A program made the position numbers and the translations under genes. From assembly GCA_004153385.1 (NCBI GenBank), contig SDAL01000001.1:1879492-1943491 (forward strand): a stretch of DNA of 64,000 nt, given 5' to 3'. Shown here in pieces: positions 1 through 64,000 of this stretch (position 1 is its first letter; every line of letters begins with the position of its first letter). Below the pieces are notes generated by a model. The model was given only the letters and a program-made list of their open reading frames with translations. It was not told the DNA's origin and searched no databases. The DNA comes from Paracoccaceae bacterium. GTDB taxonomy: Bacteria; Pseudomonadota; Alphaproteobacteria; Rhodobacterales; Rhodobacteraceae.

Positions 1-1
1 T

Positions 2-169
2 GGGCAGGTCACACAGCTGACCGAAACATTGAAACTGGCCCAGAAACGGCTGGTCGAGATGCAACAACAACGCGATGATCTGTCGCGCGCGATTACAGAA
101 CTTGGCGAACAGATCGAATTGGGCGAGCAGACGCTGTCCGAGAAGACGGGAAAAGCCTCTGCTGCCTGA
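2..169 (+). CDS. C-terminal end of a coiled-coil transcriptional regulator, probably MerR family (partial)
   Basis: The frame is open from the window edge to a TGA at 167-169 and encodes the last 55 residues of a protein that starts upstream. The peptide is rich in Leu, Gln, Glu and Arg with heptad-like spacing (for example LKLAQKRLVEMQQQRDDL), so it is a helical coiled coil. MerR-type regulators end in such an antiparallel dimerisation helix, and in Rhodobacteraceae a MerR-family gene often precedes an acyl-CoA dehydrogenase operon like the one that starts 16 nt downstream. The MerR assignment rests on context plus the coiled coil; the DNA-binding domain is outside the window, so another coiled-coil regulator is possible. 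It may control the beta-oxidation genes that follow. Confidence 0.55.
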   Translation, partial: GQVTQLTETLKLAQKRLVEMQQQRDDLSRAITELGEQIELGEQTLSEKTGKASAA

Positions 170-185
170 ATAAGGGAGCAAGGTC

Positions 186-1949
186 ATGCCGCGGTATCAG
201 GCCAATGTCAAAGACATGCAGTTCGTTTTGCATGAGATGTTACAGATCTCGACGGCGGACACGCCCGGATATCAGGATCTGGAGCCGGATTTCACCAAGG
301 CAATCCTGGATGCGGTGGCCCGCGTGGCCACCGAAACACTCACCCCCCTCAATATTTCGGGCGACCGGCAGGGCTGCTGTCTGGATGGGGGGGCTGTCCA
401 CACACCCGACGGGTTCAAACCCGCCTTCAAAGCGCTGCGCGCCGGCGGCTGGACATCGCTTTGTTGCGCGCGCGAGGATGGTGGGGAAGGCCTGCCCTTC
501 TTGATGTATACGGCGGTGGGCGAGATTTTATCCGCTGCCAATATGGCGCTCAATATGTATGCAGGTCTGACCCACGGGGCCTACTCTGCGATTGCCAGAC
601 ACGGATCACCCGACCAGCGCCGCATGTGGCTGCCCAAGCTTGCGAGCTGCGAATGGACCGGCACCATGAACCTGACAGAGCCGCAATGCGGCACCGATCT
701 GGGGCTGATCGGCACGCGCGCGGTGCCCCAAGCCGATGGCAGCTACCGTCTTAGCGGGCAAAAGATCTTCATCTCGGCGGGCGATCACGATCTGGCTGAA
801 AATATCGTGCATCTGGTTCTGGCGCGCACCCCTGATGCGCCGTCGGGCACCAAAGGCCTAAGCCTGTTCATCGTGCCCAAATTCCTGCCCGATGCACAGG
901 GCAGGCCCGGCACCGCAAACGGCGTGTATACCCGTGGCATCGAAGAAAAAATGGGCATCCATGCCTCCCCCACCTGCGCGCTGGACTACGATCAGGCACA
1001 GGGGTGGCTAATGGGTCCGCTGCATGGCGGAATGGCCGCGATGTTCACCATGATGAACGAGGCGCGTCTGGGCGTGGGGCTGCAAGGCTATGCGCTGGCA
1101 GGGGCTGCATATGAGAACGCTCTTGAATATGCCCGCACCCGCAGGCAGGGCCGCGCGCCGTCCGGTCCATTCGATCCCGAGGCGGACGCCGATCCGCTGA
1201 TCGTGCATCCTGATGTACGCCGGATGCTGATGGAGCAGAAATCCTTTGTCGAGGGCGCGCGTGCGCTGGCGTTCTGGGGTGCGAGCTTGATTGACCGCGC
1301 CGAGGCAGGGGACGCGCCGTCCGATGCGCTGGCGTCTTTGCTTACCCCTGTGATCAAGGGGGTGTTGACCGATCGCGGTTTTGACAGCACCGTTCTGGCC
1401 CAGCAGGTGTTCGGCGGCTACGGCTATATAGAGGATACCGGCATGGCCCAGTTCGTGCGCGATGCACGGATCACGATGATTTACGAGGGCGCAAACGGCG
1501 TGCAGGCGCTTGATCTGGTCGGGCGCAAGCTTGGCGCACAAAAGGGTGAGGGTCTGCGGCTTCTTCTGGCGGAAATAGAGGCAGAATGCGCCCGTGCCCG
1601 CGATCTGGCCGAGCTTGTCCCTTTGGCAGATGCACTGACCCAAGGCACGGCAGAGATGATGCAGGCCACCGCCTATCTGGCGCAAACCGGTAAGGCCCAC
1701 CCCGATCAGGCCTTGGCGGGCAGCTATGATTTCATGCATCTTATGGGCCATGTGTGCCTCGGGCTTATGTGGCTGCGCATGGCTTTTGCGGTGCAACACA
1801 GCACGTGGACCGATCAGGGTTTTCTGCAAGCCAAACTCCATACGGCGCAGTATTATCTGACCCGTCACATGCCCGCCTGCGCCATGCACCGCGTGCGGAT
1901 CGAAACGGGTGGCGACAATGTCATGGCCCTGCGCGCGGATGCGTTTTGA
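186..1949 (+). CDS. Acyl-CoA dehydrogenase, long form with extra N- and C-terminal domains (DmdC-like family)
   Basis: A 587-residue FAD-dependent acyl-CoA dehydrogenase that would introduce the alpha-beta double bond in an acyl-CoA and pass electrons to ETF. It starts with the short N-terminal domain typical of the long family (residues 1-35). The substrate/flavin loops MNLTEPQCGTDLG and GQKIFISAGDHD lie near residues 160-200. The catalytic base motif is IYEGANGVQALDL with Glu434, and a C-terminal domain follows from about residue 460. The length of about 590 residues matches the family that includes the 3-methylmercaptopropionyl-CoA dehydrogenase DmdC and its paralogues. The downstream thiolase and FadB-like enzyme make fatty acyl-CoA oxidation more likely than DMSP demethylation. 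The start is preceded by AAGGGAG. It is the first gene of the operon after the regulator. Confidence 0.9.
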   Translation: MPRYQANVKDMQFVLHEMLQISTADTPGYQDLEPDFTKAILDAVARVATETLTPLNISGDRQGCCLDGGAVHTPDGFKPAFKALRAGGWTSLCCAREDGGEGLPFLMYTAVGEILSAANMALNMYAGLTHGAYSAIARHGSPDQRRMWLPKLASCEWTGTMNLTEPQCGTDLGLIGTRAVPQADGSYRLSGQKIFISAGDHDLAENIVHLVLARTPDAPSGTKGLSLFIVPKFLPDAQGRPGTANGVYTRGIEEKMGIHASPTCALDYDQAQGWLMGPLHGGMAAMFTMMNEARLGVGLQGYALAGAAYENALEYARTRRQGRAPSGPFDPEADADPLIVHPDVRRMLMEQKSFVEGARALAFWGASLIDRAEAGDAPSDALASLLTPVIKGVLTDRGFDSTVLAQQVFGGYGYIEDTGMAQFVRDARITMIYEGANGVQALDLVGRKLGAQKGEGLRLLLAEIEAECARARDLAELVPLADALTQGTAEMMQATAYLAQTGKAHPDQALAGSYDFMHLMGHVCLGLMWLRMAFAVQHSTWTDQGFLQAKLHTAQYYLTRHMPACAMHRVRIETGGDNVMALRADAF

Positions 1950-2125
1950 GACACGCAGGCTTGACACAGGCAACTTTGCCGGCATCGGCAAAAGGTCCAG
2001 TGCCACTGCGTACCGCCGGTTTGGGACGCCACGAACTTTACGCGCCCCCTTCCTTTCGCGTCATGCTTGCGCAAGGGTCATAAAGGCAGACGCCATTATG
2101 ATCCAAATACAAAGGACCCCATTCC

Positions 2126-2752
2126 ATGACTGCCTCGCTTTATTGTTTCGGTGAATCTGGCAACGCCTACAAGGCCGCGCTGACCATGACCCTGTCAGGC
2201 TATGACTGGACGCCGGTCTTCGTAGATTTTTTCCACGGCGAAACCCGCACTCCCGAATTTCGGGCGATCAACCCGATGGGCGAATGTCCGGTCTTCGTTG
2301 AAAACGATGTCACACTTGCGCAATCCGGCCTGATCCAGCTGCATATAGCCGGGCTGACCGGCCAGTTTCAGGGTGATGATGCGGCCGAAGTGCTGCGCTG
2401 GCTGTTTTGGGACAACCACAAAGGTTCCAGCCAGTTCGGGGCCTTGCGTTTCATGAAACACTTCCTGCCTGCCGAGAAACGCTCGGATGCGGTCATAGGC
2501 TGGCTTTCGGGACGGGTGGAGGCCGCCCTTGCCACGCTGGAGGCCCATCTTGCATCCCGTGAATGGATCGTGGGCGCCACTCCCAGCATCGCCGATTTCG
2601 CCTGTGCGGGATATCTTTTCTATCCAGAGACGTTCGGCTTCGATCCTGTGCGCTTCCCCGCGACAGGTCGCTGGCTGGAACGCATTCGCGCCCTGCCGAA
2701 CTGGGCACACCCCTATGACATGATGCCGGGCCATCCTTCCGAGCGGGCCTGA
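2126..2752 (+). CDS. Glutathione S-transferase family protein
   Basis: A 208-residue soluble protein with the two-domain GST layout. The thioredoxin-like N-terminal half (residues 1-80) has a possible catalytic Ser in GESGNAYKA near residue 10 and the cis-proline segment NPMGECPVFV near residue 52. The C-terminal half is all-helical with the N-cap segment PSIADFACAGYLF near residue 150. Such proteins conjugate glutathione to electrophiles or act as glutathione-dependent reductases; the substrate cannot be read from sequence. It sits between the acyl-CoA dehydrogenase and the thiolase on the same strand, 34 nt ahead of the thiolase start, so it is probably co-transcribed. A 176-nt gap separates it from the dehydrogenase. 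Confidence 0.88.
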   Translation: MTASLYCFGESGNAYKAALTMTLSGYDWTPVFVDFFHGETRTPEFRAINPMGECPVFVENDVTLAQSGLIQLHIAGLTGQFQGDDAAEVLRWLFWDNHKGSSQFGALRFMKHFLPAEKRSDAVIGWLSGRVEAALATLEAHLASREWIVGATPSIADFACAGYLFYPETFGFDPVRFPATGRWLERIRALPNWAHPYDMMPGHPSERA

Positions 2753-2785
2753 CGCCACCCCCACCAGACACATACCGGAGGCCAG

Positions 2786-4000
2786 ATGATGATCGATGCT
2801 TTTATCTATGATGCCTGTCGCAGCCCGCGTGGCCGTGGTCGGGCCGACGGGGCGCTTCACGAGGTCACGGCCCTGTCGCTATCGGCACAGATGCTGGATG
2901 CGCTCAAGGCGCGCAATACCCTGCCACCCGATGCGCTGGAGGATGTGATCTGGGGCAATGTCACACAGATTGGTGAACAGGGCGGCTGTCTGGCGCGGTC
3001 TGCTGTTATGGCCTCCGGTTTTGCCGACAGTGTGCCGGGCCTGTCGATCAACCGCTTTTGCGCAAGCGGGTTGGAGGCTGTGAACCTTGCCGCCAACCAG
3101 ATCCGCGCGGGCAGCGGGTCGGCCTATATCGCGGGCGGGGTCGAGATGATGAGCCGTGTGGCGATGGGCAGTGATGGCGCGGCGGTGGCGGTTGATCCCA
3201 CCCTTGCGCTGGGGGCCCGCATCGTGCCCCAAGGGATCTCTGCCGATCTGATCGCCACCGAATACGGGTTTGACCGCGCGCAATGCGATGCCTGGGCTGC
3301 GCAATCGCAGCACCGTGCACACGCGGCATGGCAAGATAAACGGTTCGATCGCGCCATTGTGCCGGTCTACGACCAGAACGGGCTGGTGATACTGGACCGC
3401 GATGAGCATATGCGCCCGGACACCACGGCGGATACTCTGGCCGCGCTCACCCCGGCCTTTCAGACGATAGGCGAGCAGATGCCGGGCTTTGATGCGGTCG
3501 CGCGCCTGCGCTATCCGCATCTGGAACGGATCTCCCATGTGCATCATGCGGGCAACAGCTCAGGGATTGTGGACGGGGCCGCCGCGCTTTTGCTCGGCAC
3601 GCGCGAATTTGGCGCCGCCCACGGCCTGACACCACGCGCGCGCATCCGTGCAAGCGCAAAGATCGGCTGCGACCCTACGATCATGCTCACCGGTCCGGTG
3701 CCCGTCACGCAAAAGCTTCTGCGCGAGCAGGGAATGGACATCGCGGATATTGATCTGTTCGAGGTCAACGAGGCGTTCTCCGCAGTGGTACTGCTGTTCT
3801 TGCAGGCCTTCGGGCTGGGGCCCGAGCGTGTGAATGTAAATGGCGGGGCCATTGCCATGGGCCATCCGCTCGGGGCGACAGGCGCGATCATTCTGGGCAC
3901 ATTGCTGGACGAACTGGAGCGCCGCGATCTGCACACAGGGCTTGCCACGTTATGCGTGGCCTCCGGCATGGGGGTTGCCACACTCATCGAACGGGTCTGA
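2786..4000 (+). CDS. Acetyl-CoA C-acyltransferase (thiolase)
   Basis: A 404-residue thiolase that cleaves 3-ketoacyl-CoA with CoA, or condenses acetyl-CoA in reverse. The nucleophilic cysteine is Cys92 in NRFCASGLEA, and the C-terminal catalytic residues are His360 in GGAIAMGHPLGATGA and Cys390 in LCVASGMGVA. The size is normal for the family. The start is preceded by CCGGAGG; a second in-frame ATG follows immediately. It is flanked by the GST gene and, 39 nt downstream, by the FadB-like gene, so the three enzymatic steps of beta-oxidation lie in one transcription unit. Chain-length preference cannot be decided from sequence. Confidence 0.93.
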   Translation: MMIDAFIYDACRSPRGRGRADGALHEVTALSLSAQMLDALKARNTLPPDALEDVIWGNVTQIGEQGGCLARSAVMASGFADSVPGLSINRFCASGLEAVNLAANQIRAGSGSAYIAGGVEMMSRVAMGSDGAAVAVDPTLALGARIVPQGISADLIATEYGFDRAQCDAWAAQSQHRAHAAWQDKRFDRAIVPVYDQNGLVILDRDEHMRPDTTADTLAALTPAFQTIGEQMPGFDAVARLRYPHLERISHVHHAGNSSGIVDGAAALLLGTREFGAAHGLTPRARIRASAKIGCDPTIMLTGPVPVTQKLLREQGMDIADIDLFEVNEAFSAVVLLFLQAFGLGPERVNVNGGAIAMGHPLGATGAIILGTLLDELERRDLHTGLATLCVASGMGVATLIERV

Positions 4001-4039
4001 CGCCCCCAGCGAGGGCGCGCATCAACAGGAAGGCGCATT

Positions 4040-6217
4040 ATGACACAAGATTTCCACTATACGCTGGAAGATGGAATCGCGATCATCATCTGGGACCAGC
4101 CTCACCGTTCGATGAACGTCATGACCTCCGAGGCGTTCGCGACCCTTGACGAGATGATGACACATGCGCTCGACGATGCCCATGTGCGCGGCATTATCCT
4201 GACGTCGGGCAAGGCGGATTTTGCAGCCGGCATGGATCTGGCCGAAGTGGCACAGATGAAGACCCAAGGACCGCGTGCGATCTTTGACGCGGTGATGAAG
4301 ATGCACGCCATTTTGCGCCGGATAGAGCGGGCGGGGATGGACCCGGCAACCCGCCAGGGCGGAAAACCGGTGGCCGCGGTCTTGCCGGGCACCGGCCTAG
4401 GGATCGGGCTGGAATTGCCGCTGGCCTGCCACCGTATCTTTGTGAAAGATCGCGAAGATGCCAGAATAGGCCTGCCCGAGATAAAGGTCGGCCTGTTTCC
4501 CGGTGGCGGTGGAACCACACGGCTGGTGCGCAAACTGGGCCTGATGGCCGCCGCGCCCGTCTTGCTGGAGGGCCGGATCATGACCCCGAAAGCCGCGCAG
4601 AAGGCCGGTCTGATCGACGAGGTCTGTGCCGATCCCATGCAGGCCGCCCGCGACTGGATTGCACAGGCAGCCCCCGATGATCTTGTCAAACCGTGGGACA
4701 AACCCGGCTGGTCGATGCCCGGTGGCGCCCCCTACAGCGCGCAAGGCTTCATGACCTTTGCAGGTGCATCGGCCATGATCAACGCACGCACCAAGGGTGC
4801 CTATATGGCCCCCAAGGCACTGATATCGGCGGTATATGAAGGGGCGCTCGTGCCCTTTGATCTGGCGCTGAAGATCGAGGCGCGCTGGTTCACCCATGTG
4901 GTATGTCACCCGCAGTCGGGCGCTATGATCAATACACTGTTTGTGAACAAGAGCGCGCTGGAAAAAGGGGCGCGCCGGCCTGATCTGCCCGCACAGCCCA
5001 CCGCGCATCTGGGGATCATCGGGGCCGGAATGATGGGGGCCGGCATCGCCCTTGGCGCGGCCCGCGCCGGTATCACGGTCACTTTGCTGGATCTGGATGC
5101 CGCCCGCACCGAGCAGGGCAAAGGCTATTGCGCCGGCTTTTACGACAAGGCCATCAAGCGCGGCACCGCCACGCCCGCGCAAAAAGCCGACGTGCTGGAT
5201 CGGATCACCACGACCACGGATATGGACACCCTCTGCCGCTGCGACATGGTGATCGAGGCGGTTTTCGAGGACCCCGAGATCAAGGCAAACGTCCTTGCCC
5301 AAGCGGCGCGTATTCTGCCCGACATGGCGGTTTTAGCCACCAACACCTCCAGCTTGCCGATCACCGGTCTGGCGCAGGCCTGCAAAGATCCGGCGCGGTT
5401 TGTGGGGATCCATTTCTTCTCGCCCGCCGAAACGATGCCGCTTGTCGAGATTATCACCACCGCCCGGACCGATCCGGCCACTGTCGCGCGGGCCTTCGAT
5501 CTGGCCCGGCAAATGCGCAAGACCCCGATTATCGTTTCGGATGCGCGGTTCTTTTACGCCAACCGCTGTATCACCCCCTATCTTAACGAAGGTCTGAGGC
5601 TGCTGGAGGAAGGCGCATCGCCTGCGCTGATCGAAAACGCCGCAGTGATGCTGGGCATGCCACTGGGTCCGCTGCAGTTGATTGACGAGGTATCGCTCGA
5701 TCTGGCGGCAGGTATCGCCAAAGCGACCCGCGCGGCGCAAGGTGCAGATTATGCCGACCACACGGCCGAAGCCGTGGTCGGCGCCATGATTGCGCAAGAC
5801 CGCCACGGGCGCAAAAGCGGCGCGGGATTTTATCAATACGATGCGGACGGAAAACGCCAGGCGTTGTGGCCGGGGCTGGGGCAGCTCTTTGCGCGCCGCG
5901 CTGATCCCCCCTTGGAGGAGGTTCAAAACCGGTTGCTGCTGATCCAGACGCTGGAAGCCGTGCGCGCCTTCGAGGCAGGTGTTATCCATGATATCCGCGA
6001 GGCCGATGTGGGGGCCATTCTTGGCTGGGGCTTTGCGCCGTGGTCGGGCGGGCCGTTTTCATGGATCGATATGGTGGGCGTCGATAGGGTTGTGGCCATG
6101 ACAGAGGATCTGGCCGTGCGGTGTGGTCCCCGCTTCGGCGTGCCGCCGCTTCTGGCGCGGATGAAGGCGGATGGACGACGGTTTTACCAAAGCGGGGGCA
6201 CGCCCGTGGCGCACTAG
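4040..6217 (+). CDS. Bifunctional enoyl-CoA hydratase / 3-hydroxyacyl-CoA dehydrogenase (FadB/FadJ type)
   Basis: A 725-residue fusion. Residues 1-190 form a crotonase domain with an oxyanion-hole segment GKADFAAGMDLAE, GTGLGIGLELPLACHR and the catalytic Glu in LPEIKVGLFPGGGG. From about residue 318 a Rossmann fold binds NAD (GIIGAGMMGAGIALGAARAG), followed by the dehydrogenase domains with the His of GIHFFSPAETMPL. It would hydrate trans-2-enoyl-CoA and oxidise the resulting 3-hydroxyacyl-CoA. The start is preceded by AGGAAGGCG. It is the last gene of the beta-oxidation operon; the next gene has its own candidate promoter. I leave the symbol blank because alphaproteobacterial genomes often carry several fadB/fadJ paralogues. 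Confidence 0.93.
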   Translation: MTQDFHYTLEDGIAIIIWDQPHRSMNVMTSEAFATLDEMMTHALDDAHVRGIILTSGKADFAAGMDLAEVAQMKTQGPRAIFDAVMKMHAILRRIERAGMDPATRQGGKPVAAVLPGTGLGIGLELPLACHRIFVKDREDARIGLPEIKVGLFPGGGGTTRLVRKLGLMAAAPVLLEGRIMTPKAAQKAGLIDEVCADPMQAARDWIAQAAPDDLVKPWDKPGWSMPGGAPYSAQGFMTFAGASAMINARTKGAYMAPKALISAVYEGALVPFDLALKIEARWFTHVVCHPQSGAMINTLFVNKSALEKGARRPDLPAQPTAHLGIIGAGMMGAGIALGAARAGITVTLLDLDAARTEQGKGYCAGFYDKAIKRGTATPAQKADVLDRITTTTDMDTLCRCDMVIEAVFEDPEIKANVLAQAARILPDMAVLATNTSSLPITGLAQACKDPARFVGIHFFSPAETMPLVEIITTARTDPATVARAFDLARQMRKTPIIVSDARFFYANRCITPYLNEGLRLLEEGASPALIENAAVMLGMPLGPLQLIDEVSLDLAAGIAKATRAAQGADYADHTAEAVVGAMIAQDRHGRKSGAGFYQYDADGKRQALWPGLGQLFARRADPPLEEVQNRLLLIQTLEAVRAFEAGVIHDIREADVGAILGWGFAPWSGGPFSWIDMVGVDRVVAMTEDLAVRCGPRFGVPPLLARMKADGRRFYQSGGTPVAH

Positions 6218-6336
6218 ACCCGAACACAGGCCAAGGCGGGGACGGGATGGGCGGAATTTTGACTGCTATCCGCAAAAACTCTGCGTGAAACATGCGGTTA
6301 AATCTGTGAATTCAAGCGCCTTTATGCTGGCGTCGA

Positions 6337-6364
6337 TTGACCCTGCGCGTTGTTAGGCTATCTT
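6337..6364 (+). promoter_or_regulatory. Candidate sigma-70 promoter for the 6394 gene
   Basis: TTGACC at 6337-6342 and TATCTT at 6359-6364 are separated by 16 nt and lie 30 nt ahead of the ATG at 6394. A TTG in the -35 box could be mistaken for an upstream start codon; the promoter reading supports the ATG instead. Confidence 0.42.
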
Positions 6365-6393
6365 CATGCTCGAACAAGAGCAGAAATGAGCGG

Positions 6394-7413
6394 ATGACCG
6401 TCCTACCGAATTATGACCGACTTGAAGCCTCTGGTACTTGGCGCGAAAGCTCGGACGCAAGCCCGCGCGACGTCATAGTTACATTCGGTAAAACGACCAT
6501 CGTCCTGTCGGACCCCAAAACCAGCAAAGTGCTGGCGCATTGGTCGCTCCCCGCCATCCATTATCGCAATCCCGCAAAAACGCCTGCGGTGTTTTCTCCG
6601 CTGCCCGAAGGCGATGAAACGCTTGAGGTCGATGACGAGACAATGATCAAGGCCATCACGCAGGTCCATCAGGTCATCGCCTCGCGCAAGTCCCAACCGG
6701 GGCGCGTTCGGGGTGTGGCGCTGGCAGGGCTTGTGGCTGTGGTCGTCGTTGCCGGCCTGATATTCGTGCCCGATATCGTTATCCGTCATGCGGCCAAGGT
6801 GGCCCCGATCCCCACACGGGTTGAACTGGGCCAGAAGATCCTGCGCGATCTGACACGCTCCACAGGGCCGGTCTGTGCCGCCAGTGCAAGCGAGGACGCG
6901 ATCCACGCGCTGACGCGACGCATTCCGGGAACATCGCAGATTGCCGTAGTCCCCGACGCCCTAAAGGGCGGATTGCGCCTGCCCGGCGGTTTGACGGTGC
7001 TGGGCCGCGATACGATCGAGGGGCCGGACACGCCCGAGGTTGCGGCAGGCTATCTGATTGCCGCAGCCACCCAAGCGCGCACACGCGATCCGCTGCTGCA
7101 TTTCCTGAACTGGGCCGGTGTGGGCACCTCCATTCGCCTGCTGACCACCGGCAACCTGCCAGCCAAGGACATCAAGGGCTATGGTGCGTCCTTGTTGCGC
7201 AACCCGCCAGACCCCCTGCCCCCCAAGGCGCTGTTACAGGCATTTGATGATGCAGGCGTATCATCAACACCCTATGCGTTCGCGCGTGATCCCAGCGGCG
7301 AAAGCGTGCTGCGCCTGATCGAGGCAGACCCCTTCAAAGGCGCGCCGGCGCCGCGCGCCGTTCTGGATGACAGCGAATGGGTGGCCTTGCAGGAAATCTG
7401 CATGCCGGAATGA
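6394..7413 (+). CDS. Conserved hypothetical protein with one central membrane segment
   Basis: A 339-residue protein I cannot assign to a named family. The N-terminal ~110 residues are hydrophilic and would be cytoplasmic. They are followed by a single strongly hydrophobic segment (GVALAGLVAVVVVAGLIFVP) and about 200 residues that would then face the periplasm, containing an isolated Cys near residue 160. The TTG upstream at 6337 would lengthen it by 19 residues, but that stretch lacks a ribosome site and overlaps a good promoter, so the ATG is preferred. It is a single-gene unit that converges on ccmE. It could be an anchored envelope or stress protein; no catalytic motif is visible. Confidence 0.7.
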   Translation: MTVLPNYDRLEASGTWRESSDASPRDVIVTFGKTTIVLSDPKTSKVLAHWSLPAIHYRNPAKTPAVFSPLPEGDETLEVDDETMIKAITQVHQVIASRKSQPGRVRGVALAGLVAVVVVAGLIFVPDIVIRHAAKVAPIPTRVELGQKILRDLTRSTGPVCAASASEDAIHALTRRIPGTSQIAVVPDALKGGLRLPGGLTVLGRDTIEGPDTPEVAAGYLIAAATQARTRDPLLHFLNWAGVGTSIRLLTTGNLPAKDIKGYGASLLRNPPDPLPPKALLQAFDDAGVSSTPYAFARDPSGESVLRLIEADPFKGAPAPRAVLDDSEWVALQEICMPE

Positions 7414-7540
7414 TGCGTGATAGCCGTAAAACGCGCGCAGCATGCCGTTCAGGGTGGAAGAGACCCGCATAAGGCCATCCCCACCGGCGCACACCGCTCT
7501 GCCCCATACCCCACCGCTTGACCCGGGGCAGTGCCTCGCC

Positions 7541-7574
7541 CTCAGCACCTCGGCTTTCTCAGCACCTCGGCTTG
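7541..7574. repeat. Two tandem 17-nt repeats downstream of ccmE
   Basis: Units 7541-7557 and 7558-7574 both read CTCAGCACCTCGGCTT with only the last base different. A degenerate third unit follows at 7575-7591. They lie just beyond the ccmE stop codon. Confidence 0.85.
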
Positions 7575-7580
7575 CTCAGG

Positions 7581-7612
7581 GCCTCAGCTTTGGGGGGCCT
7601 CAGCTTTGGGGG
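7581..7612. repeat. Perfect tandem 16-nt repeat overlapping the 3' end of ccmE
   Basis: Units 7581-7596 and 7597-7612 both read GCCTCAGCTTTGGGGG. The second unit contains the last codons and the TGA of ccmE, so the duplication sits across the gene end. Confidence 0.88.
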
Positions 7613-8043
7613 GCCTCGTAGACGCCCTGCGCCTTCAGCGCATCGACGACTTCCTTGGGCATGTAGTTCTCGTCGTGCTTGGCCAGTATTTCGGAGGCCA
7701 CAAACACCCCGCCCTGCATCTGTCCCGTGCCGACCATACCTTGGCCTTCCTTGAACAGATCGGGCAGTACACCCTTGAACCGCGCAGGCACCGTGGCCCC
7801 ACCATCGGTCACCTCAAAATGGATCGTGCCGTCAGGGTCACGCTGGAGGGAGCCATCCGCCACCAGTCCGCCCAGACGGAACACCTCGTTTTGGGCGGGC
7901 GGCGATGTGGCCAGTTGCGACGGCGCACGGAAATAGTTGATCCCGTCACGAAACGCAAAGCCGATCAGCCCGACTGAGAGCACAAGCGCCACCCCAGCCA
8001 TGACAAGCACCTGAATTCTGCGTTTCTTCTTGAGTGATTTCAT
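7600..8043 (-). CDS. ccmE: Cytochrome c maturation protein CcmE (haem chaperone)
   Basis: A 147-residue periplasmic haem chaperone with one N-terminal membrane anchor (residues 10-31, after KKKRR). The hallmark KHDENYMP motif carries His123, which would bind haem covalently, and Tyr127. It would take haem from CcmC and hand it to CcmF/H for attachment to apocytochromes. I start it at the ATG at 8043, as homologues begin MKSLKKKRR. An in-frame TTG at 8052 is possible and is closer to AAGGGAG. The ccmF and ccmH genes that commonly follow ccmE in this family are absent: downstream are tandem repeats and a convergent gene. argC lies upstream on the same strand. Confidence 0.93.
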   Translation of the reverse strand: MKSLKKKRRIQVLVMAGVALVLSVGLIGFAFRDGINYFRAPSQLATSPPAQNEVFRLGGLVADGSLQRDPDGTIHFEVTDGGATVPARFKGVLPDLFKEGQGMVGTGQMQGGVFVASEILAKHDENYMPKEVVDALKAQGVYEAPQS

Positions 8044-8094
8044 CGCCGCCAACAGGCTCCCTTATCGCCGCAGTACCGTTTCGAGAACACCCGA

Positions 8095-9138
8095 TCAGGG
8101 GAACACAGGCGCCAGCATCAGCCCTGCGGTTTCCTCAAGGCCCAGCATCAGGTTCGCATTTTGAAGCGCCTGACCGGAGGACCCTTTGCACAGGTTGTCA
8201 AGCGCGACCACCACAAGCGCACGCCCCGCGATCCGGTCCGCACTGACCCCGATATGCACGAAATTCGATCCGCCCACCGAGCGGGTCGAGGGCATGGCAC
8301 CAAACGGCAGCACCTCGATAAACACCTCGTCGTCATAGCGCGCCACCAACGCATCATAGACCGCCTGCGCATCCCCTTTGACATAGGCAGACGCAAGGAT
8401 ACCACGGTTCATCGGCACCAGATGCGGTGTGAACTGAACCAGCACCGGACGTCCGGCAAGCTTGGAAAACTCCTGATCGAATTCGCCCAAATGCCGGTGC
8501 TTGCCGCCTGCGGAATAAGGATAGGCGCCGCCCGACAGCTCTGCATGCAGCAGATTTTCCTTGAGCGCACGCCCCGCCCCCGAAACCCCGTTTTTCAGAT
8601 CCAGCAGGATATCATCCAGATCGATCACACCGGCCTCGATCAGCGGGCGGATCGCATATTGACCAGCCGCCGCATTACAACCCGTGCCCGCACAAAGCCG
8701 CGTATTGCGGATGTCGTCACGGTAGAATTCGGTCAGGCCGTAGACGGCCTCTTTTTGCATTTCGGTCGCGATATGCGCCTTGCCATACCATTTTTCATAT
8801 TCAGCCGGATCACGCAGCCGGAAGTCGGCAGACAGATCGACAACCTTCAGATCCTTGGGCAGCTCCTTGATGACCGCCTGCGATGTGGCATGCGGCAGGG
8901 CGCAAAACGCCAGATCGACCGTGCTGAAATCGATCTCTTCGATCTTGACCAGATCAGGCAGGTCGAGATGGCGCAGATGCGGAAATACATCGCCCATCGC
9001 CATACCGGCCTTTCGCTCGCCAGACAGCGCCACAATCTGCATCGTGGGATGGGTCGCGATCAGGCGGACAAGCTCCGCCCCGGTATATCCGGAGGCACCA
9101 AGGATAGCGATCTTGTGGGTCATGGGCTTGTGGGTCAT
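8095..9138 (-). CDS. argC: N-acetyl-gamma-glutamyl-phosphate reductase
   Basis: A 347-residue enzyme of arginine biosynthesis that reduces N-acetylglutamyl phosphate to the semialdehyde with NADPH. The Rossmann motif GASGYTG is at residues 14-20, and the catalytic cysteine is probably Cys154 in CAGTGCNAAAG, with a conserved His in [10 protein letters not shown]. The start has CGGAGG nine nt upstream. The first 15 nt of the coding sequence region are a perfect tandem duplication, so the N-terminus reads MTHK-P-MTHK with a second possible start at 9123. ccmE follows 51 nt downstream on the same strand. Confidence 0.94.
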
Positions 9139-9141
9139 GGG
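9112..9141. repeat. Perfect 15-nt tandem duplication across the argC start
   Basis: CTTGTGGGTCATGGG occurs at 9112-9126 and again at 9127-9141. It duplicates the argC start codon and first three codons. Confidence 0.9.
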
Positions 9142-9365
9142 GCAAAGCCTCCGATAGCGGTTGGCGAAAGGGCGGCGAACTTATTGCCTTGCATTAAAGC
9201 GGATCGGCTTGCGGTGCAATGTCCACGAAGGCTAGCATGATTAAAGGATCGTGAATGGTCCCGCGCCCGTGTTGCCCCATATGTGGATCAGGACCGCGGG
9301 CCAAAGCCGCCTGCGGACACCCCGCAGTTTCGGCCCGAACGCCGATATAAAGGAGAGGACCCGCC

Positions 9366-10844
9366 ATGCCAGAAGATCGCACCAATCTGAAATCCCTGCT
9401 GAAAGACCCCAGCCTGCTGGTATCGAAAGCCTATGTCGCAGGCGACTGGATCGACGCCGATGACGGCACCGGTTTCGATGTCCACAATCCCGCACGCGGC
9501 GATGTGCTGGCCCGTGTCCCCGATCTGGGCCGCGCCGAAACCGCCCGCGCGATCGAGGCGGCCCGTGTCGCCATGCAGGGCTGGGCTGCGCGTCCGGCCA
9601 AGGAACGCTCGCAGATCCTGCGCAAATGGTTCGATCTGATGATGGAAAACCAAGAGGATCTGGGCACCATCCTGACCGCCGAAATGGGCAAGCCGCTGGC
9701 AGAAGCCAAAGGCGAAATCGCCTATGGCGCCAGTTTTATCGAATGGTTTGCCGAAGAAGCCAAACGTGTTTACGGCGAAACAATTCCGGGCCATATGGCC
9801 GACAAACGCATCAGTGTGATCCGTCAGCCCATCGGGGTTGTGGGCTCGATCACACCTTGGAACTTCCCCAATGCGATGATCACTCGCAAGGCCGGCCCCG
9901 CTTTGGCCGCAGGCTGCGGGTTTGTGGCCCGTCCGGCATCCGAAACGCCGCTTTCGGCGCTGGCCATCGCCGTTCTGGCAGAGCGCGCCGGCCTGCCCAA
10001 AGGGATTTTCAGCGTGATCACGTCGAACAAATCCTCCGATATCGGCAAGGAGTTTTGTGAAAACGAAACGGTGCGCAAGCTGACCTTTACCGGATCGACC
10101 AATGTCGGGCGTATTCTGCTGGGCCAAGCCGCCGATCAGGTCATGAAATGCTCCATGGAACTGGGCGGCAATGCGCCGTTCATCGTGTTCGACGATGCCG
10201 ATTTGGACGAAGCCGTAAAGGGCGCGATCGCGTGTAAATTCCGCAACAACGGCCAAACATGTGTCTGCGCCAACCGGATTTATGTGCAATCGGGCGTGTA
10301 TGATGCATTTGCCGAAAAACTTGCGGCTGCCGTCAAGCAACTGACAGTAGGCGACGGTCTGGACGACGGTGTCGAAGCAGGTCCCCTGATCAATGAAAAG
10401 GCGGTAGAAAAGGTCGAAGCCCATATCAAGGACGCACAGGCCCAAGGCGGCACCGTCATGCTGGGCGGCAAGCGCCACTCCAAAGGCGGTACGTGGTTCG
10501 AGCCAACCGTCCTGACCGGCATCACGCAAGATATGAAGGTCGCGACCGAGGAAACCTTCGGGCCCGTGGCGCCGCTTTTCAAGTTCGACACCGAGGCGGA
10601 AGCAATCGAGCATGCGAATGCGACAATCTTCGGGCTGGCGTCATATTTCTATGCCCAGAACATCGGTCGCATCACCCGCGTACAAGAAGCGCTTGAATAC
10701 GGGATTGTCGGCGTCAACACAGGCGTGATTTCCACCGAAGTGGCCCCCTTCGGCGGCGTCAAGCAATCGGGACTGGGTCGTGAAGGCAGCCGTCACGGGA
10801 TCGAGGAATATCTGGAAATGAAATACATCTGCCTATCGGTTTGA
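9366..10844 (+). CDS. gabD: NADP-dependent succinate-semialdehyde dehydrogenase
   Basis: A 492-residue aldehyde dehydrogenase that oxidises succinate semialdehyde to succinate, the last step of GABA degradation. The catalytic residues are Glu265 in MELGGNAPF and Cys299 in NNGQTCVCANR. GSTNVG at 243-248 binds the cofactor, and the C-terminus IVGVNTGVIS...GGVKQSGLG is GabD-like. The residue that is usually Lys in the KPASxTP cofactor motif is Arg here (RPASETP, about residue 189), a conservative change. AAAGGAGAGG precedes the ATG. It is transcribed divergently from argC, with a 227-nt gap that holds the promoters of both, and converges with the SPOR-protein gene. Confidence 0.92.
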   Translation: MPEDRTNLKSLLKDPSLLVSKAYVAGDWIDADDGTGFDVHNPARGDVLARVPDLGRAETARAIEAARVAMQGWAARPAKERSQILRKWFDLMMENQEDLGTILTAEMGKPLAEAKGEIAYGASFIEWFAEEAKRVYGETIPGHMADKRISVIRQPIGVVGSITPWNFPNAMITRKAGPALAAGCGFVARPASETPLSALAIAVLAERAGLPKGIFSVITSNKSSDIGKEFCENETVRKLTFTGSTNVGRILLGQAADQVMKCSMELGGNAPFIVFDDADLDEAVKGAIACKFRNNGQTCVCANRIYVQSGVYDAFAEKLAAAVKQLTVGDGLDDGVEAGPLINEKAVEKVEAHIKDAQAQGGTVMLGGKRHSKGGTWFEPTVLTGITQDMKVATEETFGPVAPLFKFDTEAEAIEHANATIFGLASYFYAQNIGRITRVQEALEYGIVGVNTGVISTEVAPFGGVKQSGLGREGSRHGIEEYLEMKYICLSV

Positions 10845-10862
10845 CAGGTATACACCCCTTAT

Positions 10863-10891
10863 CCCCGCGCGATCATCGTGATCGGGCGGGG
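10863..10891. terminator. Hairpin between convergent gabD and SPOR gene
   Basis: A 13-bp stem with one mismatch (CCCCGCGCGATCA / TGATCGGGCGGGG) and a 3-nt loop lies between the two convergent stop codons. There is no T-run on either strand, so if it terminates it may need help from Rho. Confidence 0.45.
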
Positions 10892-10913
10892 CACCTGCGG
10901 GCGGGCACGGGCC

Positions 10914-11969
10914 CTAGCGGATGAAGGCATCCGCAAACCCCAGACGGCGCACAGTGGCGAGTGCGGCCCGCGCCGCGCCGATTTCACGAAACGGCCCGCT
11001 ATAGATTGCGGTCATTCCACGACCGTTTTGCGCACTCGCAACCGGCAGATCGCCCCCCCATAGCAATGTCTTGGCACGCTTGGCATTGGCCGGTTTGCGG
11101 TAGATGCCCGCCTGAACAAAATACCCGCGCGGATCTGCGGGCGCGGATCTGTGCGCCGGTTGGTTTCGGGGCACCGCATTTATACGTGCCGGCGTGGCGC
11201 TTGGCGCCCGCGCCGCAGGCTGAACGCCTGTATGCTGGGTCGTGGCAGGCGCGTCGACTTGCGGCTGGGCTGTGTGCACATCTGCCGCCGGCGCGGCCGT
11301 GCTCTGTTGTGTATCTTGACGAATATCGGGGGCTGTATCTGCCAATCCTTGCGTGGCGGGCGTGGCGTTCTGCGCCACCGGCGCGGGCGCTACAAGCGCT
11401 GCCGGGGGCAATTCAGGCGCGCCCGGCACCATATCGAATTCAGGCGCATCACGCACATCGGGACGCCGGTCCGCAAACCCCGCGCCGGTCTGCGTGCGCG
11501 CCCCCACCAGCGCAGGTGTCTGGGGCGCCGGCAGGCCGCCGTTGCCCACACGCAATCCGCTGATGCCGGCGCTATTGATAAAGCCTACCGGATCGCGCGC
11601 GGGCGGACCACAGCGTACAACATGCCGCCCGTCACTCAGCCGGTAGCGGGTGATACGCGCGGGCGCATTCGGGCAACGCGATCCCGCGCCGGACAAGATA
11701 TCGATACCCGCGATACCCGGCTGCAGGGACGCCGCCCGCTCTGGCAGGCTGGGGCTGTAGCCGCAGATCGGGGCCCCGTCGCGCCCGCGGCGGGCGACCC
11801 AGCCATTCCCATCATCGGCACGACGAACGAACACGCATCCCGCGCTATCGACATATTGCCGCGCACCAAAGCCCGCAGGCGGCTCCTCTGCGGGCCCTGC
11901 GGTTTGCGCGCCCACCGCCTGCGCTGCGCATATGAAAAATGCGCAGATCCGAAAAAGACGTCGCAGCAT
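10914..11969 (-). CDS. Secreted SPOR-domain protein
   Basis: A 351-residue exported protein. The N-terminus (MLRRLFRICAFFICAAQAVGAQ) is a signal peptide. The middle (about residues 150-280) is Pro/Ala/Thr-rich low complexity, and the last 70 residues form a SPOR domain (YFVQAGIYRKPANAKRAK to the end), which binds denuded peptidoglycan at division sites. The start at 11969 has ACAGGAG upstream; an open frame extends to 12122, but that part has no signal or homologous character. Two Cys near residues 30 and 55 of the mature part could form a disulfide. It lies downstream of upp on the same strand with a 76-nt gap, probably in its own unit. A role in septal cell-wall remodelling is inferred from the domain only. 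Confidence 0.85.
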   Translation of the reverse strand: MLRRLFRICAFFICAAQAVGAQTAGPAEEPPAGFGARQYVDSAGCVFVRRADDGNGWVARRGRDGAPICGYSPSLPERAASLQPGIAGIDILSGAGSRCPNAPARITRYRLSDGRHVVRCGPPARDPVGFINSAGISGLRVGNGGLPAPQTPALVGARTQTGAGFADRRPDVRDAPEFDMVPGAPELPPAALVAPAPVAQNATPATQGLADTAPDIRQDTQQSTAAPAADVHTAQPQVDAPATTQHTGVQPAARAPSATPARINAVPRNQPAHRSAPADPRGYFVQAGIYRKPANAKRAKTLLWGGDLPVASAQNGRGMTAIYSGPFREIGAARAALATVRRLGFADAFIR

Positions 11970-12045
11970 TGCGGGCAGCTCCTGTCGTGATGCGCAGGCT
12001 CCGGTGCAGCACGGGCGCGTGCGGACTGCACCGTGAAACGGGTGG

Positions 12046-12678
12046 TTATTTCGTGCCAAACATCCGGTCACCGGCATCGCCAAGTCCGGGCACGATATAG
12101 CCATGCTCATCAAGGCCTTCATCCAGCGACGCGGTCACGATCGGCACATCGGGATGCGCCTCTTTCATCCGCGCGACGCCTTCGGGCGATGCAAGCAGGC
12201 ACACAAAACAGATGTTTTTCGCCCCTTTGCGCTTTACCAGATCCAGCGCCGCAACAGAGGAATTGCCGGTGGCCAGCATCGGATCGACCACAATCGTCAT
12301 CCGCTCTTCGAGCAGATTGGGCAATTTGCAGTAATATTCCACAGGCTGCAGCGTTTCGGGATCACGGTACAGCCCGACAAAGCCGATGCGGGCGGCGGGG
12401 ATCAGCTCCAGAATACCGTCCATCAACCCGTTGCCCGCGCGCAGGATCGACACAAGCGCCAGCTTCTTGCCTTCCAGCACCGGCGCATCAATCGGTTTGA
12501 GCGGTGTATCGATCCGGATGTTGGTCAGTTCCAGATCGCGCGTCACCTCGTAGGCCAGAAGCAGGCTGATCTCGCGCAGCAAGCGCCGGAAGGACGCGGT
12601 CGAGGTTTCGCTTTTGCGCATCAAGGTCAGTTTGTGGGTTACCAGTGGATGTTTGACCACGGTCAGATGTTGGCTCAT
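12046..12678 (-). CDS. upp: Uracil phosphoribosyltransferase
   Basis: A 210-residue enzyme that converts uracil and PRPP to UMP. The PRPP loop is [14 protein letters not shown] and the C-terminal uracil-binding segment is [15 protein letters not shown]. The start [13 protein letters not shown] at 12678 matches the family and has GAAGGAGAGG upstream; the longer frame overlapping deoB is not used. It is the last gene of the cdd-deoA-deoB-upp salvage cluster, starting 21 nt after deoB stops, and would reuse uracil released from uridine by the upstream enzymes. Confidence 0.96.
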
Positions 12679-12698
12679 CGGCCTCTCCTTCGGACTAT

Positions 12699-13913
12699 CT
12701 ATAGAAAGCTGCGCCCCGGACCATGATCCGAAAGCCCCAGATGATCTGCGACCGAAGCCGCGATATCCACATATGCCACCTGCCCCACCGGGCGCAAACC
12801 GATCCCTGCGCCAATCACCGGAACCTGTTCGCGGGTGTGGTCCGTGCCGACCCATGTCGGATCATTGCCATGATCGGCGGTGAAAAGCGCCAGATCACCG
12901 GGACGAAGCGTCTCGAGAAACTGTCCCGCGCACCGGTCGAACCACTCCAGCGCCCGCGCATAGCCTGATACATTGCGCCTGTGCCCCCACAAACTGTCGA
13001 ATTCCACGAAATTGGCGAATGTCAGGCTGCCCTCCTCGGCAGTACGGCCAAGCGCCATCAGATGGGTCATAAGGGCTGCATCATCGCGGCCCTTGTGCAG
13101 TTTTGCGATGCCACGGTGGCTGAAAATATCCCCGATTTTCCCGATAGCATGGGTCGCGCGGCCCGCCTTTGCCGCCCAATCCAGCACTGTGGGCGCGGGC
13201 GGCGCAATCGCGAAGTCACGCCGGTTGGGGGTGCGCTCGAACGCGCCCTCGCCCCCTGTAAAGGGCCGCGCGATCACCCGACCGATGCGCCGCTCATGCA
13301 AGATCGGGGCCAGTTGCGCACATAGTCCCAACAACCGTTCAAGGCCGAAATGCTCCTCGTGGGCGGCAATCTGGAACACACTATCGGCAGAGGTGTAGCA
13401 GATCGGCTTGCCGGTGCGGATATGCTCGGCCCCCAGTTCGTTGATGATCTTGGTGCCTGAGGCATGGCAATTGCCCAATATCCCGTCTGTCCCCGCGAAC
13501 TTTGCCACCTGTGCGATCAGCTCGGGCGGAAAGCTAGAATGATGATCGGGGAAATAGCCCCAGTTCCATGGCACCGGCACGCCCGCCAGTTCCCAATGGC
13601 CAGATGGCGTGTCTTTGCCCGGAGACGTTTCGCACGCCGCGCCCCAAAGACCCTCCGGCGTGCCCTCACCCAGACCAGGCAGGTCCGCATCACTTGCCAC
13701 ACGCGCGGCCTGCCCGAGCCCCAGCCGGTCCAGATGGGGCATATGCAGTGGCCCGGTGCGCCCGTTCTCGCCACGCCCCGCCGCACATTCTTGCGCGATA
13801 TGGGCCAGCGTATTGGCGCCGGTATCGGGCACATCGCCGTTGAAGAAGCGGTCTGCATCGGGCGCCCCGCCAATGCCGACACTGTCCATGACGATCAGGA
13901 ATGCACGTGCCAT
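12699..13913 (-). CDS. deoB: Phosphopentomutase
   Basis: A 404-residue Mn-dependent enzyme of the alkaline phosphatase superfamily that interconverts (deoxy)ribose 1- and 5-phosphate. Metal-binding motifs are visible at both ends: [14 protein letters not shown] at residues 7-20 and [19 protein letters not shown] near residue 350. Its start overlaps the deoA stop by one base (TGATG), so translation is probably coupled. It channels the sugar phosphate released by DeoA into central metabolism. Confidence 0.96.
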
Positions 13914-15220
13914 CAGCCAAGTCTTTCATAGATAAGCGGCGGTTCTTCGGGGGCCATTTCGCCCATATGATAGGCCGCGCGCACGGCCGCCACAGCGGCC
14001 TCTGCATCTGTCACAGACATCGCGTGGATCATGGCGATCGGCTCGTTGGCAGTCCGGTCCTCGCCGATCATCGCAAGGCTCGACAGGCCTACAGACGGGT
14101 GGATCCGCTCGCCCGGACGCCTGCGCCCGCCCCCAAGTGCCACCACAGCCTCACCCAATGCGCGGGTATCGATACTGGTCACGAACCCCGTGCTTGGTGC
14201 AGGCACCGGACAGATCACGGGCGCGGATGGCAGCCGGTCGAAATAGCGTTCCACGAAATCTACAGGCCCGCCAAGCCCGGCCACCATACGGCCGAACACT
14301 TCTGCCGCACGTCCTGACTCCAGCGCATGATCGATCCGCGCCACACCCATTTCCGCATCCGGCACCAGCCCTGCAAGCACCATCGCCTCGCCACCCAATG
14401 CCGCGACCACATCCCAAAGCGCCTCGTTGACCTGATTGCCGGTCAGGGTCTCCATCACCTCGATCACCTCAAGCGCGTTGCCGGCGGAAAAGCTCAGCGG
14501 CTGGCTCATGTCGGTGATCAGCGCCGCGGTGCGACACCCTGCCCCCTTGGCCGTGTCCACCAAAGCGCGCGCCAGAATATGCGCATCCCCTTCGGTTTCC
14601 ATGAACGCGCCAGAGCCGGTTTTGACATCCAGCACCAACCCGTCCAGACCGGCCGAAAGCTTTTTGGACAAGATCGATGCGGTGATCAGATCCACACTTT
14701 CCACAGTGCCGGTCAGATCGCGGATCGCGTAAAGCCGCCTGTCGGCGGGGGCAAGCCGCTCGGTTGCGCCGACAATGGCACAACCGCAGGCCGCCACCAG
14801 CTCCTGCATCGTTTCGCGCGGTGGCTCGACCTGATATCCTGGGATCGCCTCAAGCTTGTCAAGCGTGCCGCCGGTATGGCCCAGACCCCGCCCCGAGATC
14901 ATCGGCACATACACACCGCAGGCTGCAAGCGCGGGCGCCAGCAACAACGATGTGCAATCGCCCACCCCGCCTGTGGAATGCTTGTCGATGACAGGCCCGT
15001 CGAGCGTCCATTTCAGGACCTCGCCACTGTCACGCATCGCGCGTGTCAGCGCCACGCGTCCCCGCTCGCCCAGACCGTTCAGGCAAACAGCCATCGCAAA
15101 TGCGCCTGCCTGCGCATCGGTGACCGCGCCATCGGCCAGCCCCTTGGCAAACCACTGGGCCTGCTGGGTACTCAATTCCTCGCCGCGCCGGACCCGGTCG
15201 ATGATCTGACGGGCGTTCAT
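13913..15220 (-). CDS. deoA: Thymidine phosphorylase
   Basis: A 435-residue pyrimidine nucleoside phosphorylase that splits thymidine or deoxyuridine with phosphate. The signature DKHSTGGVGDCTSL (around residue 80) is the phosphate-binding loop, with GRGLGHTGGTLDKLEAIPG after it. The start at 15220 overlaps the cdd stop by one base (TGATG), and the stop overlaps the deoB start the same way, so three genes form a translationally coupled string. Confidence 0.96.
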   Translation of the reverse strand: MNARQIIDRVRRGEELSTQQAQWFAKGLADGAVTDAQAGAFAMAVCLNGLGERGRVALTRAMRDSGEVLKWTLDGPVIDKHSTGGVGDCTSLLLAPALAACGVYVPMISGRGLGHTGGTLDKLEAIPGYQVEPPRETMQELVAACGCAIVGATERLAPADRRLYAIRDLTGTVESVDLITASILSKKLSAGLDGLVLDVKTGSGAFMETEGDAHILARALVDTAKGAGCRTAALITDMSQPLSFSAGNALEVIEVMETLTGNQVNEALWDVVAALGGEAMVLAGLVPDAEMGVARIDHALESGRAAEVFGRMVAGLGGPVDFVERYFDRLPSAPVICPVPAPSTGFVTSIDTRALGEAVVALGGGRRRPGERIHPSVGLSSLAMIGEDRTANEPIAMIHAMSVTDAEAAVAAVRAAYHMGEMAPEEPPLIYERLG

Positions 15221-15624
15221 CAGCGAGCCCCTGTCGCCGAGGCCATATGGCTTGCGTCGAACTGGCCGGGCAAAAGATCACCGATGGTGGTGTGCAAAAC
15301 CGCCCCGCCGACCGTGGCCAGTGTCACCTTTGTGTCGGGCGCGCCGAACTCCGCAAGTTTCTGGCGGCACCCGCCACAGGGCGGCACAGGGCTGGGGCTG
15401 TCGGCAATTACGGCCACCTCCACAAGTGTCGTCTCGCCCGCCGCCACCATGGCCGCGATGGCGCCCGCTTCGGCACAGGTACCCTCGGGGTAGGCCACGT
15501 TTTCCACGTTGACGCCTGCATAAACCTGCCCGTTCGCCCCACGGATCGCGGCCCCTACTTTAAAGTTGGAATAGGGCGCATAGGCATTTTCGCGGATATT
15601 CGTTGCAGAATCGAGAAGCGACAT
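15220..15624 (-). CDS. cdd: Cytidine deaminase
   Basis: A 134-residue enzyme of the short tetrameric class that deaminates (deoxy)cytidine to (deoxy)uridine. The zinc ligands are Cys50, Cys83 and Cys86, and Glu52 is the proton shuttle (GTCAEAGAI and PCGGCRQ). The ATG at 15624 gives the family's usual N-terminus. It is the first gene of the cdd-deoA-deoB-upp operon and is transcribed divergently from maeB across a 168-nt gap. Confidence 0.96.
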   Translation of the reverse strand: MSLLDSATNIRENAYAPYSNFKVGAAIRGANGQVYAGVNVENVAYPEGTCAEAGAIAAMVAAGETTLVEVAVIADSPSPVPPCGGCRQKLAEFGAPDTKVTLATVGGAVLHTTIGDLLPGQFDASHMASATGAR

Positions 15625-15792
15625 GTGGCAGGCTCCAGCCTCTTTGGGATAACTCAAGGGTCCGAGTTTGCGCTTGTCACGGCGATGATGCAAGCGTGGC
15701 GCAAACCATTGCAGACACCTGCCCCCAAGATCAGGCATTTCAACCGTCGGCGATTTAGTTTAACACCAAACCAGTTTTCATGGGAGGCCCAT

Positions 15793-18069
15793 ATGGAAGA
15801 CACACGTTCCGAAAAGCCGCGCCACCCGGCGCTTGATTACCACGAGTTCCCGAAACCGGGCAAACTTGAAATCCGCGCCACCAAGCCGATGGCAAACGGT
15901 CGCGACCTGAGCCGCGCCTATTCGCCCGGTGTGGCCGAGGCCTGCCTTGAAATCAAGGCAGACCCGAAAAACGCGGCACGCTACACGGCGCGTGGTAACC
16001 TTGTCGGCGTGGTGTCCAATGGTTCGGCGGTGCTGGGACTTGGCAATATCGGTGGTCTTGCGTCCAAACCCGTTATGGAAGGCAAGGCGGTTCTGTTCAA
16101 GAAATTCGCCAATATCGACTGTTTCGACATCGAGCTCGACGAGCCGAGCCCAGAGAAACTGGCCGAGATTGTCTGCGCGCTGGAGCCGACCTTCGGCGCG
16201 ATCAATCTGGAGGACATCAAGGCCCCAGATTGTTTCATCGTCGAGAAAATCTGCCGCGAGCGGATGAATATTCCCGTGTTCCATGATGATCAGCACGGAA
16301 CCGCAATTGTGGTGGGTGCGGCCGCGACCAATGCGCTCAAGATCGCTGGCAAGAATTTCGAAGATATCAAAATCGTGTCCACCGGTGGCGGCGCGGCAGG
16401 GATTGCCTGCCTGAATATGCTGCTGAAACTGGGTGTGAAGCGTGAAAATGTCTGGCTGTGCGACGTGCATGGTCTGGTATATGAAGGCCGTGCGGAAGAC
16501 ATGAACCCGCACAAGGCCGCCTTTGCCCAAGCCAGCGACAAGCGTGTGCTGGACGATGTGATCCATGATGCGGATATGTTCTTGGGTCTGTCGGGTCCGG
16601 GCGTTCTGACAGCCGATATGGTCAAGAAAATGGCCAGCCAGCCGATTATCTTTGCACTGGCCAATCCCAACCCCGAAATCATGCCCGATGTGGTGCGTGC
16701 CGTCGTCCCCGATGCGATTGTGGCCACTGGCCGGTCCGACTTCCCCAATCAGGTCAATAACGTCCTGTGTTTCCCGTTCATCTTCCGTGGTGCGCTGGAC
16801 GTGGGCGCCACCGAGATCAACGACGAGATGCAGATCGCGTGTGTGGAAGGCATTGCCGAACTGGCCCGTATCACCACCTCGGCGGAAGCCGCTGCCGCCT
16901 ATCAGGGCGAAAAGCTGACATTCGGCCCAGACTATCTGATTCCGAAACCTTTTGACCCGCGCCTGATCGGCATCGTGGCCTCTGCCGTGGCCGAGGCGGC
17001 GATCCGTTCGGGCGTGGCCGCCCGCCCGATGGAAGATATCAAAGCGTACAAACGCCAGCTTGACGGGTCGGTGTTCAAATCTGCCCTGTTGATGCGTCCG
17101 GTGTTCGAGGCCGCATCCCAAGCCAGCCGCCGGATCGTTTTTGCCGAGGGCGAGGACGAGCGGGTGCTGCGCGCCGCACAGGCGATGATCGAGGAAACCA
17201 CCGACACCCCGATCCTGATCGGGCGTCCCGATGTCATGCAGATGCGCTGCGAGCGGATGGGCCTGACGCTGGATCTGGGCCAGACCGAAATCGTGAACCC
17301 CGAAAACGATCCACGGTACCGCGATTACTGGGGCACGTATCACGAACTGATGGCACGACGCGGGATCTCGCCCGATCTGGCACGCGCGATCATGCGTACC
17401 AATACCACCGCAATCGCTGGCGTCATGGTGCATCGTGACGAAGCCGATTCCATGATTTGCGGCACGTTCGGCCAGTATCTGTGGCACCTGAAATACGTGC
17501 GCCAGATCCTTGCGCGTGGCGGTTTGCATCCGGTGGGTGCATTGTCGCTGATGATCTTGGAAGACGGGCCGTTGTTCATCGCGGACACACATGTGCATCA
17601 CCTGCCCTCTCCCGAACAGCTGATGGAAACGGCGATGGGGGCGGCGCGCCATGTCCGCCGCTTCGGGCTGGAACCGAAAGTGGCGCTGTGCTCGCACAGC
17701 CAGTTCGGTAACCTCGACACCGATTCCGGTCGCCGCATGCGTGAGACAATGGAGCTGCTGTCCCAGCGCGAGGTCGATTTCTGCTTCGAGGGCGAGATGC
17801 AGGTCGATGCAGCGCTGGATGCGGCATTGCGCGAACGGATCCTGCCGACGTCCGGGTTTGAAGGCACGGCGAATGTGTTGGTCTTTGCCAATACCGATGC
17901 CGCATCGGGGGTACGCAACATTCTGAAGATGAAAGCCAACGGGCTGGAAGTCGGGCCGATCTTGATGGGGATGGGCAACAAGGCCCATATCGTGACACCC
18001 GCAATCACCACGCGCGGCCTGTTGAATGTGTCGGCCATCGCAGGCACCCCTGTGGCCCATTACGGATAG
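15793..18069 (+). CDS. maeB: NADP-dependent malic enzyme fused to a phosphotransacetylase-like domain
   Basis: A 758-residue MaeB-type protein. Residues 1-430 are the malic enzyme ([35 protein letters not shown] and the NADP-binding [16 protein letters not shown]). From about residue 440 it carries a phosphotransacetylase-like domain ([20 protein letters not shown]) that in this family binds acetyl-CoA and regulates activity rather than catalysing acetyl transfer. It decarboxylates malate to pyruvate with NADPH. The ATG at 15793 has GGGAGG seven nt upstream; the open frame reaches back to 15247 through cdd, which is shadow. A strong terminator follows. Confidence 0.95.
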
Positions 18070-18113
18070 GCCTGTCCCGCGCCTTGGACACAGCCGCCAA
18101 TAATGCGCGCTGA

Positions 18114-18149
18114 ATGCCGCCCAAGCCATCGTGCTTGGGCGGCATTTTT
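18114..18149 (+). terminator. Rho-independent terminator of maeB
   Basis: A perfect 13-bp stem (ATGCCGCCCAAGC / GCTTGGGCGGCAT) with a 6-nt loop and five T at 18145-18149, 45 nt after the maeB stop. Confidence 0.92.
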
Positions 18150-18178
18150 CATGCGCCAACGGCCTGATCATGGCGTCA

Positions 18179-18233
18179 TGCAGGATCCGGCGCGGCCCGT
18201 GTAACGGTGCCCCGCCCCGCGCCGGATCCTGCA
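18179..18233. repeat. 17-bp perfect inverted repeat upstream of prpE
   Basis: The arms TGCAGGATCCGGCGCGG (18179-18195) and CCGCGCCGGATCCTGCA (18217-18233) are exact reverse complements around a 21-nt spacer. They lie after the maeB terminator and 68 nt ahead of the prpE start. No T-run follows, so it is not a standard terminator; an operator or an mRNA-leader hairpin is possible. Confidence 0.9.
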
Positions 18234-18300
18234 GGGCAGAAGAATAATGTGGAAAACCTGCGGGGTTCCGATGCAAGCTGGCATATCGGAGGAGGGCACG

Positions 18301-20196
18301 ATGCAGTATCGCGAGACATATCAGGCATGGAAAACAGATCCGGAGGCATTCTGGATGCAGGCCGCCCAAGCCATCGACTGGGTCAGACCACCGACAAAAG
18401 CCCTGTTTGATGAAGATGCCCCGCGCTATGAATGGTTTTCCGACGGGGTGGTCAACACCTGCTGGAATGCCGTCGACCGGCATGTCGAGGCAGGGCGCGG
18501 CGCACAGATCGCAATCCATCATGAAAGCCCGGTGACCCATTCGACCAAGGGCATCACCTACAAGGATCTGCAAACCCGTGTGGCCACGCTGGCCGGTGCC
18601 TTGCGCGCCCAAGGGATTGTGCAGGGCGACCGCGTGATCATCTACATGCCGATGATCCCCGAAGCCTTGGTGGCAATGCTGGCCTGTGCGCGGCTGGGCG
18701 CGGTGCATTCGGTTGTATTTGGCGGGTTTGCGGCCGCCGAGCTGGCTGTCCGGATTGATGATTGCACCCCTAAGGCGATCCTTGCGGCCAGTTGCGGGTT
18801 AGAACCCGCCCATATCGTGCATTACAAACCCTTGCTGGATGACGCCATCGAACGCGCCGTCCACAAACCCGATTTTTGTGTCATTTTCCAACGCGAGCAA
18901 GAGGTTGCCAAACTGGTCGAGGGGCGCGACCTCAGCTGGCACGGCTTTCAATACGGGGTCGAGCCAGTGGACTGTGTACCGCTCGCAGGCAACCACCCCG
19001 CCTATATCCTTTATACATCCGGCACCACCGGCCGCCCGAAAGGTGTGGTGCGTGACACCGCAGGCCATCTTGTTGCGCTGCAATGGTCGATGAAACATAT
19101 CTATAATATAGAGGCGGGTGACAGGTTCTGGGCCGCGTCGGATGTGGGCTGGGTCGTCGGCCACAGCTATATCTGCTATGCGCCTCTGTTTGCAGGTGCC
19201 ACCACCGTGGTGTTCGAGGGAAAACCCGTAGGCACGCCCCATCCCGGCGTATTCTGGCGCACGATCCAGAACCTCAGGATTAAAAGCTTTTTCACCGCCC
19301 CCACCGCCATTCGCGCCATAAAGCGCCAGGATCCTACCGGTGAGTGGATCCGGCGCTACAAGCTGCACGACCTGCAGGCGCTGTTTCTGGCAGGCGAACG
19401 TGCCGATCCCGCGACGGTCGACTGGGCGCAAGAGCACTTGGGCGTACCGGTGATCGACCACTGGTGGCAAACCGAGACCGGCTGGGCCATTGCCGCCAAT
19501 CCCTTGGGGCTGGGGGCGCTGCCGATCAAACCGGGCAGCCCCTCGGTCCCGATGCCGGGCTACGAGGTGGCGGTACTGGATGAAGGCGGCAATGCGGTGC
19601 CTGCAGGCACACTGGGGGCGATCGCGCTGAAACTGCCCCTGCCTCCGGGCACGCTTGCCACATTGTGGAACGCAGCCGAGCGGCTGGAGCAAAGCTATCT
19701 GGCACGGTTTCCCGGCTATTATGAAACCGGCGATGCAGGCTATGTGGATGCCGATGGCTACCTTTATATCATGTCGCGCACCGATGATGTGATCAACGTG
19801 GCTGGCCACAGGCTGTCCACCGGCGCGATGGAGGAGGTGCTGGCAAGCCACGGAGATGTGGCCGAATGCGCGGTGATCGGGGTAAATGATCCGATCAAAG
19901 GTCAGGTTCCTGTAGGGTTTTTATGCCTGAACTCCGGATCGACCCGCCCGCATGAGCAGATCATAGACGAATGCATCTGCATGATGCGCGACAAGATCGG
20001 GCCTGTCGCCGCGTTCAAGGCGGCCTGTGTTGTGGACCGGCTTCCCAAAACACGCTCTGGCAAGATCCTGCGCGCGACAATGGCCCAAATTGCCGATGGC
20101 ACACCGTTCAAGATGCCCGCCACAATCGATGATCCCGCCATTCTGGACGAAATCGAAAAGGCGCTCGCCGCTATCGGATGGCCCGCCGCCCGCTAG
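18301..20196 (+). CDS. prpE: Propionate--CoA ligase (acyl-CoA synthetase, PrpE type)
   Basis: A 631-residue AMP-forming acyl-CoA synthetase. The N-terminal ACAS segment MQYRETYQAWKTDPEAFW and the early WFSDGVVNTCWNAVDRH are typical of PrpE. The P-loop YTSGTTGRPKGVV is near residue 240, the acyl pocket WWQTETGW near 400, and the catalytic Lys588 in PKTRSGKILR is the usual site of regulatory acetylation. It would activate propionate to propionyl-CoA. GGAGGAGGG precedes the ATG; the longer frame from 18247 lacks this. The leader contains a 17-bp inverted repeat. It converges with nadK. Confidence 0.93.
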   Translation: MQYRETYQAWKTDPEAFWMQAAQAIDWVRPPTKALFDEDAPRYEWFSDGVVNTCWNAVDRHVEAGRGAQIAIHHESPVTHSTKGITYKDLQTRVATLAGALRAQGIVQGDRVIIYMPMIPEALVAMLACARLGAVHSVVFGGFAAAELAVRIDDCTPKAILAASCGLEPAHIVHYKPLLDDAIERAVHKPDFCVIFQREQEVAKLVEGRDLSWHGFQYGVEPVDCVPLAGNHPAYILYTSGTTGRPKGVVRDTAGHLVALQWSMKHIYNIEAGDRFWAASDVGWVVGHSYICYAPLFAGATTVVFEGKPVGTPHPGVFWRTIQNLRIKSFFTAPTAIRAIKRQDPTGEWIRRYKLHDLQALFLAGERADPATVDWAQEHLGVPVIDHWWQTETGWAIAANPLGLGALPIKPGSPSVPMPGYEVAVLDEGGNAVPAGTLGAIALKLPLPPGTLATLWNAAERLEQSYLARFPGYYETGDAGYVDADGYLYIMSRTDDVINVAGHRLSTGAMEEVLASHGDVAECAVIGVNDPIKGQVPVGFLCLNSGSTRPHEQIIDECICMMRDKIGPVAAFKAACVVDRLPKTRSGKILRATMAQIADGTPFKMPATIDDPAILDEIEKALAAIGWPAAR

Positions 20197-20210
20197 CCCC
20201 ACACCACAAT

Positions 20211-20241
20211 GCAAGCGGGCGGTTCACCAGCCGCCCTTTGC
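20211..20241. terminator. Hairpin between convergent prpE and nadK
   Basis: GGGCGG / CCGCCC with an 8-nt loop, extended by GCAA / TTGC after a bulge, followed by a short TTT on the plus strand. A modest terminator candidate. Confidence 0.4.
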
Positions 20242-20297
20242 AGGATACACGAAAGCCCCATCCTCCCCCCGCCCGCAACCGGCGCGAAAGGGTCCCC

Positions 20298-21059
20298 TCA
20301 GGCGAATTGCTCGCTCATCAACCGTTCTTCAAGGCCATGACCGGGGTCGAACAGGATACGGTGCGCCACGCGCCGTTCCAGCACCACCTCGACCCACCTG
20401 ACCGGTTGCACCGAGCGACTGTCGGCATCCGCCATGACAGAGCGTTTTTCGGGCTCGAGAATATCGAACCGGACGCGCGCGCTTGCAGGCAAGATCGCGC
20501 CGCGCCAGCGCCGAGGGCGGAACGAGGCAATACCGGTGAGCGCCAGAACATCTGTTCCGATGGGCAGGATCGGCCCGTGGGCGGAATAGTTATACGCGGT
20601 GGAGCCTGCGGGCGTGGACAAGATCGCCCCGTCGCAAATCAGCTCCTCCATCCGAACCCGCCCGTTGACAGAAATCTGCAGCTTGGCCGCCTGTGGTCCG
20701 GCCCGTAAAAGCGAAACCTCGTTGATCGCCAGCGCTTTATGGATTTTTCCGTCAGCCGTCTGGGCGGTCATGGCCAGCGGGTGGGTCAGCGCCTCCTCGG
20801 CATTGGCCAGCCGTTCGGGCAGATCATCGGGTGAATATTCGTTCATCAAAAACCCGACCGTGCCGCGATTCATCCCGTAAACTGGCAGGGCCGTGCCTTC
20901 ATGCAGCGTTTGCAACATGAACCCGTCGCCGCCGAGCGCCACGATCACTTCCGCCTCGGCCATTGTGGTCTGGCCATAGCGTGCGATCAATGCGCTCAGC
21001 GCCTCCTGCGCGATCTCTCCGGTCGCGGCGGCGAAATGTATCTTGTTGGGTCTATTCAA
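20298..21059 (-). CDS. nadK: NAD kinase, TTG start
   Basis: A 253-residue enzyme that phosphorylates NAD to NADP. The motifs are VIVALGGDGFMLQTLHEG (ATP site), a conserved NE pair in LAINEVSLLR, and PAGSTAYNYSAHGPILP. No ATG lies near the family's usual N-terminus. A TTG at 21059 preceded by AAAGGG and seven nt gives MNRPNKIHFAAA, which fits homologues. The only ATG upstream (21155) would add 32 unrelated residues. It is divergent from glyA and convergent with prpE. Confidence 0.9.
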   Translation of the reverse strand: MNRPNKIHFAAATGEIAQEALSALIARYGQTTMAEAEVIVALGGDGFMLQTLHEGTALPVYGMNRGTVGFLMNEYSPDDLPERLANAEEALTHPLAMTAQTADGKIHKALAINEVSLLRAGPQAAKLQISVNGRVRMEELICDGAILSTPAGSTAYNYSAHGPILPIGTDVLALTGIASFRPRRWRGAILPASARVRFDILEPEKRSVMADADSRSVQPVRWVEVVLERRVAHRILFDPGHGLEERLMSEQFA

Positions 21060-21236
21060 CCAATTGCCCTTTCGTTGCCCGAAGATAGAGCAATCTACCC
21101 CGAAAAAGACAAGGGCATTCACCTGTTGATGTGCCGCAATGGCGCGGATCGTCATGAATTTGTCGCCTATATGCTTTTCGAGTTGGTTTTTCTGCGGTAA
21201 ACCCGCGGTGAATAATCCTCACCGGGAGATCCGAGT

Positions 21237-22529
21237 ATGACTGATCAGCGCGATGCTGGCTTTTTCACCGAAAGCCTTGAAACCCGTGACCCCGAGCTTT
21301 TCGGCTCGATCCGTAACGAGCTGGGTCGCCAGCGTGACGAGATCGAACTGATCGCGTCGGAAAACATCGTCTCTGCTGCCGTGATGGAAGCGCAAGGCTC
21401 TGTTTTGACGAACAAATATGCCGAAGGCTACCCGGGCCGCCGCTACTATGGCGGGTGCCAGTATGTCGACGTGGCCGAAAACCTCGCGATTGACCGGGCC
21501 AAACAGTTGTTCGGGTGTGACTTTGTCAACGTTCAGCCCAACTCCGGCAGCCAGGCCAACCAGGGCGTGTTTCAGGCGCTTTTGCAGCCCGGCGACACCA
21601 TCCTTGGCATGAGCCTTGATGCAGGTGGCCACCTGACCCACGGCGCAAAGCCCAACCAGTCGGGCAAATGGTTCAACGCCGTGCAATACGGCGTGCGCAA
21701 ACAAGACCAGCTGATCGATTACGATCAGGTCCGCGAGCTTGCCATCGAGCATAAGCCGAAGATGATCATCGCTGGTGGTTCGGCCATCCCGCGGCAGGTC
21801 AATTTCGCGAAAATGCGTGAAATTGCCGATGAGGTTGGCGCCTATCTGATGGTTGACATGGCGCATTTCGCAGGCCTCGTGGCCGGCGGACAGCACCCTT
21901 CGCCCTTCCCCTATGCGGATGTCGCGACCACCACCACGCATAAAACCCTGCGCGGCCCGCGCGGCGGCATGATCCTGACAAACAACGAAGATATCGCGAA
22001 AAAAGTCAATTCGGCGATTTTCCCCGGCATTCAGGGCGGCCCGCTCATGCATGTCATCGCAGGCAAAGCCGCCGCCTTTGGCGAGGCGCTGCGTCCCGAA
22101 TTCAAGGTCTATGCCGAGCAGGTCGTGAAAAACGCCCAAGCCTTGGCGGACGAGCTGATGAAAGGTGGTCTTGATATCGTCACCGGCGGCACCGACACGC
22201 ATGTGATGCTGGTCGATCTGCGTCCGAAAAACGTCAAAGGCAACGCCAGCGAAAAAGCGCTTGGACGGGCACATATCACCTGCAACAAAAACGGCATTCC
22301 GTTCGATCCGGAAAAACCGACCGTGACCTCCGGCGTGCGTCTGGGGACACCGGCGGGCACCACCCGCGGGTTCGGCGAAGATGAATTCCGCGAGATCGCG
22401 CGCCTGATCGTTGAAGTCGTGGACGGTCTTGCCGCCAACGGCGAGGATGGCAACGCCGAGGTCGAGGAGCAGGTTCGCGCCAAGGTGAAATCCCTGTGCG
22501 ACCGTTTCCCGCTTTATCCGAATCTGTGA
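21237..22529 (+). CDS. glyA: Serine hydroxymethyltransferase
   Basis: A 430-residue PLP enzyme that converts serine and tetrahydrofolate to glycine and methylene-THF, the main one-carbon entry. The PLP lysine is Lys236 in [14 protein letters not shown]; the N-terminus has the [11 protein letters not shown] signature and [23 protein letters not shown] precedes the ATG. A strong terminator follows. folD, at the other end of the window, uses its product. Confidence 0.97.
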
Positions 22530-22552
22530 TCACACCACATTTGTGACACGTG

Positions 22553-22580
22553 AAAGGCCCCGGCAATGCCGGGGCCTTTT
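22553..22580 (+). terminator. Rho-independent terminator of glyA
   Basis: A GC-rich stem (AAGGCCCCGGC / GCCGGGGCCTT) with a 3-nt loop and a TTTT tail, 24 nt after the stop codon. Confidence 0.93.
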
Positions 22581-22691
22581 GCTATTGGAGATGCGCCGGT
22601 ATTCTTGTGGGCCTGCTTGGGTCTGGGCCGCCTTGCGTCAAAGGGGGCTTGCATAGAGGGCAGCCCGTCCGCGCACGCGGACGATCAGCGC

Positions 22692-23063
22692 TTAGATACT
22701 GTCGTGTGCGATGGCCCATGCCAGCATCGCGGCCCCCGTCATGACGATGATGAAAACCACCCCCGTGACCAGTCGCAAAAAGCCTTGCATAAACCGCGTT
22801 TGCGCGCCCAAAGGCTCGAGGTATTTGATGCAGGTGCGATAGGGTTTGTCGATCTGTTTCGGATCCAGCTGCATCACCCGTTTGGGCGCACCCAAAATCT
22901 GCTCGGTCTCGGCCAGTTCGCGGGCCGCGTGGCGGACCTTGCGCGGCAAGGCGCGCGCACGGTTGTTGATCCTGTCGTGTAAACTGGCCCCTTTCGCGCC
23001 CAAACGCGTGGCAAGCAGCTTGGAGACATGATCGATCTTGTTTTGCAGATCCGTAGGGTTCAT
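22692..23063 (-). CDS. Small conserved protein with a C-terminal membrane anchor
   Basis: A 123-residue protein beginning MNPTDLQNKIDHVSKLLATRLG. The first 95 residues are charged and helical, and the last 25 (RLVTGVVFIIVMTGAAMLAWAIA) form one membrane segment, so it looks tail-anchored with the bulk in the cytoplasm. GGAGAG lies upstream of the ATG at 23063; the open frame continues to 23267 without support. I do not recognise a function. It faces the glyA terminator and is divergent from the esterase gene. Confidence 0.72.
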   Translation of the reverse strand: MNPTDLQNKIDHVSKLLATRLGAKGASLHDRINNRARALPRKVRHAARELAETEQILGAPKRVMQLDPKQIDKPYRTCIKYLEPLGAQTRFMQGFLRLVTGVVFIIVMTGAAMLAWAIAHDSI

Positions 23064-23227
23064 CTCGGCTCTCCGTTCATTCGTGCGCAAAGCTACAGCG
23101 CCCATATGCGGCGGGCAACCCGCTGTGCCAGCACATTCGCGCCAGCATGCCCCCCGCTGCCCCGGTGCCATTCGTCCCCTGTGCAAAAGGGCTGGTATGC
23201 GCCTGCGCATCGCGCTAGCAATAAGCC

Positions 23228-23995
23228 ATGTTGAACATTGATATCCAAGGTGCCGCAACCGAGGCACCCCCGCTTTTAATCGTCCACGGGCTGTTCGGCT
23301 CGGCCCGCAACTGGGGCGTTATCCAGAAGCGTCTGTCCGACGGGCGCGAGGTGATTGCCGTAGACCAGCGCAACCATGGCGACAGCGACTGGCACGACAG
23401 CCAGAGCTACGCCGACATGGCCACCGATCTGGCGGAAGTGATTGCCGCTCATGGCGGGCGGGCCGATGTTCTGGGCCATTCGATGGGCGGCAAGGCCGCG
23501 ATGGTGCTGGCGCTGACACAGCCGCAGATGGTGGAGCGGCTGATCGTGGCCGATATCGCCCCTGTGCGCTACAGCCACAGCCAGTCCGGCCTGGTCCACG
23601 CCATGCAGGCGCTGGATCTGTCTGGACTGACCCTACGTTCGGAGGCCAACCGCAGATTGTCGGACGCCATCGATAGCGAAGGGGTTCGTGCCTTCTTGCT
23701 GCAATCGCTTGATCTGAAAGCCGATCCCGCACGCTGGAAACTGAATCTGGATGTTCTGGACGCCGAAATGGCAAAAATCATGGACTTTCCCGAAGGGCTT
23801 CCGGCGGATTTCACCGGACCGGCCCTATTCGTGCATGGCGGGGGGTCCGATTACGTCACACAAGCCGAGATTCCGAAAATCAAGGCGCTGTTTCCTCAAG
23901 CCGAGATGAGCGAGATACCAAAAGTGGGCCACTGGCTTCATGCCGAGAACCCGCGCGAATTCGAGGCACGGGTCCGTGCCTTCTTGGAGCGGTAG
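23228..23995 (+). CDS. Alpha/beta hydrolase, YbfF-type esterase
   Basis: A 255-residue cytoplasmic hydrolase. The nucleophile elbow is GHSMGG with Ser85, the oxyanion strand is VHGLFGSARNW, and the other triad members are the Asp in FVHGGGSDYV and His in KVGHWLHAENP. Small-molecule ester or thioester hydrolysis is likely; the substrate is unknown. No strong ribosome site is seen, and the first ATG fits family length. Confidence 0.88.
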   Translation: MLNIDIQGAATEAPPLLIVHGLFGSARNWGVIQKRLSDGREVIAVDQRNHGDSDWHDSQSYADMATDLAEVIAAHGGRADVLGHSMGGKAAMVLALTQPQMVERLIVADIAPVRYSHSQSGLVHAMQALDLSGLTLRSEANRRLSDAIDSEGVRAFLLQSLDLKADPARWKLNLDVLDAEMAKIMDFPEGLPADFTGPALFVHGGGSDYVTQAEIPKIKALFPQAEMSEIPKVGHWLHAENPREFEARVRAFLER

Positions 23996-24019
23996 ACAAG
24001 TTTCCCACCGTCGACGCCC

Positions 24020-24337
24020 CTAGCATCTTAGGCGAAACCGGGCCTCTCCGGTATCGCCCGGCAGCGACGGGGAGCGTAGCGGCCCTGTCGAGGGGCCGGT
24101 CACCTTGCAACCGGTGGTTTGCTCCGCAGCCTGTCGCATTAAGCGCGGAACACGCGCGCGCTCCGCAAGGCCCAAGTATCCCAATCTGATCACCTCGGCA
24201 TCTCCACCGCGATCAAAAACAACGAAGCGGATATCTTCCAATGTGATATCATGGCGTGTGGCATTGAAAAATTGTGGCGCGGGCTGCGCCCCACATGCGC
24301 TGCATATCACGCAAAGGCTCACCAACCAGATCCGCAT
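24020..24337 (-). CDS. Putative small lipoprotein
   Basis: A 105-residue protein with an export signal MRIWLVSLCVICSAC that ends in a lipobox-like CSAC, so Cys15 could be lipidated. The lipobox is not canonical because a Cys occupies the -3 position. The remainder is hydrophilic with two further Cys that could pair in the periplasm. The ATG at 24337 follows GGGGAGGGGTG; a GTG lies one codon before it. The function is unknown. It is downstream of the metallophosphoesterase on the same strand. Confidence 0.6.
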   Translation of the reverse strand: MRIWLVSLCVICSACGAQPAPQFFNATRHDITLEDIRFVVFDRGGDAEVIRLGYLGLAERARVPRLMRQAAEQTTGCKVTGPSTGPLRSPSLPGDTGEARFRLRC

Positions 24338-24402
24338 CACCCCTCCCCGATCATCGCCATATCAGCAGATTATGCGAGGATCGGATTAAGGGAAGGTGTA
24401 TA

Positions 24403-25254
24403 TCACCCCTCCGCTGTCTTGCGGATCAGCTGATAACAGCGCGCCTCTGCAGATGTCGTCTTGTTGATTTCCGACCAATCCTGCCCTTCGCGGCGGAAAT
24501 GGCGGGGATCGCCCGCGATGAAATCCAGATCATTGTCACATTCGAACCGCGTGATCGACACCTCGTTGTCAAGGCTGACCTCTATCATGTTGAACGTGTT
24601 GGGCGTGCCGCGCAGCCGTGTTGACAGGCCGGTGCCCGCTTGCACGAACATCAATCCCGGCGCGGTATCAAAAGGCGCGGCAGAGGCTTCGTGCAGATGG
24701 CCGGAAAGCACCAGATCGGCCCCGCACTCTGACAGTTGTGCCAGCGCATCACGCGCACCATGCATCAGTTTCTTGTCGGTATGCGGGCCATGTTCCAACG
24801 GGTGATGCATCACCACGATACGCAAAACATCACTATCGGACGGACCAAATGCATTACAGATGCGCCGCGAAGTGTGCGAGGAAAGCCGCCCGCGCTGCCA
24901 TTCGAACCGGTTGACTGTATTCACGCCGACCACATGCACGCGGCCATCACGCCATTCTGGTTCCAGCTCTGTATCAATGGCTTGGCGATAGCGTTTCCAA
25001 GGCGTGAAAAACCGGACAAAAATATTGTCAAGCGGGGTGTCGTGGTTTCCCGGAACCGACAGAACGGGCGCATCTATGCGGTTCAGAAACCGCCGCGCCT
25101 GCGCAAATTGCCGCCGTCTGGCACGCTGGGTGAAATCCCCCGATACGATCACCAGATCGGGGGAAAGCTCGGATATCTTATCCAGTAAGGGCGTTTCCAA
25201 AGCGGGATCACTACGCCCGAAATGCAGATCTGACAGATGAAGGATACGTCTCAT
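24403..25254 (-). CDS. Calcineurin-like metallophosphoesterase
   Basis: A 283-residue phosphoesterase with all five metal motifs in order: SDLHFGRSD, VSGDFTQRA, PGNHD, VMHHPLEHG and SGHLHEASA. It may hydrolyse cyclic nucleotides, phospholipids or nucleotide-sugar derivatives; sequence does not decide. Its start overlaps the stop of the upstream lipid-kinase gene by four bases (ATGA), so the two are translationally coupled, which hints at a lipid-phosphate substrate. Confidence 0.9.
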   Translation of the reverse strand: MRRILHLSDLHFGRSDPALETPLLDKISELSPDLVIVSGDFTQRARRRQFAQARRFLNRIDAPVLSVPGNHDTPLDNIFVRFFTPWKRYRQAIDTELEPEWRDGRVHVVGVNTVNRFEWQRGRLSSHTSRRICNAFGPSDSDVLRIVVMHHPLEHGPHTDKKLMHGARDALAQLSECGADLVLSGHLHEASAAPFDTAPGLMFVQAGTGLSTRLRGTPNTFNMIEVSLDNEVSITRFECDNDLDFIAGDPRHFRREGQDWSEINKTTSAEARCYQLIRKTAEG

Positions 25255-26291
25255 GCGGCACCTGCTTGTGTAGGGCCCGCCTGCGTGTCAGACGAGGTGT
25301 CGGTTACCGATTTCGGCAAGATGATATTGAGCAGGTCGGGGTGCATCCTGAACGAGAATGGCGACGGAAGCCGTGACTTTTCACCATCAAAAGCCAGCAG
25401 CGATCGCTTGGAGCGGGTATGGATCGTCAGATCCTTGGCCCGTATCAGATCATAGTCGCGCCCTTCGCGCATGGTCCGCGTGACCAAACGCCATGCCAGC
25501 TTGAACAGCCCCGAGCGCCCCTCTGCCTTGGCCACAAGAACGGCAAAAGCATCGTCTCCGATGGCTTGCGCGCCCTCCAGCCCGAAAAAATCAAGCTGAT
25601 AGGCAGAGCGTGCCACAAACACCAAGGGGGTGTCTTGCGTGATGGTTTCCCCGTCGGTGTGCAGCTCTATATGCATCGGTTTTTGAAATTTCAGAAATGT
25701 TCGAACAACAGACCAGTAGGCCACAATCCGGTGCCTGCCCCAGCGACGGTAGATCGACTCGCGGGCCTTCAGGATGCTGGGATAAATTCCGAGCGATGCA
25801 TTGTTCAAAAATACCCGTCCCTCGACAGTGCCCACGCGAATGGCATGGGACTGGCCGTTCAAGATCTGCTGCGCGGCCTCTGTCGGGTCTTCTGACAGAC
25901 GCAGCCCCCGCGCGAAAAAGTTGAATGTTCCTAGGGGCAGCACCCCCATCGGCACATCGCGCCCCAGCATGGCCTGCGCGACGGCCATTACCGTGCCATC
26001 GCCGCCCGCCGCCACGATCAGATCGGCCCCGTCCCGCACAGCCCTTTCCACGGTTTCGGAAATTTCGCGCCCCGGCTCCCAGCGATAGATCCGGGCCTGC
26101 GGTCCGAATACATCAAGCGCCGCCTGAAGCGGCTCTTCGGCGCGGGAGTTCTGGCCCGAATTGGGGTTGGCGATCAAAAAAACCTTGGTGGGAACCGGTG
26201 TATCCCGCCCCCGATCAGCGTCGTCCTGAGCGGACAGCGTCGATATGTCATGATCGGTTTGCGTGCTGGCAAGCGGCATTGTGGGCTGCAT
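25251..26291 (-). CDS. Diacylglycerol kinase family lipid kinase
   Basis: A 346-residue protein with the DAGK catalytic domain from about residue 35: FLIANPNSGQNS, the nucleotide loop VAAGGDGTVMAVAQAM and GVLPLGTFNFFARGL. The first 34 residues are a polar extension. It would phosphorylate diacylglycerol or a related lipid using ATP, at the inner membrane face. AGGAG precedes the ATG. The downstream metallophosphoesterase overlaps by four bases, so they probably work in one pathway. Confidence 0.9.
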   Translation of the reverse strand: MQPTMPLASTQTDHDISTLSAQDDADRGRDTPVPTKVFLIANPNSGQNSRAEEPLQAALDVFGPQARIYRWEPGREISETVERAVRDGADLIVAAGGDGTVMAVAQAMLGRDVPMGVLPLGTFNFFARGLRLSEDPTEAAQQILNGQSHAIRVGTVEGRVFLNNASLGIYPSILKARESIYRRWGRHRIVAYWSVVRTFLKFQKPMHIELHTDGETITQDTPLVFVARSAYQLDFFGLEGAQAIGDDAFAVLVAKAEGRSGLFKLAWRLVTRTMREGRDYDLIRAKDLTIHTRSKRSLLAFDGEKSRLPSPFSFRMHPDLLNIILPKSVTDTSSDTQAGPTQAGAA

Positions 26292-26410
26292 TCTCGGCTC
26301 CTGTGTTACTGGCTGAACGCCCAGCCCCCTACAGAAGTTTCATCCGCCGTTGTCTGCTGGCCCAGAATCTTTCCAAAACCTCCGGGGCCGCATCGGTTTT
26401 AGTGCAACCT

Positions 26411-26722
26411 TCACCCCAGATAGGCAGGACCAAGCTTGGCCAGACGGCGCAGGTTACCCGCTGTGTGACGGCTATAGACCTGAACCACCGCCCGCATCGC
26501 CTGATCGGCCCCCGCACCTTGCATGAACGCGCGTGTGGCCGCCTCGCCCGCATCAACGGATGCGCGCTGTTTTTCCGTGACCATACGCGACATCTCGTCA
26601 GGGGCTGCGTGCCAAAGCCCCGCAAGGCCCGCCATACGTAACGCAATGACGGCCTGCGCTTCCATACCAAGCCATGCGGCCTCGATCGGGAGTGTCATGG
26701 TATTTGCCAAAGTCGAGAACAT
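26411..26722 (-). CDS. Small phasin-like helical protein
   Basis: A 103-residue Ala/Met-rich helical protein (MTLPIEAAWLGMEAQAVIALRMAGLAG) with a basic C-terminus (AGNLRRLAKLGPAYLG). It resembles short Rhodobacteraceae proteins annotated as phasin-like or, misleadingly, antifreeze proteins. A phasin would coat polyhydroxyalkanoate granules. A GGAAAGGTGG site precedes the ATG at 26722, and a CTGC-N3-GCAG palindrome of the type bound by the PHA regulator PhaR lies 52-62 nt upstream. The open frame extends to 26926 but crosses that palindrome. The function is a context-based inference. Confidence 0.6.
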   Translation of the reverse strand: MFSTLANTMTLPIEAAWLGMEAQAVIALRMAGLAGLWHAAPDEMSRMVTEKQRASVDAGEAATRAFMQGAGADQAMRAVVQVYSRHTAGNLRRLAKLGPAYLG

Positions 26723-27069
26723 CGTGAGCCACCTTTCCAAAATATTGAATCGCATGACCAAATGATACGATTGCTGCAATGCAGCAATTCTGCTTATCTC
26801 ACAAACAGCGATCAAACCAAAACACTTTACAATTAAGATGCATCCACAGGGTCTTTTTTGGGAAATGTGTCGCATCTTGCCACGAGACTGCATGTTTTGC
26901 GCGACGGGCGCATATCGCATGTGCAATATGGGTACAGCTATCAGACTTTCAGCTTTTTTATCTATTGCGCGCTCATCGCCAAAAGGTGATCACCGTCGAA
27001 TATGCGTCGGCCGATATGTGCGCTGTCCGCCTTTCCAAGCGCTTTCGCGCCCCAGTTTCCGGAGCCTTC
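26723..27069. other. 347-nt divergent intergenic region
   Basis: This lies between the phasin-like gene (minus) and the efflux adaptor (plus). It is locally AT-richer than the surroundings and holds the palindrome at 26770-26788. I see no gene in it and no clear -10/-35 pair for the efflux operon. Confidence 0.6.
26770..26788. promoter_or_regulatory. Palindrome with CTGC-N3-GCAG core (candidate PhaR site)
   Basis: ATTGCTGCA and TGCAGCAAT flank a central A. The core CTGC-AAT-GCAG at 26774-26784 matches the motif I recall for the polyhydroxyalkanoate-responsive repressor PhaR in Paracoccus and Rhodobacter. It could serve either divergent gene, but the phasin-like one is the logical target. Confidence 0.5.
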
Positions 27070-28278
27070 ATGATCAAACGGATTGTTATTGCCATCCTGC
27101 TGCTTGCTCTCGTAGCAGGCGGAATTATCGGGTTTAATTTATTTCGCGAAAAAATGATTGGCGAGTTTTTTGCCAATATGACCCCTGCCCCCGTTGTAAC
27201 ATCTGTGACCGAAGTGCAGCCCGTGACATGGACCCCGAGCATCGCGGCCATCGGTACCGCCAATGCGGCGCAAGGGACGGATCTGTCGATCGAGGCGCAA
27301 GGCGTCGTACGCGAAATCACATTTGGTGCGAACGACAAAATCGAGAAGGGGCAGCTGCTGGTCCAGATCGACGACCGGCAGGAGCGCGCAGATCTGGCCG
27401 CAGCCCAGGCCACGGCAGATCTGGCGCAAACCACGTTGGAACGTGCCCAAGCGCTGCAAAAACGTGGCGTCTCGGCGGTGTCGGCGCTGGATGAGGCCGT
27501 AGCCTCGTCCAGTCAGGCACGTGCCCAGACCCAGAAACTGCAGGCCGCATTGGAGACAAAGCAGCTGATCGCGCCGTTTGGCGGGGTCATCGGTATACCG
27601 CAGGTGGAACTGGGCGAGTTTGTCAGCCCGGGCACCGTCTTTGCAACCTTGCAGGACGCGCAAAAGATGCATGTGGATTTCACCTTGTCCGAGCAGCAGG
27701 CAGGCCAGATCAAGATCGGCCAGAGGGTGATCGTCAGATCCGAAATCGGTCAGGAAGCATCGGACGGAAAGATCACCGGGATCGAGCCGAAAATCGACAG
27801 CAACTCCCGTCTTGTGGGGGTGCGTGCCGAAGTGCCAAATACCGACCTGTCGCTGACGCCGGGGCAGTTCATGCGGGTCCGGGTGGTGTTGCCAAGTGAA
27901 GATGGCGTGATTGCCCTGCCGCAAACGGTCGTCACCTCGACGCTATACGGGGATTCGGTCTTTGTTGTACGTGAAACGCCGGTCAAGGACGGGGCCGAGG
28001 AAACCCATCTGACCGCCCAACAGGTATTTGTCACCTTGGGACGGCGGTCTGGTGATCTGATCGAAATTACCGATGGGGTAGCTGCGGGCGATCTGGTGGT
28101 AAACGCCGGACAAAACCGCCTGAGCCCGGGCGCTGTGGTCAAGATCGACAACACCGTCAAGCTGCCCGTAAATCCGGGCCTGTCCGCACAGCCTGCGCAA
28201 GACGACGCAACACAGGCCGATGCGCCCGATGAGAGCAGCTTTGGCGCTGGCCCCGCTGACACGGCCACCGGTCAGTAA
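27070..28278 (+). CDS. RND efflux periplasmic adaptor (membrane fusion protein)
   Basis: A 402-residue adaptor. An uncleaved or signal-anchor N-terminus (MIKRIVIAILLLALVAGGIIG) is followed by the biotinyl-lipoyl half-motifs IEAQGVVREITFGANDKI and LIAPFGGVIGIPQVELG. An alpha-hairpin (about residues 115-165) lies between them, and beta-barrel and membrane-proximal domains follow. The C-terminal 40 residues are acidic and Ala-rich. It connects the inner-membrane RND pump to an outer-membrane channel, which is not encoded here. CGGAG precedes the ATG at 27070; the longer open frame from 26779 is intergenic. The pump gene starts 12 nt downstream. Confidence 0.92.
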   Translation: MIKRIVIAILLLALVAGGIIGFNLFREKMIGEFFANMTPAPVVTSVTEVQPVTWTPSIAAIGTANAAQGTDLSIEAQGVVREITFGANDKIEKGQLLVQIDDRQERADLAAAQATADLAQTTLERAQALQKRGVSAVSALDEAVASSSQARAQTQKLQAALETKQLIAPFGGVIGIPQVELGEFVSPGTVFATLQDAQKMHVDFTLSEQQAGQIKIGQRVIVRSEIGQEASDGKITGIEPKIDSNSRLVGVRAEVPNTDLSLTPGQFMRVRVVLPSEDGVIALPQTVVTSTLYGDSVFVVRETPVKDGAEETHLTAQQVFVTLGRRSGDLIEITDGVAAGDLVVNAGQNRLSPGAVVKIDNTVKLPVNPGLSAQPAQDDATQADAPDESSFGAGPADTATGQ

Positions 28279-28290
28279 GGAACCCAAGCG

Positions 28291-31200
28291 ATGCATTTCA
28301 CAGAAATATTTATTCGCCGTCCTGTTTTGTCGATGGTGATCGGCGCGTTCATGCTGTTGATCGGGATACAGGCGTATTTCAACCTGCCCGTGCGCGAATA
28401 CCCCGAGGTGGACGAAACGGTGGTCACGATTTCCACCACCTATGCGGGCGCGGCCCCAGACCTGATCCAGGGCTTTATCACGGCCCCGATTGCCGCAGCC
28501 GTCGCGACAACCGAAAACATCGATTATGTCACGTCCAGCTCGCGCCCGTCATCATCAAGCGTTTCGGTGAACATGAAACTGGGCGCAAATCCTGATGTGG
28601 CCCTGACCGAGGTTCTGGCAAAAGTGCAGCAGGTGCGCTCCGATCTTCCGTCGGGCGCGGATGATCCGCAAATCGTCAAGGGCACCGGACAGACCTTCGC
28701 GCTGATGTATCTTGCAGCGCTAAACCCCAATATGACCCAAGAGCAACTGACGGAATATCTGGATCGGGTGATCCGTCCGCGCATGTCCACAATCGAGGGT
28801 GTGGCAGAGCTACAGATCATCGGTGGCTCCAACTATGCGATGCGGGTCTGGATCGACCCCGACAAACTGGCCGCCCGTCAGGTGACCGCGCCAGAGGTTC
28901 TGGCCGCCATTCAGGCATCGAATTTTCTGGCAGCCCCCGGTGCCACCGAAAACGAATTCGTCGCGCAGTCGATCACGTTGCAGTCCACGCTTTCGTCACC
29001 CGACGCCTTTGGCGCGCTGCCGATCAGGGCGGACGGCGATGCGGTCGTGCGGCTGCGCGATGTGGCGCGCATCGAGCTTGCCTCGGACGAGGCTGGCGAA
29101 ATCGTCAGTTTCAACGGCCAATCGGGCACGTTCATCGGGATTTTGCCCACGCCGTCGGCCAACCCGCTGGATACGGCTGCCGCCGTCATCGCAGAGTTGC
29201 CGGCAATCAACGCCTCGCTTCCCGACGGGATGACCATCGAGAAGGTCTATGATTCGACCGAAACGATCTCGGCCTCGATCACGGAAGTTTTCCACACGAT
29301 CGCAGAAGCTGTGGCGATTGTTGTCGTGGTGATCTTGCTGTTTCTGGGCTCGTTCCGCTCGGTTCTTATGCCGATTGTCACGATTCCGCTGTCACTGATC
29401 GGGGTCATGGCGGTGCTGCTGGCGCTGGGATATTCGATCAACCTTCTGACCTTGCTGGCGATGGTTCTGGCCATCGGTCTGGTGGTGGATGACGCCATCG
29501 TTGTGGTCGAAAACATCCACCGCCATATCGAGGAGGGGATGAAACCCATCCCCGCCGCCGTAAAGGGGATGCAGGAGATCACGGGGCCGGTCATTGCCAT
29601 GACCATTACACTGGCCGCAGTTCTGACCCCGCTGGCCTTCACCGGCGGTCTGACCGGCTCCCTGTTCACGGAGTTTGCCTTCACGCTTGCAGGATCGGTC
29701 ATCCTGTCGGGCATCATCGCCTTGACCATCACCCCGATGATGGCAGGCCGGATCCTGAAATCCGGCCATACTTCGGGTTTTCAAAGGTGGGTGGATCATG
29801 TGTTTGAAAAGCTTGCCGCGTTTTACGGACGCCGTGTGGATGGCTCGCTCAACATGCGCGGGCTGACGCTGTTTATCGTGATTGTTTTGGTGGCCACGAC
29901 CGCGTTCATGTTCCCCAGAACCTCCAGCGAGCTGGCCCCCGAAGAAGATCAGGGCGCCCTTTTCGCGATTATGATGGGGCCGAAATACGCAACCGACCGC
30001 TATACCTCGCGCTATATCGAAGAGGTTGCCGAAAACACCCGCGACATACCTGAGGTCAACCAGACCTTCTCTATCGCGGGGTTTGGCGGGGACGACACGC
30101 AAGGCATCCAGATCTGGCAATTGGCGGATTGGGGGGATCGCAACCGCTCGCAGGCACAAGTCCAGCAAGACATCCAAGCCGGCCTTGATAAATCGGCGGG
30201 CCTGCAAGGGTTCGTCTTTGCGCCCCCCACCCTGCCCGGCACGGGCGGCGGCTTGCCGATTTCGGTGGTGCTGCAATCCATCCACGATCCGGCGCGCGTG
30301 GCCGAAGTCTCCGAGGAGATCAAGCGCAAGGCCATGGCCACGGGCCGGTTCATCGTCGTGCAAAACTCGCTGTCGTTTGATGCGCCAGAAGTGCGTGTGA
30401 CCATCGACCGTGATCGTGCGGCGGCGCTGAATGTGTCGATCAGTGACATCGGCCAAACCTTGGGGCTGTTGGTGGGCGGTGGCTCTGTCTCGCAGTTCGA
30501 CCGTGATTCAAACAGCTATGACATCATCATGCAGGTACCGCGCGATCAGCGTGCCAACCCCGAGGAGCTGGGCAAATATTTCGTGCGCGCCTCGACCGGC
30601 GACATGGTGCCGCTGTCATCGGTGGTCAATATCGAAAACAGCGTGCGCCCCTCTGCCATCGAGCAGTTCAACCAGCTCAACTCCTCGACCATCACCGCAT
30701 TGCCTTTGCCGACCGTCTCGACCGGTGAGGGGCTAGCCGAAATCCAGCGCATCGCCAATGAGACACTCCCCGACGGGTTCTTCATCGACTATTCCGACCA
30801 GTCCCGTCTGGAGGTCAATCAGGGCAACACGATCATCATCGCGTTTGCGGCAGCGGTCTTGGTAATTTATCTGGTTCTGGCGGCACAATTCGAAAGCTTC
30901 CGCGACCCGCTTATCATCCTGATGTCTGTCCCGATGACGATCTTCGGTGCGATTCTACCGCTGAATATCGGCCTCGGGACGCTCAACATATACTCTCAGG
31001 TGGGGCTGATCACGCTGGTCGGGTTGATCACCAAACACGGCATTCTGATGGTCGAATTCGCCAACCAGCAGCGCCATGACCACGGGGCCACGCGCCGCGA
31101 AGCTATCGTGTCTGCAGCCAAAACCCGGCTGCGCCCGATCCTGATGACCACAGCCGCCATGGCGCTCGCCGTGATACCGCTGGTCATCGCCGAAGGGGCG

Positions 31201-31359
31201 GGGGCGGCCGCGCGTCAAGCCATGGGTCTGGTCATGTTCACCGGCCTGATCATCGGCACGATGTTCACCTTGTTCGTGGTGCCGATGTTTTACAGCTTCA
31301 TCTCACCCTCCGACAGCGCATGGCGCCGGGCACAGGAAAAGCGTATCGCCGCCGGTTAG
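28291..31359 (+). CDS. RND family efflux transporter permease
   Basis: A 1022-residue inner-membrane proton/drug antiporter of the HAE-1-like class. It has the usual duplicated layout: TM1 (MVIGAFMLLIGIQAYF), a large periplasmic loop, TM2-6 with the proton-relay Asp400-Asp401 in GLVVDDAIVVVENI, a second loop, and TM8-12 ending in LFVVPMFYSFISP. Substrates are unknown; multidrug export is usual for this class. It forms an operon with the adaptor and is followed by a terminator. The outer-membrane partner must be shared or encoded elsewhere. Confidence 0.94.
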   Translation: MHFTEIFIRRPVLSMVIGAFMLLIGIQAYFNLPVREYPEVDETVVTISTTYAGAAPDLIQGFITAPIAAAVATTENIDYVTSSSRPSSSSVSVNMKLGANPDVALTEVLAKVQQVRSDLPSGADDPQIVKGTGQTFALMYLAALNPNMTQEQLTEYLDRVIRPRMSTIEGVAELQIIGGSNYAMRVWIDPDKLAARQVTAPEVLAAIQASNFLAAPGATENEFVAQSITLQSTLSSPDAFGALPIRADGDAVVRLRDVARIELASDEAGEIVSFNGQSGTFIGILPTPSANPLDTAAAVIAELPAINASLPDGMTIEKVYDSTETISASITEVFHTIAEAVAIVVVVILLFLGSFRSVLMPIVTIPLSLIGVMAVLLALGYSINLLTLLAMVLAIGLVVDDAIVVVENIHRHIEEGMKPIPAAVKGMQEITGPVIAMTITLAAVLTPLAFTGGLTGSLFTEFAFTLAGSVILSGIIALTITPMMAGRILKSGHTSGFQRWVDHVFEKLAAFYGRRVDGSLNMRGLTLFIVIVLVATTAFMFPRTSSELAPEEDQGALFAIMMGPKYATDRYTSRYIEEVAENTRDIPEVNQTFSIAGFGGDDTQGIQIWQLADWGDRNRSQAQVQQDIQAGLDKSAGLQGFVFAPPTLPGTGGGLPISVVLQSIHDPARVAEVSEEIKRKAMATGRFIVVQNSLSFDAPEVRVTIDRDRAAALNVSISDIGQTLGLLVGGGSVSQFDRDSNSYDIIMQVPRDQRANPEELGKYFVRASTGDMVPLSSVVNIENSVRPSAIEQFNQLNSSTITALPLPTVSTGEGLAEIQRIANETLPDGFFIDYSDQSRLEVNQGNTIIIAFAAAVLVIYLVLAAQFESFRDPLIILMSVPMTIFGAILPLNIGLGTLNIYSQVGLITLVGLITKHGILMVEFANQQRHDHGATRREAIVSAAKTRLRPILMTTAAMALAVIPLVIAEGAGAAARQAMGLVMFTGLIIGTMFTLFVVPMFYSFISPSDSAWRRAQEKRIAAG

Positions 31360-31389
31360 GCCCGCAGGGCGCCCCCAAGCGTTCCAATC

Positions 31390-31420
31390 AACCCCGCCTT
31401 GGTATCAGGGCGGGGTTTTT
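31390..31420 (+). terminator. Rho-independent terminator of the RND operon
   Basis: The stem AACCCCGCC / GGCGGGGTT with a 10-nt loop runs into TTTTT, 30 nt after the permease stop. Confidence 0.9.
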
Positions 31421-31571
31421 CAATGCCGACACGAAAAACCGCCTGTGCACTATCGCACCATAGATGGTCAAATAATCACGTTTAAGTTCTGGGCGCACTT
31501 ACTATCTCCCTTTCATGAAGCAAACGCGGACGACCCAGTGCCGCCGCAGACATTAAGTTTTGGAGCTTAGA

Positions 31572-31994
31572 ATGAAACGTATGATTATCGCCGCAACCCT
31601 TGCCCTGACCGCAACTGCCGGTGCTGCAAGCGCCCAGACCCCGGGCCACGCACAACTGGCCGAGTTCCTGAACCTGAACGGTGCCGAATTCTCGACCGCA
31701 GAACTGACCGCGATTGACGACGCGCGCCGCGACAACAACCGCAGCAACGAGATCTATTTCCTCAACCACAACAACCGCGACACCGCAGGCGGTGTAGGCG
31801 ATGTGACCCCGGGCAAGGCACAAATTGCCGCGCAGCTGGGTGTGGACCCTGCCAAATACTCTCTTGCCGAACTGATCGAGGCCACTGACGAATTGCGCGA
31901 CGACAACCGCCAGAACGCGACCTTCGTGCTAAACGGCACATCGCGTGACGCGGTGAATGTGGTGCCGACCCCCGACCGCGGTCGCGACAGCTGA
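31572..31994 (+). CDS. Periplasmic protein with two copies of a ~45-residue repeat
   Basis: A 140-residue exported protein. MKRMIIAATLALTATAGAASAQ is a clean signal peptide with an AxA-type site. The mature part has two homologous units: HAQLAEFLNLNGAEFSTAEL... at residues 26-71 and KAQIAAQLGVDPAKYSLAEL... at residues 82-127. Each has an AQ(L/I)A helix, a (D/N)-A-x-(F/Y)-S-x-AEL motif and a D(D/N)NR(Q/S)N tail. No Cys is present. I do not recognise the family. GGAG lies seven nt before the ATG, and it is flanked by two terminators, so it is monocistronic. Confidence 0.78.
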   Translation: MKRMIIAATLALTATAGAASAQTPGHAQLAEFLNLNGAEFSTAELTAIDDARRDNNRSNEIYFLNHNNRDTAGGVGDVTPGKAQIAAQLGVDPAKYSLAELIEATDELRDDNRQNATFVLNGTSRDAVNVVPTPDRGRDS

Positions 31995-32026
31995 TCGCGC
32001 GCACCCCACTCCATCCTCACAACATC

Positions 32027-32062
32027 AAACAGACAGGCGCACACGGGCTTGTCTGTTTTTTT
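32027..32062 (+). terminator. Rho-independent terminator of the repeat-protein gene
   Basis: AAACAGACAGGC pairs with GCTTGTCTGTTT (one G-T pair), and seven T follow. Confidence 0.9.
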
Positions 32063-32164
32063 ATGGGCCCTATTTTACAGATTGCGGATGGCGTTTGCAC
32101 CACAAGAGCCTTGCCCGCATCGCAGCCCTCTGGCATGGGATACCCATCATCGCAGGAGCACGCC

Positions 32165-32329
32165 ATGGACTACAGTAAATCCGGCAATCCCAAAGGCCCT
32201 AAAAACGCCCCCCGCCACACCGAACATAATTCCAAAGGGTCTTCCAAAAATCCTTTCGGCCAAAAAGAGACCAAGGCAGAGTTGCTGGCGCGGATGAAAG
32301 CTGCCGCCGCCGAGCGCCAGAAAAACTAG
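32165..32329 (+). CDS. 54-residue basic hydrophilic protein
   Basis: The peptide MDYSKSGNPKGPKNAPRHTE... is very rich in Lys, Asn, Gly and Pro in its first 38 residues, which look disordered. It ends in a short helix ETKAELLARMKAAAAERQ. CAGGAG sits six nt before the ATG at 32165. It resembles tiny conserved Rhodobacteraceae proteins of unknown function. Its Lys-rich disordered tail could bind nucleic acid or act as an anti-aggregation segment; this is a guess. An upstream in-frame ATG at 32063 overlaps the terminator and is not used. Confidence 0.55.
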   Translation: MDYSKSGNPKGPKNAPRHTEHNSKGSSKNPFGQKETKAELLARMKAAAAERQKN

Positions 32330-32389
32330 CGTAACAGGCACGCCCCCATCGCCAGATCACGCATCGGGGCCGCATGGGCCTGCAAGCGG

Positions 32390-33962
32390 TCAGGCCCTTG
32401 CATCTTCCAAGACCATCCGGGCCGCTTTTCCCGCGATCATCATGGTTGGCGCATTGGCGTTACCAGAGGTGATCTGCGGCATCACCGACGCATCCGCGAT
32501 CCTTCGCCCCTTGACACCGCGTAGCCGCAAGCGTGGATCCACGACCGCGTCTGAAACCACACCCATCCGGCAGGTTCCCACAGGATGGAAAATCGTGGTG
32601 CCGGTTTCACCTGCTGCCCGGATCAAATCGTCATGCGTGACATAATCGGGGCCGGGTTTGTATTCGACAGGATCATGTTTCGCGAATGCGGGCTGGCTGG
32701 CAATGCGCCGGAGGTGGGCAATCGCAGGTACGGCGACATCCCTATCCGCTTGCGTGGTTAAGTAATTCGGTGAAATCACCGGATGGGCACGGACATCACC
32801 GCGACTGATATGGATCGTACCACGACTTTCGAGCCGCACATTGCAAACGCTCGCGGTCATCGCGGGAAACGGATGCACGGCCGCGCCGAATTTATCAAGG
32901 CTGACAGGCTGCACATGATACTCAAGGTCCGGCATTTCCTTTGTGTGATCCGAACGGGTCAAGATCCCCACCTGACTGGGCGCCATTGCCATTGGACCAG
33001 TGCGACGCCATGCATATTCTGCCGCGATCATTGCCTTGCCCCATAAGGTCGAGGCCATCGTGTTCAGGCTTTTGACACCGTGCACCTTGTAGACCAGCCG
33101 AAGCTGCAGGTGATCTTGCAGGTTTTCGCCTACATTTGAATGCTCGATCATCGGCGCGATTCCGGCGCGGCGCAGAACCTCTGGCTGCCCGATGCCCGAC
33201 AGGTCCAGAATGTGTACCGACCCCACCGCACCGGCACCCAGAACCACCTGCCCCGCCATGGCAGATTTCGTGCGCCCCTCTTGATGGTAATCCACCCCCG
33301 TGACCCGCCGCCCGTCCAGCATCAAACGCGCGACCCGGGCATGGGTGATCACCTGCAGGTTGGGTCGTTTTACCACCGGATGCAGGAAGGCCCGCGCCGA
33401 AGACCACCGCCATCCCTGCCTTTGGGTCACGTGAAAATACCCGCCACCCTCGTTGGTGCCGGTGTTGAAATCCGCCGTGCGCGCAATGCCCGCCTGCTCT
33501 GCCGCGCTCAGGAAAGCATCCAGCACATCCCCAGTGCACACGTGCTTTTTCCACTCGCAAAGGGCCGCCGGCGCCATGATGGATGTCCGCTCCGTCGACA
33601 AAATCCTCTTGCGATTTGAACAGGGGCAAAACATCCTCCCAGCCCCAGCCGGTGCACCCCATCTGCCGCAATCCGTCATACTCGCGGGCCTGCCCCCGCA
33701 TATAGATCATGCCATTGATCGAAGAACAGCCACCTAGTATGCGCCCGCCCAGCCCGGAATCGGGCGCGGTCTTATATCCCCAATCGGGGCGCGGATTGCC
33801 GATGCAATAAAGATAGCCCACCGGAATACGGACCCCGTGATAGGTGTCCCGCCCCCCCTGCCTCCAGAAGGGCCACCCGGTTTCCGGGATCGGCGCTTAC
33901 CCTGTTGGCCAGCACACAGCCTGCGGACCCGCCCCCACGATGACAGAATCGAACGGCTGCAT
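32390..33962 (-). pseudogene. GMC-family FAD oxidoreductase disrupted by three homopolymer frameshifts
   Basis: Reading across three frames reconstructs a 523-residue choline/alcohol dehydrogenase-like protein. The FAD-binding start (SVIVGGGSAGCVLANR) begins at the ATG at 33962, which has CGGAGG upstream. Then come WGYKTAPDSG, RILGGCSSINGMIYMRGQ, GAGAVGSVHILDLSGIG and the C-terminal catalytic part HPVGTCRMG...NANAPTMMIAGKAA. Three single-base changes break it. A G is missing in the run at 33932-33936 (five present, six expected), one G is extra at 33852-33858 (seven versus six) and one is extra at 33529-33532 (four versus three). All else is intact, so this is a recent pseudogene, a phase-variable gene or sequencing error. 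Confidence 0.85.
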
Positions 33963-34206
33963 GGCATCCTCCGCTCTTTCTCAAACGTGCTGCCGGATTT
34001 AGCTCCGCGCAGGTAAGCGCATGCGCCACAGCCCTGTCCGGGCACGGCGCAAACGCAAGGCCGCGCCGGATGCCCGGGTGTGAAACCGGCTTTGCAAAGG
34101 TCGCGGTGCGGGCGGTAAGATGGCGTGCGAGCACCATGCCCCCCTTGCATCGGCGCCCGATCAGGGGTCTGGATGAAACCCGATTTTGCGTCAAAGGCCC
34201 CGCCAC

Positions 34207-35445
34207 ATGTTTCTCTACCGTTTGCTTCTTTCGCTCGCCGCACCGCTTTTGATCCTGCATCTGCTGTGGGGCTGGGCGCGCGGGTCGCAGACCCGTGCCG
34301 GCGTGGTCGAGCGGCTGGGCGGTCATCCGCCCGGCCCGAGCCACGCCGCCCCCCGTCCGGTTTGGCTGCATGCGGCCTCCAACGGCGAGTTGACCTCGGC
34401 CCGCCCGCTGATTGACGACCTTCTGGCACATGGCCATCGGATTGTGATCACAACCAACTCCACCACCGCTCAAACCCTCGCTCAAGGCTGGAACCTTACA
34501 GGCGTGACCCATCGTCTGGCACCGCTGGATCTGGGTATCTGCGTCAGGCGATTTGTGCGCGCCCATCAGCCCTGCGCCCTGTTGATCATAGAAAACGAGA
34601 TCTGGCCGAACAGGATCACGATGATGGCAAAGCGCGGTCGCCCTTGTGTGATGGTCGGGGCCAGACTGTCGGAAAAATCGGCACGGCTTTGGGCGCGTAC
34701 GGGGCTCGGGGCGCAGATCATGCACGCGCTTCATGCGGTTTCGGCCCAAGATGCCGCCTCGGAGGGGCGTTTTTTGTCGCTGGGGCTGCGGCCTGATCAG
34801 CTGCTGCCCCGTGCCAATCTCAAAACCGCCGTCAGCGTATCACAGCCACACGATATCCTGCCCGGTCCGCGGGCCGATATTTTTCTGGCTGCCTCCACCC
34901 ACGAAGGCGAGGAAGAGCAGATCCTTGAGGCCTTCCTCACCGCGCTGCACGACCGTCCGGCCTTGCGGATGATTCTGGCCCCCAGACACCCGCATCGCGG
35001 TGACCATATCGCGCGGCTTATCGAACGGGCAGGCCTGCGTTATTCGCGCCGCAGCTTGGGGCAGGCACCGCACCACGCCGTCTATCTGGCAGATACCTTG
35101 GGAGAGATGGAAAACTGGTATGCCTCGGCAGGTATCTGCTTCACCGGCGGCTCGCTTGTGGCCAAGGGAGGGCACACGCCGTTCGAGCCTGCCGCATTCG
35201 GATGCGCGATTTTGCACGGGCCCGATGTGCGAAATGCCGCAGAACCTTATGGCCTGCTGGATGATGCAGGTGGCGCAGTCGCTGTGGCAGATGCCGCAGC
35301 GCTCTCGCAGCAGTTGATCAGACTGGATGCACCCGCCCAAAAAGCCATGGCAGACGCCGCGCAACATGCATTGGCCCAATCCGCCGATCGCCCCTTGCCC
35401 GAGCTTGCCCGACGCCTGCGTGCGATTTTTGCCCAATCCCGCTGA
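34207..35445 (+). CDS. waaA: 3-deoxy-D-manno-octulosonic acid (Kdo) transferase
   Basis: A 412-residue inner-membrane glycosyltransferase that adds Kdo from CMP-Kdo to lipid A precursor. An N-terminal anchor (MFLYRLLLSLAAPLLILHLLWG) is followed by the GT30 signatures WLHAASNGELTSARPL, IIENEIWPN and, near the end, FTGGSLVAKGGHTPFEPAAFG. The ATG at 34207 is preferred to the TTG at 34186. It is divergent from the broken GMC gene across 244 nt in which I see no gene. Confidence 0.93.
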   Translation: MFLYRLLLSLAAPLLILHLLWGWARGSQTRAGVVERLGGHPPGPSHAAPRPVWLHAASNGELTSARPLIDDLLAHGHRIVITTNSTTAQTLAQGWNLTGVTHRLAPLDLGICVRRFVRAHQPCALLIIENEIWPNRITMMAKRGRPCVMVGARLSEKSARLWARTGLGAQIMHALHAVSAQDAASEGRFLSLGLRPDQLLPRANLKTAVSVSQPHDILPGPRADIFLAASTHEGEEEQILEAFLTALHDRPALRMILAPRHPHRGDHIARLIERAGLRYSRRSLGQAPHHAVYLADTLGEMENWYASAGICFTGGSLVAKGGHTPFEPAAFGCAILHGPDVRNAAEPYGLLDDAGGAVAVADAAALSQQLIRLDAPAQKAMADAAQHALAQSADRPLPELARRLRAIFAQSR

Positions 35446-35568
35446 CATCACGGCCCGCGCGTTGCGTGTCATCTGTGCGTCACAAATATTTCACGCGTTT
35501 TTCTACCCTTGATTAAGGATATTCCGTGCTAGGTTTCAGTGCTACCCTGTATCGGACCGTCTGCCCTT

Positions 35569-36033
35569 ATGAAAATGGAAAAAAAGCTTAGCCTGCTGGG
35601 CCGGACCTCGCATAAAGAACCCGCTCAGGCCGCGGCGCTTTGCATCCGTCGCAAGGCTGGAAAGCTGGAAGTTTTTCTGATCACCTCGCGTGACACAGGC
35701 CGCTGGGTTCTGCCCAAAGGCTGGATGATGGCAAATAAATCTCCGGCTGAAACCGCATTGACGGAAAGCTGGGAAGAGGCGGGCGTGATTGGTCAGGTGA
35801 AAAACACCCCCATCGGGCATTACAGCTACGACAAGGTGCTCAGTCCCGGCCAAGTGCATCTGTGCCATGTCGATGTGTTTGTGGTCAAAGTGGACAGGCT
35901 GGCAGCACGGTTCCCCGAAAAAGGTCAAAGGCGGCGCAAATGGATGCGCGTGAGCAAGGCCGCAAAAGCCGTGGCAGAACCGCAGCTTGCCGAATTGCTG
36001 CGCACATTGCCAAAGCTGAAAAACCTGCCTTAA
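35569..36033 (+). CDS. Nudix hydrolase (DIPP-like)
   Basis: A 154-residue Nudix protein. The Nudix helix is KGWMMANKSPAETALTESWE followed by EAGV: the metal-binding EE pair and flanking Gly are present. Two usual positions differ, Lys where the first Glu of the box normally sits and Thr where the Arg sits. Related alphaproteobacterial enzymes act on diadenosine or inositol polyphosphates; the substrate here is unknown. The ATG at 35569 has only a weak ribosome site; a GTG at 35539 is an alternative. It lies 123 nt downstream of waaA. Confidence 0.87.
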   Translation: MKMEKKLSLLGRTSHKEPAQAAALCIRRKAGKLEVFLITSRDTGRWVLPKGWMMANKSPAETALTESWEEAGVIGQVKNTPIGHYSYDKVLSPGQVHLCHVDVFVVKVDRLAARFPEKGQRRRKWMRVSKAAKAVAEPQLAELLRTLPKLKNLP

Positions 36034-36147
36034 TCTTGCATCTTTTGGCAAAATGGTTATGTCAGCAGAAGGTGCCGACGTGCCATGCATCGGGGGGCAT
36101 ACAGCCTGTTTTGTCAGGTTTCGTGCCAGCCTTTTTCGGGAATGCTC

Positions 36148-36615
36148 ATGATCCGTTACACGCTAAAATGCGACAATGATCACAAATTCGACGGCTGGTT
36201 TGCCTCCGCCGATGCGTTTGAAACCCAAGCCACCCGTGGGCTGGTCAGTTGCGCTGTATGTGGCTCTGTACGGGTCGAGAAATCCCTGATGGCCCCCGCC
36301 GTGCAGGCCGCCCCGCACGCACCCAAAGCGCCATCCGGCACGACCGATGCCGAAAAGCCGCGCCCGTCAAAGGGGCAGCTTCAGACCCCCGCCAGCGATC
36401 TGGAGCGCGCGATGGCCAAGATGCGCGCACAGGTCGAGGCCAATTCAGACTATGTCGGCAAGGATTTCGTGACAGAGGCCCGCGCCATACATGACGGCAG
36501 CAAGCCACAACGCGCGATTTACGGCGAGGCCCGTCTGGACGAGGCCCGCGCCCTGGCCGAAGACGGCGTGCCCGTCATGCCCCTGCCTTTCCGACCCAGC
36601 CGCAAGACCAACTGA
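36148..36615 (+). CDS. DUF1178 family protein
   Basis: A 155-residue cytoplasmic protein. It begins MIRYTLKCDNDHKFDGWF and has a CAVCGS pair near residue 32, so the N-terminus likely binds zinc through Cys8, the downstream CxxC pair and perhaps His12. A linker of about 40 residues rich in Pro and Ala follows, then a conserved helical part (SDYVGKDFVTEARAIHDG). The function of the family is unknown. The start at 36148 has a weak CGGGA; an in-frame ATG lies two codons upstream. Confidence 0.85.
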   Translation: MIRYTLKCDNDHKFDGWFASADAFETQATRGLVSCAVCGSVRVEKSLMAPAVQAAPHAPKAPSGTTDAEKPRPSKGQLQTPASDLERAMAKMRAQVEANSDYVGKDFVTEARAIHDGSKPQRAIYGEARLDEARALAEDGVPVMPLPFRPSRKTN

Positions 36616-36700
36616 AGCCAGATCGCACCACCTCCGTGCCGCATGAAACTGCACGTGCGTCACCAGCCAGCAGATCGCGCGGCAGACCCGTGCAGAGCGT

Positions 36701-38212
36701 TCAGCCAAAGTGCCCCGTGCGTGCCGACCACAGCGCCAGTGTTTCCAGCCGCGCCCCTCCACCGGCCATGTGCCTGTCTGCGCGCGTCAGGATATCGCGC
36801 AACTCGGTAAGCGCCTCTGGCGCATGTGGCCCTGCCGCCACCATCACGCAATCGGCCTGATGGCTCAGGGCGGCCTCTGTCAGCTCCGCGCGCGACGGTG
36901 TGCCCTCCTGCACCAGTCGCTCGAGGATATTCACGGCCCAGATGATCGGAACCTCTGCGGCGCGACACAGCCAAAGCACCTCTTCTTGTATCTCGGCAAG
37001 CCTTGCGAAACTCAGGTCGGCGGCCAGATCGGGGCGTGAAACCATCACCGTAACCGGCAGCCGCCCGCCCGCCTTGACCAACAGCTCGGGCAGATTATAG
37101 ATTGCCCGCGCGGTATCCACCTTCAGCACGAGCGCAGGCACACGGCCCTGTGCAATCGCGCCCGCACCAAGCTCCGCCTCTATCGCCGCAAACAGCGCCT
37201 CCAGATCGGCGCAGCTCTGCACCCCGCTGAATCCGATTGCATCCGCATGGTGCAGCGCGAACCTCAGCCCATCAAGATCGTGGCCTGTCAGAGCAGGCAA
37301 ATCCAGCTCGACACCGGGCAAAGACACCACCATGCCGGGCTTCAGGCGCGCCCCCTTGGCTGGTGTGGCGGTAACTTCTACGCGCACAACCCCGTCCAGT
37401 CTGCGCAGCACCTGCCCTTGCAACTTGCCGTGGTTGATGCGGACCTGCATGCCTTCACGCAGCGCATCGAACTGCGCAGCCTGGGTCAGTGTAATGCGCG
37501 GATAGTCCCCTTTGAGCATTTTCGATACGATCTCGAAACGGTCACCCGGGCGCAGCCGTCCCTGCCCGCCCAGCATCCGCGCCACCGCATAGCGCGGCCC
37601 GCCCAGATCGAACTGAACCGGCACATGGCGCGACAGGGCTGCGCGCAGCGGGGTAATTTCGGCCATCATCCGCGCCCAGATCTGCGCATCACCATCAGCC
37701 CCGTCGATGCGCAGGCAGTCGGCCCCGGCCTCCAGCAAGGCCATAGCAGATGCACCATCGCGCGCAGGCTGGGCCAGCGTGGCCATCATGCGGGTGAAAG
37801 GGCCGCCGCGTCGCGCCCCGAAGTGAGCGGCGCGGCGCGCCCCCAACCGCGCAGGGCCCGCGGCGAATAACTCGGTCGGTGGAGGCTCGCACGGCGTGCC
37901 CGCAATCATCGAAAGTGCGCCCAGAACCGCATCGACCGAGGCGCGCACATGCGGCTCCGCACGATTGAGCGAGGCCAGACCCAGCGCGGCGAACGGCGCC
38001 TGTAACGGCACCAGCGCCCCGCGATCAAGCGCGAGATAATCGGCAAGATTATACGCAGAGGGACGAAATTCCGGCCGAACGATCAGCCCCGCCCATCGCT
38101 CCATCTGCCTGCCCGCGCGCGCATCCATATCCGCGCGCACAGCCGACAGCGCGTCATACAGCCCTTGCGCCTGCGCCTTGCGTTCTTGCGCATCACGTTC
38201 CGATGGTTTCAT
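36701..38212 (-). CDS. Pyruvate kinase-like protein with degenerate active site
   Basis: A 503-residue protein whose residues 140-490 follow the pyruvate kinase barrel. LEAGADCLRID (Arg168), FDLGGPRYAV, VVSLPGVELDLPALTGHDLD, LVLKVDT (Lys364, Asp366) and VSRPDLAADLSF (Asp395) align with NFSHG, DTKGPEIR, LPGVxxDLPA, KIEN and ARGDLG of true enzymes. The metal Glu is Asp, the RGD Gly is Pro, the TQML Thr is Val427, and the Asn/Ser of the NFSH loop are lost. About 140 residues precede the barrel and the allosteric C-domain is missing. A perfect AAGGAGG precedes the ATG. It is probably not a normal pyruvate kinase; the substrate is unknown. Confidence 0.75.
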   Translation of the reverse strand: MKPSERDAQERKAQAQGLYDALSAVRADMDARAGRQMERWAGLIVRPEFRPSAYNLADYLALDRGALVPLQAPFAALGLASLNRAEPHVRASVDAVLGALSMIAGTPCEPPPTELFAAGPARLGARRAAHFGARRGGPFTRMMATLAQPARDGASAMALLEAGADCLRIDGADGDAQIWARMMAEITPLRAALSRHVPVQFDLGGPRYAVARMLGGQGRLRPGDRFEIVSKMLKGDYPRITLTQAAQFDALREGMQVRINHGKLQGQVLRRLDGVVRVEVTATPAKGARLKPGMVVSLPGVELDLPALTGHDLDGLRFALHHADAIGFSGVQSCADLEALFAAIEAELGAGAIAQGRVPALVLKVDTARAIYNLPELLVKAGGRLPVTVMVSRPDLAADLSFARLAEIQEEVLWLCRAAEVPIIWAVNILERLVQEGTPSRAELTEAALSHQADCVMVAAGPHAPEALTELRDILTRADRHMAGGGARLETLALWSARTGHFG

Positions 38213-38239
38213 GCAGCGCCTCCTTGCCGACAGCAGGCC

Positions 38240-38265
38240 GAGTTTTCTGACAGAGTTTTCTGACA
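38240..38265. repeat. Perfect 13-nt tandem duplication
   Basis: GAGTTTTCTGACA occurs at 38240-38252 and 38253-38265 in the divergent gap between the pyruvate kinase-like gene and lysC. A small hairpin CAGGCC / GGCCTG follows at 38264-38281. Confidence 0.9.
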
Positions 38266-38440
38266 GGCCTCCTCCGGCCTGCCGGTGGCCCGCGCCCGCC
38301 AGCTACCCGCTCCATACGACAACCGCGTGACATTCATGTGTTTTGTGCGAATGCAGGCTCTTGCGTCGTCCCCCCCCTTGGTTTAACCCGAACGCGATCC
38401 CCCGGCACCGGGACCGGGAAGGCTGAGCGAGGGAGAAGGA

Positions 38441-39700
38441 ATGCCGCTTCTCGTTATGAAATTCGGCGGCACTTCGGTGGCCGATCTCGACCGCATTGCC
38501 AATGCGGCACAGAAGGTCAAACGCGAGGTCGAACGCGGATATGACGTGATCGTCATCGTATCGGCCATGTCTGGCAAGACCAACGAGCTGGTCGGCTGGG
38601 TCGAGGCTACCTCCCCCTTCTACGATGCGCGTGAATATGATGCCGTGGTTTCTTCGGGCGAGAATATCACAGCCGGCCTGATGGCTCTGCGCTTGCAGGA
38701 AATGAATGTACCCGCGCGCAGCTGGCAAGGATGGCAAGTGCCGATCCACACGACATCTGCCCATAGTGCGGCGCGGTTCAAATCGATCCCGCGCGACAAT
38801 ATCGATGCGAAATTCGCAGAAGGCATGCGTGTCGCGGTTGTCTCGGGCTTCCAGGGGCTGTCCGAAGAAGGCCGGATCACCACGCTGGGTCGTGGCGGGT
38901 CAGACACCACGGCCGTGGCATTTGCCGCCGCATTCGGCGCGGAGCGGTGCGATATTTATACCGATGTGGACGGCGTTTACACAACCGACCCGCGGGTTTC
39001 GTCGAAGGCACGCAAGCTTGACCGCATCGCCTACGAGGAAATGCTCGAGCTTGCCTCGCTGGGGGCGAAGGTCTTGCAAACCCGTTCGGTCGAGCTGGCG
39101 ATGCGCAATAACGTGCGCCTGCGGGTGCTGTCCTCGTTCGAGGATACAGACGAAACGTCGGGAACTCTGGTCTGTGGCGAGGATGAAATCATGGAATCGA
39201 AAATCGTCTCTGGCGTCGCTTTTTCGCGCGACGAGGCAAAAATGACTTTGGTGACTGTCGAGGATCGTCCCGGCATTGCCAGCGGCATCTTCGGCACGCT
39301 GGCCGATGCCGGCGTGAACGTCGACATGATCGTGCAGAATATATCCGAGCGCAATTACGGCGATCACATCGAGGCGGTCACCGATATGACCTTCTCCTGC
39401 CCGATCAATCAGGTCAGCCGTGCCAAAAAAGCGCTGGAGGATGCTCAGGCGGCCAACGCGCTTGGCTATGAGGATCTGGTCGTTGATACAGAGGTCGCCA
39501 AAGTGTCCGTGGTGGGCATCGGTATGCGCAGCCACGCAGGCGTTGCCGCCAGAATGTTCAAGGCCCTTGCCGCTGAAAATGTGAATATCAAGGTCATCGC
39601 GACATCGGAAATAAAAATTTCCGTGCTGGTGGACCGGAAATATCTGGAGTTGGCGGTTCAAGCCCTGCATGATGCCTTTGATTTGGACAAGGCGGGCTGA
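38441..39700 (+). CDS. lysC: Aspartate kinase
   Basis: A 419-residue enzyme that phosphorylates aspartate, the first step to lysine, threonine and methionine. The N-terminal kinase domain starts LVMKFGGTSVADLDRI, with TLGRGGSDTTAVAFAA near residue 155. Two ACT domains from about residue 265 (VEDRPGIASGIFGTLADAGVN and the second at about 345) mediate feedback inhibition. GGGAGAAGG precedes the ATG. thrC in the same window is a later enzyme of the pathway. ptsP follows 53 nt downstream, probably in one operon. Confidence 0.96.
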   Translation: MPLLVMKFGGTSVADLDRIANAAQKVKREVERGYDVIVIVSAMSGKTNELVGWVEATSPFYDAREYDAVVSSGENITAGLMALRLQEMNVPARSWQGWQVPIHTTSAHSAARFKSIPRDNIDAKFAEGMRVAVVSGFQGLSEEGRITTLGRGGSDTTAVAFAAAFGAERCDIYTDVDGVYTTDPRVSSKARKLDRIAYEEMLELASLGAKVLQTRSVELAMRNNVRLRVLSSFEDTDETSGTLVCGEDEIMESKIVSGVAFSRDEAKMTLVTVEDRPGIASGIFGTLADAGVNVDMIVQNISERNYGDHIEAVTDMTFSCPINQVSRAKKALEDAQAANALGYEDLVVDTEVAKVSVVGIGMRSHAGVAARMFKALAAENVNIKVIATSEIKISVLVDRKYLELAVQALHDAFDLDKAG

Positions 39701-39753
39701 AGCTGCCCACGCAGTCCCGTCAGGCGCGATGCCAAGGAAAGGACGCAGCCAGA

Positions 39754-41994
39754 ATGCCGGAACGCAGTGAAAGCGACAGTCGCCACCTGCTGCGCCGCCT
39801 GCGCGACGTGTTGGCGCAGCCCGGCGACGGGCAGGACCGGCTTGACCGGATCACCTCGCTGATCGCCCATTCGATGCAGACGGAAGTTTGCTCTATCTAC
39901 CTGTTCTGTGATCCAGAAACGCTGGAGCTATGTGCGACAGAAGGCCTGCGGGCCGAGGCTGTGCACCAGACCCGCATGCGCTTGGGCGAGGGTCTTGTGG
40001 GCCGCGTGGCGCGGCTCAACACGCCGATCAACACCCATGATGCCCCGTCCGAAAAGGGCTTTCGCTACATGGCCGAAACCGGCGAGGAAATCTATTCCAG
40101 TTTCCTTGGCGTGCCGATCCAGCGTGTGGGCGAAAAACTGGGCGTGCTGGTCGTGCAATCCAAGGATGCGCGCGATTTCAAGGATGACGAGGTCTATGGC
40201 CTGGAAGTCGTCGCGATGGTTCTGGCCGAAATGACCGAATTGGGCGCCTTTGTTGGCGACCGTGAAGGCATCGGCCATTCGCACCGGTTTCCGGTCATGT
40301 TTCGCGGCACCTGCGGACAGGAAGGGGCCTGCGAGGGCAAGGTCTGGCTCCACGAGCCGCGCGTTGTGGTCACCAACCCCGTGGGCGACGACCCCGAAGA
40401 CGAACAGCGCCGCCTGCAAGAGGCCGTAAGCACCTTGCAAACGCAGGTCAACGACATGATCTCGGGCGCGGTAGGCATGGATATGGACCACCGTCAGGTT
40501 CTGGAAACCTATCGCATGCTGGCCAATTCACGCGGCTGGATGCGGCGCATGACCGAAGACATCGCACTGGGTCTGTCGGCCGAAGCCGCGGTCGAGAAAG
40601 AACAATCCACAACACGTGCGCGGCTGGAAAAAGTGGCAGATCCGTATCTGAAGGGCCGCCTGTCGGACCTTGACGATCTGTCCAACCGGCTGCTGCGCCT
40701 GCTGACCGGCCAAGGCACCAACACCGGCGCTGAACTGCCTGACAATCCGGTTTTGCTGGCGCGCAACATCGGTCCGGCGGAGCTGCTGGATTACGGTCGC
40801 AAGCTGAAAGGCGTGGTCTTGGAAGAGGGCTCTGTCGGCAGCCATGCCGCCATTGTGGCCCGCGCCCTTGCCATCCCCTTGGTGATCCATGCCAAGCGCA
40901 TCACCTCAGAGGCACTTAACGGCGACCGTGTCTTGGTGGACGGTGATCAGGGCGTGGTCCATCTGCGGCCCGAGGACAATGTCACCAATGCATTCCGCGA
41001 CAAGATCGCCATGCAGGCAGAGGCGCAAAAACGCTATGCCGATCTGCGCGATCTTCCGGCCGAGGATGTGAACGGCGTTACTGTCAACCTGACGATGAAT
41101 GCGGGTCTGATTGCCGATCTGCCGTCTTTGGAAAACTCCGGCGCGGCAGGGGTTGGCCTGTTTCGCACAGAGCTGCAGTTTCTGACCCGCGCCCATGTGC
41201 CGCGGCGCGACGAGCTGGCACGGCTGTATGCCCGTGTCATGGATGCGGCCAAAGACAAGCCGGTAAAGTTCCGCACGCTGGATATCGGCTCGGACAAGGT
41301 TTTGCCTTATATGAAGCCGCAAGACGAGCCGAACCCCGCAATGGGCTGGCGCGCGATCCGGGTGGGGCTTGATAAACCCGGTGTGCTGAACATGCAGCTT
41401 CAGGCGCTGATACGGGCCGCAAAAACCCGCCCGCTAGAGGTGATGTTTCCCTTTATCGCCTGCCCGTCTGAATTCTATGCGGGCCGCGATGCGCTTTTAC
41501 GACAGCGCGACCGCGAGGCAGCATTGGGCCGCCCCGTACCCGAGGATCTGAAAATCGGCGCGATGCTGGAGACACCCTCGCTGGGCTTTGCGCCTGACAG
41601 TTTCTATCAAGCGTGCGATTTCATCTCCATCGGCGGAAATGATCTGAAACAGTTCTTCTTTGCTGCAGACAGAGAAAACGAACGTGTGCGCAAGCGCTAT
41701 GACACGCTTGATACCAGTTTCCTGACGTTTCTGGAGCGGATTATCGTGCGGTGCCAAGCCTCCGATACCCAGTTGAGTTTTTGTGGCGAGGATGCGGGCC
41801 GCCCTGTCGAGGCGCTGACATTCGCCGCGCTTGGCTTGCGCAGCCTGTCGATGCGTCCGGCCTCGATCGGGCCGATCAAACACCTGATACGCCGGGCAGA
41901 TCTGGCTGAATTGCGCCAGATCGTCCAGCGCGCCCGCAACGAAGGCCAGCAATCCGTGCGCAATGCCGTGACCACCTATCTGGCGCATCTTTGA
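39754..41994 (+). CDS. ptsP: Phosphoenolpyruvate-protein phosphotransferase of the nitrogen PTS (EI-Ntr)
   Basis: A 746-residue regulatory enzyme I. An N-terminal GAF domain (about residues 20-165) precedes the EI helical domain, the phosphohistidine domain with His364 in GSHAAIVARALAIP, and the PEP-binding barrel (GVGLFRTELQFL, FRTLDIGSDKVLPYM, and the active Cys in FCGEDAGRP). It autophosphorylates from PEP and passes phosphate to NPr and EIIA-Ntr; the GAF domain senses glutamine/2-oxoglutarate in relatives. AAGGAAAGGA lies upstream. Its placement behind lysC is conserved in this group. Confidence 0.95.
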   Translation: MPERSESDSRHLLRRLRDVLAQPGDGQDRLDRITSLIAHSMQTEVCSIYLFCDPETLELCATEGLRAEAVHQTRMRLGEGLVGRVARLNTPINTHDAPSEKGFRYMAETGEEIYSSFLGVPIQRVGEKLGVLVVQSKDARDFKDDEVYGLEVVAMVLAEMTELGAFVGDREGIGHSHRFPVMFRGTCGQEGACEGKVWLHEPRVVVTNPVGDDPEDEQRRLQEAVSTLQTQVNDMISGAVGMDMDHRQVLETYRMLANSRGWMRRMTEDIALGLSAEAAVEKEQSTTRARLEKVADPYLKGRLSDLDDLSNRLLRLLTGQGTNTGAELPDNPVLLARNIGPAELLDYGRKLKGVVLEEGSVGSHAAIVARALAIPLVIHAKRITSEALNGDRVLVDGDQGVVHLRPEDNVTNAFRDKIAMQAEAQKRYADLRDLPAEDVNGVTVNLTMNAGLIADLPSLENSGAAGVGLFRTELQFLTRAHVPRRDELARLYARVMDAAKDKPVKFRTLDIGSDKVLPYMKPQDEPNPAMGWRAIRVGLDKPGVLNMQLQALIRAAKTRPLEVMFPFIACPSEFYAGRDALLRQRDREAALGRPVPEDLKIGAMLETPSLGFAPDSFYQACDFISIGGNDLKQFFFAADRENERVRKRYDTLDTSFLTFLERIIVRCQASDTQLSFCGEDAGRPVEALTFAALGLRSLSMRPASIGPIKHLIRRADLAELRQIVQRARNEGQQSVRNAVTTYLAHL

Positions 41995-42055
41995 TCCCGC
42001 CCGCGCCGGATTTTTCGACACACCGGATATTTTGGAAGAGCGGGCACGCCCGAGG

Positions 42056-42820
42056 TTATTGCATCCGCGAAACCAGTTCTTCGCGCAAGACCCCCTCATC
42101 CGTTTGTGTATCAATGGCCAGGCGTTTCAGGCCGAAATGCACATGCGCCACTTCCTGATAGTAGCTGGTGAATGTGTAATTCACCGCAGCCCCCGCCACA
42201 GCGCCCAGGATCGGCGCGGTTTGGGCTGCAAGCTTCTGGCCCAGAACGGTGGCAAAACGCGGCGCGACTTTTGAGACCAGCGCATGAACGCTTGTGCCAG
42301 ACAGGCTCATACGGGTCGCAATCAGCCCCATATCCACACCATCGTCTTCTTTCAGCGGCCCCGCAGAGGCAAAGATGCGCAAACATTCCAGCTGCACCTC
42401 TTCGGAGGCGGGGTCAAACCCGTGCTCGGCTGCAATGCCTTGAATCGAGCGCAGCAGCATCGTGATCGTAAACGGCAGCTCTGTGGCGGCGCCGGGCAGG
42501 CCGCCAAAGCCGCCGGCCGCCCCCATCGCTGCGGTCAGGGCCCGATTGAACCAATCCGGCTTGTCCTCTATCGCGGCGCGCGAGCGGCCCGCTACTGTCA
42601 TCGCGGTTTCCAGCGCACGCGCGGTCGCCCCTTCCAGACCGCCCCGCACCGGCGCAGGCAGCTTGTTCAGCAGGCCTTCCGCCGAACCGCCAACGGTGTT
42701 GAGCAACCGTATCCCCGGACCGGAGGCCCCCCGATAGCGTTTGGCAAGCGCGTCCAGTTCGGCGCGCAGCGCAGGATCGCTTACCGGTTCGAAGATTTCA
42801 GTCTGGGTTTCAATCGCCAT
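42056..42820 (-). CDS. EcsC family protein
   Basis: A 254-residue protein that fits the EcsC family. A polar N-terminus is followed by Gly/Ala-rich amphipathic segments (AAMGAAGGFGGLPGAATELPFTITML, split near residue 115), and a C-terminal Gly/Ala segment AAQTAPILGAVAGAAVNY precedes FTSYYQEVAHVHFGLKRLA. Homologues in Bacillus lie with an ABC exporter, but here it stands alone, so the role is unknown. GGAGGG precedes the ATG. It converges with ptsP. Confidence 0.87.
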   Translation of the reverse strand: MAIETQTEIFEPVSDPALRAELDALAKRYRGASGPGIRLLNTVGGSAEGLLNKLPAPVRGGLEGATARALETAMTVAGRSRAAIEDKPDWFNRALTAAMGAAGGFGGLPGAATELPFTITMLLRSIQGIAAEHGFDPASEEVQLECLRIFASAGPLKEDDGVDMGLIATRMSLSGTSVHALVSKVAPRFATVLGQKLAAQTAPILGAVAGAAVNYTFTSYYQEVAHVHFGLKRLAIDTQTDEGVLREELVSRMQ

Positions 42821-42875
42821 GGGGGCCCTCCGCTTCAGCTAATATATATGGGGCGGCATGCGGCAAGTTCCAATA

Positions 42876-43358
42876 TCAGTCCGCCTTCTCCACCATACCG
42901 TGAACGCCCGCCCACGCGCCCGGATGCAACTCAAGCGTCAGCACACGGTCGGGATTGGTCGGAGGCGGCATTTCGACATGCGGATTTTTGTGGAATCCGA
43001 AGCGTTTGTAATAGGGCTCATCGCCCACCAAAAGCGCACGCGACCACCCCAGATCCGCCGCCTTGGACAGGCTCTCGTTGATCAGCAGGCCGCCCAGCCC
43101 CTCCCCCTGACGGGTGGGGTGCACCGCGACCGGCCCCAAAAGCAGGCAGCGCGCCCCGTTGATGCAAATCGGCCAATACCGGATCACCGCCGCAAGCGCG
43201 GCCTGATCGCGCAATGTCAGGCACAGCGCGCGCACAGGGTCCACACCGTCCCGCAGCCTGTAGGACGACAGCGCCGTGCGTCCGGGGGCAAAGCACAAAT
43301 CATATAATGCCTCGACTTCCCACCAGTCATCGGGCTGTTCTTGCGCAAGCTGATACAT
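42876..43358 (-). CDS. GNAT N-acetyltransferase (YhbS-like)
   Basis: A 160-residue acetyltransferase. The acetyl-CoA loop is LGPVAVHPTRQGEGLGGLLI (Q/RxxGxG/A) near residue 80, followed by LLVGDEPYYKRFGFH, the usual motif B of the YhbS group. The substrate is unknown. GAGGGG precedes the ATG. It lies 55 nt upstream of the EcsC gene on the same strand. Confidence 0.88.
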   Translation of the reverse strand: MYQLAQEQPDDWWEVEALYDLCFAPGRTALSSYRLRDGVDPVRALCLTLRDQAALAAVIRYWPICINGARCLLLGPVAVHPTRQGEGLGGLLINESLSKAADLGWSRALLVGDEPYYKRFGFHKNPHVEMPPPTNPDRVLTLELHPGAWAGVHGMVEKAD

Positions 43359-43488
43359 CGGCCCCTCGCGTGCGGGCGGCTCGGATATGCACCAAGGCGC
43401 CGGTCTTTTTGATCAATCGCGGGCACTGCGCCCTTTTCAAACCGCCTAGCACGCGGCACTGTCGGGTTCAAATACGAAGGAGGCCGAG

Positions 43489-44094
43489 ATGTTCTACCGA
43501 CCAGAGGATGGCCACGGGCTGGCGCATAATCCGTTCAATGCAATCGTCGCACCGCGCCCGATCGGGTGGATTTCAACGCGGGGCGCACAGGGCGACAACC
43601 TTGCCCCCTACTCCTTTTTCAACGCCGTGGCCTATACACCGCCACAGGTCATCTTTGCCTCCACCGGCAGCAAGCCCGACCGTGGCGACACGAAGGACAA
43701 TCTGGCCCAGATCCGTGAATCCCGCGTGTTTTGCGTCAATCTGGTAGAGCTGGCACTGAAAGACGCGATGAACACCACTTGCGCGCCCTATGCGGCGGGC
43801 GTGGACGAATTCGACAAGGCCGATCTGGAAAAGGCCGAATGCAACGAGATCGACTGCCCCCGCGTGGCCGCAGCGCCCGCCGCGCTGGAATGCCGCGTGG
43901 TGCAGGTGATCGATCTTCTGGGTAAGGGAAATTTCCTGATCCATGGTGTGGTGGTCGGCATCCATCTGCGCCCTGATTGTGTGCAAGACGGTTTGTATCG
44001 CCCGCCAAGCTGGCTGTCGCGGCTGGGATACAAAGGCGATTACGCCGCCGTTGATCAGACATTCGAAATGCTGCGCCCCACGCTTGAGGGCTGA
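43489..44094 (+). CDS. Flavin reductase / FMN-binding split-barrel protein
   Basis: A 201-residue protein of the DIM6/NTAB group. The N-terminal FYRPEDGHGLAHNPFNAIVAPRPIGWISTRG and NLAPYSFFNAVAYTPPQVIFAS bind FMN. Such proteins reduce flavin with NAD(P)H or act as flavoprotein oxidoreductases. AAGGAGG precedes the ATG. It is followed by mtnP after 40 nt, so it may share transcription, though no metabolic link is clear. Confidence 0.88.
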   Translation: MFYRPEDGHGLAHNPFNAIVAPRPIGWISTRGAQGDNLAPYSFFNAVAYTPPQVIFASTGSKPDRGDTKDNLAQIRESRVFCVNLVELALKDAMNTTCAPYAAGVDEFDKADLEKAECNEIDCPRVAAAPAALECRVVQVIDLLGKGNFLIHGVVVGIHLRPDCVQDGLYRPPSWLSRLGYKGDYAAVDQTFEMLRPTLEG

Positions 44095-44134
44095 CCGGCG
44101 CCATTTTCCACCTCTTCACGCGCAGGACGAACCC

Positions 44135-44998
44135 ATGACATACAAGATCGGCATTATAGGCGGCTCGGGCCTTTATGATATCGACGGGCTACAGAACAAG
44201 GCATGGCAGACGGTCGACACGCCCTTCGGCACACCCTCCGATCAGGTGCTGACAGGGCGCCTGGACGCAACACAGATGGTGTTTTTGCCCCGTCACGGGC
44301 GTGGCCATGTCCACACACCGTCCGGCATCAATTATCGTGCCAATATTGCAGCGCTCAAGCTGCTGGGGGTGACGCATGTCGTGGCCGTCTCCGCTGTGGG
44401 GTCGCTGCGCGAGCGCTATGTACCGGGTGATTTTTTGCTGGTCGACCAGTATATTGATCGTAGTTATGCGCGCGAAAAATCATTTTTTGGCGCAGGGCTT
44501 GTGGGGCATGTGCCGCTGTCCCATCCGGTCTGTGGCGAGCTGGCCGCGCAGTGCGCGACTGCGGCGCGTGCCACGGGCGCCAGCGTGCATGAGGGCGGCA
44601 CTTATGTGACGATGGAAGGGCCGCAATTTTCCACCCTTGCAGAAAGCCGCCTCTATCGCAGCTGGGGGGCGGATGTGATCGGTATGACCGGCATGCCGGA
44701 GGCCAAGCTCGCCCGCGAGGCAGAGTTGCATTATGCCTGCGTGGCGATGATCACCGATTACGATTGCTGGCACCCCGATCACGATGCGGTCGATGTGGCG
44801 CAGGTGGTGGCCACCGCACATGCGAATGCCGAACGCGCGCGCGGGCTGATCTCGGCCTTGCCACGGCTGATTACGCACACAGGTGCTTGCACCCAAGGCT
44901 GCCAGACGGCATTGGAGGGGGCGATCATGACCGCGCCCGCCCATCGCGATCCGGCAATGATCGAAAAGCTCACCTGTGTGGCCGGTCGCGTATTGTGA
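44135..44998 (+). CDS. mtnP: S-methyl-5'-thioadenosine phosphorylase
   Basis: A 287-residue phosphorylase that splits methylthioadenosine to adenine and methylthioribose 1-phosphate. The motifs are [34 protein letters not shown] (phosphate site), [13 protein letters not shown] and [14 protein letters not shown]. The ATG at 44135 follows CAGGA. apt starts 28 nt downstream and would salvage the adenine released, which supports the assignment. Confidence 0.95.
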
Positions 44999-45026
44999 CC
45001 GCCACCCTGCCTGCCGGAGTCCGGAC

Positions 45027-45557
45027 ATGAAAACTGTTAAAGATTACATCCGCACCGTTGTCGATTTCCCCCATGAGGGAATCATGTTTCGGGATGTAAC
45101 GTCCCTTTTTGCCGACCCGCGCGGCTTTCGCATGACAATCGATCAGTTGCTGCATCCATGGGCCGGTCAGGAAATCGACAAGATCGTGGGGCTGGAGGCG
45201 CGCGGCTTTATCCTGGGCGGCGCAATTGCGCACCAGCTTTCCAAGGGGTTCGTGCCGATCCGCAAAAAGGGCAAACTGCCCGGTCAGACGATTTCGCAGG
45301 CCTATCAGCTGGAATATGGCGAGGCGATCATGGAAATGCACGAGGACGCAATCCAACCCGGAGAGCGTGTGTTGATCGTGGACGATCTTCTGGCCACAGG
45401 CGGCACGTGTCATGCGGGTATCCAGTTGATCAACCGCTTGGGCGGCAAGATCGTGGGCTGTTCGTTTATCGTCGACCTGCCGGAGCTGGGCGGGCGCAAG
45501 CTGCTGGAGGGACTGGACATGAATGTTCAGGTCCTGTGCGAATTCGAAGGGGCCTGA
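45027..45557 (+). CDS. apt: Adenine phosphoribosyltransferase
   Basis: A 176-residue enzyme that joins adenine and PRPP to AMP. It begins [19 protein letters not shown]; the PRPP loop is [17 protein letters not shown] near residue 120, with [14 protein letters not shown] before it. CCGGAG precedes the ATG at 45027. It pairs with mtnP for salvage of adenine from polyamine or quorum-signal synthesis. Confidence 0.96.
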
Positions 45558-45595
45558 GGCCCAACCGCTGCCTTTGGTGCGCCAGCCTGCGCGGA

Positions 45596-47008
45596 TCATC
45601 TCACGCGCAGCACCGCACCGGGGTTCATAATGCCTTTGGGATCAAGGGCGGTTTTGATCGCACGCATCACCGCCAGTTTTCCGCTATCGCCATACCGCTC
45701 CAGATCGCCGGTTTTCAGCCGCCCGATCCCGTGTTCTGCCGACACAGACCCGCCCAATTCATCCACCACCTCGTAGACGGCATCCTTCACCGCCTCGCGC
45801 AGATGGTCATACTCCGAGCGCCCCCGCCCCTTGGCCGGAAACACGTTGTAATGCAGATTGCCGTCCCCCACATGCCCGAAGCAATTCACGCGCATATCGC
45901 CCAGCTCGGCCAAAGCTGCACCCGCACGCGCAATAAAGCGGGGCAGATCGGGCAATGGCACCGAGATATCATGGCTTGAAATCGATCCGATGCGCTTGTT
46001 GGCCTCTGGCAGAGCCTCGCGCATGGCCCACATCTGTGCATGCTGGCGTTGCGATTGCGCAATCACGGCGTCGCTTGCCAAGCCGGCCTCGACCGCGGCC
46101 TCGAACACGGCCCCGAACCCGTCTTCGGGGGTCAGGCCCTGTGGCAGGCCAATCTCGCACAACACCATCCAGTCGGGACGCGCATCCGCAAACGGCATCA
46201 CGACATCGGGGCCAACCGCATCCAGAAACGCCAGCCCTTGCCCCGAGATCAGCTCGAACGCCGAAATACAGCCCGTCAGCCGATGCTCTGCCAGCTCCAG
46301 CAGACCAAGCGCCGCCTGCGGCGAGGGCACGATGAAACAGGCAACCCCGACGGCTGCAGGCGGCGCAAACAGGCGCAGGCTTGCTGCCGTGATCACCGCA
46401 AGGCTGCCTTCCGAGCCGATCACCAGATCCTTCAGGTCATAGCCCGTGTTATCCTTGCGCAGGCGTTTCAAGCCGGACATCACCGTGCCATCTGCCAGAA
46501 CCGCCTCGACCCCCAGACATAATTCGCGGGCATTGCCGTAACGCACCACATTCACGCCACCTGCATTTGTGGCCAGACAGCCGCCGATGCGCGCGCTGCC
46601 CTGACTTGCCAGCGACAGCGGAAAGATCCGTCCGCGTGCATCGGCGGCCTGCTGAACCTCTGCCAGAGTCATGCCCGCCTCCACCACAATCGCGTGGTCA
46701 TCGGCCTCGCGCACCGCGCGCATCCGCTCAAGGCTCAAGATACAGGCCGTGCCGCCGTCCGACATCACCTGCCCCGACACCAGCCCTGTGCCACCGCCAT
46801 AGGGTACAACGCTCACCCCATGGGCATGACACAGCCGCAAAACGGCCGCCACCTGCGCGGTGTTTTCAGGTTTGACCAGCACACCGCCCTGCCCGAACCA
46901 GCGCCCGCGCGGCTCCTCAAGATAGGATGGGCCGGGCGTGTCACACCAAAGATCGGGCAGTGTTTCGGTCAAAACACGTTTGAATGCCTCATCTGCGTTC
47001 TGCGCCAT
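45596..47008 (-). CDS. FAD-linked oxidase (D-2-hydroxyacid dehydrogenase family)
   Basis: A 470-residue flavoprotein. The FAD-binding PCMH domain has VVPYGGGTGLVSGQV near residue 70 and GGCLATNAGGVNVVRYGN near residue 140. The C-terminal domain has the metal/substrate motifs NCFGHVGDGNLHYNVFP and SVSAEHGIGRLKTGDL. Family members oxidise D-lactate, glycolate or D-2-hydroxyglutarate to the ketoacid; which one applies is not clear. The ATG at 47008 has AAGGGG eight nt upstream; earlier in-frame starts at 47026 and 47044 are less well placed. It converges with apt and follows a GNAT gene by 60 nt. Confidence 0.9.
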   Translation of the reverse strand: MAQNADEAFKRVLTETLPDLWCDTPGPSYLEEPRGRWFGQGGVLVKPENTAQVAAVLRLCHAHGVSVVPYGGGTGLVSGQVMSDGGTACILSLERMRAVREADDHAIVVEAGMTLAEVQQAADARGRIFPLSLASQGSARIGGCLATNAGGVNVVRYGNARELCLGVEAVLADGTVMSGLKRLRKDNTGYDLKDLVIGSEGSLAVITAASLRLFAPPAAVGVACFIVPSPQAALGLLELAEHRLTGCISAFELISGQGLAFLDAVGPDVVMPFADARPDWMVLCEIGLPQGLTPEDGFGAVFEAAVEAGLASDAVIAQSQRQHAQMWAMREALPEANKRIGSISSHDISVPLPDLPRFIARAGAALAELGDMRVNCFGHVGDGNLHYNVFPAKGRGRSEYDHLREAVKDAVYEVVDELGGSVSAEHGIGRLKTGDLERYGDSGKLAVMRAIKTALDPKGIMNPGAVLRVR

Positions 47009-47068
47009 CACACCGGCCCCTTTCATCTTGTTTGAAACGCGCAAGGCCCCATGGCCAACGCGCGCGCC

Positions 47069-47659
47069 TCAGGCATAGCCCACATCCGTGCGCCCGCGGC
47101 GATCCGGCCTGAGGTTGGAATACAGCACATGATTGCGCCAGCGCCCGTTGATCTGCAAATAGGACTGCGCCACGCCTTCATATTTGAAACCGGATTTTTC
47201 CAGCACCCCGCGCGAGGCTTCGTTCTCGTGCAGGCACGCTGCCTCGACACGGCTCAGATCAAGGATCGAAAACGCGTAATCCACAACACCCGCGATGGCT
47301 TCTCGCATATAGCCCTGACGGGCATAGCGCGCCCCGATCCAATAGCCCATCGTCCCGCATTGAGCAGGCCCGCGGCGGATATTGTCGAGCGTCAACGCCC
47401 CCAGCACGCGCGCATCCTTGCGCCGGATGATAAAAAACGGCAGGGCTGAACCTGCCGCCTCGGCCCTTGCGGACCAATACACACGATTGGCAAATGCTTT
47501 TCGCGTCAGATGATCATGTGCCCAGGACGGCTCCCACGGGATCAGAAAGTCACGGCTTTCCTCCCGCAGGCTCGACCAGTCACGATAGTCGGAATGCTGG
47601 GGCAGACGCAGCAGCAGCCGCGCCGTCTCCACCTTCGGTTTCCGACGCCGGGTCAGCAT
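47069..47659 (-). CDS. GNAT N-acetyltransferase (RimJ/RimL-like)
   Basis: A 196-residue acetyltransferase. It begins with the typical ETARLLLRLPQHSDY and has the acetyl-CoA loop ARYARQGYMREAIAGVV and the C-terminal NEASRGVLEKSGFKYEG. RimJ-like enzymes acetylate protein N-termini, ribosomal proteins or antibiotics; the target is unknown. Its start overlaps the stop of the M16 peptidase gene by one base (TGATG), so translation is coupled. Confidence 0.92.
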   Translation of the reverse strand: MLTRRRKPKVETARLLLRLPQHSDYRDWSSLREESRDFLIPWEPSWAHDHLTRKAFANRVYWSARAEAAGSALPFFIIRRKDARVLGALTLDNIRRGPAQCGTMGYWIGARYARQGYMREAIAGVVDYAFSILDLSRVEAACLHENEASRGVLEKSGFKYEGVAQSYLQINGRWRNHVLYSNLRPDRRGRTDVGYA

Positions 47660-48918
47660 CAGGCCACAAGCCTCCCGCGCAGCTCCTCTAGGTCCGGGGC
47701 GGTGCTCACAGGGCCATAAAGGGCCAGCGCGGATTGCCCTGATCCGATCAGACGTGCGCCGAAATCACGCACATCCTGCATCGACACGGCATCGATTTTC
47801 TCTGCGGTTTCTTCCAGCCCGGGCACGCGCCCCCATACGGCAAGATTGCGCGCCATGCGTTCAGCACGGCTTGACGGGCTTTCCAACCCCATCAACATGC
47901 CGGCCTTGATTTGCGCCCGCGCACGGGCGATTTCCACTTCCGACATATCATCGGCGGCCCGTTTCAGCTCGTCCATCGTAATCCCGCAAAGCTGCGAGAT
48001 TTCAGCCGCAGACGTGCCGGCATAGATCGTGACCATGCCCGTATCTTCATAGGCACCGGCCTGCGCAAAGATTGTATAGCACAGGCCCTTTTCTTCACGG
48101 ATTTTCTGGAAAAGACGCGACGACATGCCGCCACCCAACGCGGTGGTATAGACCTGCGCGGCATAAAGATCATGCGAGCGGTAGTTCGGTCCTTCAAGCG
48201 CCAGCGCAAAATGCGCCTGTTCAAGCGTTTTGATCTCGCGCCGTTCGCGACCACGCCAGACAGCCTGCTGGGCGGCCACGTCATTGCGCGGGCGCATGTG
48301 GCCGAAAAGGGTTTCGGCCTGACGCACGATCTTGTCATGATCCACATCACCTGCCGCAGACAGGATCATCTGACCCGGACCGTAATGTTCTTCGACAAAG
48401 CCCGACAGATCCTGACGGCCAAAGCTGGAGACCCGCTCCGACGGGCCAAGGATCGGGCGCCCGATCGCCTGATCGGGATAGGCGGCCTCTTGCAGCCAAT
48501 CGAAAATAATATCGTCCGGCGTGTCGGCGGACTGGCCGATTTCTTGTAAGATCACGCCCCGCTCCACCTCGATCTCGCGCGGATCAAAGACCGGATTCAT
48601 CAAGATATCCCCGATCACCCCGAGCGCCAGCGGCACATCACCGCCCAGCACCCGCGCGTAATAGGCGGTCACCTCGCGCGAGGTATAGGCATTGATATAT
48701 CCGCCCACATCCTCGATGGCCTCGGCAATCTGCAAGGCAGAGCGCGTCTTGGTTCCCTTGAACGCCATATGCTCCAGAAAATGCGCAATGCCGTTTTGCT
48801 CGGGACGTTCGTGACGCCCTCCCGCATTAACCCAAACACCGATTGCTGCAGACGCCATTGACGGCATGCGTTCGGTTACAACACGAAGGCCATTGGGAAG
48901 GGTCGTCATCTCTATCAT
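47659..48918 (-). CDS. M16 family zinc metallopeptidase
   Basis: A 419-residue pitrilysin-family peptidase. The inverted zinc motif HFLEH gives His46, Glu49 and His50, and the third ligand is Glu126 in ILQEIG, at the expected spacing of 76 residues. The family includes mitochondrial processing peptidase and processes peptides of unknown identity in bacteria. No signal peptide is seen. The start overlaps the thrC stop by four bases (ATGA). The order thrC-M16-GNAT is typical of the family. Confidence 0.94.
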   Translation of the reverse strand: MIEMTTLPNGLRVVTERMPSMASAAIGVWVNAGGRHERPEQNGIAHFLEHMAFKGTKTRSALQIAEAIEDVGGYINAYTSREVTAYYARVLGGDVPLALGVIGDILMNPVFDPREIEVERGVILQEIGQSADTPDDIIFDWLQEAAYPDQAIGRPILGPSERVSSFGRQDLSGFVEEHYGPGQMILSAAGDVDHDKIVRQAETLFGHMRPRNDVAAQQAVWRGRERREIKTLEQAHFALALEGPNYRSHDLYAAQVYTTALGGGMSSRLFQKIREEKGLCYTIFAQAGAYEDTGMVTIYAGTSAAEISQLCGITMDELKRAADDMSEVEIARARAQIKAGMLMGLESPSSRAERMARNLAVWGRVPGLEETAEKIDAVSMQDVRDFGARLIGSGQSALALYGPVSTAPDLEELRGRLVA

Positions 48919-50318
48919 GCGCGGCGTCTTTCTTTAATCATGGTTTCCAGTGCAGCCAGATCGTTGGGCACGCGCGTCATCCGCTCTTCGCGCTCAAACA
49001 GATCGGCCATGCGCGGTGGCAGCGCAGGGCGCAGGCCCGAGGCTTTTTCCACCGCGTCGGGGAATTTGGCAGGATGGGCGGTTGCAAGCGTCACCATCAC
49101 CGTGGCCGGATCGCGCGCCTGCGCATCCTCGGCCACACCGACACCCACCGCCGAATGCGGGCACAACAACTCGCCCGTGGTCTCGTAGGTGCGGGCAATC
49201 ACCTCCAGCGTACGGGCTTCATCCACCGACCCGCTGTCATAATGCGCCCGAAGCGCGCCCATTGCGTTCTCAGAGATATTGAAACTGCCGGTGGTTTTCA
49301 GCTCGTCCATCAATTGCGATACCGCCTTGCCATCCCGGCCATACGCCCAAAACAACGCGCGCTCGAAATTGGAACTGACCTCGATATCCATCGAGGGGCT
49401 CATCGAGGCTGTCACACCGCGTTTGGTATAGTCGCCTGCTTTCAAACAGCGATCAAGGATATCATTGTGGTTTGTCGCAATCACCAGACGTTCGACCGGC
49501 AGGCCCATTTCCTTGGCCAGAAAGCCTGCGAAAATATCGCCGAAATTGCCGGTAGGCACAGAAAATGACACAGGCCGTCCGGGCGCACCAAGGCTGAGGG
49601 CGGCGGTAAAGTAATACACGATCTGCGCCAGAACCCGCGCGAAGTTGATCGAGTTGACCCCCGCCAAACCGACCTCGTCACGGAAATCGAAATCGTTGAA
49701 CATGTCTTTCAGCTTGGCTTGGCAATCGTCGAAATCACCCTCCAGCGCGAACGCATGCACATTGGCCTCGACCGGCGTGGTCATCTGGCGGCGCTGCACC
49801 TCGGACACACGTCCATGCGGAAACAGGATAAACACATCGACATTATCAAGCCCACGGAACGCCTCGATCGCAGCAGATCCGGTATCACCCGAGGTGGCCC
49901 CCACAATCGTAACCTTCTGGTCGCGCCGTTTCAGTTCGATCTGGAACAGCTGGCCGATCACCTGCATCGCGAAATCCTTGAACGCAAGCGTGGGGCCGTG
50001 AAACAGTTCCAGCAGGAAATGGTTCGGGCCAAGCTGCGTAAGCGGCGCACGGGCGATATGGCCGAAGCCTGCATAGGCGCGCGTGATGGCCCCTTGCAGT
50101 TCCTCGTCCGAAAACGTTTCGGACACAAACGGCTTCATCACCCGAAAAGCCACCTCCTCGTAGGACAATCCCGCCATTGCGGCGATCTCCTCGGGGGAAA
50201 ACTGCGGCACGGTTTCGGGCACATACAGTCCGCCATCACGGGCAAGGCCTGTCAGCATCGCGTCGCCAAAGCTCAATGCCGGGGCCTCTCCCCGGGTCGA
50301 AATATAACGCATGGTCAT
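48915..50318 (-). CDS. thrC: Threonine synthase
   Basis: A 467-residue PLP enzyme that makes threonine from O-phosphohomoserine. The PLP lysine is Lys114 in LAFKDFAMQV. The N-terminus MRYISTRGEAPALSFGDAML and the phosphate-binding VGATSGDTGSAAIEAFRG are characteristic of the long form. AAGGAA precedes the ATG. It sits 12 nt downstream of SURF1, with which it is probably co-transcribed. Confidence 0.96.
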   Translation of the reverse strand: MTMRYISTRGEAPALSFGDAMLTGLARDGGLYVPETVPQFSPEEIAAMAGLSYEEVAFRVMKPFVSETFSDEELQGAITRAYAGFGHIARAPLTQLGPNHFLLELFHGPTLAFKDFAMQVIGQLFQIELKRRDQKVTIVGATSGDTGSAAIEAFRGLDNVDVFILFPHGRVSEVQRRQMTTPVEANVHAFALEGDFDDCQAKLKDMFNDFDFRDEVGLAGVNSINFARVLAQIVYYFTAALSLGAPGRPVSFSVPTGNFGDIFAGFLAKEMGLPVERLVIATNHNDILDRCLKAGDYTKRGVTASMSPSMDIEVSSNFERALFWAYGRDGKAVSQLMDELKTTGSFNISENAMGALRAHYDSGSVDEARTLEVIARTYETTGELLCPHSAVGVGVAEDAQARDPATVMVTLATAHPAKFPDAVEKASGLRPALPPRMADLFEREERMTRVPNDLAALETMIKERRRA

Positions 50319-50330
50319 TCCTTCGGTTCG

Positions 50331-50999
50331 TCAGGGCCTGATACGCCACAGAACGCCTGCTGTCATCCCTGCCCATGCGATTGCCATGAAAATCCACGCA
50401 ATCGCATAAGACATGTGTTTATTCGGTATGCCCGTCACGGCGACAGGCCTGAGGGCGACATCCTGCACATCGCCGCGAATGGCGCGTGCCACCACCAAAA
50501 CGGGCTCTGTCCGCAGAGCGGCGGCCATTTCGGGCACATCGCGGGCAAACCACATATTGGCGACCATATCAGGGGCGGCGGTGTAGGCGTCCGCCTCCTG
50601 CGGCCAGCGCAGATTGCCCGTCACAATCATTGCCGTGGGGGGACGGGGGTCATGGCGCGCGCCGTCGGGCACGATGCCACGATCCACAAGAACGCGCCGT
50701 TTATCGCCCGTCTCGAACGCAGAGACCACATGATAGACCGCCTCGCCGTCTTGCGCGCCGCCCAGCACCAACAACTCCTGTCCCGTGGTACCACCGACGA
50801 TCTGAACGCCGGTATAATCCAGTTCCGGTCCTATCGCCTCCTTGGCGGGCAGATCATCGGCAGGCAAGGCAAGCAGACGTGCGATATGATCGATGTGGCG
50901 CGCCGTGGACTGTGCCCGCTGCGCTTGCTCTATGGCGAGGGTGCAAAACAGGCCCACGCCCAACAGACCGACTATCAACGGTGCAACATATCGTTTCAA
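50331..50999 (-). CDS. SURF1 family cytochrome oxidase assembly factor, TTG start
   Basis: A 222-residue protein with two membrane segments, one at residues 5-24 (VAPLIVGLLGVGLFCTLAIE) and one near the C-terminus (AIAWIFMAIAWAGMTAGVLW), joined by a periplasmic domain. It contains the SURF1 features VLVDRGIVP and NKHMSYAIAW. SURF1 supports haem a insertion into aa3 oxidase. I place the start at a TTG (50999) preceded by AGGGA, giving MKRYVAPLIVG as in homologues. The frame stays open to 51281 over sequence that does not resemble the family. In Paracoccus the equivalent gene closes the ctaC-ctaB-ctaG-ctaE operon; here ctaG and ctaE are missing upstream. Confidence 0.85.
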   Translation of the reverse strand: MKRYVAPLIVGLLGVGLFCTLAIEQAQRAQSTARHIDHIARLLALPADDLPAKEAIGPELDYTGVQIVGGTTGQELLVLGGAQDGEAVYHVVSAFETGDKRRVLVDRGIVPDGARHDPRPPTAMIVTGNLRWPQEADAYTAAPDMVANMWFARDVPEMAAALRTEPVLVVARAIRGDVQDVALRPVAVTGIPNKHMSYAIAWIFMAIAWAGMTAGVLWRIRP

Positions 51000-51306
51000 A
51001 ACCACATTCCCTGACCTGATCCTACGGGCACCCTGATCGCGCGAACCGGCCTGTAGGCCAGCCCAGATATAGCGCGCCCGTGCCAGATACAGGTTCAATA
51101 AGTCGCGAACAACCAAGGCGACGGTGCGCAGTCGTGCGGCATGCGCACCCTGCCCTACCCTTCGCCTCACCCGCGCCCGCCAAGAACAAGAGCGGGCCCT
51201 GAGGGGCCGGGCGTTATCGTCACTGCTCACAGAAGGGGCATCACATCCACGCCGGAAAGCCCTTCGCCACAGGCGGGCCAATTCCTACGATTATTGCGGC
51301 GCGGGG
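51000..51306. other. 307-nt gap where ctaG and ctaE would be expected
   Basis: This lies between the CoxF-like gene and SURF1. I find no intact gene. An open minus frame runs into SURF1 from 51281 but has an Arg-rich, unstructured composition. Another minus frame contains NWPACGEGL before an early stop, faintly like the zinc knuckle of DUF983 proteins found in this operon elsewhere; this is weak. Confidence 0.5.
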
Positions 51307-51510
51307 TTACAGCTGCGCGACGGAAGCCTCAGGCCTTGTCGCGCCCTCGCTCCGGGGCAAGCGGGCGCCCTCATGCTGACTGACAGCCTCGGAAATCTTT
51401 ACCACGCTCAAGGCAAACACCAGCAGGCAGAGCGCCGCAAGGACAAGCCCCAGCCCAAGATTGCGTGAAAACCGGCGGCGATGCAGATCATGTTCGTGAT
51501 GAGGCCCCAT
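51307..51510 (-). CDS. Small CoxF-like single-pass membrane protein
   Basis: A 67-residue protein with the layout [19 protein letters not shown], one membrane helix ([19 protein letters not shown]), then a polar tail. This matches the short proteins found between ctaB and ctaG in alphaproteobacterial cytochrome oxidase operons (often called CoxF). The ATG at 51510 overlaps the ctaB stop as TGATG; a start three codons earlier at 51519 is possible. Its presence confirms that the original operon structure was the cta type. Confidence 0.68.
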
Positions 51511-52457
51511 CACATCCATCCCAGCGCGGCGTACCCATCCCAGAAGCTAAGGCCCTTTTCGGCCAGCAGTGCCAAGAAATGCCCGAACAGATACAGCAAC
51601 GAGAAATAGAAGTAGCGTTTTTCCACGCGGTAGCCGTCTGCCACGGCCGCCGCCTCCTGACGGCGCCAGATGACCCATCCGCCGTGTATGAAGATCGCGT
51701 TCAGCACAACAGCCACAGCCAGATAGACCGGTCCGCCAATGCTGGTGAAAGCCGTGCCTACGGCGACAGGGGCCAAAATCAACGCATAGGCCAGAATGTG
51801 GCGCCGCGTGACTGTGCGACCATGTGTCACGGTCAGCATCGGCACGCCAGCGTTGGAATAGTCGCTTTTCATGAACAACGCGAGGGCCCAGAAATGCGGC
51901 GGGGTCCATAGAAAGACGACCATAAACATGGCAATCGATTCGATGGACACGCTGCCTGTCGCGACCGCCCAGCCGATCATCGGGGGGAACGCGCCTGCCG
52001 CCCCGCCGATCACGATATTCTGCGGCGTCGACCGTTTGAGCCACATCGTGTAGACAACGGCATAGAAAAAGATGGTGAACGCCAGAAACAGCCCCGCGAA
52101 CACATTTGACGCCAGCGCCAGCATCACACATGAAATCCCCGCAAGCCCCAAACCGAAGCCCAGTGCCTCGCCCTCGCTCACACGGCCCGCAGGGATCGGG
52201 CGCGATTGCGTGCGCTTCATTACGCGGTCTATATCCGCATCATACCACATGTTCAGCGCGCCAGAGGCTCCGCCGCCCAAGGCTATGAAAAGAATAGAAA
52301 TAGCTCCAACCAATGGGTGCACCTGAACAGGGGCGACCACCAGCCCCACAAAGGCGGTGAAAACCACAAGCGACATCACCCGCGGCTTTAACAGCGCGAT
52401 AAAATCGTTGAATTGCGCCTCTTGTTGCTGTGGCTCTGCGTAGCCGATATCGCTCAT
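51510..52457 (-). CDS. ctaB: Protohaem IX farnesyltransferase (haem O synthase)
   Basis: A 315-residue UbiA-family membrane enzyme that farnesylates haem b to haem o, the precursor of haem a. It has about eight to nine hydrophobic segments, the Asp-rich site [19 protein letters not shown] near residue 90 and a second polar loop [15 protein letters not shown] near residue 200. It starts the minus-strand run ctaB-coxF-SURF1-thrC-M16-GNAT. The oxidase subunit II gene ctaC, which normally lies directly upstream, is not present in the 651-nt gap before tldD. Confidence 0.94.
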
Positions 52458-53108
52458 CTGGGCATTCCGTTGTTGTCACTGCATCATGCGACTTGGTGAG
52501 ATGCCACATCCGCCTGATTGGGGCGGTGTCGTGCGGCAAAGGGGTCGCGTCCCGTGTTCCGGCCAGCCAGCGTAATCTGCGCGGCGATGCCCCCTGAAGA
52601 GGGGATGCCGTTATGGTGTGGGGCGCACGGTCAGATTACACCTCATCCGCCTGCCCCTGAAGCACAATCACGCGATCCTGCCCGAAACGAGGTTCTCATT
52701 AACCGCAAAGCCCCGTCTCGTCCATCACGTGATAACGCCCGCCCTGTCCGCGTCTGCCATTTGCGGCAGCCACAGTCCTTGAGGACACTCCCCCCTGTCC
52801 GTCTCATGCGTCTGCCGCGTGATGCTGGCAGAGGACCGGCGCGCATTGCCGGTGTGCATGGCCGGCGTGCATGGCCACTGGCTGCCACGCGCCCCCTGCT
52901 GTGTCCCGGCAATGTGGTCCCCGTGTGGCGCCCCCTGCCCCCAACGGGGACCAACGCCCCCCGGCCGCTGGCGGGCGCCGCTTGCATATTGACGATGGGG
53001 ACCGCATATCGATCCCATACCCGCCTGCCATAGTCCCCATGCTGGCGCGGCGCGCCATACCGGCTTAGTATCGCGTGAAATTATGAACACCCAATGAAAG
53101 GAAACCCG
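52458..53108. other. 651-nt gene-free region between ctaB and tldD
   Basis: This is a divergent gap that holds no convincing gene on either strand. The open frames present are Arg/Gly/Pro-rich and carry neither the copper CuA motif nor the two N-terminal helices expected of cytochrome oxidase subunit II. It contains a 13-nt tandem repeat and several short GC-rich palindromic stretches (for example CCCCTGAAGAGGGG near 52591). Promoters for ctaB and tldD must lie here; a weak candidate for tldD is TTGCAT-N17-CATATC near 52982. Confidence 0.6.
52848..52873. repeat. 13-nt tandem repeat in the ctaB-tldD gap
   Basis: GCCGGTGTGCATG at 52848-52860 is followed directly by GCCGGCGTGCATG at 52861-52873 (one mismatch). 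Confidence 0.85.
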
Positions 53109-54530
53109 ATGAGCGAGGATCGTTTCGCCCCCTTCGAAACTCAACTCGACGAGGCGGCCGCGCTTTCGGTGCTGCGCGAGGCCACCGAGGGTGCCGATGA
53201 TGGCGAATTGTTTTTAGAGCGCCGCCGTTCCGAGGCATTGGTGTTTGACGATGGCCGCGTCAAAACGGCCAGCTACGACGCATCGGAAGGGTTCGGCCTG
53301 CGTGCGGTGCGTGGCGAGGTTGCAGGCTATGCGCATTCCACCGAGTTGAGCGAGAGCGCGCTGCGCCGCGCGGCGGACACGGCGCGTCTGGCGGTGGGTC
53401 AGGGCGGCGGCGTGATGGCACCGCCACCTGCGGGCACAAACCGGCATCTTTATGCCGCAACCGACCCGATGCGCGATGCGAGCTTTGCCGACAAGATCGA
53501 TATCTTGAAGGAAATCGATGCCTACGCCCGCGATCTGGATCCGAATGTGGTTCAGGTGTCCGCCTCCATGGCCGCGAGCCTGCAAGAGGTGTTCATCCTG
53601 CGCCCCGAAGGCGGGCTGGCAAGCGACATCCGCCCGATGGCACGGCTTAATGTCTCGGTGATCGTCGAGGAAAACGGACAGCGGGAATCGGGCAGCAGCG
53701 GCAGTGGTGGCCGCTATGGGCTGATCGGGCTGATCAGTGCCGAAAACTGGAAGCCTGCGATCAGGGAGGCGCTGCGTATCGCACGGGTCAATCTGCGCGC
53801 CGAGGCCGCGCCCGCGGGCCAGTTTGATGTGGTGCTGGGCCCTGGTTGGCCGGGTGTGCTGCTGCACGAGGCCGTGGGCCACGGTCTGGAGGGCGATTTC
53901 AACCGCAAGAAATCATCGGCTTTCTCGGGCCTTATGGGCAAACAGGTTGCCGCCAAAGGGGTTACCGTTCTGGATGATGGCACCATCCCCGACAGACGCG
54001 GCTCGCTGACGATTGATGACGAAGGCACCCCATCGGCCAAGAACGTCCTGATTGAGGATGGCGTGCTGGTAGGGTTCATGCAAGATCGCCAGAATGCCAG
54101 ACTGATGGGGGCCTTGCCCACCGGAAACGGACGGCGCGAAAGCTTTGCGCATGTGCCGATGCCACGGATGACAAACACCTATATGCTGGGGGGGGACGCG
54201 TCGCCCGCCGATATTCTGGCCGATCTGGCAGACGGGATCTATGCCGTGGGATTTGGCGGTGGTCAGGTCGATATTACCAACGGCAAGTTCGTGTTCAACT
54301 GCACCGAAGCCTATCGCGTGAAAAACGGTGTGGTCGGTGCGCCGGTCAAGGGCGCAACCCTTATTGGCGACGGCCCCACAGCCATGCGCCAGATCCGCGC
54401 CATCGGCAATGATCTTGCACTGGATCCGGGCATTGGCAACTGCGGCAAACAGGGCCAGTGGGTGCCTGTGGGTGTGGGCCAGCCTACGTTGATGATTGGC
54501 GGGCTTACAGTGGGTGGCTCTGCGACCTGA
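53109..54530 (+). CDS. tldD: Metalloprotease TldD
   Basis: A 473-residue TldD-type peptidase. The zinc motif HEAVGHGLEGDF has His253, Glu254 and His258, and the distal Cys of GNCGKQGQ completes the site. With TldE/PmbA it forms a heterodimer that degrades unfolded peptides and processes microcin-like precursors; the partner gene is not in this window. The ATG at 53109 has AAAGGA six nt upstream, whereas the ATG at 53094 overlaps that site. It is divergent from ctaB and followed by a hairpin. Confidence 0.95.
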   Translation: MSEDRFAPFETQLDEAAALSVLREATEGADDGELFLERRRSEALVFDDGRVKTASYDASEGFGLRAVRGEVAGYAHSTELSESALRRAADTARLAVGQGGGVMAPPPAGTNRHLYAATDPMRDASFADKIDILKEIDAYARDLDPNVVQVSASMAASLQEVFILRPEGGLASDIRPMARLNVSVIVEENGQRESGSSGSGGRYGLIGLISAENWKPAIREALRIARVNLRAEAAPAGQFDVVLGPGWPGVLLHEAVGHGLEGDFNRKKSSAFSGLMGKQVAAKGVTVLDDGTIPDRRGSLTIDDEGTPSAKNVLIEDGVLVGFMQDRQNARLMGALPTGNGRRESFAHVPMPRMTNTYMLGGDASPADILADLADGIYAVGFGGGQVDITNGKFVFNCTEAYRVKNGVVGAPVKGATLIGDGPTAMRQIRAIGNDLALDPGIGNCGKQGQWVPVGVGQPTLMIGGLTVGGSAT

Positions 54531-54543
54531 GGCGATGCTGTGT

Positions 54544-54577
54544 CCGGCCCGAACGCGTGGCAAACGCTTCGGGCCGG
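54544..54577 (+). terminator. Strong hairpin after tldD
   Basis: CCGGCCCGAA pairs with TTCGGGCCGG, and inside a bulge GCGT pairs with ACGC around a GGCAA loop. Only a short TTT follows, 14 nt after the tldD stop, so it is a probable terminator with a weak tail. A second smaller hairpin (GTGGCAC / GTGCCAC) lies at 54591-54628. Confidence 0.55.
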
Positions 54578-54729
54578 CCTGTTTCCCGCTGTGGCACGAT
54601 GCTGCGGCGTCATCCGGCGAAGTGCCACGCCCTGCGCGTTTTCCGGTTTTTTCTGCCGCCAAAACACTGCGTAACCTTTCGTTAAGATTAACCGTGCAGA
54701 AAGAGGGGGCGAGAGAGGCGGAGGACCGG

Positions 54730-55917
54730 ATGAAAGCAGACTTGTTTTCTAACACCACACCCTTCACCCCACCCACCACGGTAGAAAATGATCTGCCGGT
54801 GCTGCGTCTCTTTCGTTCCCGAAGGGTCGGTGCCACGACCTTTCACCGGTTGATTGCCGAGTATGGCAGTGCAGCCGCCGCGTTGGCGCATTTGCCTGAC
54901 ATCGCCCGAAACGCGGGGGTACACGATTACCATATTTGCAGCGAAGCCAGCGCCCGCGCCGAAATTCGCGCAGGACATAAACTGGGCGCGCGGCTTTTAT
55001 GCTTTGGTGCGCCCGGATATCCTGCGGCCCTGATGGACCTGCCAGATGCGCCGCCGGTGCTGTGGGCCTTGGGCAATCTGGATCTTCTGACCCGTCCGGC
55101 GCTTGGGTTCGTTGGTGCACGCAATGCCTCGTCCTTGGGGCGTAGAATGGCTGGCAAACTGGCAACAGAGGCAGGGGCCGCAGGCTATGTGGTGATATCG
55201 GGGCTGGCGCGCGGCATTGATGCACAGGCCCATCGTGCGGCCCTGCCCACGGGAACCATTGCCGTGCAAGGTGGGGGCATCGACACGGTCTATCCGCGCG
55301 AGAATGCAGCCCTTCACGATGATCTGGCCCGTAACGGGCTGCGCCTTTCGGAGATGCCCCCCGGCACCACACCACAGGCGCGCCATTTCCCACAACGCAA
55401 CCGGATCATCGCGGGGTTATCACGCGCCGTCATCGTGATAGAGGCCGCCACGCGGTCGGGCAGCCTGATCACCGCGCGCGATGCGCTTGATCAGGGGCGC
55501 GAGGTGATGGCCGTGCCGGGCCACCCGATGGACGGGCGCACCGGTGGCTGCAACCAGCTGATCCGCGACGGCGCGGTTCTTATCCGTAGCTTTGACGATA
55601 TCGCAGAGGCACTGGGACCGGCCGCAGTCACCCAAGCGTGCCTGCCCACCCCCACTGTCGCCCCGACACCCGACCCGCGACCACAGCCCCTGCCACAGGC
55701 CGCGCCAGCATCGCAGATGGTGCCAAGCGAGATGACAACAGACGCCCCCACTGCGATCACGCGCATTTTGCAAAGGCTGAGCGTGGCCCCTGTACCCGAA
55801 GACACCTTGATCCGCGACTTGCATCTCTCACCGTCGCTCTTTGCCCAAGCCATTTGCGAGCTGGAGATGGATCTACGGATAGAGCGGCTGCCGGGTGGGC
55901 TGATTGCGCGACTATAA
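54730..55917 (+). CDS. dprA: DNA processing protein DprA
   Basis: A 395-residue protein that loads RecA on incoming single-stranded DNA during transformation. A short helical N-domain precedes the Rossmann-like core with LGFVGARNASSLGRRMAG, VISGLARGIDAQAHRAA and VIEAATRSGSLITARDAL. A Pro-rich linker (about residues 300-330) then leads to a C-terminal winged-helix domain. CGGAGG lies before the ATG at 54730; the open frame reaches back to 54496 over the hairpins. No other competence genes are in the window. Confidence 0.94.
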   Translation: MKADLFSNTTPFTPPTTVENDLPVLRLFRSRRVGATTFHRLIAEYGSAAAALAHLPDIARNAGVHDYHICSEASARAEIRAGHKLGARLLCFGAPGYPAALMDLPDAPPVLWALGNLDLLTRPALGFVGARNASSLGRRMAGKLATEAGAAGYVVISGLARGIDAQAHRAALPTGTIAVQGGGIDTVYPRENAALHDDLARNGLRLSEMPPGTTPQARHFPQRNRIIAGLSRAVIVIEAATRSGSLITARDALDQGREVMAVPGHPMDGRTGGCNQLIRDGAVLIRSFDDIAEALGPAAVTQACLPTPTVAPTPDPRPQPLPQAAPASQMVPSEMTTDAPTAITRILQRLSVAPVPEDTLIRDLHLSPSLFAQAICELEMDLRIERLPGGLIARL

Positions 55918-55961
55918 CGGTGCCACATCCCGCAAGTGACAAGCTCCCCGCTAGGCGTGCA

Positions 55962-55990
55962 TTGACATTCCCCCAACAAGGGCCACATGT
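55962..55990 (+). promoter_or_regulatory. Candidate promoter for topA
   Basis: A consensus -35 TTGACA at 55962-55967 is followed 17 nt later by ACATGT, a poor -10. It lies 40 nt ahead of the topA ATG. Confidence 0.28.
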
Positions 55991-56029
55991 TCCGCGCCCA
56001 TAGTCTGCAGCCCTATCCGAGAGGTCCAC

Positions 56030-58855
56030 ATGGCCGTCGTTGTCGTCGAGTCCCCTGCTAAAGCCAAGACAATAAACAAATATCTGGGATCCGACTATAC
56101 GGTTCTGGCATCCTTCGGGCATGTGCGCGACCTGCCGCCGAAGGACGGTTCGGTCGATCCAGAGAATGATTTCGATATGAAATGGGAGATTGCCTCCGAT
56201 TCGAAAAAGCATATCAAAGCCATTACCGATGCGTTGAAAGACGATGACACCCTGATCTTGGCAACTGACCCTGATCGCGAAGGCGAGGCCATCAGCTGGC
56301 ACCTTGAACAGGCGCTGGAGAAGAAGCTGAAGGGCAAGAAAGTTTCGCGTGTGACGTTCAACGCGATTACCAAAACCGCCATTCTGGAAGCGATGAAATC
56401 CCCCCGTCAGGTCGATGGGCCACTGGTACAGGCCTATCTGGCGCGTCGGGCGCTGGATTATCTGGTGGGGTTCAACCTGTCGCCCGTCCTTTGGCGCAAG
56501 CTGCCCGGTGCAAAATCGGCGGGCCGTGTGCAATCGGTCTGCCTGCGTTTGATTGTCGAGCGCGAGATGGAGATCGAGGCGTTCAACCCGCGCGAATACT
56601 GGTCGGTTGTGGCCCAGTTGGAAACACCTGCCGGTCAGAGTTTCGAGGCGCGCCTGTCGGTGATGGGTGGCAAAAAGCTTGATAAATACGACCTTGCCAA
56701 CGCGACCGATGCCGAAATGGCCGTGCAGGCCGTGTCCAGCCGCGCCTTGAGCGTGACCTCGGTCGAGGCAAAGCCCGCCACGCGCAACCCCTACCCGCCG
56801 TTCATGACCTCGACCTTGCAGCAGGAAGCCAGCCGCAAGTTCGGCATGGGGGCCAAGGCCACGATGTCTGCCGCGCAGCGCCTGTATGAGGCGGGGTATA
56901 TCACCTACATGCGGACAGACGGGATCGACATGGCGCCAGAGGCCGTGATGCAGGCCCGCGATGCGATCAAGGATCGCTTCGGCGAGAAATACGTCCCGAA
57001 ATCGCCACGCATGTACAAAAACAAGGCGAAAAACGCACAAGAAGCCCACGAATGTATCCGCCCGACCGATATGTTCGTATCGACAGACCAGCTGAAAATC
57101 TCGGCCGATGACCAGAAGAAAATCTATGACCTGATCTGGAAACGGACCCTGTCAAGCCAGATGGAAGCCGCCCGTTTCGAGCGTACGACCGTGTTGATCG
57201 GATCGAAAGACCAGCAGGTAGAACTGCGGGCGACGGGCTCTGTGGTGACGTTTGACGGCTTTCTCAAAATCTACGATCAGGGCCGCGACGATGACGAGGA
57301 CGACGATGGCCGTCGTCTGCCCCAAATCAACCAAGGGGACGCGCTCAAACCCGCACCGGCCTATGGCGAGGCTTTCACCAAGGCGCAGGGCGAGGACCAT
57401 GTAGTTGAGAGCGACGCACCGGGCATCCAGCGATGCGCGGCTGCGGTGATGAGCGAAGACACCGCGATTTTCTCGGCGCAGCACCACACCCAGCCGCCAC
57501 CGCGCTATACCGAGGCCACACTGGTCAAACGTATGGAGGAGCTCGGCATCGGGCGCCCATCCACCTATGCGTCGATCGTGACCACGATTCAGGATCGTGG
57601 CTATGTGCTGAAAGATAAAAACCGTCTGATCCCCGAGGATAAAGGGCGCCTTGTCACGGCATTTTTGGAAAACTATTTCCGCCGGTATGTGGAATATGAT
57701 TTCACCGCAGGCCTGGAAGACCAGCTGGATGATATTTCGGCAGGCGAGCGGGACTACAAAGAGGTTCTGGCCCGTTTCTGGCGTGATTTTCATGCCGCAA
57801 TCGAGGAAACCTCGGAGTTGCGGATTACCGAAGTGCTCGACAAGATCGACGAAGTGCTTGGCCCGCATCTTTACCCGCCCCGCGAGGACGGGTCGAACCC
57901 GCGCATCTGTCCGGTGTGTGGCGAGGGACAGTTGCACCTGAAAACCGCCCGTTCCGGCGGGGCGTTTATCGGCTGCGGCAACTACCCCGAGTGTCGCTAT
58001 ACCCGCCCGCTGTCGGCCCCTGATGGCGATGATGCCGCCCAAGCGCTGGACGGCAAGGTGCTGGGTCAGGAAGACGGGCTGGACATCACGTTGCGCGTTG
58101 GTCGCTTTGGCCCCTATGTGCAAAAAGGCGAGCCTACAGAAGAGGCCCCCAAGCCCCCCCGCGCGTCCCTGCCCAAAACATGGCCGCCCGAAAATCTGGA
58201 TCTGGAAAAGGCCTTGCTGCTGTTGCATCTGCCGCGCGAAGTGGGCGCCCATCCCGAAGACGGTGTCATGATCGAGGCTGCAATCGGGCGCTATGGTCCG
58301 TATGTGAAACACAACCGCACCTATGCCAACCTGCCGTCGGTCGAGGATGTGTTTACGATCGGTATGAACCATGCGGTCGAGGTTCTGGCCCAGAAGGCCG
58401 CCCGTGGTGGACGCGGTGCGGCGGCCAAACCGGTCAAGGAACTGGGCGACCACCCCGATGGCGGTGCAATCAACGTGATGCCCGGACGGTACGGTCCGTA
58501 TGTCAAATGGGAAAAGATCAACGCGACGATTCCCAACGGCATCGAGCCCGAGGACGTGAGCGTTGAACAGGCGCTTGAGTGGATTGCGGAAAAGGCTGCC
58601 AAGTCTGGCACGCGCAAAAAGGCGGCCCCGAAAAAAGCCGCCGCCAAGAAAGCCCCTGCAAAAAAAGCAGCGTCTAAACCTTCAGCCACCAAAACGGCTG
58701 CGGCGAAAAAAGCCCCCGCGAAAAAGCCCGCCGCCAAAAAGGCACCAGCCAAGAAGGCGCCTGCCAAAACAACCGCGGCAAAACCGTCACAAGCCAAGAA
58801 ACCGGCCCAGGATGCGGACCCCTCGTCCGCAGGCGATGGAGCAGACGAAAGTTGA
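56030..58855 (+). CDS. topA: DNA topoisomerase I with Lys/Ala-rich tail
   Basis: A 941-residue type IA topoisomerase that relaxes negative supercoils. The Toprim domain starts VVVESPAKAKTINKYLG with DPDREGEAISWHLE. The catalytic Tyr293 is in YITYMRTDG, and one four-cysteine zinc finger (CPVCGEGQLHL...CGNYPEC) lies near residue 625, followed by repeat domains with GRYGPYVK. The final ~75 residues are a low-complexity tail of KKA, KAP and AAKK repeats, like histone H1-type tails, expected to bind DNA non-specifically. GAGAGG precedes the ATG, and a terminator follows. Confidence 0.96.
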   Translation: MAVVVVESPAKAKTINKYLGSDYTVLASFGHVRDLPPKDGSVDPENDFDMKWEIASDSKKHIKAITDALKDDDTLILATDPDREGEAISWHLEQALEKKLKGKKVSRVTFNAITKTAILEAMKSPRQVDGPLVQAYLARRALDYLVGFNLSPVLWRKLPGAKSAGRVQSVCLRLIVEREMEIEAFNPREYWSVVAQLETPAGQSFEARLSVMGGKKLDKYDLANATDAEMAVQAVSSRALSVTSVEAKPATRNPYPPFMTSTLQQEASRKFGMGAKATMSAAQRLYEAGYITYMRTDGIDMAPEAVMQARDAIKDRFGEKYVPKSPRMYKNKAKNAQEAHECIRPTDMFVSTDQLKISADDQKKIYDLIWKRTLSSQMEAARFERTTVLIGSKDQQVELRATGSVVTFDGFLKIYDQGRDDDEDDDGRRLPQINQGDALKPAPAYGEAFTKAQGEDHVVESDAPGIQRCAAAVMSEDTAIFSAQHHTQPPPRYTEATLVKRMEELGIGRPSTYASIVTTIQDRGYVLKDKNRLIPEDKGRLVTAFLENYFRRYVEYDFTAGLEDQLDDISAGERDYKEVLARFWRDFHAAIEETSELRITEVLDKIDEVLGPHLYPPREDGSNPRICPVCGEGQLHLKTARSGGAFIGCGNYPECRYTRPLSAPDGDDAAQALDGKVLGQEDGLDITLRVGRFGPYVQKGEPTEEAPKPPRASLPKTWPPENLDLEKALLLLHLPREVGAHPEDGVMIEAAIGRYGPYVKHNRTYANLPSVEDVFTIGMNHAVEVLAQKAARGGRGAAAKPVKELGDHPDGGAINVMPGRYGPYVKWEKINATIPNGIEPEDVSVEQALEWIAEKAAKSGTRKKAAPKKAAAKKAPAKKAASKPSATKTAAAKKAPAKKPAAKKAPAKKAPAKTTAAKPSQAKKPAQDADPSSAGDGADES

Positions 58856-58865
58856 TGGCATTTTC

Positions 58866-58893
58866 AGACCCGGCCGTGCGCCGGGTCTTTTTT
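58866..58893 (+). terminator. Rho-independent terminator of topA
   Basis: A 9-bp stem AGACCCGGC / GCCGGGTCT with a 5-nt loop runs into a T-rich tail, 11 nt after the stop. Confidence 0.93.
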
Positions 58894-58925
58894 GTTCAAA
58901 CCGTAGTGACGCCGCATCGCAGCAA

Positions 58926-58954
58926 TTGACTCGATCACATCAATATCGCCTAAT
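58926..58954 (+). promoter_or_regulatory. Candidate sigma-70 promoter for scoAB
   Basis: TTGACT and CCTAAT are separated by 17 nt and lie 27 nt ahead of the scoA ATG, just after the topA terminator. Confidence 0.42.
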
Positions 58955-58980
58955 CAACGCGAGGAATTGGGAGAGAATTG

Positions 58981-59682
58981 ATGCAGAAAGTGTATGGCTC
59001 CGCGACAGAGGCTCTGGACGGGCTGGTGTCTGACGGAATGCTGATTGCGGCGGGCGGTTTCGGTCTGTGCGGAATTCCGGAGATGTTGATAGATGCGCTT
59101 GTCGAAAGTGGGGTCAAGGACCTTACGGTGGCCTCGAACAACGCAGGCGTAGACGGGTTCGGGCTGGGCAAGCTGCTGGAAACGCATCAGATCAAGAAGA
59201 TGATGTCGTCCTATGTGGGCGAGAATGCAGAGTTCATGCGGCAATATCTGTCGGGGGAACTGGAGCTGGAATTCAATCCCCAAGGCACGCTGGCGGAACG
59301 GATGCGCGCGGGCGGGGCCGGCATTGCGGGGTTCTACACCAAAACCGGCTATGGCACACAGGTGGCCGAGGGTAAGGAAGTCAAAGTGTTCCACGGCGAG
59401 CATTATATCCTTGAAGAAGGGATCTTTGCCGATCTGGCCATCGTCAAGGCATGGAAGGCCGATGAAACCGGCAATGCGATTTTCCGTAAGACGGCGCGCA
59501 ATTTCAATCCGCCCGCCGCCATGTGTGGCAAGGTATGTGTGATGGAGGTCGAAGAAATCGTGCCGGTTGGCACGCTGGACCCAGACCAGATCCACCTGCC
59601 CGGGATCTATGTGCACCGCCTGATTCAGGGCGCACATGAGAAGCGGATCGAGAAAGTGACCACACGCGCGAAGGAGGCCTGA
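58981..59682 (+). CDS. scoA: 3-oxoacid CoA-transferase subunit A
   Basis: A 233-residue subunit that binds CoA, with the N-terminal [18 protein letters not shown] motif and the [16 protein letters not shown] segment near residue 110. With the next gene it moves CoA from succinyl-CoA to acetoacetate or another ketoacid, feeding ketone-body or polyhydroxybutyrate breakdown products into the TCA cycle. GGGAGA lies six nt before the ATG; a TTG directly ahead is possible. One nt separates its stop from the scoB start. Confidence 0.93.
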
Positions 59683-59683
59683 G

Positions 59684-60328
59684 ATGACCGATGTAAAACA
59701 AGGCTGGGATCGCAACCAGATGGCCGCCCGCGCGGCACAAGAGCTGGAAGATGGCACCTATGTGAACCTCGGGATCGGCATCCCGACATTGGTGCCCAAT
59801 TTCATTCCCGAAGGCGTGAATGTCACCCTGCAATCGGAAAACGGTATGCTGGGCATGGGGCCGTTCCCCTATGAGGGCGACGAGGACCCCGATCTGATCA
59901 ACGCGGGCAAGCAAACCATCACAGAGCTGCCCAGCACGGTCTATTTCGACAGTGCCACCAGCTTTGGCATGATCCGTGGTGGCAAGATCGCTGCCGCCAT
60001 TCTGGGCGCAATGGAAGTGGCCGAAAACGGCGATCTGGCGAACTGGATGATCCCCGGTAAGCTGGTCAAGGGCATGGGCGGCGCAATGGATCTGGTCGCT
60101 GGCGTGAAAAAAGTCGTGGTGGTGATGGATCACCAGAATAAATACGGCGACTCCAAGGTGCTGAAAGCCTGCTCGCTGCCCCTTACAGGCACCGGCGTGA
60201 TCGACCGGATCATCACCAATCTGGGCGTGTTGGACGTGGTTGAAGGCGGCTTGAAAATCGTCGAACTGGCCGATGGCATCACCGAAGATGATCTGCGCGC
60301 GGCGACAGAGGCCACATTGGTCGATTAA
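59684..60328 (+). CDS. scoB: 3-oxoacid CoA-transferase subunit B
   Basis: A 214-residue catalytic subunit. The active glutamate is Glu52 in [14 protein letters not shown], which forms the glutamyl-CoA intermediate. The early [14 protein letters not shown] and late [16 protein letters not shown] are family signatures. GGAGG at the end of scoA serves as its ribosome site. A terminator follows. Confidence 0.94.
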
Positions 60329-60352
60329 CGCCTGACGCCGGATCTGCGTCTC

Positions 60353-60385
60353 AAAACGGTCCGCATCTTATGGCGGGCCGTTTTT
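60353..60385. terminator. Bidirectional terminator between scoB and a convergent gene
   Basis: AAACGGTCCGC pairs with GCGGGCCGTTT (one G-T pair) around an 8-nt loop. A run of five T follows on plus, and TTTT on minus, so it can serve both convergent genes. Confidence 0.88.
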
Positions 60386-60439
60386 CTTGGATAACGCCTT
60401 ATCTATCCCAGCCCCCCAGACCGCAGGGCCTTATGCGGC

Positions 60440-61198
60440 TCAGGTCAGCGTGCCATGTGCCAAAGCCTGCGCCCAATCCTCTCGCCCCGCTGCTTTTGCA
60501 CGCGCCACCATCGCGCCTGTATCATAGGGAATGTGGTGAAAGCTCGTGTGCCACCCCCCTGCGTGGCGCCCCAGCGTCGCATAGCAGGCACAGGCCGTGC
60601 CAGTTTGCATCACATGCGGCACGGGCTGCACATCACTATACGCCGGACATCCTACACTGCCCGGATTAAGCACCACCCGACCCTGCCCCAGATCGATCCG
60701 CCGTGGCACATGGGTATGGCCGCACAGGTAAAGCTGTGCCGTGCAGCCTTGCAACGCGGCCTCGATCTGCGCACGCGAGCGCATGGACACGCGGCCTTGC
60801 GCATCCACTTGCTCCATCAGATAGGTCGTATCGCTTTGCGGTGTGCCGTGAAATGCGAAGACCCCCTCCATCGGCTCGAGCGTGGCAGGCAGGGCGCCCA
60901 GCCACCGCAGATGTGCAGGCGTCAGTTGCGCGTAGGCGCTGGCATCCGACAGGCCCATCGCCCCGGGCAGCCTATCAAGCAGTTGCCGGTCGTGATTGCC
61001 CCGAATGCAGGCGATCCCCGCCGCCATCAACCTGTCTGCCGTGCGCGCGGCCTCAAGCGGGCCGCTCAGATGATCGCCAAGGTTGAGGATGGTCTGGATA
61101 CCGCGCGCCGAGATATCCGCCAGCACCGCGTCGAGCGCATCGATATTGCCGTGAATATCCGCGATAACCGCAAATTCATCTGTAAGCCTGCTTTGCAT
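60440..61198 (-). CDS. Metallophosphoesterase, YfcE/ApaH-like
   Basis: A 252-residue phosphoesterase with the motif order VIADIHGNIDALDAVL, LNLGDHLSGPL, IRGNHDRQLL and CGHTHVPRRID, and a conserved LNPGSVGCP before the C-terminus. Such proteins hydrolyse small phosphodiesters; the substrate is unknown. The ATG at 61198 has AGGAAAGGA upstream; the longer frame from 61261 is not supported. Confidence 0.88.
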   Translation of the reverse strand: MQSRLTDEFAVIADIHGNIDALDAVLADISARGIQTILNLGDHLSGPLEAARTADRLMAAGIACIRGNHDRQLLDRLPGAMGLSDASAYAQLTPAHLRWLGALPATLEPMEGVFAFHGTPQSDTTYLMEQVDAQGRVSMRSRAQIEAALQGCTAQLYLCGHTHVPRRIDLGQGRVVLNPGSVGCPAYSDVQPVPHVMQTGTACACYATLGRHAGGWHTSFHHIPYDTGAMVARAKAAGREDWAQALAHGTLT

Positions 61199-61270
61199 GC
61201 CCTGTGTCCTTTCCTGCCCGTTTGCCACACCGCCGATGGCAGGGCGCGCCATCAGGACCAAACCGCAAGA

Positions 61271-62050
61271 TTACAGTTTGAAGATACACCCGTCGCTCAT
61301 GATCTTGGGGGGCACGGCGCACAGCTGGCGTGCCACCGTCCATGCCGCCAGAACCTTGGGCACATAATCGCGGGTTTCGCGGTAGGGCGGCACGCCGGAA
61401 TTGCTTTTCACCGCGTTCTCGCCTGCGTTATAGGCGGCCAGAACCATCAGCGGGTCGTTGTCAAACTCGCGCATCAGCCAGTCCAGATAGGCCACGCCGC
61501 CGCGGATATTCTGCCCGGGATGGGCGCTGTCTGTTACGTGAAACCGCGCTGCGGTTGCCGGTATCAACTGCATCAGCCCCACCGCCCCCGCAGAGGACAC
61601 CGCATCATACCGGCCCGCCGATTCCGCCGAAATGACGGCAAGCACCATCGCGGGCGATACACGCGTGCCTTGTGTGGCAGTGGCGATCTCCGCCCCGTGG
61701 CGCTGGACAATGGCACGCAGCCCCGACAGCGACGGCGCCCCCACCTGTGCGCCGCTCGGCCCCTGCTGCAAGGCTGCAATCGCACGGCTGAACCGCCCCG
61801 AGCGCACCCCCAGCTGCGGAGAGACCTGTGACCAATACCATGTGTAGTTTCCGCCTGCGGCGCCACCACCCTGAATAGCACGTGCGCCGCCGGATGGCCC
61901 CGATGCGACCGGTGGCGCGTAATAGCGCACCGTCGGGCTTTGCTTTTGCATTGCCATGGTCTGCACCCCACCCGACATCACCTGCGCGACAACCGGCGCG
62001 ACCGGTGCCAACACACACAGCGCAGCAAGAACGGATCTTATCAAATACAT
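61271..62050 (-). CDS. Lytic transglycosylase (SLT family)
   Basis: A 259-residue secreted murein hydrolase. The signal peptide MYLIRSVLAALCVLAPVAPVVAQ is followed by a Gly/Ala/Ser-rich region and the SLT domain from about residue 110. The catalytic Glu143 is in VISAESAGRYD, with GAVGLMQLIPATAARF and VLAAYNAGENAV after it. It cleaves the MurNAc-GlcNAc bond to give anhydro-muropeptides. The ribosome site is weak. It ends 72 nt before the metallophosphoesterase start on the same strand. Confidence 0.92.
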   Translation of the reverse strand: MYLIRSVLAALCVLAPVAPVVAQVMSGGVQTMAMQKQSPTVRYYAPPVASGPSGGARAIQGGGAAGGNYTWYWSQVSPQLGVRSGRFSRAIAALQQGPSGAQVGAPSLSGLRAIVQRHGAEIATATQGTRVSPAMVLAVISAESAGRYDAVSSAGAVGLMQLIPATAARFHVTDSAHPGQNIRGGVAYLDWLMREFDNDPLMVLAAYNAGENAVKSNSGVPPYRETRDYVPKVLAAWTVARQLCAVPPKIMSDGCIFKL

Positions 62051-62267
62051 TCAACACCCAAGAGAAAACGGGGGGCCATCCGGCCTTCAAAAAAGGCTTT
62101 GGCGGATAAAACCCGATCTCCGGCCTGATTACCAGTGACCAGCATCGGCCCATGCGGCGGTCATGCGCGGTTTTGCGACACCGCCCACGCCCGGACCGCC
62201 CTACATGAGGACGCGCACAGGTCTGGGTACAGGCGCCCCGAACACACGGGGCGCGCACAGATCAGCG

Positions 62268-63170
62268 TCAGGCGGTCAGGCCTTCGGGTGCGTTCAGGCC
62301 ATTGGCGCGCGCACACGCAGTCACCGTATTGGCCAGCAGGCAGGCGATGGTCATCGGACCAACCCCACCGGGCACCGGCGTAATCGCGCCGGCGACCTGT
62401 GACACGCTTTGGAAATCGACATCCCCAACCAACCGGGTTTTGCCTTCGCCCTTTTCAGGCGCATCAATGCGGTTGATGCCTACATCGATCACGGTCGCGC
62501 CGGGTTTGATCCAGTCGTCTGAAATCATCTCGGGGCGGCCGACTGCGGCCACCACGATATCCGCATTACGGCACAATGCCTCGATGTTTTTGGTCCGGCT
62601 GTGGGCGATCGTTACGGTGCAGCTGTCGCGCAACAACAGCTGCGCCATGGGTTTGCCAACGATATTTGAGCGTCCAACCACAACCGCATTCAGGCCCGAC
62701 AGGCTGCCCAGATGATCGCGCAGCATCATCAGACACCCCAGCGGCGTGCAGGGCACCATCGCCGATTGTCCGGTCGCCAGACGCCCCACATTCGAGATAT
62801 GGAACCCGTCGACATCCTTGGCAGGATCAATCGCATTAACGACCAGATCCTCGTTCATGTGAGCGGGCAGTGGTAATTGTACCAAAATCCCGTGGACGGA
62901 CCGATCGGCGTTCAGCCGCGCCACCAGTGCCAGAAGATCGGCCTCTGACGTGTCGGCGGGCAGTTTGTGCTCGAACGACTTCATACCGGCCTCAAGGGTC
63001 TGGCGCCCCTTGTTGCGGACGTAGACCTCGGATGCCGGATCCTCGCCTACAAGAACCACCGCCAAACCGGGCGTGATATCATGGTCCGCTTTCATCGCGG
63101 CAACCGCGTCACCAACCTTGGCCCGCACGCTCGCAGCGAACGCTTTTCCGTCAATAATCTGAGCGCTCAT
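62268..63170 (-). CDS. folD: Methylenetetrahydrofolate dehydrogenase / methenyltetrahydrofolate cyclohydrolase
   Basis: A 300-residue bifunctional enzyme that interconverts methylene- and formyl-THF. The active-site segment is YVRNKGRQ with Tyr50 and Lys54, and NADP binds at [18 protein letters not shown]; the C-terminal [18 protein letters not shown] is invariant. It uses the one-carbon unit supplied by glyA. Its start lies one nt after the chorismate mutase stop. A GC hairpin at 62233-62254 lies just downstream of the stop. Confidence 0.97.
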
Positions 63171-63171
63171 A

Positions 63172-63471
63172 TCAATGCCCTTTCCCCAAAACGCGTTCTT
63201 CGCGTGCGATAAAATGTTCCATCATCTCGCGCCACAAAACTTCGGCCAGTTCGGGCGCCAAACCGCGGATTTCCGCCTCGGCTTTGACCTTGACCACCAC
63301 ATCTTCGACACGGGCGTCGATGCGTGCAGGCAGGCCTTCTGCGGGCTTGAGCTCGGCGGCACGATCTATCAATCGCGTGCGGTCGGCCAAAAGCGCGACC
63401 AGTTCACGATCAAGCGCGTCGATCTCCACGCGCAAATCTTTCATTGAGGAAATATCGGCAGGATCTTTCAT
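63172..63471 (-). CDS. Chorismate mutase, AroQ type
   Basis: A 99-residue all-helical monofunctional chorismate mutase. Helix 1 is [20 protein letters not shown], and the later [20 protein letters not shown] and [13 protein letters not shown] carry the remaining active-site side chains. It converts chorismate to prephenate for phenylalanine and tyrosine. The ATG at 63471 has AAGGA seven nt upstream. It is directly followed by folD, a common pairing in the family. Confidence 0.9.
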
Positions 63472-63613
63472 CGGCTGTCCTTGCAAGGGCGGAATGCGTC
63501 CCCCGTATCGCACCTTGCGCGCCGTGGCTCAAGCCCCGAGGCTGCGCAAGGCCCCTGCCTTGCAGGGACCTTTGAACGCCGGCGTCGCAGACCAAGGCCG
63601 CGCGCAATGCGCC

Positions 63614-64000
63614 TTAACGCACGCGCGGCACGTTGAGCGGATGATACCCCGCCTCGAAAATCTGCCAGCCATGGGTTTGCGCACGGTGCTCGCGGCGGCG
63701 GATTTCGCAATAGACCAGAACCTGCACCAGAAGGATGGCAAACACCATTTCTGCCAGTTCCTCGATCCGGCCAGCGCGGGTATTGGCCCATTCCGACACA
63801 TAAATCCCCCAAGGGGCCAGTTTACGTGCCAAACCATCAAGCGTCTTGGACAGGCACAAAACCACAAAAGCAATGCCCATCAACCATGCCGCCATCGTAT
63901 TGGCCCGTAGGCCGCGCAGCAATCCGGGCACATCGCGCACGCAGATGCGGATCACGACCACGGCAATCAGCGCGATCACCATGAAGCCGATGACCTTTTG
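63614..64000 (-). CDS. Membrane protein of unknown function (5' end beyond the window)
   Basis: At least 128 residues are open to the right window edge on the minus strand, and no stop lies upstream of the ATG at 63982, so the true start may be outside. There are about three hydrophobic segments (FMVIALIAVVVIRI, TMAAWLMGIAFVVLCLS, and MVFAILLVQVLVYCEI), each separated by short polar loops. I do not recognise the family. A 142-nt gap leads to chorismate mutase. Confidence 0.6.
   Translation of the reverse strand, partial: QKVIGFMVIALIAVVVIRICVRDVPGLLRGLRANTMAAWLMGIAFVVLCLSKTLDGLARKLAPWGIYVSEWANTRAGRIEELAEMVFAILLVQVLVYCEIRRREHRAQTHGWQIFEAGYHPLNVPRVR

Follow-up and report, generated by a model that had tools for sequence, protein, structure and literature searches.

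In Paracoccus denitrificans, the operon of the aa3 cytochrome c oxidase has the order ctaC-ctaB-ctaG-ctaE-surf1, with ctaD located separately. Loss of a respiratory oxidase along with its assembly genes is ordinary. The same species has a Surf1q system, in which a cytochrome bo3/ba3 quinol oxidase (Cyo) operon has its own surf1 downstream, and a Cyo enzyme can carry haem A (PMC9145763). The nitric oxide reductases (NorB) share the superfamily of the oxidase subunit I; they have an active site without CuB, carry the motifs H-X-Arom-X-E and H-H-X-Arom-Arom-X17-E, and lack the cross-linked tyrosine (PMC3084760).

The ctaB locus

The window, that is, the whole stretch of 64,000 nucleotides analysed here, belongs to a genome of 3.77 Mb in 9 contigs (99.99% complete; G000) and was compared within a set of 16 Thioclava genomes including G000 and its sister genomes G006 and G007. 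Its ctaB locus resembles the P. denitrificans operon (L043, which carries ctaC, ctaG, ctaE and surf1) in the order of the surviving genes, the coxF-like gene and the thrC flank, but differs from it in that ctaC is a relic and ctaG and ctaE are gone. Its features are:

48915..50318, minus strand: thrC, conserved flank.
50331..50999 (TTG start) or to 51005 (GTG start), minus strand: surf1 at the surf1c position, diverged (Pfam SURF1).
51000..51306, minus strand: gap at the place of ctaG and ctaE of 13 of the 16 genus genomes (synteny), without detected relic.
51307..51519, minus strand: gene for a coxF-like small membrane protein, 70 aa, fast evolving (tblastn).
51510..52457, minus strand: ctaB, haem O synthase, 315 aa, ATG start (TIGR01473).
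52656..52742, minus strand: decayed ctaC fragment, codons about 205-233, two in-frame stops (tblastn, hmmsearch, nhmmer).
53094..54530, plus strand: gene that we take to be tldD (metalloprotease-like), conserved flank on the other side.

An earlier note made from the sequence alone had placed ctaB, a coxF-like gene and surf1 in their usual order beside thrC, and open reading frames and synteny confirm this order upstream of thrC. The coxF-like frame matches coxF of T. pacifica (G010) at 53% over residues 1-39 by tblastn, has no Pfam or NCBIfam match, and shows dN/dS of 0.38 to G006 and 0.76 to G007. The note's description of the remaining genes as intact holds for ctaB and is generous for surf1. 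The latter scores 84.8 bits against Pfam SURF1 (cut-off 23.4) and is a member of that family; nevertheless, it has no ATG start, it is 48% identical to the T. pacifica protein versus 64% for that of G012, and the tryptophan of its N-terminal W-Q motif, present in six of six other sequences compared, is replaced by glutamate. Its dN/dS to G012 is 0.25, versus 0.11-0.19 for four other pairs. In G006 and G007, surf1 has been deleted save for its 3' end, of which relics were found.

Absence of ctaC, ctaG and ctaE as genes, also claimed in the note, is borne out by tblastn of the locus, with no match at E 0.01, and by family searches of the whole genome; what remains is the ctaC relic, in a stretch that had been overlooked as "empty". 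These 87 bases lie before ctaB in the ancestral position and orientation, and are recovered by tblastn (E 1e-4), hmmsearch (4.6e-5) and nhmmer (7.8e-6), with a score reached by 0 of 1000 dinucleotide shuffles; 47-58 of the 87 bases are identical to each of the 19 ctaC genes compared (19/19). The relic's dN of 0.36, calculated from the 29 best-preserved codons, is a lower bound and cannot date the loss. By contrast, no relic of ctaG or ctaE was detected: the best match in 51000..51306 had E 0.14, profile searches of this gap gave none, and nothing better than E 0.016 appeared in six gaps of the three genomes.

Extent of the loss

The earlier note had considered that the subunits might have moved elsewhere. 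Relocation of ctaC, ctaE and ctaG is rejected by the family searches of the whole G000 genome, in which Cox11/CtaG had no match, the sole COX3 match is cyoC, within the cyo operon, and the sole COX2 match is CyoA. Likewise, no CuA-type COX2 was found in G006 and G007 (the matches in G000 and G007 are only weak ones in the cyo region, and G006 has none at E 0.001); by these searches, all three genomes lack the CuA-domain subunit II of an aa3 oxidase. The whole-genome check proposed in the note thus finds no intact ctaC, ctaE or ctaG; ctaA is present elsewhere in the genome and ctaD as a diverged orphan, which the note had not foreseen. Collapse of the assembly is very unlikely, given the 2.07 Mb contig, the same loss in G006 and G007, and the presence of the relic.

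Comparison of synteny among relatives shows the complete set of genes in 13 of the 16 Thioclava genomes and aa3 loss in G000, G006 and G007, the three in which Cox11 is also missing. These three are distinct at the species level and form a clade within Thioclava (ultrafast bootstrap 100, 3416 columns). A tree of thrC and tldD left the placement of G012 versus G000 unsettled (support 0.32), and a larger set settled it. Recent decay, one of the options in the note, is not supported, since three genomes that differ at the species level share the loss and the ctaC relic has accumulated many mutations. We infer one ancestral loss, two separate losses being a possible alternative between which the ctaC relic cannot distinguish; three independent losses are disfavoured by the clade support and by 23 identical derived residues in the CtaD proteins of the trio, which suggest that these proteins began to change in a common ancestor.

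Haem O synthase and the Cyo quinol oxidase

CtaB scores 319.6 bits against the NCBIfam haem O synthase model TIGR01473 (cut-off 210.3) and is the only strong match to this family in the G000 genome. Its gene has dN/dS of 0.04 between G006 and G007 and of 0.12-0.14 between G000 and these two. G000 also encodes a Cyo quinol oxidase, in an operon whose cyoD is assigned by position only. Its CyoB (1075 bits; TIGR02843 cut-off 1020.35) and CyoA (310.8 bits; TIGR01433 cut-off 266.2) belong to the Cyo type, while the two narrower PRK models NF007816 and NF011592 were matched below their own cut-offs. As in the Surf1q system of P. denitrificans, the operon has its own surf1 downstream (PMC9145763), but it differs in having no cyoE, so that haem must come from the ctaB of the window. 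The CyoBs of the trio and G012 are only 47-50% identical to those of G002, G008 and G009.

The retention of ctaB is thus best explained by its being the haem O synthase of the cell, supplying the Cyo quinol oxidase. That CtaB serves Cyo, through a predicted farnesylation of haem B, is well supported. The suggestion that a different haem-copper oxidase has become the client of the accessory genes therefore stands for ctaB, on the evidence of the cyo operon and the lack of a second strong ctaB, and the concern about assembly factors without a client does not apply to it. Spectroscopic measurement of haem a would not tell the alternatives apart, since the genome has ctaA and a Cyo enzyme can carry haem A.

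A diverged orphan subunit I

Outside the window, ctaD survives in G000, G006 and G007 at its ancestral locus, lipB-cycA-ctaD, an order found in 11 of 11 genomes examined that establishes its orthology; the DUF2244 gene of this locus is gone in the trio. Horizontal replacement was rejected, as the locus is the same and the G000 CtaD is nearer to the CtaDs of the genus (58-60% identity to five of them versus 55-56% to G075/G151). In the CtaD tree, the long trio branch falls beside G075/G151 with support of 0.18, which we take for long-branch attraction. When plasmids were searched for relatives of the G006 orphan, each of the 907 records recovered lay below 60% identity, the best listed at 50.8%.

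The best solved match of the G000 protein is the P. denitrificans CtaD (PDB 1ar1 chain A; E 7.8e-212, aligned over 1-557). All three orphans share with it the axial haem ligands H94, H411 and H413, as well as H276, Y280, R54 and R473, but each has lost one CuB histidine (H325Y in G000, H326Y in G006 and G007) and so keeps five of the six histidines of A1-type aa3 oxidases. Which of these histidines is lost differs by lineage, an observation equally compatible with relaxed drift and with a new function. Of the K- and D-channel residues, K354 is isoleucine in all three and D124 is N/E/E; W164 and D404 are also lost, and no partner subunits were found. Changes near the haems confined to one lineage include R474H and S46A in G000 and E278Q in G006. 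All three proteins fall below the NCBIfam CtaD_CoxA cut-off of 670.75 (524.2, 448.2 and 455.1 bits). Retention of canonically invariant residues in all three is very uneven along the protein (chi-square P 7e-8): 15 of 19 in TM10, 0 of 15 in the III-IV loop and 0 of 19 in the V-VI loop, with approximate segment limits. Most invariant residues of three inter-helix loops are gone.

The loss of a CuB histidine and of the K-channel, D-channel and loop residues makes the orphan CtaD hardly a proton-pumping cytochrome c oxidase. That an undetected subunit II, or CyoA, serves it in an aa3-like oxidase still at work appears very improbable: ctaD and ctaA are retained, and surf1 is in G000, but the same residue losses and the lack of a CuA-type COX2 match speak against it. 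Reduction of O2 or NO at a metal site of two histidines and one tyrosine replacing CuB, with electrons coming directly from cytochrome c550, is unlikely, if less so. It would account for the histidine-to-tyrosine changes at adjacent ligand positions in both lineages, for the preservation of H276, Y280 and the haem ligands, and for the continued adjacency of cycA, but it is at odds with the absence of a CuA subunit, the altered K354 and D124, and the glutamine at position 278 in G006. In addition, although NorB shares the superfamily and an active site without CuB, the nitric oxide reductase motifs are unmatched in the orphans, whose H-H pair is broken and which keep Tyr280, the counterpart of the cross-linked tyrosine. 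Instead, we infer from the residues kept and lost that the orphan CtaD is most likely a membrane haem protein that holds no copper and has taken on another role, its haem occupancy, lack of copper and new function all being predicted ones.

The orphan ctaD is under purifying selection in the G006/G007 pair. Its dN/dS of 0.137 (bootstrap 95% 0.103-0.182) argues against a pseudogene in this pair, and compares with 0.04-0.07 for canonical ctaD in four within-genus pairs and 0.145 for the canonical cross-genus pair G010-G151; values with G000 (0.29-0.31) are imprecise since dS is high. The gene is a long stop-free frame in all three genomes, with a GC3 similar to those elsewhere in the gene set, and neutral simulation of the G006-G007 frame (uniform mutation, 0.44 substitutions per site, 500 runs) produced 3-23 stops where none is observed. 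Between G006 and G007, its dN/dS is three to four times, and its dN five to seven times, that of ctaB, thrC and tldD, which indicates relaxed constraint and makes a slow loss possible. The orphan might accordingly be a slowly dying remnant, with ctaB kept for Cyo and nothing new arisen, a less probable reading that still deserves weight. It fits this relaxation, the active-site losses that differ among lineages, the piecemeal loss of surf1 and ctaC, and the fast evolution of the coxF-like gene; it sits less well with the low dN/dS between G006 and G007, two genomes that already have the CuB and K-channel losses in common, and with the three long frames, the complete set of axial ligands, the uneven retention and the ordinary GC3.

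Discussion

We consider it probable that aa3 was lost in the ancestor of the trio, with ctaB kept for Cyo and the orphan CtaD for another job. In this scenario, the ancestor of the three Thioclava genomes would have lost its aa3 cytochrome c oxidase as ctaC decayed or was deleted, the ctaG, ctaE and DUF2244 genes vanished and, in two of the three, most of surf1 was lost. CtaB would supply Cyo either directly with haem O or, via CtaA, with haem A, and CtaD would have stayed as a lone protein beside the cytochrome c550 gene (cycA). Most plausibly, it might sense redox state or a gas (O2/NO), or exchange single electrons with c550. The more specific proposal of a "pseudo-oxidase", a subunit I without CuB site, proton channels and partners turned into a free-standing membrane haem protein that is under selection for a new function, such as sensing redox state or gas or carrying electrons for c550, seems to us about evenly balanced.

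No description of such an orphan CtaD was found by title or abstract in the open-licence literature searched, and we know of no earlier "pseudo-oxidase" of this kind. A proteogenomic study of Thioclava (PMC8215760) contains, in its available part, nothing on an orphan CtaD or aa3 loss. One oxidase census discarded every protein in which one or more of the six histidines was missing (PMC3084760), and similar orphans may be overlooked because of this filter; if real, a "pseudo-oxidase" would be dropped by any census requiring all six.

The assembly factors appear to split by client: ctaB follows Cyo, Cox11 follows aa3, and DUF2244 follows the aa3 enzyme at the ctaD loci checked, while surf1c is kept in one of the three trio genomes. 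What is unusual is the maintenance under selection of a bare catalytic subunit without an intact copper site or partners. The orphan CtaD would be a natural experiment that separates the parts of subunit I needed for haem folding from those needed for catalysis and for the docking of subunits.

Loss of the aa3 subunit genes

Judged by gene content, aa3 cytochrome c oxidase is lost in three Thioclava genomes: the source genome (G000), G006 and G007, hereafter the trio. In the window, the genes described in the earlier note as remaining in order by thrC are present, with a tldD-like gene on their other side; ctaB and surf1 score above their cut-offs, and a remnant of ctaC precedes them:

50331–50999, minus strand: surf1, TTG start (or GTG at 51005), Pfam score 84.8 against a cut-off of 23.4
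51307–51519, minus strand: coxF-like gene, 70 aa
51510–52457, minus strand: ctaB, 319.6 bits against the NCBIfam haem O synthase cut-off of 210.3
52656–52742, minus strand, as ctaB: decayed ctaC fragment, codons about 205–233, detected by tblastn and by protein and DNA profiles

The complete locus, ctaC-ctaB-coxF-ctaG-ctaE-surf1-thrC, is conserved in synteny in 13 other genomes of the genus. Among named relatives fetched by ctaB similarity (isolates and metagenome bins, best 80 of 591), tblastn detected ctaC in 80, ctaG in 78, ctaE in 77, surf1 in 76 and coxF in 75; the ctaG, ctaE and surf1 misses are accounted for by L021, L045, L064 and L074, loci on short contigs ending soon past ctaB. The reported absence of ctaC, ctaG and ctaE holds across the whole source genome, where the single COX2 match is CyoA of the Cyo quinol oxidase, the single COX3 match lies inside the cyo operon, and Cox11 (CtaG) has zero matches. 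Cox11 was not found in G006 and G007 either (3/16 genus genomes in all), nor was a CuA-type COX2, the single match being weak and located in the cyo region of G007.

The operon was emptied by decay and deletion, not by relocation, and not recently. The 638 bases preceding ctaB contain the ctaC relic and hence are not random. The relic was recovered by tblastn with two queries (E 1e-4 and 2e-4), by a protein profile (E 4.6e-5) and by a DNA profile (E 7.8e-6); its score was attained by none of 1000 dinucleotide shuffles per query, 763 and 778 of which gave any hit. The surf1 3' end persists ahead of thrC in G006 and G007 (DNA profile E 7.4e-7 and 1.2e-4). The earlier note had proposed that the subunits might have moved elsewhere, which is not borne out by the family searches of the whole source genome. 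Another of its proposals, recent decay, is not supported: two in-frame stops break the relic, and its nonsynonymous divergence is 0.36–0.39 from 13 ctaC genes of the genus, against 0.00–0.07 for the same codons in three pairs of intact genes.

In a tree built from eight flanking proteins (3416 columns and 24 taxa, the two poorest proteins covering 9 and 8), the trio groups together with a bootstrap of 100; G012, whose operon is complete, adjoins it, also at 100. A single ancestral loss is the simplest history, two separate losses being possible.

In a family sample that excluded G006 and G007, Cox11 was not found in 7 of 296 genomes, including the source genome. Three of these (G109, G219, G294) have COX1 matches confined to score classes of about 390 and 260 bits, the former corresponding by score to the cbb3-type class of the genus, and no COX2 was found in them. 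G137 yielded two CyoB-like proteins and further pieces in the COX1/COX2 search, and G075 and G151 retain canonical CtaD and CtaC. Among the Cox11-less genomes searched, a diverged orphan ctaD of the kind described below was thus seen in the trio alone.

G151 presents the order ctaC-ctaB-coxF-ctaE-surf1 (L193:5266-9068), ctaG being absent between coxF and ctaE; it has no Cox11 match genome-wide (PF04442), yet its canonical CtaD has all CuB ligands. G075 (L194) likewise combines ctaC and canonical ctaD with no Cox11 match; since its contig stops within ctaB, the missing match may reflect a gap in the assembly.

A client for ctaB

The cyo region of the source genome contains cyoA, cyoB, cyoC, a cyoD-like ORF and, downstream, surf1; CyoB and CyoA exceed curated cut-offs, and cyoE is not present in the operon. 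Apart from the window ctaB, the genome offers no strong match to this gene, the runner-up reaching 28% identity and 35.6 bits; ctaA is found elsewhere. According to a review, CtaB makes haem O, which CtaA then converts to haem A; the same source describes separate Surf1c (for aa3) and Surf1q (for ba3) in P. denitrificans, and a ba3 enzyme formed there from introduced E. coli cyoABCD (PMC9145763). Together, a Cyo without cyoE, a single strong ctaB and this pathway indicate that ctaB retains a client, Cyo, bearing out for this gene the earlier idea that the accessory genes serve another haem-copper oxidase. ctaB is under strongly purifying selection (dN/dS 0.04 for G006-G007, 0.12 and 0.14 for the source genome against them, 0.07–0.10 for three other genus pairs).

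The CyoBs of the trio and G012 form their own lineage, 80–95% identical to one another and 47–50% to those of G002, G008 and G009. This separate lineage and its downstream surf1 suggest an oxidase exchange predating the aa3 loss. That surf1 follows cyo in all four genomes (L005, L122, L125, L130) and was not found at L135, L136 and L139. At G009:C2:105334-106396, COX1 fragments, one interrupted by TAG, seem to be the decaying remains of an additional oxidase; a full-length COX1 of the quinol oxidase type lies about 2.4 kb away.

A diverged, selected orphan ctaD

COX1-family matches in the source genome number two: CyoB and the orphan CtaD, of 567 aa (366 bits), whose alignment with CtaD of P. 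denitrificans (1ar1) runs over the full length (E 7.8e-212). Its counterparts measure 509 aa in G006 and about 516 aa in G007, and all three miss the NCBIfam CtaD cut-off. The order lipB-cycA-ctaD is kept in 11/11 genomes examined, for diverged and canonical copies alike, followed by yqeY and carA in all except G012. Immediately after canonical ctaD, 8/8 aa3-positive genus genomes examined carry a gene for a membrane protein of the DUF2244 family (PF10003; e.g. L126:4891-5427). This gene was not found at the trio's ctaD loci (L006, L120, L123); its product might help to assemble or stabilise aa3.

Of 407 columns invariant across 13 canonical CtaDs (11 from the genus, without G004 and G015, plus G075 and G151), 170 are retained in all three orphans and 96 altered in all three (Table). 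The CuB histidine replaced by Tyr differs between the two lineages; these losses followed what seems to be a shared phase of change, the trio having 23 identical derived residues in common. Retention of the invariant residues in all three orphans is high in helices X, carrying haem ligands (15/19), and XI (13/17), and low in the III-IV loop (0/15), the V-VI loop (0/19) and the K-channel helix (6/29), with segment limits that we assume and that are approximate. Such loops of subunit I face subunit II.

Table. Key residues in the orphan CtaDs (numbering checked against 1ar1)
Retained in all three: H94 and H413 (presumed haem a ligands), H411 (presumed haem a3 ligand), H276, Y280, R54, R473
CuB histidine lost: H325 to Tyr in G000; H326 to Tyr in G006 and G007
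Changed in all three: K354 to Ile; D124 to Asn/Glu/Glu (G000/G006/G007)
Also lost: N113, S193, D404, W164
Single-lineage changes: R474 and S46 in G000; E278 in G006
H403: Ala in G006 and G007; in G000 an insertion leaves the residue uncertain

The CuB and K354 losses are common to G006 and G007, so the protein was most likely inactivated before these two diverged. Between them, orphan ctaD has a dS of 0.88, a dN of 0.12 and a dN/dS of 0.137 (bootstrap 0.103–0.182), against about 0.04 for ctaB, thrC and tldD; canonical ctaD gives 0.04–0.07 in four pairs within the genus and 0.068 and 0.145 in two cross-genus pairs. Neutral simulation of the ORF produced 3–23 stops, with 0 observed, and its GC3 is close to the values for other genes in that genome. 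Purifying selection on the orphan is thus real, if weaker, in this pair. Comparisons with the source genome give 0.29–0.31, at high dS.

Implications

G006 and G007 contain a COX1 class of about 395 bits, which we take to be ccoN on the strength of neighbours that look ccoP-like by eye. A cbb3-type COX1 was not found in the source genome; its COX1 matches being limited to CyoB and the orphan, it seems to be devoid of any cytochrome c oxidase. Loss of aa3 as such is ordinary. In the literature searched, partly narrow in scope, we found no description of an orphan subunit I that is under selection and lacks the CuB triad. One census of these oxidases dropped sequences without the six histidine ligands, so orphan-type proteins would be missing there (PMC3084760). 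The orphan CtaD is probably a membrane protein without copper that very probably still binds haem; our best guess for its role would be sensing or electron transfer with the adjacent cytochrome c550.
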